A stretch of 37,367 bases of DNA. Source: Rickettsiales bacterium (ex Bugula neritina AB1). GTDB lineage: Bacteria; Pseudomonadota; Alphaproteobacteria; CAJXXZ01; UBA1459. Of this stretch, positions 1-37,367 are shown piece after piece. A program made the translations under genes and the position numbers. Within the stretch, counting starts at the first letter, position 1; each line of letters starts with the position of its first letter. The DNA lies in the NCBI GenBank assembly GCA_001730065.1, contig MDLE01000002.1, positions 1 to 37,367 of the forward strand, written 5' to 3'. Under the pieces are notes generated by a model that worked only from the letters and a program-made list of their open reading frames with translations, ran no database searches and was not told the DNA's origin.

Positions 1-213
1 TTATTTAATATATTAAATAATAATATAGTTGATTATTCTTATATTAATTAATTTTTTTATTATATAAAAAAAAAGAGAAAATTACAAAACAAGTAAAAAT
101 TCACTATTATATCAATAATTTTTTAAAATAAATTAAATACAATTAAAGAAATTTATTATTTATTAATAAATAATATTATTATTTTATCTATTAAATTTTA
201 TAATTTTATATGT
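1..213. other. AT-rich non-coding start of window
   Basis: No gene, tRNA or convincing hairpin is visible. The last 15 bases before the following gene hold a perfect TATAAT (199-204) only 9 nt before its ATG. In DNA this AT-rich such a match is weak evidence for a promoter. Confidence 0.5.
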
Positions 214-3200
214 ATGAAAAAAAACAAATATATTTTATTTAATTATATTATTTTTACTTCTGTAATCTCTGAAGAAAATATAGAAAATATAGAAAATATA
301 GAAAATATAAAAATAGAAAAAAAATCTCAAAAAGAAATTAAAGAATTGATAATATTTTTTTTTGAAGATACTAAATTTGAAAAAGATTCACAAGAATTTC
401 AAAATTTTATTAAAGAGAATGATAGTTTAATAGAAGATATTTCACAATTGTTATACAATAATAATCCTAATATATCAATTAATAATTTTACAGATATTTA
501 TCAAAATGTAATAGGTTTTAATGATATGTTATATGAAAAATTAGAATACGAAAAAGAAAAAATATTAAACAATATTAAATTATCTTTAACATTTATAAAC
601 AACAATGACAAATTACTTAGTTATATCAAAGATAATAAACAATTAAATTTTACCGAATCTAGAAATAATACAAATAATCATAGAACAATTGATAATCAAA
701 TGATGGACATGTTTTTACTTTTATATCAAACAAATAAAATAAATCAAAAATTAGGAAAAAAACCACAAAGTATAGAAGCTTTACTAGTAAACTTGAAAGA
801 ATATTTAACAATAATCCAAGAAAATGAAGATTTACAAAATTTAACTGCAAATTCTTTTAACTTATCTGCAGATCCCGTATATTATTGTATTAATTATTGT
901 GAACTAAGATATTCTCCTAATTTGAAAATAAAAAATATACATTTACTAGGTAAGTTAGGAGTATTAGAAGAAATAATACACAAATATTTTAAAAATGGAG
1001 TAATATCACAAGAATTAGAAAGTTTAAAGGGTGAGAAACAAAAACAAATAATAATCAATTTGTTTGATCTATTAAATATTAAAGAAGTAAAAAATAGAAT
1101 TATTGATTTTAATACAAAAAGTATGAAAGATGCCTTAAAAGATTTTAATTTTACGGATGAGCAAATTTTAAACAACAATAAATTAATAAATGAAGTGATA
1201 GAATATCTATATGATCTAAAAAATGAAATTTTTTCAGCATATCAAATGAAATTTTCAATCCTTAAAAGGGTTTGCAATATAAATAATATTGATAAAGATC
1301 AAGTGTTAGAATATTGTCTTTTGATTTTTAAATTTATAAAAAATAATGAATTACTAAATGTTTATAATAAAGATGGAACATTAAGACCTTTTGTAGATTA
1401 TGGATATCGCGTAAAAAATGTTACTGCTGATGAAAATTCTTATAGTTTTTTTAATCCTTTTGTGGATAATAATATTAATATATATTTTTATAGTTATAAT
1501 TTAGGAATTAAATATGTAAAAGAAATAAATCAACAATTAAATATAAATATAAACAAAAATGATCTAAAAAGTTTAATGAATGATATAAATAAGTATTTAG
1601 AAATTATAGAAAATTCATCTATTAATGATTTGTCATCAGAAGAATTAAATGTAAATTCAAATCAATTATCTCAAATATCTAAGAAAAATTTTTATTTTGT
1701 AAATATCCGTAACAAGATAAAAGAAGTACAATTTCATGAAAGATTAAATATATTAAATACAATATTAAAAAAATATTGGAATAACAATGAAAACTTCAAT
1801 AGAATAAAACATAAATATGTAAAAAAAGCAATAGAAGAATTATTTGAAAAAATAAACAAAACAAATCTACAAGAAAATAATAACAATAAAATACCAAGAT
1901 TACTTCAAAACATTCCAACTCCAAAAAAATACGAAAAAAATATTATCGAAGAAAATGAAAATATTATAAAAGAAAATGAAAATATTATAAAAAAAAATCA
2001 AAGTATTATAAAAGAAGTATTAAAAAAATTAGAATATAAAAATATTAATAATAATCAACCATTAATAAAACAAATTGCAGAATATGTATCTGAAAACCAA
2101 AAAGAAGTAATTACTGATGAAAAAATTAAATATATTATAAATATTATAGAAGAAATAAATACAAATATTTTAAATAATTATAACAAACTTACAATTGAAG
2201 AACTACTACAAAATTTTAAAATAATTCTAGAATTTATAAAAAATAATGATCACTTATTGGGTATAAATACAAAAAAAAATAACAATACATTTTTTCTTCC
2301 TTTTATGAGTGATACTATTCAATTACAGTTTAATAATATATATTGGTCATTAGATAACACAAAAATAATAAATAACAAACTAGGAAAAGAAGGTAAAAGT
2401 ATAGAAGATTTATTAGTAAACTTAAAAGAATATTTAACAATAATAGATAGAAATATTGAAAATTTTAAAATAAGTGAATTGGGTTTAGATTTTGAAGAAA
2501 ATTCTTCAAAAGATTGTTCCATATACAATAGTAATGAAGTACAAGAATTAACACCTCCAGATAAATTAAAAGTATTAATTAATTTAATTAATAAATATTG
2601 GGATTATGAAAATAATGAAATCAAAGAAATAAAAAATAATAAAGTAAAACAAGCAATAACACAATTATTTAATGAAATAAATATAAAAAATAAAAAAGAA
2701 AATATTATAAAAAAAAATCAAAGTATTATAAAAGAAGTATTAAAAAAATTAGAATATAAAAATATTAATAATAATCAACCATTAATAAAACAAATTGCAG
2801 AATATGTATCTGAAAACCAAAAAGAAGTAATTACTGATGAAAAAATTAAATATATTATAAATATTATAGAAGAAATAAATACAAATATCTTAAATAATTA
2901 TAACAAACTTACAATTGAAGAACTACTACAAAATTTTAAAATAATTCTAGAGTTTATAAAAAATAATGATCACTTATTGGGTATAAATACAAAAAAAAAT
3001 AACAATACATTTTTTCTTCCTTTTATGAGTGATACTATTCAATTACAGTTTAATAATATATATTGGTCATTAGATAACACAAAAATAATAAATAACAAAC
3101 TAGGAAAAGAAGGTAAAAGTATAGAAGATTTATTAGTAAACTTAAAAGAATATTTAACAATAATAGATAGAAATATTGAAAATTTTAAAATAAGTGAATT

Positions 3201-5259
3201 CAGTTTAGATTTTGAAGAAAATTGTTTAAAATATTGTTCCATATACAATAGTAATGAAGTAAAAGAATTAACACCTAAAGATAAATTAAAAGTATTAATT
3301 GATTTAATTAATAAATATTGGGATTATCAAAATAATGAAATAAAAGAAATAAAAAATAATGCAATAAAACAAGCAATAACACAATTATTTAATGAAATAA
3401 ATATAAAAAATAAAAAAGAAAATATTATAAAAGACAATCAAAATACTATAGAAGACAATCAAAGTATTATAAAAGACAATCAAAGTATTATAAAAGACAA
3501 TCAAAGTATTATAAAAGACAATCAAAATAATATTGAGAATGCTTTAAAAACAAGATATACAAATACTGAAATTAATGATAGTACTAATCTTATAAGAAAA
3601 ATTTTAGATACTTTTTATGACATTTATAACGTAGTTATTTCAAAAGAAGAATTTATAAATATTTTTAGTCCATTTTTTTTAAATATAGATACAGAATTAC
3701 CTATCAAAATCTTACTAAATAATCTTAATAATATTTTGATATTTATGCAAAATAATAATAATATTTTAAGTATTGATAAAAAAAATGAAGTAATAAATTT
3801 TAATAATTCATATGTTAGTGATCAATTTTATAATATTTTTATTTCATTGAATACAGTTAATGATATTAATAGTCAACTAGGAATAGATAATAGTGATATA
3901 TTAAATAAATTATTAAAATATTTAACTTTAATTGATAAACATATAAGTAAATTTTCATTAACTGAACTAGATATTGATATGAAAACAATAATATTAGATT
4001 TAACTTTAAGATATCAATTTTTAGAGGAACATAAATTTTTTTTAGAATATCAATTTTATATACCTACAAAAGAATTAAATAAAAATTATAATACTTTAAA
4101 TAAAATAAATGAATTAGAAACAAAATTTAAATTAAATATACTACTACAATTAATAGACAAATACTGGAATTATGAAAAAAACACTATAAATGATTCAATA
4201 AACATAGGACAAGAAGTAAAAAATGAAATTCAAAATTTGTTTAATGAATTAAATATGAAAAAAACAAAAGAAGAAATTATTAAATTAAATAATCAAAATA
4301 TTAAATTTGCTTTAAATTCTATAGGATTACAATATGATAATGTTGATGAATTAATAAAAAAAATTGCTAAATTCTTTTATAAAACAGTTATTTCTGAAAA
4401 AGAAATAATTTATTTCTTTGAAGAAATAAAAGAAATAAATAATTACAAAAAACTAGAAAATTATCAAATACTTAAATATTTAAAAGATATTTTAGTATTT
4501 ATAGATAAAAATAATATGATATATGATAATAATAAAAATGAGTATTTTAAAAAAAATATTTTTAATAATTTTGATCTAATAATGTCACTTATTTCTACAA
4601 TGAAAGACATAAATGAATTATCAATCATAGATATGGAAAATAATAATAAAGATATAACAGAACTACTAATTCAAGTAAAAGAATACCTAAAATTAATTGA
4701 AAATACTATAGATCCATTTACATTAAATGATTTAGGTATTGAAGATGCAACAACAAAAGTACAAGACTGTGATACTTATAAAAAATTTTCAATCCTAATA
4801 GATTTGATATATAAATATTGGAGTTATGAAGATAATGAAATAATAAAAAAAGAAATAAACAAATTAGATAATAACACAAAAAAAGTAATAATAAATTTGT
4901 TTGAAGAAATGCAAAATTACCACAAAAAAAAAGAAAATGGAGAAAAAATATTTCAATTAATATTAGGTAGTATTATAGTAATAATTATTTTATATTACTT
5001 AATTTGTAATTATTCCCATAAACAAAAAAGTCAATTAGTTTTAAACAATGAAGAAGAAGAATACATAAGTAATAATCAAGAAAATATCAATAATAAAGAA
5101 AAAACAATATATCCATCATCAAATACTGAAGAAGAAATAATGTTACCTGATCATCCTGATAATAATCAAGAAGAAAGAAATATACTACTGACAAAAACAC
5201 AGATAATTTTAGGGAAAATACTAGCATTTTTTGAAACAATTAGAAGATGTTTCAATTAA
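214..5259 (+). CDS. giant modular repeat protein with C-terminal membrane anchor
   Basis: This 1681-residue protein matches no family I can name. The N-terminus is a short basic stretch followed by a hydrophobic segment (about residues 5-19), which could be a signal peptide or anchor. The body contains six related modules of about 240-280 residues. Each has a helix resembling LLVNLKEYLTII (near residues 191, 454, 735, 975, 1232 and 1484) and, later, a signature resembling LINKYWDYENNEI (near 251, 513, 787, 1027, 1309 and 1526). Modules are joined by heptad-like linkers such as NIIKDNQ. One membrane segment lies near 1579-1600, followed by an acidic tail of about 80 residues. The likely topology is a large extracytoplasmic region with a cytoplasmic tail. 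The gene converges on vgrG with a 4-bp overlap. A surface or host-contact role is inference; a T6SS cargo role is possible but unsupported. Confidence 0.85.
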   Translation: MKKNKYILFNYIIFTSVISEENIENIENIENIKIEKKSQKEIKELIIFFFEDTKFEKDSQEFQNFIKENDSLIEDISQLLYNNNPNISINNFTDIYQNVIGFNDMLYEKLEYEKEKILNNIKLSLTFINNNDKLLSYIKDNKQLNFTESRNNTNNHRTIDNQMMDMFLLLYQTNKINQKLGKKPQSIEALLVNLKEYLTIIQENEDLQNLTANSFNLSADPVYYCINYCELRYSPNLKIKNIHLLGKLGVLEEIIHKYFKNGVISQELESLKGEKQKQIIINLFDLLNIKEVKNRIIDFNTKSMKDALKDFNFTDEQILNNNKLINEVIEYLYDLKNEIFSAYQMKFSILKRVCNINNIDKDQVLEYCLLIFKFIKNNELLNVYNKDGTLRPFVDYGYRVKNVTADENSYSFFNPFVDNNINIYFYSYNLGIKYVKEINQQLNININKNDLKSLMNDINKYLEIIENSSINDLSSEELNVNSNQLSQISKKNFYFVNIRNKIKEVQFHERLNILNTILKKYWNNNENFNRIKHKYVKKAIEELFEKINKTNLQENNNNKIPRLLQNIPTPKKYEKNIIEENENIIKENENIIKKNQSIIKEVLKKLEYKNINNNQPLIKQIAEYVSENQKEVITDEKIKYIINIIEEINTNILNNYNKLTIEELLQNFKIILEFIKNNDHLLGINTKKNNNTFFLPFMSDTIQLQFNNIYWSLDNTKIINNKLGKEGKSIEDLLVNLKEYLTIIDRNIENFKISELGLDFEENSSKDCSIYNSNEVQELTPPDKLKVLINLINKYWDYENNEIKEIKNNKVKQAITQLFNEINIKNKKENIIKKNQSIIKEVLKKLEYKNINNNQPLIKQIAEYVSENQKEVITDEKIKYIINIIEEINTNILNNYNKLTIEELLQNFKIILEFIKNNDHLLGINTKKNNNTFFLPFMSDTIQLQFNNIYWSLDNTKIINNKLGKEGKSIEDLLVNLKEYLTIIDRNIENFKISEFSLDFEENCLKYCSIYNSNEVKELTPKDKLKVLIDLINKYWDYQNNEIKEIKNNAIKQAITQLFNEINIKNKKENIIKDNQNTIEDNQSIIKDNQSIIKDNQSIIKDNQNNIENALKTRYTNTEINDSTNLIRKILDTFYDIYNVVISKEEFINIFSPFFLNIDTELPIKILLNNLNNILIFMQNNNNILSIDKKNEVINFNNSYVSDQFYNIFISLNTVNDINSQLGIDNSDILNKLLKYLTLIDKHISKFSLTELDIDMKTIILDLTLRYQFLEEHKFFLEYQFYIPTKELNKNYNTLNKINELETKFKLNILLQLIDKYWNYEKNTINDSINIGQEVKNEIQNLFNELNMKKTKEEIIKLNNQNIKFALNSIGLQYDNVDELIKKIAKFFYKTVISEKEIIYFFEEIKEINNYKKLENYQILKYLKDILVFIDKNNMIYDNNKNEYFKKNIFNNFDLIMSLISTMKDINELSIIDMENNNKDITELLIQVKEYLKLIENTIDPFTLNDLGIEDATTKVQDCDTYKKFSILIDLIYKYWSYEDNEIIKKEINKLDNNTKKVIINLFEEMQNYHKKKENGEKIFQLILGSIIVIIILYYLICNYSHKQKSQLVLNNEEEEYISNNQENINNKEKTIYPSSNTEEEIMLPDHPDNNQEERNILLTKTQIILGKILAFFETIRRCFN
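274..309 (+). repeat. 9-bp coding tandem repeat (ENI x4)
   Basis: Four perfect in-frame copies of gaaaatata encode Glu-Asn-Ile repeats just after the putative signal segment of the giant protein. Confidence 0.9.
1978..2697 (+). repeat. 720-bp tandem duplication, copy 1
   Basis: This is the first of two adjacent in-frame 720-bp (240-residue) units of the giant gene. The first ~500 bp match copy 2 with only two differences, both synonymous. The stretch 2482-2646 carries most of the divergence. Confidence 0.95.
2698..3417 (+). repeat. 720-bp tandem duplication, copy 2
   Basis: This is the second 720-bp unit, directly abutting copy 1. In 3202-3366, 14 base differences from copy 1 cause 11 amino-acid replacements and one synonymous change. 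The last ~50 bp are identical again. Confidence 0.95.
3421..3525 (+). repeat. 21-bp coding repeats forming a heptad linker
   Basis: Five consecutive 21-bp units encode NIIKDNQ, NTIEDNQ and three SIIKDNQ heptads, followed by a decayed sixth. The i/i+3-4 spacing of Ile suggests a coiled-coil linker between modules. The other module boundaries carry fewer copies. Confidence 0.9.
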
Positions 5260-7592
5260 ATAATACCTTTAGAAATCAAAAAATCTAGTATTACAGGTAC
5301 CGCTGAATCTAATCTACATAGTACACTATTTGTAGCAAATGATGTACAATTTAAACTCATAGCTAAACCTGCATTTATACCTACTTCAAGACCTGCATCT
5401 ACGGAATATTTCAAACCTACTTTTTGAGCGATATTCATACCTGAATCTAGACTAATATCTAAACCTGAAGACATTTTTATACACATACCCGCCACTAAAG
5501 ATAAATCCATGCCACTTTCTAAAGAAGTAACAGCACCACTTTTTGTTTTGTAATCTCCTGTTGCTTCCATATTAATATCCATCATTGCCATACATTTTAA
5601 AGAACCTGCATCAATTTTTACATCATTTATGGCTTTAATAGAGCCTTTATCGGAAGCCTCTAAAGAAAAAGAAGCATCTGCTATGATATCAATTTCAGGA
5701 GCTGTCATTGATATTTTTGTATCACTATGTATACTCATATCTAAATTTGAAATTACTTCTAAACTATCAGATGTCATAATTTTTGTTTTTCCTACTATTT
5801 CAATATCACATTCTTTTGCAATATGTATTTTACCATTACCAGTAATATCAATATCTGTATCACCATTTACTTCTATTGTTAATTTTCCTTCTGTTATTTT
5901 TAAAGAATAATCACCACCTTTATCACCTTTTATTATAACAGTACTTTCAGATCCATGAATAGTACGACTATAATCACCATTTGTTAAATCTAATGTATAA
6001 TCACCCTCTAAAATTTTTTCTTCTCTTTTACCTTTTAACATTGTAAATGTATAATTATTTTCTACTTCTTCTCTTTTACCAACAGATATTTCCATATCTT
6101 TTTGAGCTTCTAAAAATACTTTTTCATTATTTTCTTGATCATCAATATAGATAGAAGTACTACCCATATATGTATCCGTTAAACTTTTTGATTTAAAAGC
6201 AAATTTACTTTTATCATTTTCAAGACCATAAAAATTTTTAAAAACTTCTGTATACATACTACCTACTACTACAGGTATATCTGGATTACCACCAATAAAA
6301 CTTATCAAAACTTCATCATCTTTACGAGGTGTAATATAACTACCAAATTCATTACTTGATAAGCTATTTGCTAATGGAACCCATCCTACATCCTTATCAG
6401 AAATCATTTCCATATCCTTTTCCATATTCATATTCCATTTAAATTGTACTTTTATATATCCTAGTTCATTCCTATAAACCTTTTCTTCCTCAGGAGTAAT
6501 TACTTTAGCAGGTAATAAACCGTTAATCAAAGGTCTTTCAAGTTTCTCTGAAGATACAAAAACTTTATCTCCAGCTATAGTTTTAAATTTATTTACATAA
6601 TAATAGGGAGTGTTCTTTGCATAATTAGGTAATTCAAATATATGTTCTATACTAGTAATAACATTAGGCTCTAGAAATACTTCTCCTTCAATGAGTAATC
6701 CTGCTTCTCCTTTAAAAATATAAGATATTATTTCCATACTTTCATTATCATGTTCATTTTTACTACGAATAGCTTCTCCATAATTGTGACCTTCTTCATC
6801 ATTAGAAAAATATACGGGATATTTTTTATATGCTCCTATACCTTTATCTGATACAACAACATTTTCTAAAGGTTTATCAGGAGAAACAATATCTATGTTT
6901 TTCACATAATATTCTTTATAGGTGGTTTTACGATTAATATTGACTTTATGAATTAAATCGATATATGAATTATGTACATTACCTAAGTAATATTTTTTTT
7001 CAGATTTTTTATAACCTATAACAGTATTATAAATATATATAATATTTTCTTTAGCGTCACAAATAAAATAATAACCGTGCATTTGTAAAAGTCTTTTTAG
7101 AAAATGTAAACTATTTTCTCCAAATTGTACAAGTGTATTAATTTTAATTTTTTTTAGTAAATCACTATTTCCTGCCATCTGTGTTTCTGAATCTACTAAG
7201 ACCTCATATATTACATCATAAAGAGTTGTTTTTTGAAAAATACGATATGGACAAAAATAATTTAAGGAGTATAAATGATGATAAATATCAAATGACACAC
7301 ACCATTGTAGGGTTTTTGAGATTTCCACAAAATTTTGATGTTTTGTATAATTAAAAATTTTACCATTATATATTTTTTTATTAGTATCATCAATTTTTGC
7401 TGTAATAACAATAGATTTTAATAATTCTTCTTCTATAAGAAGAATAGGTATATTTTCTTCAGAATATACCATAGTAGTCATATTTATATAAGTTGCTTGT
7501 GATAACTCTTCTTTTATTATTAATTTACATACAAAATTATCAAAAGAAAGTTTATCTACTAAAATTTGATAATTAGTTTTATTTTCACTCAT
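5256..7592 (-). CDS. vgrG: type VI secretion spike protein VgrG (TssI)
   Basis: VgrG forms the trimeric spike at the tip of the T6SS tube and is delivered into the target cell. The 778-residue product has the family layout. A gp27-like region spans about residues 1-370. A gp5 OB-fold follows at about 375-460, containing GYIKVQFKW, GWVPLANSL, PRKDDEVLISF and GGNPDIPVVVG. The remainder is a long beta-helical needle. Residues about 693-748 are seven consecutive octads with Gly at position 2, like the octapeptide repeats of the phage T4 gp5 needle. I see no extra C-terminal effector domain. A GGGGGAT stretch lies about 9 nt before the ATG and supports this start. No other T6SS gene is in the window. 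The gene ends against the giant protein gene with a 4-bp overlap, and its 5' end diverges from dnaX. Confidence 0.93.
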   Translation of the reverse strand: MSENKTNYQILVDKLSFDNFVCKLIIKEELSQATYINMTTMVYSEENIPILLIEEELLKSIVITAKIDDTNKKIYNGKIFNYTKHQNFVEISKTLQWCVSFDIYHHLYSLNYFCPYRIFQKTTLYDVIYEVLVDSETQMAGNSDLLKKIKINTLVQFGENSLHFLKRLLQMHGYYFICDAKENIIYIYNTVIGYKKSEKKYYLGNVHNSYIDLIHKVNINRKTTYKEYYVKNIDIVSPDKPLENVVVSDKGIGAYKKYPVYFSNDEEGHNYGEAIRSKNEHDNESMEIISYIFKGEAGLLIEGEVFLEPNVITSIEHIFELPNYAKNTPYYYVNKFKTIAGDKVFVSSEKLERPLINGLLPAKVITPEEEKVYRNELGYIKVQFKWNMNMEKDMEMISDKDVGWVPLANSLSSNEFGSYITPRKDDEVLISFIGGNPDIPVVVGSMYTEVFKNFYGLENDKSKFAFKSKSLTDTYMGSTSIYIDDQENNEKVFLEAQKDMEISVGKREEVENNYTFTMLKGKREEKILEGDYTLDLTNGDYSRTIHGSESTVIIKGDKGGDYSLKITEGKLTIEVNGDTDIDITGNGKIHIAKECDIEIVGKTKIMTSDSLEVISNLDMSIHSDTKISMTAPEIDIIADASFSLEASDKGSIKAINDVKIDAGSLKCMAMMDINMEATGDYKTKSGAVTSLESGMDLSLVAGMCIKMSSGLDISLDSGMNIAQKVGLKYSVDAGLEVGINAGLAMSLNCTSFATNSVLCRLDSAVPVILDFLISKGII

Positions 7593-7735
7593 GAATAATA
7601 TCCCCCATGTTTAAAATAATATTAATTGGTATATTGTCATAATTTTATTAATAAATAAAATAATTGAGATAAAATTTATATATAAATAATATAAAATTTT
7701 GTTTTTTGTTTTTAAAAATATTACAATATAAATAC

Positions 7736-8854
7736 ATGTCTTTATACCGTAAATATATACCTAAAAATTTTTCAGAAATAGTAGGACAAGAAATAACTGT
7801 AAATATTTTAGTAAATAGTATAAAAAAAAATATTCTACCACCTGCAATAATCTTAACGGGCATAAGAGGTGTTGGTAAAACAAGTTTTGCACATATTATC
7901 GGTGCTGCCTTAAATTGTAAGAATAAAGAGGTATTTCCTTGTCAAAAATGTGAAAATTGTTTATATACATTTCGAAAGAATTCTGATACATTAGTGGAAA
8001 TAGATGGTGCTACTTATACGGGTGTAGAAAATATTCGTACAATTATAGAAGATAGTGAATATATGAGTAGTCTACAAAATAAAATTTATATTATTGATGA
8101 GTTTCATATGCTCTCTAAAAGTGCTTTTAGTAGTCTATTAAAAATCTTAGAAGCACCACCAGAAAATGTATATTTTATTTTTTGTACAACAGAATTTGAT
8201 AAAATACCAGATACAATTCTCTCAAGATGTCTTTTATTAAATCTAAACAAAATTTCTTCTAAAGATATTGCAAAAACTTTACAAAAAGTATCTGAAAAAG
8301 AAAATATTCCTATTACTTTAGAAGCGCTTACAGAAATTGGACATCAAAGTGATGGATCCTTGAGGGAGGGATTCGCTTTATTAGAAATGTTATATCTTAT
8401 AAATATTAATAATCAAGAAATAACATTAGATTTTGTTGTGAAAAATTTAAAAATTCTTAGTATATATATTGTATTTAATATCTATAAAAATATTTTATCA
8501 AATAAACTAGAAGAAGCAATTAAAGAAGGTATTAAATATCTTAAAGATGGTTATTCATTAAAGGATTTTTTTTGTTTGTTTAGTAAAATATTCGTAAATC
8601 TCTTAAAATATAAATTAAAAATTAATTATATAGATACAAATGAAGAATATGAAGAATTTTTTCAAAAGTATAATGTATCTAATAGCTTGTTAATTAATCA
8701 TTGGCAAATGTCTATTTTTTTTCTTGGTAAAATTGAATATGAAGAGGATTATTTATTAGAAATGTTTTTTATTTGTTTAAATTTAATGGAAGAAGACTTA
8801 GATATGAGTACTATTAAAGAAATATTTCCTAACGGTGTAGAAATGTATTTATAA
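7736..8854 (+). CDS. dnaX: DNA polymerase III gamma/tau subunit
   Basis: This is the clamp-loader ATPase of the replicative polymerase. Visible features are the start MSLYRKYIPKNFSEIVGQ, a Walker A motif GIRGVGKT, a four-cysteine zinc module (CKNK...CQKCENC), Walker B IYIIDEFHML and the sensor ILSRC. An in-frame ATG exists 30 bp upstream (7706), but family alignment favours MSLYRKY. The product is 372 residues. That leaves the ATPase and collar region and almost none of the tau C-terminal domain that binds polymerase and helicase, so it is effectively gamma-only. It ends 6 bp before the converging rplA stop. Confidence 0.95.
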   Translation: MSLYRKYIPKNFSEIVGQEITVNILVNSIKKNILPPAIILTGIRGVGKTSFAHIIGAALNCKNKEVFPCQKCENCLYTFRKNSDTLVEIDGATYTGVENIRTIIEDSEYMSSLQNKIYIIDEFHMLSKSAFSSLLKILEAPPENVYFIFCTTEFDKIPDTILSRCLLLNLNKISSKDIAKTLQKVSEKENIPITLEALTEIGHQSDGSLREGFALLEMLYLININNQEITLDFVVKNLKILSIYIVFNIYKNILSNKLEEAIKEGIKYLKDGYSLKDFFCLFSKIFVNLLKYKLKINYIDTNEEYEEFFQKYNVSNSLLINHWQMSIFFLGKIEYEEDYLLEMFFICLNLMEEDLDMSTIKEIFPNGVEMYL

Positions 8855-8860
8855 ATTTTA

Positions 8861-9553
8861 TTAGTTAGTTATTTTAAAACCCTTACCCATTGTTGTAGAA
8901 ACATGTATATGAGAAATAAAATTTAATTTTTGATTTGTTTTATTCGCTTTAATATGTTCTAAAAGACTATTTATATTTTCAATAATTTCGTTACTAGATT
9001 GAGATACTTTACCAACTTTTAAATGTATGTACCCTGCTTTGTCACTTTTATAAAACAACATACCATTATTAATATTATTGACAATTTTAGGTATATTATC
9101 AGTAATAGTACCAAGTTTGATATTTGGCATTAAACCTTTTTGTCCTAAAATACTTGTAATATTTTTATTTGTAGTAATTTTTTTCATCATTAAAGGAGTA
9201 GCTATACAAATATCAAAATCAATACCATTATTCTTTATTTTTTCTATTAATTCTTCTCCACCTACTAAATGAGCTTGAATATCTTTTTGTTTTTCTAACT
9301 CCGCAAAAACACAAATTTTTACTTTTTTTTGTTGGGAGTGAGGTAAAAGAAATGAACCTTTAAGACTTGTTTCTTTTTTTGTATCAATGTTTAATTTTAT
9401 AGCTACATCTATAGATTCTAAAAAATTTCTTGATGTTATTTTACTAATTTTTTTTAAGCTTTCTATTGCCTCATTAATAGGTAAATTTTTTGTTTTAATA
9501 TGATTTTTCATAAAATCATTTACTAAAACTTGTTTTTTATAAATTTTTTTCAT
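8861..9553 (-). CDS. rplA: 50S ribosomal protein L1
   Basis: L1 builds the stalk that helps release deacylated tRNA from the E site. The 230-residue product has the normal length and family signatures: KVKICVFAE, GGEELIEKI, FDICIATPLMMKKI, LGQKGLMPNIKLGTIT and the C-terminal HVSTTMGKGFKI. I chose MKKIYKKQ as start because a GGAG lies 12 nt upstream and the preceding 20 in-frame residues are not L1-like and overlap rplK. It follows rplK in the ancestral rplK-rplA order, but rplJ, rplL and rpoBC are not beside it. Confidence 0.95.
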   Translation of the reverse strand: MKKIYKKQVLVNDFMKNHIKTKNLPINEAIESLKKISKITSRNFLESIDVAIKLNIDTKKETSLKGSFLLPHSQQKKVKICVFAELEKQKDIQAHLVGGEELIEKIKNNGIDFDICIATPLMMKKITTNKNITSILGQKGLMPNIKLGTITDNIPKIVNNINNGMLFYKSDKAGYIHLKVGKVSQSSNEIIENINSLLEHIKANKTNQKLNFISHIHVSTTMGKGFKITN

Positions 9554-9567
9554 AAATATATATACTC

Positions 9568-10038
9568 CTATACAACAACTATTCTCATACTTTTTAAAGT
9601 ACCCATAATACATTTTACGGCACCATCAATGTTTTTAACATTTAATTCATTTTGTTTTTTTTTTGCTATTCCTATTACTTGATCTTTAGAAATTTTTACA
9701 AACTCATTTTGTTTAAGATCTTTCATAGAATTAATGGTCTTAATATTTAATATTTCTCTTACGAGATCAGAAGTAGTAGGTATAACTTTAATGTTTATAT
9801 CATATATACTACCTTTATACACAGTAATTTTCACAGGTACCTTGTATTTAATATTTGTTAATTTTTCTATTGCTTTTGTATATTTTTTTGTAAAATCAGC
9901 AATATTAATCTTAAATTGACTTATAGCTCTACTGACAGTTGCTTTATCAAAATCTTTACTGACGGGTAGAAATAATTTAATAGTACCAATAACTTTTTTT
10001 TTAGGTACTAAAACAATATTCTTATTTATTTTACTCAT
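9568..10038 (-). CDS. rplK: 50S ribosomal protein L11, divergent
   Basis: The 156-residue product aligns with L11 along its length: IGTIKLFLPV at the start, VPVKITVYKGS in the middle, and a C-terminal RNA-binding domain ending in IDGAVKCIMGTLKSMRIVV. It sits directly before rplA as expected. The proline-rich N-terminal motif normally reading PxPPVGPALGQ is replaced by DKATVSRAISQ, and the usual KTPP is IPTT. These residues contact the GTPase-associated centre of 23S rRNA and the thiostrepton site. Identity is fairly secure; normal function of the N-domain is in doubt. Confidence 0.88.
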   Translation of the reverse strand: MSKINKNIVLVPKKKVIGTIKLFLPVSKDFDKATVSRAISQFKINIADFTKKYTKAIEKLTNIKYKVPVKITVYKGSIYDINIKVIPTTSDLVREILNIKTINSMKDLKQNEFVKISKDQVIGIAKKKQNELNVKNIDGAVKCIMGTLKSMRIVVV

Positions 10039-10115
10039 TTTATTATTTATTCTAGCATATGTTGTAAGAATATTTTGAAAAAATATATTTTATTTGATAT
10101 TATTTTTAATATAAA

Positions 10116-10364
10116 ATGATAAATATTGATTTAAAAAAAATTCATTATCTTGCTAAAATTGAAATGAAAAATGATATAAATATTGGAAAAATCATTGAAT
10201 TTATTAGTGAGATAGATAATATACAACCTATTGCAAAATATAGTTTTAGACATCCATGGATAAAAAAAATTATTATGGATAAAATTATAGAAGAAGATAT
10301 TTCCAATAATCTAGATAAGACGGCAAATTATAAAGATTATTTTATAGTTCCAAAAATTTTATAA
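10116..10364 (+). CDS. gatC: Asp/Glu-tRNA amidotransferase subunit C
   Basis: GatC is the small subunit of GatCAB, which converts misacylated Glu-tRNA(Gln) and Asp-tRNA(Asn). The 82-residue product has the family's N-terminal helix (KIHYLAKIEM), the internal IIEFISEIDNIQPI segment and the C-terminal DYFIVPKIL, matching the usual YFVVPKVVE-like end. It is about 10-15 residues shorter than typical members. gatA and gatB are not in the window, so the operon is split. It is transcribed divergently from rplK across 77 bp. Confidence 0.82.
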   Translation: MINIDLKKIHYLAKIEMKNDINIGKIIEFISEIDNIQPIAKYSFRHPWIKKIIMDKIIEEDISNNLDKTANYKDYFIVPKIL

Positions 10365-10439
10365 TTACTATATATAAACTAATTTTTAATATATGTAATG
10401 TATATCAAGATAAATAACTTTTATAAAAAACTGATACAC

Positions 10440-10465
10440 TTAATAATTAAATTTAATAATTAAAT
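10440..10465 (+). repeat. 13-bp perfect tandem duplication upstream of rpsG
   Basis: Two perfect copies of ttaataattaaat lie 55-80 bp before rpsG in the 155-bp non-coding gap after gatC. No function is known. Confidence 0.8.
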
Positions 10466-10474
10466 ATTTTGTAT

Positions 10475-10497
10475 TGTTATAGATATTTTTTATAACA
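10475..10497 (+). promoter_or_regulatory. hairpin in the rpsG leader
   Basis: TGTTATA and TATAACA form a 7-bp perfect stem around a 9-nt loop, 23 nt before the rpsG ATG. S7 represses its own operon in other bacteria, so a leader structure is plausible. A chance AT-rich palindrome is equally possible. Confidence 0.3.
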
Positions 10498-10519
10498 TTA
10501 TGTTAATATTATATATAAA

Positions 10520-11005
10520 ATGCGTAGAAAAAGAGTTTTAAGTAGTCATAAAAGAAGAACACCTGATATAAAATATCAAAGTGAATCAATTGGAAAATTT
10601 ATAAATATGTTAATGATTGGTGGGAATAAAAATACTATAGAAAAATTTGTATATCCTGCTTTAGATAAGATTTCATCAGAACTAAAAGAGACAAATACTG
10701 TATTAGTTTTTGAAAAAATAATTGATAATATTTCTCCTAGTCATGAATTAAGATATAGACGTGTTGGAAGTTCTAATTATGGTATTCCTAAAGAAATCAA
10801 AAATAATAATAGAAAAGTATTTAAAGGTGTAAAAATCTTAATAGATGCTATTAGAAAAATATCTGGAAAAAGTCTATATGATAAAGTTTATAAAATCTTA
10901 ATAGATACTTATCATAATACTGGTGAAGCTGTAAAAATAAAAAATCAGCAGATGTCTAATGTAAATAGTAATTTTGCTAATGCTCATTTTAGATGGGGTA
11001 AATAG
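10520..11005 (+). CDS. rpsG: 30S ribosomal protein S7
   Basis: S7 binds the 3' major domain of 16S rRNA and organises the small-subunit head. The 161-residue product begins MRRKRVLSSHKRRTPDIKY and keeps IGKFINMLMIGGNKNTIEKFVY, ELRYRRVGSSNYGIP and the C-terminal NFANAHFRW, all family signatures. It is followed after 3 nt by fusA, so the rpsG-fusA part of the str operon persists while rpsL and tuf are not adjacent. Confidence 0.95.
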   Translation: MRRKRVLSSHKRRTPDIKYQSESIGKFINMLMIGGNKNTIEKFVYPALDKISSELKETNTVLVFEKIIDNISPSHELRYRRVGSSNYGIPKEIKNNNRKVFKGVKILIDAIRKISGKSLYDKVYKILIDTYHNTGEAVKIKNQQMSNVNSNFANAHFRWGK

Positions 11006-11008
11006 GTT

Positions 11009-13177
11009 ATGAAATTCATAGATGAATCTTTCGATTTTCTAACAGAAAAAAATTTAAAAAATATACCAAGAGAAGATTTATTTCTTTTGTTTTATAGAAA
11101 TATTGGAATTTGTGCTCATATTGATGCAGGAAAAACTACTGCTAGTGAAAGAATATTATATTATTGTGGTGCAACTTATAAAATAGGTGAAGTACATGAT
11201 GGTGCAGCCGTAATGGATTATATGACCCAAGAACAAGAACGTGGTATTACTATTACATCTGCAGCAATTCAATGTAAATGGACCTTAAAAGATAAAAAAT
11301 ATGTGATTAATTTAATAGATACACCAGGACATGTAGATTTCACAATGGAAGTACAAAGATCTTTGAGGGTGTTAGATGGAGCAGTAGTACTTATTGGATG
11401 TGTAGAAGGTGTAGAACCACAAACAAAAACTGTATGGAACCAAGCAGAAGATTATAAGGTACCTCGTATAATTTTTGTAAATAAAATGGATAGAATTGGT
11501 GCAGATTTTGAAAAAGCTTTAATTAGTATTCAAAACAAACTTACAAATAATTATGTTGTATTAAATATTCCTGTAGGTGCAGAAGGAGATTTTAGTGGTG
11601 TAATTGATTTAATCACTATGAAATATTGTTTTTGGGATAGTGATGAGAAAGCAAAAGAATACCAAGTTTTAGATATACCTGATAATATGAAAGAAATCGC
11701 AAATAAATATCGTATTAAGTTATTAGATACATTAATGGTTTATGATGATGAACTAACGGAGAAATATATTAGTGGTGAAGAATTACCAAAAGAATATATA
11801 AGATCTTTAGTACGTAAACTAACAATTGATAATAAAATCATACCTGTTTTGTTTGGTTCCGCCTTTAAAAATAAAGGTATTCATCAGCTTCTTGATGCGG
11901 TAGTGTTTTATTTGCCTTCACCTCTTGATAGAAGCGAAATCATAGGTTTTTCTAAAGAAACAGGTGAAAATGTAAAAATTGTACCTACCATTAATAGTAA
12001 TTTTGCAGGTTTAGTATTTAAAATTGTAACAGATATTCATTTAGGTAATTTAAATTTTATTCGTATATATTCTGGTAGTTTAAAAAAAGGTGATGTTATT
12101 TATAATGTTAAAACTGGTGAAAAATATAAAATAGGACGTATGATCCGTATGCGTTCTAAAGATAAAGAAGATATTGAAGTAGGATATGCGGGAGATATTA
12201 TTGTGGTACCAGGATGTCCTTCTATGTTTACGGGTTGTAGTTTAAGTGGTGAAAAAAAAGTATTTTTAGAACCTATTAAATTTCCAAAACCTGTTATATC
12301 TCAAAAAATTGAACCTATTACTAAAGAAGATTCAAATAAATTAGCAACAGCTTTGTCAAAATTATTAAATGAAGACCCTTCTTTATCTACAGAGTATGAT
12401 GAAGAATCAAATAGCACAGTGCTTTGTGGTATGGGTGAGTTACATTTAGAAATTATTGTAGATCGTCTTAAACGCGAACATGGTGTAAATTTAAATATAT
12501 CCCCTCCAGAGGTAAATTATCGTGAATATTTAAATAAAGAAAAAGGATCTTTTGAATATACACATAAAAAACAAAGTGGTGGTGCTGGTGAATTTGCAGT
12601 TGTGTGTTTTGATATAGAACGTATAGAACCTGAAAAAGAATTAGAATTTGTAAATAAAATACGTGGTGGTGCTATAGATAGTGGTTATATTACAGGTACT
12701 ATTAGTGTAGAATCAGGTATAAAAAACGCCCTTAAACAAGGTCCTAATGCTAAATATCCTGTGATGGGTATAAGAGTAACTTTAAAAGATGGAGCAATGC
12801 ATCCTGTTGATTCAAGTAACTTTGCCTTTTATCGTGCATCTGAATATTGTATACGTGAAGCACTAAATGAACTAGGCACACACTTGTTAGAACCAATAGC
12901 AGAAGTAGAAGTATCTTGTCCTACAGAGTTTATTGGAGATGTACAAGGAGATATGAATCGTCGCAGAGGACGTGTTATGCAACAAGAAAATAAAAGTGAT
13001 ACGGAATCAATTCTTGTATTTGAAGTGCCAGTAGCAGAAATGTTTAATTATATCATGTCTTTAAGGGCTTTAACTCGAGGAACAGGTAATTATGTAATGA
13101 AAGTTAAGAGTGATTTAGTACAAGTTCCACCCCACAAAGAAAAAGATATTACAAAAAAAAGAAGTAATTTTAAATAA
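11009..13177 (+). CDS. fusA: elongation factor G
   Basis: EF-G is the GTPase that drives ribosomal translocation and, with RRF, recycling. The 722-residue product has G1 AHIDAGKTT, the switch regions (RGITITSAAI, DTPGHVDF), NKMDR and the domain IV-V signatures GGGAIDSGYITG and GRVMQQENKS. It is well conserved compared with neighbouring ribosomal proteins. The N-terminus carries about 20 more residues before NIGICAHIDAG than usual, and no later Met would still include G1. It is co-transcribed with rpsG. Confidence 0.97.
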   Translation: MKFIDESFDFLTEKNLKNIPREDLFLLFYRNIGICAHIDAGKTTASERILYYCGATYKIGEVHDGAAVMDYMTQEQERGITITSAAIQCKWTLKDKKYVINLIDTPGHVDFTMEVQRSLRVLDGAVVLIGCVEGVEPQTKTVWNQAEDYKVPRIIFVNKMDRIGADFEKALISIQNKLTNNYVVLNIPVGAEGDFSGVIDLITMKYCFWDSDEKAKEYQVLDIPDNMKEIANKYRIKLLDTLMVYDDELTEKYISGEELPKEYIRSLVRKLTIDNKIIPVLFGSAFKNKGIHQLLDAVVFYLPSPLDRSEIIGFSKETGENVKIVPTINSNFAGLVFKIVTDIHLGNLNFIRIYSGSLKKGDVIYNVKTGEKYKIGRMIRMRSKDKEDIEVGYAGDIIVVPGCPSMFTGCSLSGEKKVFLEPIKFPKPVISQKIEPITKEDSNKLATALSKLLNEDPSLSTEYDEESNSTVLCGMGELHLEIIVDRLKREHGVNLNISPPEVNYREYLNKEKGSFEYTHKKQSGGAGEFAVVCFDIERIEPEKELEFVNKIRGGAIDSGYITGTISVESGIKNALKQGPNAKYPVMGIRVTLKDGAMHPVDSSNFAFYRASEYCIREALNELGTHLLEPIAEVEVSCPTEFIGDVQGDMNRRRGRVMQQENKSDTESILVFEVPVAEMFNYIMSLRALTRGTGNYVMKVKSDLVQVPPHKEKDITKKRSNFK

Positions 13178-13271
13178 AATAAATTATTTATCTATGCCTA
13201 TTTTTTATAAATCATAGGTTATTTATTCTTTAAAATAATAATATGAAATATTTTTATTTAAAGGAGATATT

Positions 13272-14141
13272 ATGAGTATAAAAAATCAAATATATGAAAA
13301 AAAATCTATTTCTAATTACGACGAAAATAATCTATTAATAGAAAAAAATAGTACCACTTATAGTAGTGAGGAAATAACACCAGGGTCACTAAAAGAGTTT
13401 TTCACTAGAGTTGTAATTCAGAAACCTACAGATTTACAAATTTACTGGAATAATGATCAATATGAAATAAAATGGCGTAAAGATATGGAAGAAATAGAAG
13501 AAACAGATGCGGAAATAAATATTTCTCATATTCCTTTGAAGGAAATGGTAGCAAATCCAAAAGTTTCTATTAGATTTTTAAATAGTTCATCACATATGGA
13601 TGTTAAGGCGTTTATTTTTGAGCGTATTAAAAATAGATTTACGGAAGAAGAAAATCGTTGTTTTTTATTTGGAAATGGTGAAAAAGAAATACATGGTATT
13701 TTACATAATATGTATTTCGACACAATAAAAAAAGTTTCTTTAGAAAAAAGTAAAAATATTATTATGGCTCTCCTAGAAATGGAACATAAATTACCTAATG
13801 TATATAAAAATGATGCTTCTTGGATTATGAGTAGAAGTTTTCTTTTAGATTTAGAATCATATGCTTATAGTAAAGAAAATAACTTTAATCTTCTTAAAGA
13901 TGGTTTAAATTATACACTTTTTGGAAGAAAAATATTTATATTTGATGATAATAGTTATAATAAAGATAAAAATTATGCTTCATGTATTTTAATTCATAAA
14001 GGCGCATATGTAGTTATGGAGACGAATATTACTATGATGGAAAATCCTTATTTTTCACCTCCTGATGTACAATTAGTATATAGGAAATACGTAGGTGGAG
14101 GAGTTGTAGTGAAGGAAGCAATAGTATTTCTTACAAAGTAA
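13272..14141 (+). CDS. GTA-like HK97-fold major capsid protein lacking scaffold domain
   Basis: The product resembles the HK97-family major capsid protein, especially gene 5 of the Rhodobacter gene transfer agent. The order of signatures matches. LNSSSHMDVKAFIFERIKNRF is followed by EENRCFLFGNGEKEIHGIL (family: AFxxGDGxxxPxGIL). Then come DASWIMSRSFLLDL, LFGRKIFIFDD and a C-terminal VGGGVVVKEAIVFLTK that parallels the GTA ending VGGGV...AI.LLK. At 289 residues it is about the size of a processed capsid protein; the N-terminal ~100-residue scaffold region usually removed by the prohead protease is absent. AAGGAG lies 8 nt before the ATG, an unusually clear ribosome site for this window. Whether particles form cannot be told. 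Confidence 0.8.
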   Translation: MSIKNQIYEKKSISNYDENNLLIEKNSTTYSSEEITPGSLKEFFTRVVIQKPTDLQIYWNNDQYEIKWRKDMEEIEETDAEINISHIPLKEMVANPKVSIRFLNSSSHMDVKAFIFERIKNRFTEEENRCFLFGNGEKEIHGILHNMYFDTIKKVSLEKSKNIIMALLEMEHKLPNVYKNDASWIMSRSFLLDLESYAYSKENNFNLLKDGLNYTLFGRKIFIFDDNSYNKDKNYASCILIHKGAYVVMETNITMMENPYFSPPDVQLVYRKYVGGGVVVKEAIVFLTK

Positions 14142-14165
14142 AATAGAATATTATATTAAATAAAA

Positions 14166-14254
14166 TTCACTAAAAGTATTCCTAAGATCAACATAGGTTT
14201 TACTTATAAGTTTTTCACCAAAAGTATTCCTAATATTCCTAAGATCACCGTAGG
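14166..14254. repeat. imperfect direct repeat at the 3' end of the small membrane protein gene
   Basis: The segments at 14166-14197 and 14214-14254 share ttcac(t/c)aaaagtattccta and aagatca(a/c)c(a/g)tagg. The second carries an extra 9-bp attcctaat. On the minus strand both encode a hydrophobic ILGILLV-type end. Confidence 0.75.
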
Positions 14255-14578
14255 AACACTTATAATTACTAATAATACCATTAATAATGTTTTAGTTTTC
14301 GGTAAATATGAATTATTTATAAATTCAATATTTGTTATTTTATATAATAAAAAATTTAATAACTTTATTAAAAAAGTAACTTTTATACAAGATATGCTTA
14401 TACATAGCAATATGATACAATATTTTAAGTAAATATTATCAAATTTTTCTGAGAGATTCTTACCAGAATCAGATGTTAAACCAGAACTATATGGATTGTT
14501 TATTTTATTATATTCGTTATTAGAAGTATAAATAATAAAACAATTAAATAGCAAAAATAAAAAACAGTTTTCTTTCAT
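14204..14578 (-). CDS. small membrane protein of unknown function
   Basis: This 124-residue product is not recognised. It has an N-terminal hydrophobic segment (about residues 4-17, possibly a signal peptide), a polar Asn/Ser-rich stretch, then two membrane segments (about 51-78 and 96-120). After the stop, the same frame continues for 15 more codons (down to 14156) with PMLILGILLVNF, a second copy of the C-terminal hydrophobic motif. The 3' end therefore looks like a tandem duplication interrupted by a stop. It lies between the converging capsid gene and rpsB. The layout of signal plus two membrane helices recalls pilin-like VirB2 proteins, but I see no sequence signature for that. Confidence 0.6.
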   Translation of the reverse strand: MKENCFLFLLFNCFIIYTSNNEYNKINNPYSSGLTSDSGKNLSEKFDNIYLKYCIILLCISISCIKVTFLIKLLNFLLYKITNIEFINNSYLPKTKTLLMVLLVIISVPTVILGILGILLVKNL

Positions 14579-14618
14579 ATGTTATTATAATAACATATTT
14601 TATGAGTATAAATTATTA

Positions 14619-15515
14619 TTATTCTTTATCTACAACTTGTTTCTTATCTTTTTTTTCTTCTATTACTTCTTCTACCATTTTTTTTTCAATATTTTTTAAA
14701 GATTGTTTTTTAATATCTAATATTTTTTCTTCTTTGTTTGATTGATTATTTTCATAACCTTGAAAAACACATTTTTTTAATAAATAACAAATTAATTCAA
14801 GAGTTTTAGGAGATTTTATATTAATAGGAACAGGATAAGTTGCACTGTTCATATTTTCATTTACATCCATAAATCCAACAACAGGTATTTTCATTGCCTG
14901 TGCTTCCTTAAGTAATACATAAGATTTAGGATTGATAATTGTTACTACTGCGTTTGGTAAATCATACATATTTGTAATACCAGAAATATATTTTCTAGAA
15001 CGTTCAATTTTTTTTTCAAAAACACTTTTTTCTTTTTTATTAGCAAAATAAATATTTTGTACATTCTTTACTTTATTATGTTTTTTTAAAATTTCACCAA
15101 AATTTGTAAAAGAACCTGGATCCCATCTTCCTATAATATAAAATTGATTACATTCTATAGCTGTATTTTTTATCATTTCACCAAATTCATTATCTTCAGG
15201 AAAAAAAAATAAAACTTTTCCATCATTTGCAATAATATTACAAACTATATTTAAAGCATTTTGTAAATATTGTAATATCTTATTTAAGTTAATAATATTA
15301 CAACCATGTTTTTTTGTAACAATTATTTTTTGTTTTTTTACACTAGCATGCAAATTAGAGTCACCAAAATGACTACTTGTATTTATTAATGTTTTAAGAA
15401 ACTCTTTAATCTCTTCATTATCTTCAGGATTTTTTAATAAATTAAATGTAATAGTTTTTTTAGTTTTTTTTTTATCTACTATATCTTTACTTTTTTGTGG
15501 GTTTACTTCTGTCAT
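14619..15515 (-). CDS. rpsB: 30S ribosomal protein S2
   Basis: S2 is the last protein to join the small subunit. The product (298 residues from MTEVNPQ) keeps the family core: SSHFGDSN near the start, then GRWDPGSFTNF, NMYDLPNAVVTIINP, EAQAMKIPVVGFMDVN and YPVPINIKSPKTLELICYLL. It has a Lys-rich N-terminal extension of about 40 residues and a charged C-terminal tail of about 45. Two earlier in-frame Met codons (15557, 15536) exist, but the residues there look like leader sequence. tsf, the usual partner, is absent. It is divergent but complete. Confidence 0.88.
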   Translation of the reverse strand: MTEVNPQKSKDIVDKKKTKKTITFNLLKNPEDNEEIKEFLKTLINTSSHFGDSNLHASVKKQKIIVTKKHGCNIINLNKILQYLQNALNIVCNIIANDGKVLFFFPEDNEFGEMIKNTAIECNQFYIIGRWDPGSFTNFGEILKKHNKVKNVQNIYFANKKEKSVFEKKIERSRKYISGITNMYDLPNAVVTIINPKSYVLLKEAQAMKIPVVGFMDVNENMNSATYPVPINIKSPKTLELICYLLKKCVFQGYENNQSNKEEKILDIKKQSLKNIEKKMVEEVIEEKKDKKQVVDKE

Positions 15516-15833
15516 TATCTTTATGTATTCTAACATAAATACACAAAATGTACACATGTATGATAAAAAATTTTGCTTTATATTTATATATTCATTGATT
15601 TTATGTTAATATAAAAATTTTGATTATAATTCATTTATTAAAAATATTCAATCTTTTTTTGGATAGATATCAAGAAGAAAATAATATTTATAGAATAATT
15701 AATTGATAAATATCCATTAATGGGTGAACATCAAAAACAAAATATTAATAATAAAATAATTTATAGAGTAAATACCATCATAAAAAAATTAAATGATTTT
15801 AAAAATTTTAACCTTTTATTTATTTTATTCTAA
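15516..15833. other. non-coding gap between tgt and rpsB with degenerate 60-bp repeats
   Basis: There is no reading frame of note. Two degenerate copies of a ~60-bp segment start near 15660 and 15720. Both contain atcaa(g/a)aa... and ttatag and end in (t)acca or atcca. The first is bounded by an imperfect inverted repeat (tggata..gatatc against gata..tatcca, 10 of 12 pairs). On the minus strand this would lie in the rpsB leader. It may be a structured leader or gene debris. Confidence 0.4.
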
Positions 15834-16982
15834 TTAATTACACCATTTTTTTTTTACAATATTAAAAGTATTATTTTCTATTCCTTCACGTATTTCTTTC
15901 ATCATTCTATTCATTCTAAATATATTATGATGAACAATTGCATTAATTACGATAATTTCATTAATTTTCAATAAATAATAAAGATAACTCCTAGAATAGT
16001 ACTTACAAGTATTACATAAACAAGATGTGTCGATAGGTGCTTGATCATATTTATATTTTTTATTATTTAAATTAATAAAATCTTTTCCTTCACTTTTATA
16101 AGAAAGAAGAGCTGCTCCATGCCTTCCTATACGAGTAGCATGCACACAATCAAAAGAATCAATACCATATTTAACCATATTAAATATATCATCCGTTTCA
16201 CCAATACCTAATAAATGAATGAATTTTTTTTCACCATTATTTAGTAAAGCTGCTGTATATGCAACTGTATTATACATTTCTTCTTTTGTTTTACCAAGAG
16301 AACCACCAATACAATAACCAAAGAAACCATTGTTTTTTAAAAAATTACAACTTTCATCTCTAAGATCTTTATAAATACCACCTTGAGCAACACCCATTAA
16401 ACCTTGATAAGATAATTTTATTTTTTCAAATTCTTTATAGCTACGTAACTCCCAACGATGAGATCTACGCATAGAAGATCTTGTGTCATAATAATCATAA
16501 TGAGAAGGTGTACATTCATCAAAAGCAACAACTAAATCCACACCACAATCTACTTGTGTTTGTACAGATAATTCAGGTGTTAATAATATTTTTTGATTTT
16601 TATTATTTATAAATTCACAACCTGTTTCATAAATCTTTATTTTATTTAAAGGTTTTTTTTTTATACCTTTAATTTCATCTACTACCCCTCCATTACCTAA
16701 ACTAAAAATTTGAAAACCACCTGAATCCATTAATAAAGGTTTAGAGATTCCCATAAATTTATGTAATCCTCCAAAATTTTTTATATCTTTACTATAAGGT
16801 AAAAGATGAAAAGTATTTGCAAGTACCATTTGTGTATCATTTAAATCCCAACTAGTTACACCTTTAATAGCTGCTTTTGTACCACAAAAAATGAAGTTAG
16901 GTGTTAATACATTACCATGATTGGTTTTTAACACACCAATTCTTCCATGTAAGTTTTTTTTTAATATTTCAAAATTTAACAT
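15834..16982 (-). CDS. tgt: queuine/preQ1 tRNA-ribosyltransferase
   Basis: Tgt exchanges guanine-34 for a 7-deazaguanine in GUN-anticodon tRNAs. The 382-residue product has the normal length. It contains LANTFHLL, LLMDSGGFQIFSLG with the catalytic Asp of the base pocket, VAFDECTP, GVAQGGIYKDLR and GIGETDDIFNMV. The zinc site CLCNTCKYY is present with a His downstream. All catalytic features are intact. Its start overlaps the trmB end by 7 bp, so the two are translationally coupled. No queuosine-pathway genes are nearby, so the substrate is probably salvaged from the host; that is inference. Confidence 0.97.
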   Translation of the reverse strand: MLNFEILKKNLHGRIGVLKTNHGNVLTPNFIFCGTKAAIKGVTSWDLNDTQMVLANTFHLLPYSKDIKNFGGLHKFMGISKPLLMDSGGFQIFSLGNGGVVDEIKGIKKKPLNKIKIYETGCEFINNKNQKILLTPELSVQTQVDCGVDLVVAFDECTPSHYDYYDTRSSMRRSHRWELRSYKEFEKIKLSYQGLMGVAQGGIYKDLRDESCNFLKNNGFFGYCIGGSLGKTKEEMYNTVAYTAALLNNGEKKFIHLLGIGETDDIFNMVKYGIDSFDCVHATRIGRHGAALLSYKSEGKDFINLNNKKYKYDQAPIDTSCLCNTCKYYSRSYLYYLLKINEIIVINAIVHHNIFRMNRMMKEIREGIENNTFNIVKKKWCN

Positions 16983-17593
16983 GTTTTTGTCCCCATAAAA
17001 TAATTACATAATATTTCTTTTTTTTGCGCCTTTTCTCCATATCTTGATAAAACAAATGGAGCATCTTTTCCTAAACAACGAAATATATAATTAATTTGAT
17101 AATTATATTCTTTAAAAATATTTAAAACATCTTCAAAATAATCTTTATGATCAGAAGAAAATAATATTTTCCCACTAATTTTTAATTTTTTATCTAATAT
17201 TTTAGCAAAACTTTCATTAATTAAACGACGTTTTTTTTGTTTTTTTTTAGGCCATGGATCAGGAAAAAAAATATATATTTGAGAAAAAAACTTTTCTGAT
17301 ATTTTTTCTAATAATTCCCGTACATCCATTTCATATATATATAAGTTCTTTAATTGATTTTTCTCTATTCCTTTAAGTACTTTATTTATACCATTTTTAT
17401 AAACATCTACACCTAAATAACAAATCTCTTTATTTAAAATACTATTATTTAATAACATTTCCCCATTACCAAATCCAATTTCTAAATGATAATTTTTAAA
17501 ATCTAAAGATGGTAAATTTTTCACTAAAAAATCAGAAGATATTTCTTTTTGTTGACGGTTTTTTCTACGGCCATAGCTTCTTATAAAATACAT
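16976..17593 (-). CDS. trmB: tRNA (guanine-N7)-methyltransferase
   Basis: TrmB methylates G46 in the variable loop of tRNAs using S-adenosylmethionine. The 205-residue product starts near RSYGRRKNRQ. It has the SAM-binding motif LEIGFGNGEML, the downstream YLGVDVY acidic motif and the diagnostic FPDPWPKKKQKKRRLIN. It is a normal-sized family member, first in a minus-strand unit with tgt. Confidence 0.96.
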   Translation of the reverse strand: MYFIRSYGRRKNRQQKEISSDFLVKNLPSLDFKNYHLEIGFGNGEMLLNNSILNKEICYLGVDVYKNGINKVLKGIEKNQLKNLYIYEMDVRELLEKISEKFFSQIYIFFPDPWPKKKQKKRRLINESFAKILDKKLKISGKILFSSDHKDYFEDVLNIFKEYNYQINYIFRCLGKDAPFVLSRYGEKAQKKEILCNYFMGTKTC

Positions 17594-17707
17594 TATGAAT
17601 TAATTATATAATTTTTTACAAAAATTATGATAATTCTTACAAGAATATTATTTTTAATTAGCTTTAATTTTTAAATATTTTTTTGTTTTTTCCTCCAATA
17701 TATTAAT

Positions 17708-18214
17708 ATGAATACAATTATTAAATTTCATCGGGAAGAAGATATTTTTTCATTATTTAATTTAGAAGAAATTTGTAAAGAATTATTAATACCTGAAAAA
17801 CTCCTAAAAGAGTATATAAAAATTGCCGAAAACTTATTGGAAACAAAATTAAAGTTTATTTTTCAAAAAGTTATAGTAAGTTATTACACAAACTACTCTA
17901 CTACAACATTACCATTTTTACCATTCATGAAAATAATATCTATAAAAAATATATCAGAAGAAGAAATAACAAAATATAAAATAAATTATAAAAATAATAT
18001 AATTGAGATACTAGAAAAACATGATGCTTATATAATTGAATATTTATGTGGATATGATTTAAAAAATTTTTGTGATAATAATCCTATAATATTATGGATA
18101 ATAAAAAACTATATTAAACATTTAGTACATAAAAAACCTATTACCAATAACACTATTACAGAAGAGGCTTTATTGTATATAAAAAATAAATATAACATAT
18201 TAGGTATAAAATGA
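17708..18214 (+). CDS. GTA-like head-tail connector (gp6/phiE125 gp8 type)
   Basis: The 168-residue product follows the pattern of phage gp6-like connectors such as GTA gene 6. An N-terminal helical part resembles KELLIPEKLLKEYIKIAENLLETKL. A beta segment ending in LPFLPFMKIISIKNI corresponds to the family's LPxxPVxxIxxI. A late AYIIEYLCGYDL (family: xVxFxAGL) precedes a long helix WIIKNYIKHLVHKKP. It is the next plus-strand gene after the capsid gene, with four minus-strand genes between them, and overlaps the following gene by 4 bp (ATGA). The match is to a pattern, so the call is moderate. Confidence 0.55.
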   Translation: MNTIIKFHREEDIFSLFNLEEICKELLIPEKLLKEYIKIAENLLETKLKFIFQKVIVSYYTNYSTTTLPFLPFMKIISIKNISEEEITKYKINYKNNIIEILEKHDAYIIEYLCGYDLKNFCDNNPIILWIIKNYIKHLVHKKPITNNTITEEALLYIKNKYNILGIK

Positions 18215-18573
18215 AAATATATTTTAATGATAATTTATTACCATCAGAAATGTCTGGCAAAGTTTCTATAAAATTTAATAAAAAAACGGAAATTCTTCGA
18301 GATATTTATAATAATATTATCAGTAAAGATGAAAAATACTTAATCACTATAGAAAGTATTAGCGAAATAATACCAATTTTTATAAGAGATAAACGAGGTG
18401 AAAAATTTTCTTTTTATTTTAATAATCATGATATGTATTTTTTTTCTTCTATTACTTCTGAATATGAAATAATACCCTTAAACCTGACATTTCATACAAT
18501 CTTATTAGATTTTTCCTTTACTATTTCTGATACATATGTTGTGAAATGGAAAATGATTCTAGAAGAATATTAA
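18211..18573 (+). CDS. uncharacterised protein coupled to the connector gene
   Basis: The 120-residue product starts within the stop of the connector gene (ATGA overlap), so translation is probably coupled. It appears mostly beta-stranded, with alternating hydrophobic residues (YLITIESISEIIPIFI, KFSFYF, HTILLDFSFTI) and no membrane segment. In the Rhodobacter GTA the next genes encode a head-tail adaptor and tail terminator, which are small beta proteins. The position fits, but I see no clear sequence signature. Confidence 0.55.
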   Translation: MKIYFNDNLLPSEMSGKVSIKFNKKTEILRDIYNNIISKDEKYLITIESISEIIPIFIRDKRGEKFSFYFNNHDMYFFSSITSEYEIIPLNLTFHTILLDFSFTISDTYVVKWKMILEEY

Positions 18574-18582
18574 GAATAATAA

Positions 18583-19029
18583 TTATTCTTGATATTTTTC
18601 ATATATTCTTGTAGATCTTTCCATATCTTTTTTTTTTAATTCTTCTCTTTTATCCTTTATTTTTTTTTTTTTAACAAAAGAAATTATTATTTTAAAAAAT
18701 CCATCTTTATTAAAATAAGCTTTACATACACCAATAGTACCTCCACAACTCTTAATACTATTATATAGGGAAAAAATTTGAGATTTTTTTAATAATAATC
18801 TTTTTGGTCTATCCTGATCTATAGAAAATAAATGATTTTTTATAAAAACATTTTGCCACCAACATTCCATATTCTTTATTACACAAAAACTATTTTGAAT
18901 AGATAAACCATATAAACGAATTGATTTTACTTCATTACCAAGTAATTCCACACCTGCTTCAATTTCTTTATCTACTAAATAATCATAGTATAATTTAGGG
19001 TTATTGGCTACTATAAAGGATTTTATCAT
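18583..19029 (-). CDS. smpB: SsrA-binding protein SmpB
   Basis: SmpB delivers tmRNA to stalled ribosomes. The 148-residue product shows YYDYLVDKEIEAGVELLGNEVKSIR (family: AGI.L.GTEVKSLR), the RPKRLLLKKSQI segment, GGTIGVCKAYFNKDGFFKI and a C-terminal basic tail with KDKREELKKKD corresponding to YDKRETLK. It is one base from rnj and shares its operon. No tmRNA gene is seen in the window. Confidence 0.93.
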   Translation of the reverse strand: MIKSFIVANNPKLYYDYLVDKEIEAGVELLGNEVKSIRLYGLSIQNSFCVIKNMECWWQNVFIKNHLFSIDQDRPKRLLLKKSQIFSLYNSIKSCGGTIGVCKAYFNKDGFFKIIISFVKKKKIKDKREELKKKDMERSTRIYEKYQE

Positions 19030-19030
19030 A

Positions 19031-20728
19031 CTATAAAACTAAAACATAAGGTATTTTACTATATTTACTTTTCATGAACATAATCACATCATTACGTATT
19101 AATTTTTTATCACTAGATATATTTTTTTTTACAATTTTTAAAATATTCTCACGACAAATAAAAACATCATTATCATTAAGAACACCATATATAAAGATAC
19201 TAATATTTTTTTGATGTTTAATATTAATTACTATTATACCATTAGAACTAAGTTGTTTTCTTTGTTGAAAAACCTCACCATTAATAGGATAAATTTGTTT
19301 TCCATCTATAACGTTTGTAATTACAGGTACTTGTCCCATATATTTAACGGACTCATTATCTTTTAAACGAAAAACTGCTCCATTAAATGGAGGTACTAAG
19401 CATCTACGATTTTTTATTTTCATTAAATTTTCCGCCGCCTTTAAATGTAATAAATCACCATGAATTGGTATAACACAATAAGGATTAATCATTTCCACCA
19501 TTTCCGCAATTTCTTGACGACCTGGGTGTCCAGACACATGTGTTTTAATCTCGTCACGTTCATCAATTACTGTAACATTTTGACTTATAAGATAGTTTTT
19601 TATATCTGTAATTTTTTCTTCATTACCAGGAATTACACGTGCGGAAAAAACCACCACATCTTTATTAGTAATTTTAATATCTTTATGAAATTTAAATGCT
19701 AATTTATATAATACGGAATTCATTTCTCCTTGAGAACCTGTACAAGCAATCATTACTTTTTCAGGTGGAAATTCATTCACACGATGTGCATCAAAAATAA
19801 AATTATTTTGATTTTTATCAATTAAATTTGTAGAAATAGCAACATTTGCCATTTTTATCATTGATCTACCTATAAGAAAAAAATAACGACCTGTTTTTTT
19901 TGCAATTTTATCTAATGAAACAAGACGTGCCACATTAGAAGCAAAAGATGTATAAATTAATCTATTTTTTGGATATTGCAGAGCTATTTTATATAAACCT
20001 TCCGCCACTTCCATTTCAGATCCTGTTCTTGTGTTTTCATTTGCATTTGTAGAATCACATAAAAAACCAGTAATTTTATATTTTTCACCAATAGATTTTA
20101 ATAATAAATAATCAGTTTTTTGACCTATTACAGGATCATCATCAAATTTCCAGTCACCTGTATGAAAAATAGTTGCAGCAGGAGTTTTAATTAAAATATT
20201 ATTTGTATCAGGAATAGAATGAGTAATATTTGAGAATAAAATCTTAAAATCATTAAGTTGAAATTCTTTATTTGTTTCAACAATATTAAGTGTGGTTTTT
20301 ATATGATTCTGTTTAAGATCTTCTTCAATAATTTTCATTGTAAATTTTGTAGTATAAATAGGTGCTTTAATTACTTTTAAACATTCTACTAATGCACCAA
20401 TATGATCTTGATGAGCGTGTGTAATAATATATCCTAATATATTTTCCTCTCCTATTTTTTTTAAATATTCAAAAGATGGTAAAGTATTATAGGAAGTACC
20501 TAAAATACTTTTAAAAGATATACCTACATCACAAATAAGCCATTTATTTTTATAACCAAAAAGGTTTAAATTCATACCTATTTGTTGAACACCAGAAATT
20601 GGTATAAAAAACATACCATCATCTGTATTAAAATCAATATTTTTATCTTCAAAATCTTCACTACCTTCTGGTATTTGTGTGTAAGAAATATTATTCATAT
20701 CTTTTTTTTTATTGCTTTTTGTTTTCAT
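19031..20728 (-). CDS. rnj: ribonuclease J
   Basis: This is a metallo-beta-lactamase/beta-CASP nuclease for mRNA turnover and rRNA maturation. The 565-residue product has GVQQIGMNLNLF at the start of the fold, the metal motif ITHAHQDHIGAL near residue 100, HTGDWKFD, CDSTNANENTRTGSE, ACTGSQGEMNSVL and VSGHPGRQEIAEM...IPIHGD. All catalytic His and Asp residues are present. A Lys-rich N-terminal extension of about 35 residues precedes the fold. Alphaproteobacteria use RNase J for 16S and 23S end trimming, and the rRNA operon is close by. Confidence 0.96.
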   Translation of the reverse strand: MKTKSNKKKDMNNISYTQIPEGSEDFEDKNIDFNTDDGMFFIPISGVQQIGMNLNLFGYKNKWLICDVGISFKSILGTSYNTLPSFEYLKKIGEENILGYIITHAHQDHIGALVECLKVIKAPIYTTKFTMKIIEEDLKQNHIKTTLNIVETNKEFQLNDFKILFSNITHSIPDTNNILIKTPAATIFHTGDWKFDDDPVIGQKTDYLLLKSIGEKYKITGFLCDSTNANENTRTGSEMEVAEGLYKIALQYPKNRLIYTSFASNVARLVSLDKIAKKTGRYFFLIGRSMIKMANVAISTNLIDKNQNNFIFDAHRVNEFPPEKVMIACTGSQGEMNSVLYKLAFKFHKDIKITNKDVVVFSARVIPGNEEKITDIKNYLISQNVTVIDERDEIKTHVSGHPGRQEIAEMVEMINPYCVIPIHGDLLHLKAAENLMKIKNRRCLVPPFNGAVFRLKDNESVKYMGQVPVITNVIDGKQIYPINGEVFQQRKQLSSNGIIVINIKHQKNISIFIYGVLNDNDVFICRENILKIVKKNISSDKKLIRNDVIMFMKSKYSKIPYVLVL

Positions 20729-20800
20729 TATTTTATCCTTTACTTTATCAACTTATAAAAAATATAATTATTTTAATAAGATGTTTATTTATATCTTTTT

Positions 20801-21769
20801 TTACAAAAAGATTTCTATTACATGTATTCTATCAGATTTTGGTAATATATTGATAAAATTTTTAAAGTTTTTTCTTAAATAAATATGTAAAAGATTTTTA
20901 AAATGATAATATTTATTAGAAGTAAAATTATTATATTTTTCAAAAAAATAATTAACAATTTCTTTTTGCCCAATAATATTAAGAATATAATTTTGATTAT
21001 TACCTGTAATCATAACTTCTAAGTTATATTCCTCTTCTATTTCTAATAGTATTTCACTCATTAAAATTAAAAATAAAAAACAATCTTTAAAAGTATTTTG
21101 TATAGGTATATTAATACCTCCATATAAAAATATCCAATTAATATTATAATTTAAATAAACAAATTTTTTTTTTAAAATTTTTATAGTTTTTTCTAATATA
21201 TCATTAATACTATCTTTACAAGAAGTATCTTTTAGTAAATATAGAATATATGTATAAAATTCAATATTAACTTGTTGTTTTAATAAGAAATCTAAAGATA
21301 ATTTAGTATCCTGCAAAAAATTATAAAAATTTTTATGTTGGTATAATAATTTTTGCAAAATATATGTATTTAAATTTTGTAAATATTTATTATTTTTTAA
21401 TTGGTATTTATTTTTAGAAAAATTATAAAAAAATAAATTAATTTTTTTTACTACCAAAGGTAAAATAAAAGGTTTGATAAAAAAATCCCATAAATTACTA
21501 ACAGATATTTGATTTATTTCATTAATTTGTTTTAAATTTAAAAATATTATTATTGGAATATTGTTAGTATTAATAGCCTTTAAAATATCTCTATCTTTAA
21601 GAAAATTAATACTAATTATTAATAATCTAATTTTTTTTTTTTTTAGAGAATTAATTTCATGAATAGTGATAGTATTTTGTGTATATAAAAAATATTTTAA
21701 AGAAAGTTGATGAAAAAATTCTTCACAAATATTATTATCCACATACATAATATTAAACTTATCTATCAC
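20801..21769 (-). CDS. degenerate response-regulator-like protein
   Basis: The N-terminal ~115 residues follow the receiver fold: FNIMYVDNN for the acidic pocket, a beta-3 strand LLIIS and the conserved DFFIKPF with Lys99-Pro100. At the phosphoacceptor position (about residue 53), Ser stands where Asp is expected, so it is a pseudo-receiver that probably cannot be phosphorylated. The C-terminal ~180 residues are helical with a late alpha/beta part (TFKDCFLFLILMSEILLEIEEEYNLEVMI). This faintly resembles ChpT-type histidine phosphotransferases, but I cannot confirm it. It precedes rnj by 72 bp on the same strand. Confidence 0.6.
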   Translation of the reverse strand: MIDKFNIMYVDNNICEEFFHQLSLKYFLYTQNTITIHEINSLKKKKIRLLIISINFLKDRDILKAINTNNIPIIIFLNLKQINEINQISVSNLWDFFIKPFILPLVVKKINLFFYNFSKNKYQLKNNKYLQNLNTYILQKLLYQHKNFYNFLQDTKLSLDFLLKQQVNIEFYTYILYLLKDTSCKDSINDILEKTIKILKKKFVYLNYNINWIFLYGGINIPIQNTFKDCFLFLILMSEILLEIEEEYNLEVMITGNNQNYILNIIGQKEIVNYFFEKYNNFTSNKYYHFKNLLHIYLRKNFKNFINILPKSDRIHVIEIFL

Positions 21770-21813
21770 AACAAATATATAACAAAATAATATTTAAATT
21801 TTGTTAATGATTT

Positions 21814-22053
21814 TTATAAATTAATAGAAATAACTGAATCTAATAAATATATATTATTAGTATTATCAATTATGTTATCATCTTTCAATAAAAGGATAAA
21901 ATTAATAATTTGTATTATAAATTCTTTATTTAAAACTAAACCTTCAAATACTTCACAAATATTATCACATTTCTTTTTTATGATGTAATAAATTCTTACA
22001 AGATGATAATCTCTCCATTTTATAGATGTAGCAAACCTATTAAAATTTTTCTT
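21814..22053 (-). pseudogene. rplS: eroded reading frame resembling ribosomal protein L19
   Basis: An open stretch of 79 codons without ATG, GTG or TTG start resembles L19. RDYHLVRIYYIIKKK...ICEVFEGLVL parallels the family's GDxVxVxxxVxEGxxxRxQxFEGVVI, and NNIYLLDSVISINL parallels ERVFxxHSPxIxxIxV. The C-terminal third of L19 (RRGxVRRAKLYYLR) is missing, as is the usual N-terminal helix. It is either a decaying rplS or an extreme variant with a non-standard start such as ATA. It lies between 23S rRNA and the receiver-like gene. Confidence 0.35.
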
Positions 22054-22086
22054 TTATGTTTTTTCTAGTAGTAATAAATAAATGAG

Positions 22087-22124
22087 TATTTATAGATTAA
22101 CTCAATATTTATAAATTAACTCAA
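22087..22124. repeat. 19-bp tandem duplication
   Basis: Two adjacent copies of tatttata(g/a)attaactcaa differ at one base. They lie in the non-coding tail of the rRNA operon. No function is evident. Confidence 0.8.
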
Positions 22125-22210
22125 GGTTATTCCAAAAAACAATATACAAAATCTAATTAAATTATTTATTTTGATCAATCAAATAGTTAGAAAGTACTTT
22201 TTTAAAAACT

Positions 22211-22230
22211 GTATAAACAGATAAACGTAT
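22211..22230 (-). other. 23S precursor processing stem, 3' arm
   Basis: This pairs with 25053-25072 (19 of 20 positions complementary by identity of the reverse complement). It lies just outside the mature 23S 3' end, as expected for the RNase III stem of the 23S precursor. Confidence 0.8.
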
Positions 22231-22247
22231 AGTATAAAAAAAATAAA

Positions 22248-25040
<2,793 letters not shown>

Positions 25041-25052
25041 CTCTTTGTTAAA

Positions 25053-25072
25053 ATACATTTATCTGTTTATAC
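25053..25072 (-). other. 23S precursor processing stem, 5' arm
   Basis: This is the partner of 22211-22230, located a few bases before the 23S 5' end and after tRNA-Ala. The two arms would bring the ends of the 23S precursor together. Confidence 0.8.
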
Positions 25073-25088
25073 GATTTCAAAATTAGTA

Positions 25089-25163
25089 TGGTGGAGGAGA
25101 CAAGAATCGCACTTGTGACCTTCTGTGTGCAAAACAACTGCTCTACTACTGAGCTACACCCCC
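25089..25163 (-). tRNA. tRNA-Ala (TGC), structurally weak
   Basis: This is a 75-nt cloverleaf with an encoded CCA end and anticodon TGC (loop TTTGCAC), in the usual place between 16S and 23S. Oddities include a U6-U67 mismatch and a G-U in the acceptor stem, and a G27-A43 mismatch in the anticodon stem. The T-loop reads TGCGATT, so position 55 is G rather than T. The short D-loop AGTAGTA lacks the GG pair. The elbow contacts G18-psi55 and G19-C56 cannot form normally. Confidence 0.9.
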
Positions 25164-25172
25164 TAAATGCGG

Positions 25173-25244
25173 TGGGCTCGAGTGGACTCGAACCACCAAC
25201 CCCACGCTTATCAAGCGTGTGCTCTGCCTTTGAGCTACAAGCCC
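25173..25244 (-). tRNA. tRNA-Ile (GAT)
   Basis: The anticodon loop TTGATAA is closed by CACGC/GCGTG, the acceptor GGGCTTG pairs with CGAGCCC, the T-arm is GGTGG-TTCGAGT-CCACT, and the D-loop keeps GG. All stems are sound. The base run after discriminator A is CCG, so the CCA end is not encoded and must be added by the CCA enzyme (present at 29974-31086). Confidence 0.95.
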
Positions 25245-25265
25245 ACATACTTACCCTCCCTAAAA

Positions 25266-25292
25266 AAGAGGACATAAGGATTTTGTACTGGA
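25266..25292 (-). other. 16S precursor processing stem, 3' arm
   Basis: This 27-nt segment between 16S and tRNA-Ile is complementary to 27084-27110 with one mismatch. The two flank 16S rRNA and match the expected RNase III precursor stem. Confidence 0.88.
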
Positions 25293-25413
25293 AAATGCAT
25301 AATATATTATTTTAATATAATATACTGAAACTCTGAATTATCACTTAAAATTTTTATTAATTAAAAGATAGTAAATACCATTTAACTTAATAAATTAAAT
25401 AATAAAAAACCAG

Positions 25414-26956
<1,543 letters not shown>

Positions 26957-27083
26957 TTAAGGTTTTTTCTTGGTTCATTTAAAACAAATTAGTTTATTTT
27001 AATATACATTTTCACCGTAATAAAGGTGAACAAGAAAAATCTTAATCAATTTAATTTTAATAAATTAAAAAACTTAAAACTTC

Positions 27084-27110
27084 TCCAGTTCAAAATCCTT
27101 ATGTCCTCTT
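27084..27110 (-). other. 16S precursor processing stem, 5' arm
   Basis: This is the partner of 25266-25292 (26 of 27 positions). It lies about 130 nt upstream of the mature 16S 5' end, so the operon transcript must start upstream of 27110. Confidence 0.88.
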
Positions 27111-27160
27111 CTTATATAAAAAAGGAGAGAACCATACCAAAAACTAACTAACTGTTTCTA

Positions 27161-27189
27161 AATTTACAACAATAATAATTTAAAATCAA
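27161..27189 (-). promoter_or_regulatory. candidate rRNA operon promoter
   Basis: On the minus strand TTGATT (27189-27184) and TAAATT (27166-27161) are spaced by 17 bp, and a start would fall about 45 nt before the 16S processing stem. Each hexamer matches consensus at 4 of 6 bases, so the call rests mainly on position. Confidence 0.35.
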
Positions 27190-27263
27190 TAGTTTTATAA
27201 AAAATATTAATAAAATTTTAAAATTTAGGCGATTTATGTAAATTTGTTCTATAAATATATTTA

Positions 27264-29969
27264 TTATATAAAAAATTCATGACATCTTGCACAAAAAAAA
27301 TTATCTAAAAGAGATGTATATTTCCAACAACGTTCACATTTTTTATCTTTTGTAGCAATAATTTTTTCTTCTTCTGCAAACTCAGCTTTTGATACCATAA
27401 GTATTTTTGTTATTAAATCTAATTCTTTTTCTTTATTTTTATAAGGTTTAATGTAAATTATTCCTTCATTATTACCATTAATAATTTTGTTTTTTCTTGC
27501 TTCTTCTAATAAATAACGAACTCTCGTTAAGTAATTATATAAACCATCAATATATGTATATGTTTCCTCCCACAAATAATCATCATTAAAAGTTTCAAAA
27601 TTCTTAATATGATAAGAGGTATGATTCATGGCAAGAGCTGCTTCCTCTACTAAAATTGGTAAAAATGGCCCTAGACATTTTAGTAAAAATTCTAAAATTA
27701 AACTAAGAGTTTTACGAACTGCTTGACGTTCTGGATGATTAGATGAATGACAATATAGAATATCTTTATTAACATCTAAATAAAAAAAAGATAATTCCTG
27801 AATAAACTTAAAAATACCATCAAAAATCTCTCGTATTTGAAAATTTTTACTTAAATCTATAATATTAATCTCTAATTTACGACATTTATGTAAAATATAC
27901 GCTTCAAGAGGAAATTCATCTGTTATAATAAATTCTTTTTCCTTATCCTGTAAATTATGAGTAGCACCTATTAAATAAGTAATTACATTACGAATTTTTT
28001 GCAAAATTTCTCGTTTATTTTCAATAATATTTTCACTAATTTTAATATCTTCTTGATAGTCACTAGATATTAACCATGTTCTAAATAAATCCACTCCGTA
28101 TTTTTCCATTAATACATCTGCACCTATACCATTACCTTTTGATTTTGAAAGTTTTTCTCCTTTTTCATCTACGATAAATCCATGAGTAATAACATTTTTA
28201 TAAGGAATTTTTTTATTTAAAAGTACAGAAGTAGTTAAAAGACTTTGAAACCATCCTCTATGTTGATCAGATCCCTCTAAAATTAAATCAATTACTGGTG
28301 TTTCTTGTTCTTCTTTACTAAAGTGTTTTTTAATAACTGCATACCAACTCAAACCGCTTTCTAGCCAAACATCTACTATTCCATAAATACCCGTATATTG
28401 ATCCCTTATTTCTTCCGGTAGAAAATAATCTACAATATTAATATCTAATAAATGATCATCTCCATTTTTTTTAATTTCTTCTAAAATTTTTTTTTGAATT
28501 TTCGGATCTTTTAATAATTGACCATTTTTATCCATAAACATTACTAGACATACACCCCAAGATCTTTGACGAGATGTACACCAATCTCCTTCTCGATTTT
28601 TAACAAAACTTCTAATACGGTTAATGGTTTTTTGAGGATACCAATTTATCTGATCAATATACTCTTCTACATTTGCTTCTTGGAGTTTAATAAATATTTG
28701 AGGTGTAGAAATATATATCAAAGGATTGTTGCTACGATCAGAATAAGGATATGAGTGTTCAATAGTTTCATAAAATATCATAGAACTCTTTAATAACTCT
28801 AGTATACGATTTTCATCCTTAAAAATATGAAGACCAGACATAATAGGTGTGTTTTCTTTATAATAACCTTTTTCATCCACGTAATTTAAAGTTTTAATAC
28901 CATGTTTTAAAGTACATAGATTATAATCTTCTAGACCATGATCAGGTGCAGAATGTACGAAACCTGTTCCTGTACTAGAAGTAACATGACTACCCTCTAA
29001 TAAAGGTACTATTTTATCGGTAATAACAGGATGAGATACCCATAAATTTTCTAATTCCTTTCCCTCTACTATAATTTCTGTATCCTCTATATCCCATATA
29101 TCCTCTATTTTTTTATAGAAATCCATATAATTTTCTTCTGATACTAGACATTTATGTTTATTAATGATAATAACCTTGTAGATAATATTTTTATTATAAG
29201 CAACTCCACAATTGGAAATAACCGTCCAAGGAGTAGTAGTCCAAAATATGATGTGAAAATCATTAAATTTTTTATTTTCTGATTCTTTAATAGGTACCAT
29301 TATATATAAAGCTTTAGAAATTTTTTCCTTATATTTTATTTCTATTTCTGCTACCGTTGATTGTTCATCAATTGACCAAGCTACTGGTTTATAATCTAAG
29401 TAAATTTTGGAATCTAATAATAAATCACTAACACATTTATAAACATCATATACATAATCTTTATCCATTGTAGAATAAAATTTATCTCCTGTAAGTACAC
29501 ATAAATTTTTTGTTGATTTTTTATGAATTAATGAAATTTCTTCCGCAAAATTTCTACATAATTTTCTAAAATCGAAAATACTATTACATTGTAATTTTTC
29601 TTTACCTATCTTTTTTTGTACAGCTAGTTCAATAGGTAATCCATGACAATCATGACCATGCATAATAGGTACTTCATAACCTAACATTGTATATAATCTT
29701 GCAATCGTATCTTTTAAAGAAATAGATAAATAATGACCTGCATGAAAATACCCAGACACAAAAGGAGGTCCGTAATGGAACAAAAAACGTCCTTTTTTAT
29801 TGGGTTTTTGTTTTATTTGTTCATAAATTTTAATTTTATCCCAATATTCTAAAATCTTTTTTTGTGTTTCTAGAGGTTTCCCATAACGTGAAAAGTTTGT
29901 TTTCGGTAAAAAAATTGATTCTTTTATTTTTTTTTTATCTATCATATCTAAATAATGATTATATATCAT
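27264..29969 (-). CDS. ileS: isoleucyl-tRNA synthetase
   Basis: This class I synthetase charges tRNA-Ile. The 901-residue product has the GPPFVSGYFHAGH signature (HIGH motif as HAGH), HGHDCHGLPIE, the editing-domain region TTTPWTVISNCGVAYN, the KMSKS loop GEKLSKSKGNG and a C-terminal zinc finger CERCWKY...CARC that places it in the bacterial IleS type. A second in-frame ATG at 29945 is a plausible alternative start; neither has a clear ribosome site. The end of cca lies 4 bp upstream, so they form one unit. The cognate tRNA-Ile lies in the rRNA operon downstream. Confidence 0.97.
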   Translation of the reverse strand: MIYNHYLDMIDKKKIKESIFLPKTNFSRYGKPLETQKKILEYWDKIKIYEQIKQKPNKKGRFLFHYGPPFVSGYFHAGHYLSISLKDTIARLYTMLGYEVPIMHGHDCHGLPIELAVQKKIGKEKLQCNSIFDFRKLCRNFAEEISLIHKKSTKNLCVLTGDKFYSTMDKDYVYDVYKCVSDLLLDSKIYLDYKPVAWSIDEQSTVAEIEIKYKEKISKALYIMVPIKESENKKFNDFHIIFWTTTPWTVISNCGVAYNKNIIYKVIIINKHKCLVSEENYMDFYKKIEDIWDIEDTEIIVEGKELENLWVSHPVITDKIVPLLEGSHVTSSTGTGFVHSAPDHGLEDYNLCTLKHGIKTLNYVDEKGYYKENTPIMSGLHIFKDENRILELLKSSMIFYETIEHSYPYSDRSNNPLIYISTPQIFIKLQEANVEEYIDQINWYPQKTINRIRSFVKNREGDWCTSRQRSWGVCLVMFMDKNGQLLKDPKIQKKILEEIKKNGDDHLLDINIVDYFLPEEIRDQYTGIYGIVDVWLESGLSWYAVIKKHFSKEEQETPVIDLILEGSDQHRGWFQSLLTTSVLLNKKIPYKNVITHGFIVDEKGEKLSKSKGNGIGADVLMEKYGVDLFRTWLISSDYQEDIKISENIIENKREILQKIRNVITYLIGATHNLQDKEKEFIITDEFPLEAYILHKCRKLEINIIDLSKNFQIREIFDGIFKFIQELSFFYLDVNKDILYCHSSNHPERQAVRKTLSLILEFLLKCLGPFLPILVEEAALAMNHTSYHIKNFETFNDDYLWEETYTYIDGLYNYLTRVRYLLEEARKNKIINGNNEGIIYIKPYKNKEKELDLITKILMVSKAEFAEEEKIIATKDKKCERCWKYTSLLDNFFCARCHEFFI

Positions 29970-29973
29970 TTTA

Positions 29974-31086
29974 CTATTTTATATATAATTTTAGAAAATT
30001 TTCTTTACAATCGTCTTCTTCAAAACCCCTTTTTATACCTTCTTTGTGTATGAATATATAATCATTTTTATATGTAATAAAATCTTTTTCTTCTACAAGA
30101 ATAATATCTTTATATATATCATTATCATTAATTTTATCCTTTAATAAAAGCATTTCTTTTAATAAAGGAAAAGATTGTATTTTTTTCCATATATTAACAT
30201 ATGTATTTATATCATTATTATTGTAAATTTTTATAAAATACATAAGAAATTTTTTTTCTTCCTTTAAAAAGGGCATTTTATTGATTTGATGATAAGGATA
30301 TTTATAAAATATAATATACAGTCTTTCTTTTTCATTAAATTCATATTTCTCTAAATTTAAATCCTTTTCCCACAAAAGTTTACTAATACCTAATTCATTA
30401 ATAATAGTAATACCCTTTTTCCAGTTAAAATGTTTTAAAATACTTTTAATTTCCATTAATACTCTTTCGATAGAAAGGATTTTTATGTTTTTTACAAGTT
30501 TTAAAAGTAAATCTTTATAAAATTCATAATTATTTATTTTACTATATCGAATAAAAAATCGTATAAATCTCAAAATTCTTAAGTAATCTTCCTGTATACG
30601 TATATATGCATCACCTATAAAACGAACAATACCATTTTTTAAATCTTCTATACCATTTTGATAGTCATAAATTATATTTTTAATATAAAATAAACTGTTA
30701 AAAGTAAAATCTCTTCTATCACTATCACTTTTCCAATCTCCCTGAAAAACTACTTTTGATTTTCTTCCGTAATTTTCCACATCTTTTCTTAGTGAAGTGA
30801 TTTCTATTCTATATTTCTTATAAAAAATAGATACAGTACCATAAACAATACCTGTAGGGATAGGTTTATAATCCTTTAAGATATCCATAACTTTTTCTGG
30901 TATAAAAGGCGTAGCAATATCTATATCTTTATTATCAATACCTAATAAACTATCTCGTACAATACCTCCCACAAACCTACCTTTTATTTTTTCTAATATT
31001 ATTTGTAAAAATTCATCATTTAAATAAGAAAAATCACATTTTGGAAACAAGCTCTTTATAGAATTTATATCATATGTTTTATACAT
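29974..31086 (-). CDS. cca: CCA tRNA nucleotidyltransferase / poly(A)-polymerase family
   Basis: The 370-residue class II nucleotidyltransferase contains [24 protein letters not shown] with the metal-binding DxD, then [20 protein letters not shown] and [17 protein letters not shown], the classical order of the CCA/PcnB head and neck. The C-terminal body is divergent and short. A CCA-adding role is favoured because the tRNA-Ile gene here lacks an encoded CCA. A poly(A) polymerase cannot be excluded by sequence alone. Confidence 0.92.
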
Positions 31087-31126
31087 TTCTATAAATAATA
31101 CTAGAAAATATGATATTATTATAATT

Positions 31127-31264
31127 ATGACAAAAAGAACTTATCAACCTAGTGTTATTAAAAGAAAAAGAACTCATGGTTTTCGTGAAAGAATGAGAAC
31201 AGCAGATGGGAGAAAAATTATTAATAATAGAAGAAAAATGGGTAGAAAAAGATTATCCGTATAA
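31127..31264 (+). CDS. rpmH: 50S ribosomal protein L34
   Basis: The 45-residue product [18 protein letters not shown]... [18 protein letters not shown] is an unmistakable L34, basic and complete. It is too short for most ORF cut-offs. Its stop overlaps the ruvX start (TAATG). rnpA, almost always next to rpmH, is missing here. Confidence 0.97.
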
Positions 31265-31656
31265 TGAATTTTATTGGCGTTGATATTAGTAAAAATTATA
31301 TAGGTTTTAGTGTAAATATTTGTAATACTAATATCTGTTCACCTTTGTGTATTATTAAAAATAAAAAAATAATTTTTATGGAAAAGTTAAAAGAAATTAA
31401 AGAATATTATAAAGATGTTTTCTTTGTAATTGGTATACCTGATAAAAAAATACATGAATATAATCATATATTTATTAAAAATTTCACTCATAGATTTAGA
31501 AGTTTATTACAGCCTTTTGATTTTACGAATGAAAATTATACAACTTTTTTATCAAAATCCTTTAATATAGATAAAAAAAAAAGAACAGATGATATTGCTT
31601 CTTCTTTATTTTTAAAAGACTATTTATTAGAAAAAAAAATTATAAATATAAGTTGA
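31264..31656 (+). CDS. ruvX: YqgF/RuvX-type pre-16S rRNA nuclease
   Basis: YqgF is an RNase H-fold protein implicated in 16S 5'-end maturation (also called a putative Holliday junction resolvase). The 130-residue product has FIGVDISKNYIGFSV with the first Asp, FFVIGIPDKK matching the family VVGLP strand, and KKRTDDIASSLFLKDYL with the final Asp. The middle acidic region is weak. Translation is coupled to rpmH by a one-base overlap. Its 3' end overlaps the converging uppP-like gene by 17 bp, and its stop is TGA. Confidence 0.85.
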   Translation: MNFIGVDISKNYIGFSVNICNTNICSPLCIIKNKKIIFMEKLKEIKEYYKDVFFVIGIPDKKIHEYNHIFIKNFTHRFRSLLQPFDFTNENYTTFLSKSFNIDKKKRTDDIASSLFLKDYLLEKKIINIS

Positions 31657-32377
31657 TGATACCTATTATAGAATATATCAAACGACCTATAATAGATAAT
31701 AGTAAAATATTTTTAAGATATTTATAAAAATATTTTTCTCCTTTAACAAATAATAAAAAAATTATAATATTCACTATTATTAAAGAAAAATATTTTTCTC
31801 TAATAGTTGTAATAATTAGATTTTTTTCCATATATCCAGCACCTATAAGCAAAGGTACACTACAAATTAAAGTATATATATAAGCATTAACCAAAGAAAC
31901 TTTATAATATAATAATACTATTAAATAAGTTCCCATACGACTAACACCCTGTAATTGATGACTTAATATATTCACAAAAGCCAGCATTAATGTAGTTTTG
32001 TAGCTAATAATATCATCAAATTCTCCTAGATTTTTTATAACATATGTATTATCTTCACTATTTAATAAAATACTTAAAAGTAATAAAATACTATTTATAA
32101 TACTAATTATAAAACATTTTTTAAAAGATATTAATTTTAAAAAAACAACTAATACAGATGGCAAGGTTGTAAGTAGAATTTTATAAATTACAAAAAGTAA
32201 TTTTTTATTGATTCGTAATATATCATTAAAATACTTATAAAAATAAAATATAAATATAAAAATCCCAGAAAAAAAATGTAAAAAATATTTATTATTTATA
32301 TTAAAAAAAATCAATAATAAACTAGAACTAACAGGTAGTAGTTCTAAAAATATATGTAAAATAATTAAAAGAATCAT
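31640..32377 (-). CDS. degenerate undecaprenyl-diphosphatase (UppP/BacA family)
   Basis: The 245-residue polytopic protein has the family's LELLPVSSS (usual EFLPVSSTGH) at the N-terminus and QGVSRMGTYLI (usual PGxSRSGxTI) after residue 140, with several membrane helices. The second catalytic Glu and the Arg are kept. The first Glu is replaced by His8 and the His of SSTGH by Leu, so the active site is incomplete. UppP normally recycles the lipid carrier for peptidoglycan. This copy may be failing or repurposed. Its ATG overlaps the frr stop. Confidence 0.7.
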   Translation of the reverse strand: MILLIILHIFLELLPVSSSLLLIFFNINNKYFLHFFSGIFIFIFYFYKYFNDILRINKKLLFVIYKILLTTLPSVLVVFLKLISFKKCFIISIINSILLLLSILLNSEDNTYVIKNLGEFDDIISYKTTLMLAFVNILSHQLQGVSRMGTYLIVLLYYKVSLVNAYIYTLICSVPLLIGAGYMEKNLIITTIREKYFSLIIVNIIIFLLFVKGEKYFYKYLKNILLLSIIGRLIYSIIGIINLYL

Positions 32378-32874
32378 TATTTTAATAACATATCTAATTT
32401 TAATTGATATTCCTGAAGGGATTTATCAAAACTTTTCTCTAATGTTTTTTTTTCACTATCACTTTTTATATTTTTTTTCACATAATTGAAATATTTTTGA
32501 CGATTAGTTCTATAATAAATCTTTGCTTCTTCTATTTGTTGTTTTGCTTTTTTTTTTCCTAATAATTTATTTTCTTCAAAGTTTAAAAGTTCTCCTTCAA
32601 TAGATTTATCAACAATTTTAAAAAAATAATTTTGATGATTTTTTTCTAAAAATTCCAATAAATTTTTTATATTTACTTTATTACTTGTGGGTTGAAATAT
32701 AATTTTTTTTTTATTTACGACTTCTATTAAACATGTTTGTTTAATTTTTTTATCTTGAAACTTAATATTTTCAAAAAGTTCTTTTGTTACTTTATCGGAC
32801 AAAATCAATGCTACTTTTTGTTGGGTATCAATTAATATTTCTTCGAAATCTTTTTTTATTTTTTCTAAATCCAT
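32377..32874 (-). CDS. frr: ribosome recycling factor, divergent
   Basis: RRF works with EF-G to split post-termination ribosomes. The 165-residue product has the RRF helical pattern: an N-terminal helix (DLEKIKKDFEEILIDTQQKVALIL) and a C-terminal pair of long helices (KAKQQIEEAKIYYRTNRQKYFNYVKKNI ... FDKSLQEYQLKLDMLL). These match the family's ARVAIRNIRRDA...LTDxYIKKID. It is about 20 residues short and lacks the usual RTGRAxP segment after helix 1. pyrH is not beside it. Identity rests on pattern rather than strict motifs. Confidence 0.68.
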   Translation of the reverse strand: MDLEKIKKDFEEILIDTQQKVALILSDKVTKELFENIKFQDKKIKQTCLIEVVNKKKIIFQPTSNKVNIKNLLEFLEKNHQNYFFKIVDKSIEGELLNFEENKLLGKKKAKQQIEEAKIYYRTNRQKYFNYVKKNIKSDSEKKTLEKSFDKSLQEYQLKLDMLLK

Positions 32875-32968
32875 ATATACATTATATATATATCATTTAT
32901 AGGAAGTAAATAAATATAAACTATAAAAATTTTTTTTTATATATCAAAAATACTATAATAAAAATGTG

Positions 32969-33232
32969 ATGAATGAAAATATAAATGTAAACTTCAAAGA
33001 TAATAAACTACACATTGAGGGATTAGTAGCTTTAAGATCTCTTCAGAAATATATTACTAGTTTAGGAGACAATGATATTAATAAATATACACATGGTTTA
33101 ATGTTAATGCAAAAAAATATTGATATTCTTTTAAGAACTATTATATATAATCCTTATTCTTCAATACCTACGGATCTAGCAGAGTTATATAATTTTATTC
33201 AAGATCTTGATAAACGTACTACTAATCTATAA
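32969..33232 (+). CDS. small protein of unknown function
   Basis: The 87-residue soluble, mostly helical protein contains HIEGLVALRSLQKYITSL and LMLMQKNIDILLRTIIYNP. I do not recognise it. An in-frame GTG lies immediately before the ATG. It is divergent from frr and ends exactly where the converging rmuC begins (no gap), which argues that it is a real, constrained gene. Confidence 0.6.
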   Translation: MNENINVNFKDNKLHIEGLVALRSLQKYITSLGDNDINKYTHGLMLMQKNIDILLRTIIYNPYSSIPTDLAELYNFIQDLDKRTTNL

Positions 33233-34525
33233 TTAAATTTCATTACTTTTTAAGACAGGTAAAGAAGGAAAATATTTAATACGTATTTCTTCAAGACTAC
33301 CACTTATTTCTTTTTCTAGATTAGTAATTTTTTGAAAATTTTTATTAAAATGTTCAATATCTTTACCAAAATCATATAAAATATTTAAAATTTTAAAAAT
33401 AGAATTATATAAAAACTCTGTTTGATTCTTTATATCTTCTGATTCTTCTGTAAATTTAAAACGACTCCAGGTGGTGGCAATTATTTTTAAAAGAGGAATT
33501 AATGTTAGAGGTGTGCATATTACTACATTTAATTTATAAGCATGTTCAATAATATTTACATCCTCCTCTAAAACACGAAATAAAAAATCCTCATTTGGTA
33601 AAAACATAATAACCATTTCTGGAGAATTTTGAAATTGTTCCCAATATTTTTTATTTCCTAGATTTGTAATATGGTTTTTTACACCTCTATAATATTCTCT
33701 TTGAAATTTTTTACGTTCTTCTTCATTAGCATAATTAGTCATTTTAATGTAAGAAGATAAAGGTGTTTTCGCGTCAATAACAATTTTTGTATTTTCAGGT
33801 AAAGAAATCACCATATCAGGACGTAAAATACCATCTTCCGTTACAAATTGTACTTGTTCTTGAAAATCACAATAAGGTAATAACCCCGCCATTTCTATAA
33901 GACGTTTAAGTTGAATTTCTCCCCAATTACCTGCCATTTTACTAGATGATGTCATTTTGAAAGTAATATTTTTCAGTTCCTGTTGTGCTTGTGATAAATT
34001 CATTAAAGATTCTTTAATACGCTCATTAGAAGTAATACGATCTTTTTCTAGAACTTCTGTTTTTTCTTTAAAATCTTTTAAGGATAATAATAAAGGATCT
34101 AATATATTTTTTAAGTTACTTTTATCTTGTTGATGACGTTCATTAATTTGTGAAAAAAAATTATTTATACGTCCTAAAAACATATCCGTTTGTTTATTAA
34201 GAGTACTATTAGAAAGATCCATAAATGTATTATGCATATTATTAATAAAATTTTCCTGATATTTTATTTTTTCTTTAATTTGAATATTTTCTTTTATTAA
34301 TTTGTTATTTTCTTCTTTTAAATTTATAATACGATTTTTATACTTCCATATATTTTGTAAAAAAAAAAAAGTTAATAACAGTGCTTCTAATAGAAATAAT
34401 ATAAATATCCAAAATAACCACATAATATATTTAATGATATCATATATAAAATAATTATTAAGTATGTCTAATATATCTATGTTTTTATTTTTTATAAAAT
34501 TTAGATAAAGATAAAATAAATTCAT
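33233..34525 (-). CDS. rmuC: DNA recombination protein RmuC
   Basis: The RmuC family has a nuclease-like core and limits DNA inversions in E. coli. The 430-residue product has an N-terminal membrane helix (WLFWIFILFLLEALLLTFFF), a long coiled coil and then the conserved core: MAGNWGEIQLKRLIEMAGL, RPDMVISLPENTKIVIDAKTPL, MVIMFLPNEDFL and VVICTPLTLIPLLKIIATTW. An in-frame ATG at 34423 just before the membrane helix is an equally plausible start. Confidence 0.95.
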   Translation of the reverse strand: MNLFYLYLNFIKNKNIDILDILNNYFIYDIIKYIMWLFWIFILFLLEALLLTFFFLQNIWKYKNRIINLKEENNKLIKENIQIKEKIKYQENFINNMHNTFMDLSNSTLNKQTDMFLGRINNFFSQINERHQQDKSNLKNILDPLLLSLKDFKEKTEVLEKDRITSNERIKESLMNLSQAQQELKNITFKMTSSSKMAGNWGEIQLKRLIEMAGLLPYCDFQEQVQFVTEDGILRPDMVISLPENTKIVIDAKTPLSSYIKMTNYANEEERKKFQREYYRGVKNHITNLGNKKYWEQFQNSPEMVIMFLPNEDFLFRVLEEDVNIIEHAYKLNVVICTPLTLIPLLKIIATTWSRFKFTEESEDIKNQTEFLYNSIFKILNILYDFGKDIEHFNKNFQKITNLEKEISGSLEEIRIKYFPSLPVLKSNEI

Positions 34526-34699
34526 CTATATAAACAAATCTTAAAATAAAATGATATTATACCAAATAAAAATTTTATAATTGTAATAATATAAATTAAA
34601 TCTATTTTTTATATTTTTGATGATATTTAATAACTTTGATTTTTGTGATTTATATGTTATTTATTGTATTATTGTTTCATTATAATTATAGTAGTTGAT

Positions 34700-34954
34700 A
34701 TGAAGTAAAAGAATACAATAAAGAACAAAATTTTGAACCACAAAGTAAAAGAATACAATAAAGAACAAAATTTTGAACCACAAGTATTTGGTGATAGTGA
34801 AAAACAAGAAAAAGTAATACCAGTAAAATCAGAAGGATATTTTGATGTTGGAATTGAAAGTAACTTAAAAAACAAATATCCAACTCAAACATATAAACCA
34901 AGAAAATCTGGTGGTTATATTGAAGTAGAAAGAAAAGGAAAAATATATCATTAG
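34700..34954 (+). pseudogene. broken small gene with disrupted start
   Basis: An ATG at 34700 meets a stop after two codons. From 34744 on, a good coding-like frame continues to TAG at 34954, including QVFGDSEKQEKVIPVKSEGYF and a C-terminal GGYIEVERKGKIYH. A perfect 40-bp tandem duplication (not a multiple of 3) throws the upstream part out of frame. A TTG at 34733 could start a 73-residue protein, but there is no ribosome site. It is probably a recent casualty; the original function is unknown. Confidence 0.45.
34704..34783 (+). repeat. 40-bp perfect tandem duplication
   Basis: Two identical 40-bp copies (34704-34743 and 34744-34783) lie at the start of the broken small gene and shift its frame. 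Confidence 0.95.
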
Positions 34955-35071
34955 TTACTTTTGTTTTTATCAATTATATATAAAAAAAAATGATTTAAAA
35001 ATTTAGTATAACCTTATTAAAGCGCAATTCGCAATTATTAAAACACCTATATTTTTTTATTATTTACCTAT

Positions 35072-35119
35072 ATTGTTTTATTGTTTTATTGTTTTATTGT
35101 TTTATTATTTTATTGTTTT
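35072..35119 (+). repeat. 8-bp microsatellite upstream of the second giant gene
   Basis: Six tandem units of attgtttt (the fifth is attatttt) end 32 bp before the ATG of the following gene. The last TTGTTT sits at the -35 position of a candidate promoter, so copy-number change could alter transcription. Confidence 0.9.
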
Positions 35120-35141
35120 ATATGTTTTTTATTGGTATAAT
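35113..35141 (+). promoter_or_regulatory. candidate promoter of the second giant gene
   Basis: TTGTTT (35113-35118) and a perfect TATAAT (35136-35141) are spaced by 17 bp. The -35 half lies inside the last repeat unit. The -10 is 10 nt before the ATG, which predicts a nearly leaderless mRNA. TATAAT matches are common in such AT-rich DNA; the exact spacing is the stronger point. Confidence 0.4.
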
Positions 35142-35151
35142 TTAATTTAAT

Positions 35152-37367
35152 ATGAAAATAAAAAGATTACAATTTAATATAACACCACTAATTTGTATAC
35201 TATTTTTATGCTTAGGTAATTTTTCTTATAGTAGTTCAAAAAAAAATAAAACTAAACCAAGTGAGATGATTAATAATGTTCATCAAAATACAGATATTCA
35301 AGATATTCAAGAGATTAAAAAAAATTTAGCATCAGAATTAGAAAAAAAAACAACAATTTTTCAAAAGATAAATGAATGTGATGTAGAATTAAAATCTAAA
35401 ATAAAAATTTTTTTAAAAGACAAAATAATTGACGACGAAATAATTAAAATTGACAACCAAAAATCGTCAACAAAAAACCAAAAATCGTCAACAAAAAACC
35501 AAAAATCGTCAACAAAAAACCAAAAAGAAATAGAAGAAAATTTTTTTATAGATGTAATTAATAATTTTATAGATCAATCTTTTTTTTATAAAAATATTAA
35601 AATATATTATGTAGCAAAAATAATAGAAAAATATACAGTTAAAGATTCTGAACAAACAACTTTAATAGAAGATCATATAAATGATATTTTTGAATCAGAG
35701 GAATGGAAATTATTTCTAAATCCACTAATATTATGTTTTAAAGAATGTTTTAAAGAAAAACTATCCTCATTGTCTAAAGAAATAAGCAGCAAAACAAATA
35801 AAGAAAAAAGAACAATAGAAACAACAATAAGACAAGAAATAGAAAAAAATGTAAGACTAGTATACCCAACAAAAAAAATAGAAGAAATAGAAAAAATAGA
35901 CAAAAAATTTTTTATTAGTTGTGCAGAATTGATTTTTCAAAAAAAAATTATCAATAAATTCAACAAAAAAATATTTCAATACATTTCAGACCACAACATC
36001 TTACAAAATAATTCTTTTGTTAGTTATGTCGAAGAAAAATTAAGCAAATTCACAAAAAAAAAAGAAGATTCACCTATTAAAGATTTTTATATTTCATTTA
36101 TTGATTCTTTAGATCAAGATTTTGAAAACATATTACAAAACATAAATAAAAAATTGCCACAAATTTTAGATCAAGAAGATTCAACAGACGAAGACATACA
36201 AAAAGTAATAGAAGCAATAGAAGAAGAACTACAAAAAAACAACAAAGCAATAGAAAAAGAACTACAAAAAAAAAAAAAAAAAAAAATAAAGAACAATCAA
36301 TCAAAATGTTTTAAATCAAAATATTGTGGTGTTTTCACATCAATAATAATAATAGTGATTTGGAGCTGCTATATCTTAAAATATAATGAAAATCATAATA
36401 ATACTGCAATTGCTGTATATCATGGAAATCATGGAAATATTTGTGAAATACCTCAAATTTGTGAAATACCTCAAATTTGTGAAATACCGACTCAAGATCA
36501 TTATAAAGAAATACATGGAAATATTTCTGAAATACCGACTCAAGATCATTATAAAGAAATAGATTCAACAGAATTTAATTATTTTGAATTTATTTGTTTA
36601 AGTATATTCAACATTTTCTTAATGCAATTCATTAAATATAGATATAATGAATATAATCAAAGAAAAAATAATCCAAATTCTACAAATCCTACAGATCCTA
36701 TAAAAATAGATCCTACAAATTCTACAAATTCTACAAATTCTACAAATTCTACAAATCCTACAAATCATAAAAAAAATAATAAATTATTAGATAAAATACA
36801 TAAAAATAAAACCATACTATCAAACATACTACTTTATTCTCCATTATTATTCTCCTTCATTTACTTATTATCAAAATTAAATAATAATGAAAATAATAAT
36901 GAAAATAATACTAAAGATAATAATACTGAAAATAATACTAAATTTACTTTTGTTTTTTTTAATCAATCTTTATCTTTGCTTAATCAATCTTTATCTTTGC
37001 TTAATCAATCTTCGCTTCATCAATCTTTGCTTCATCAATCTTTATCTTTGCTTAATCAATCTTTATCTTTGCTTCGTCAATCTTTGATTAATCAATCTTT
37101 GCTTAATCAATCTGTATCTTTGCTTAATCAATCTGTATCTTTGCTTAATCAATCTTTATCTTTGCTTAATCAATCTTCGCTTAATCAATCTTCGCTTAAT
37201 CAATCGCTTAATCAATCGCTTAATCAATCGCTTAATCAATCTTTATCTTTGCTTTATCAATCTTTGCTTAATCAATCTTCGCTTAATCAATCTTTGCTTT
37301 ATCAATCTTTGCTTAATCAATCGCTTAATCAATCTTTATCTTTGCTTAATCAATCTTTATCTTTGCT
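35152..37367 (+). CDS. second giant repeat-rich membrane protein, 3' end beyond window
   Basis: The frame from ATG 35152 has no stop through the window end: 738 complete codons, checked codon by codon. It starts with a clear signal peptide (MKIKRLQFNITPLICILFLCLG, then FSYSS). A Lys/Glu-rich helical region runs to about residue 390. Hydrophobic segments lie near 391-411, 478-497 and 554-576. From residue 604 an array of NQS-type repeats begins. Between these are other in-frame repeats: NQKSSTK x3, CEIPQI x2, a 48-bp EIPTQDHYKEI repeat, and NST/NPT triplets. No family is recognised. In general design it resembles the giant gene at 214-5259. A function at the cell surface or in the host is inference. 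Confidence 0.8.
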   Translation, partial: MKIKRLQFNITPLICILFLCLGNFSYSSSKKNKTKPSEMINNVHQNTDIQDIQEIKKNLASELEKKTTIFQKINECDVELKSKIKIFLKDKIIDDEIIKIDNQKSSTKNQKSSTKNQKSSTKNQKEIEENFFIDVINNFIDQSFFYKNIKIYYVAKIIEKYTVKDSEQTTLIEDHINDIFESEEWKLFLNPLILCFKECFKEKLSSLSKEISSKTNKEKRTIETTIRQEIEKNVRLVYPTKKIEEIEKIDKKFFISCAELIFQKKIINKFNKKIFQYISDHNILQNNSFVSYVEEKLSKFTKKKEDSPIKDFYISFIDSLDQDFENILQNINKKLPQILDQEDSTDEDIQKVIEAIEEELQKNNKAIEKELQKKKKKKIKNNQSKCFKSKYCGVFTSIIIIVIWSCYILKYNENHNNTAIAVYHGNHGNICEIPQICEIPQICEIPTQDHYKEIHGNISEIPTQDHYKEIDSTEFNYFEFICLSIFNIFLMQFIKYRYNEYNQRKNNPNSTNPTDPIKIDPTNSTNSTNSTNSTNPTNHKKNNKLLDKIHKNKTILSNILLYSPLLFSFIYLLSKLNNNENNNENNTKDNNTENNTKFTFVFFNQSLSLLNQSLSLLNQSSLHQSLLHQSLSLLNQSLSLLRQSLINQSLLNQSVSLLNQSVSLLNQSLSLLNQSSLNQSSLNQSLNQSLNQSLNQSLSLLYQSLLNQSSLNQSLLYQSLLNQSLNQSLSLLNQSLSL
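35455..35517 (+). repeat. 21-bp coding repeat (NQKSSTK x3)
   Basis: Three perfect 21-bp units are followed by a partial fourth, in frame within the second giant protein gene. Confidence 0.95.
36442..36561 (+). repeat. 18-bp and 48-bp coding repeats (CEIPQI; EIPTQDHYKEI)
   Basis: Two copies of tgtgaaatacctcaaatt start at 36442 and 36460. A 48-bp unit starting at 36481 and 36529 (second copy partial) repeats EIPTQDHYKEI. All are in frame, between the first and second hydrophobic segments. Confidence 0.9.
36673..36771 (+). repeat. 9-bp coding repeat (NST/NPT/DPT)
   Basis: A run of 9-bp units of type aattctaca and aatcctaca encodes Asn-Ser-Thr or Asn-Pro-Thr triplets between the second and third hydrophobic segments. 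Confidence 0.9.
36961..37367 (+). repeat. mixed 12/15/21-bp coding satellite (NQSL, NQSSL/NQSLL, NQSLSLL)
   Basis: Twenty-four consecutive in-frame units are present, the last cut by one base at the window end: ten of 7 residues, ten of 5 and four of 4. Gln-Ser is invariant, and the first residue is Asn in 19 units and His, Tyr or Arg in five. The array continues beyond the window. The coding strand switches from purine-rich to pyrimidine-rich at its start. Confidence 0.95.

Follow-up and report, generated by a model that had tools for sequence, protein, structure and literature searches.

A single-copy, repeat-rich orphan gene that runs off a contig end in a draft Rickettsiales genome

The TRPs of Ehrlichia are tandem-repeat effectors that are secreted by the type I route, have neither a signal peptide nor membrane segments and carry longer, acidic repeats. 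The gene described here begins at position 35152 of the window (the whole stretch of DNA analysed, which is the complete contig C2 of 37,367 bp). It shares with the TRPs in-frame tandem arrays and the setting of obligately intracellular alphaproteobacteria, but its product has an N-terminal hydrophobic segment by hydropathy, membrane segments and no family match; its C-terminus, where a type I secretion signal would sit, falls off the contig. The nearest described situation is that of the repeat-expanding secreted proteins of phytoplasmas, the 'Scorpion' PhAMEs, with which the likeness would lie in lineage-specific exported proteins, in-frame variation of repeat number and a reduced genome (PMC12633904); the 35152 protein plausibly diversifies through its repeats as they do. 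Scorpions have 26-residue beta-hairpin repeats with DUF2963 (PMC12633904), whereas the 35152 protein has short low-complexity tracts and membrane segments, gives no Pfam match above cut-off to DUF2963 or beta-hairpin repeats, is predicted to be helical at low confidence and could be placed in none of the tested families. Nearly all sequenced Holosporales retain a type VI system, for which there are no experimental data on secreted cargo (PMC11909080).

The genome is a draft of 435,544 bp in eight contigs, estimated to be 71% complete; two order-mate genomes consist of one contig each, of 627,924 and 589,967 bp. It was sampled as selected stretches of about 180 kb (22% GC), in which contig ends are over-represented and from which the first 20 kb of contig C6 (N) were left out. 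We infer a position near the fast-evolving Holosporaceae, leaning on a shared order label, among others, and not on a tree. The type VI system is represented by VgrG at 5256-7592 and TssK on C6. MutS and MutL genes are also present, so loss of mismatch repair offers no simple explanation for the arrays described below and was set aside. A stand-alone HK97-type phage capsid gene at 13272-14141, with weak relatives in two order-mates, is possibly a gene-transfer-agent or prophage remnant.

From the ATG at 35152, 738 codons run without a stop to the contig end (35152-37365, plus strand), as an earlier note on this DNA had reported. In the same DNA the other five frames hold 60-93 stops apiece and stay open for at most 54-92 codons. 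The part of the frame that precedes the terminal array comprises 603 open codons; when this pre-array DNA was simulated 200 times with a first-order Markov model, the longest open run was 118 codons (mean 59). When codons were scored against housekeeping genes, the 35152 frame was the best of the three forward frames along the whole ORF; one reverse frame scored comparably in places, yet it is filled with stops. This frame is a real protein-coding gene, open far beyond chance. It does lie at an edge, as had been claimed, position 37367 being the end of the contig and not the edge of a sampling window. The label 'giant' is unproven, because the stop codon lies off the contig. Nor is the gene really hidden, since common gene callers output partial genes at contig edges. 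Its features are as follows.

35152..37367, plus strand: orphan repeat-rich membrane-type gene of 738 codons, stop-less at the contig end at 37367 (ORF reading)
35071..35128, plus strand: 8-bp TATTGTTT array, 7.1 copies, ending 23 bp upstream of the ATG
35152..35229, plus strand: signal-peptide-like N-terminus MKIKRLQFNITPLICILFLCLGNFSY, aa 1-26, with a hydrophobic segment at aa 6-24 (hydropathy)
35230..36321, plus strand: domain rich in K, E, N and I, aa 27-390; low-confidence all-helical prediction (AF2 pLDDT 44)
35455..35526, plus strand: NQKSSTK, 21-bp repeat, 3.4 copies, 100% identical (tandem-repeat scan)
36182-36278, plus strand: AIEKELQK-type unit (tandem-repeat scan)
36322..36378, plus strand: hydrophobic segment H1, aa 391-409, Kyte-Doolittle 2.15 (hydropathy)
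36439..36488, plus strand: ICEIPQ, 18-bp repeat, 2.8 copies, 100% identical, running into the EIPTQDHYKEI repeats
36481-36561, plus strand: EIPTQDHYKEI repeats (tandem-repeat scan)
36577..36633, plus strand: hydrophobic segment H2, aa 476-494, Kyte-Doolittle 1.47, marginal (hydropathy)
36713..36765, plus strand: NST, 9-bp repeat, 5.9 copies (tandem-repeat scan)
36814..36870, plus strand: hydrophobic segment H3, aa 555-573, Kyte-Doolittle 1.87 (hydropathy)
36879..36939, plus strand: N/E/T-rich repeats, NNE/NNT (NNENNTK; tandem-repeat scan)
36961..37365, plus strand: NQSL/NQSLL/NQSLSLL terminal array, 135 aa up to the contig end (36959-37367 in the tandem-repeat scan)

At least six families of in-frame tandem repeats were counted, in line with the five or more noted previously. 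The terminal NQSL array mixes units of 12, 15 and 21 bases without a single frame break (23 spacings: ten of 15, nine of 21 and four of 12 bases), and the variants among its copies are all amino-acid changing. N-glycosylation sequons number 16 before the array, compared with 9.1 in shuffles (p 0.0085), and 19 inside it; this excess was set aside as evidence, the count being inflated by repeats. The TATTGTTT octamer array could influence expression of the gene; a promoter scan returned fewer sites than in shuffles and was uninformative. Further upstream, at 34703-34954, a perfect tandem duplication of 40 bp, a length not divisible by 3, begins a 69-codon open stretch that has no homologs in the order and is probably an interrupted small gene.

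Hydropathy agrees with the three hydrophobic segments claimed earlier: H1, H2 (marginal) and H3 were found internally on the Kyte-Doolittle scale, besides the N-terminal segment. The N-terminus resembles a signal peptide, but 'clear', as it had been called, is too strong a word, as the flanking charges disagree. Net charge is +8 before H1, -9 in the H1-H2 loop, +6 in the H2-H3 loop and -2 after H3. Because charges of +8, -9 and +6 flank H1-H3, the positive-inside rule would place the N-domain in the cytoplasm, a predicted arrangement that conflicts with a cleaved signal peptide; either the N-terminal segment would be uncleaved, or one helix would not cross the membrane. The N-terminal and internal segments expected of a Sec-exported membrane protein are present by hydropathy, but the charge pattern is at odds with an exported N-domain. 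A single-sequence AlphaFold2 model of aa 27-394 is all-helical with a pLDDT of only 44, too low for the model to be taken into a fold search.

No paralogs of the 35152 protein were found in its own genome, and no homologs in 7 order genomes, in a search of 95 relatives or in 288 class genomes (a set that partly overlaps the relatives searched). The protein had no match among IMG/VR viral proteins or plasmid proteins, and no family match in Pfam, PHROGs, NCBIfam or PDB sequences. Its sole NCBIfam match, to the HpsJ-like family NF050013, falls in a low-complexity stretch and was rejected at 19.5 bits against a curated cut-off of 140, and PDB phmmer matches to UCHL5 (E 0.02) were dismissed as low-complexity coil matches. 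On these searches the gene is a single-copy orphan, and the earlier statement that no family could be recognized stands.

The same note presented the gene as the second of a pair with the first giant ORF of the window (214-5259), a pairing that did not hold up: the latter belongs to an unrelated family of paralogous modules. ORF 214-5259 consists of six helical modules of ~230-240 aa each, of which modules 3 and 4 are about 95% identical, and module paralogs occur at C3 27315-29771, C1 299-1147 and C7 1-1673, with none in order-mates. An AlphaFold model built from 12 aligned modules is a helical domain (pLDDT 87.4, pTM 0.87); when PDB and viral models were searched with it, Foldseek returned nothing at E < 0.001, the top-ranked PDB match being a designed helical repeat (TM 0.21-0.22), and the module is possibly a new domain family. 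The two kinds of protein have in common the genome, an exported-type N-terminus, a location near contig ends and, in several members of the module family, a C-terminal hydrophobic segment. They differ in that the family is built from ~240-aa helical modules and shows no similarity to the 35152 protein, which gave no match to the module profile (hmmsearch, E up to 10; genome search with the module). The VgrG-like type VI tip gene at 5256-7592 is convergent with ORF 214-5259, their ends overlapping by a few bases.

The 43 nt that close contig C2 repeat exactly the opening 43 nt of the NQSL array (from 36959). Ten of 15 readable contig ends have, no more than 8 nt away, a sequence of at least 41 nt that recurs in the sample, compared with a 95th percentile of 16 nt at random positions. 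Contig C6 terminates within an in-frame array (150/156-bp unit, 6.4 copies, C6:176512-177484, L119:19028-20000) of an orphan gene with a signal-peptide-like start, and C7 likewise terminates inside an in-frame array, in repeat-rich, coiled-coil-like sequence of an orphan ORF with such a start. Because the array start recurs at the contig end and other contig ends are repeat-bound, the break of C2 is best read as the assembler's failure to resolve the NQSL repeat, with the gene continuing off the contig. A search for the continuation found the NQSL array at none of the other sampled contig ends. An assembly artefact had been named beforehand as grounds against the gene: the contig does break at the array, and the assembled sequence by itself gave no sign that the array was fabricated. 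Separately, identical termini of 41-55 nt are found at the C8 start, C3 start and C3 end (L111:1-55, L113:1-41 and the last 55 bases of L114), and the sequence shared by C8 and C3 sits inside a longer dispersed repeat.

The reading that we favour, with some reserve, is that the gene encodes a lineage-restricted, membrane-associated and probably Sec-exported protein, a fast-evolving envelope or surface protein where symbiont and host meet. The protein would be anchored by some three hydrophobic segments together with a charged, helical domain at its N-terminus; the polar linkers and C-terminus would be short in-frame arrays, presumed disordered, whose length would shift in whole-codon steps by replication slippage or unequal recombination, the low-complexity (NQSL)n tail being the variable part. 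The protein would then be one of a set of orphan surface or envelope proteins in an obligately host-dependent bacterium. A host-facing role would fit because of the exported-type start, the orphan status and the lifestyle.

Repeats elsewhere in the genome bear on this reading. Array periods are divisible by 3 in 36 of 39 cases inside ORFs compared with 5 of 11 between genes (Fisher p=0.0018; 180-kb sample), and because of this difference the reading frame appears to be maintained by selection through the arrays. Genes that combine an exported-type N-terminus with few TMs, a class set by a simple hydropathy rule, have a tandem-repeat coverage of 7.31%, compared with 0.86% for other genes; 8 of 36 exported-type genes bear repeats, compared with 7 of 105 others (p=0.014), an enrichment that is carried by a few genes and may be inflated because the sample over-represents contig ends, where exported-type genes sit. 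No such concentration was found in samples of two order-mates (exported-type against other genes: 0.35% against 5.24% in G003, 2.69% against 2.99% in G004). The gene is not alone of its kind: further exported-type orphans with in-frame arrays lie at contig ends.

The best-surviving alternative, which we nevertheless consider unlikely, is that the gene is expressed and its arrays are neutral clutter, left by slippage in a drift-dominated, AT-rich genome and tolerated because they form disordered linkers, with no host-facing function. Differences between copies are overwhelmingly nonsynonymous, at about the rate expected with no selection: modules 3 and 4 of ORF 214-5259 differ at 13 nonsynonymous and 3 synonymous sites (pN 0.022, pS 0.024), units of the C6 array show 2-5 nonsynonymous and 0 synonymous differences, and the NQSL array varies in the same way. 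Repeat copies therefore differ almost only at amino-acid-changing sites, with an about neutral ratio, and the repeat residues look free to vary, with no sign of purifying selection. Against neutral clutter, arrays in this genome are concentrated in exported-type orphans, not scattered through its genes at large. The earlier argument that such a gene must be 'selected or very young' is accordingly better put as a frame that appears to be selected (36/39 against 5/11) and arrays that are probably young, the repeat residues showing no sign of purifying selection.

We consider it very improbable that the gene is a decaying pseudogene or was artificially lengthened by misassembly. The contig does end within an array, and the small interrupted frame of 34703-34954 lies directly upstream; however, the 603 pre-array codons stay open, free of frameshifts although the DNA has many slippage-prone tracts, and only the 35152 frame shows coding phase. 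Least probable of all is an effector that the type VI apparatus, or some other injector, would deliver to the host: VgrG and TssK are encoded in the genome and for this group type VI has been named as the probable route for effectors (PMC11909080), but the protein has a signal-peptide-like N-terminus plus several membrane segments, vgrG is 27 kb away and neither Pfam nor NCBIfam reveals an effector or adaptor domain.

Taken singly, the gene is ordinary in kind; more notable are the genome-wide pattern and a module family without a PDB counterpart. More tentatively than the envelope or surface reading of the 35152 protein itself, we suggest that this lineage may keep hypermutable exported orphans, the 35152 protein included, whose fast-varying arrays would provide contingency-type diversification at the host interface during metabolic genome shrinkage; we found no report of such diversification for fast-evolving Holosporaceae. 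Assemblies of such genomes break at array-bearing exported genes, and because they break exactly there these genes are probably under-reported. With their frame-preserving arrays, such lineage-specific exported genes are concrete candidates for the host interface.
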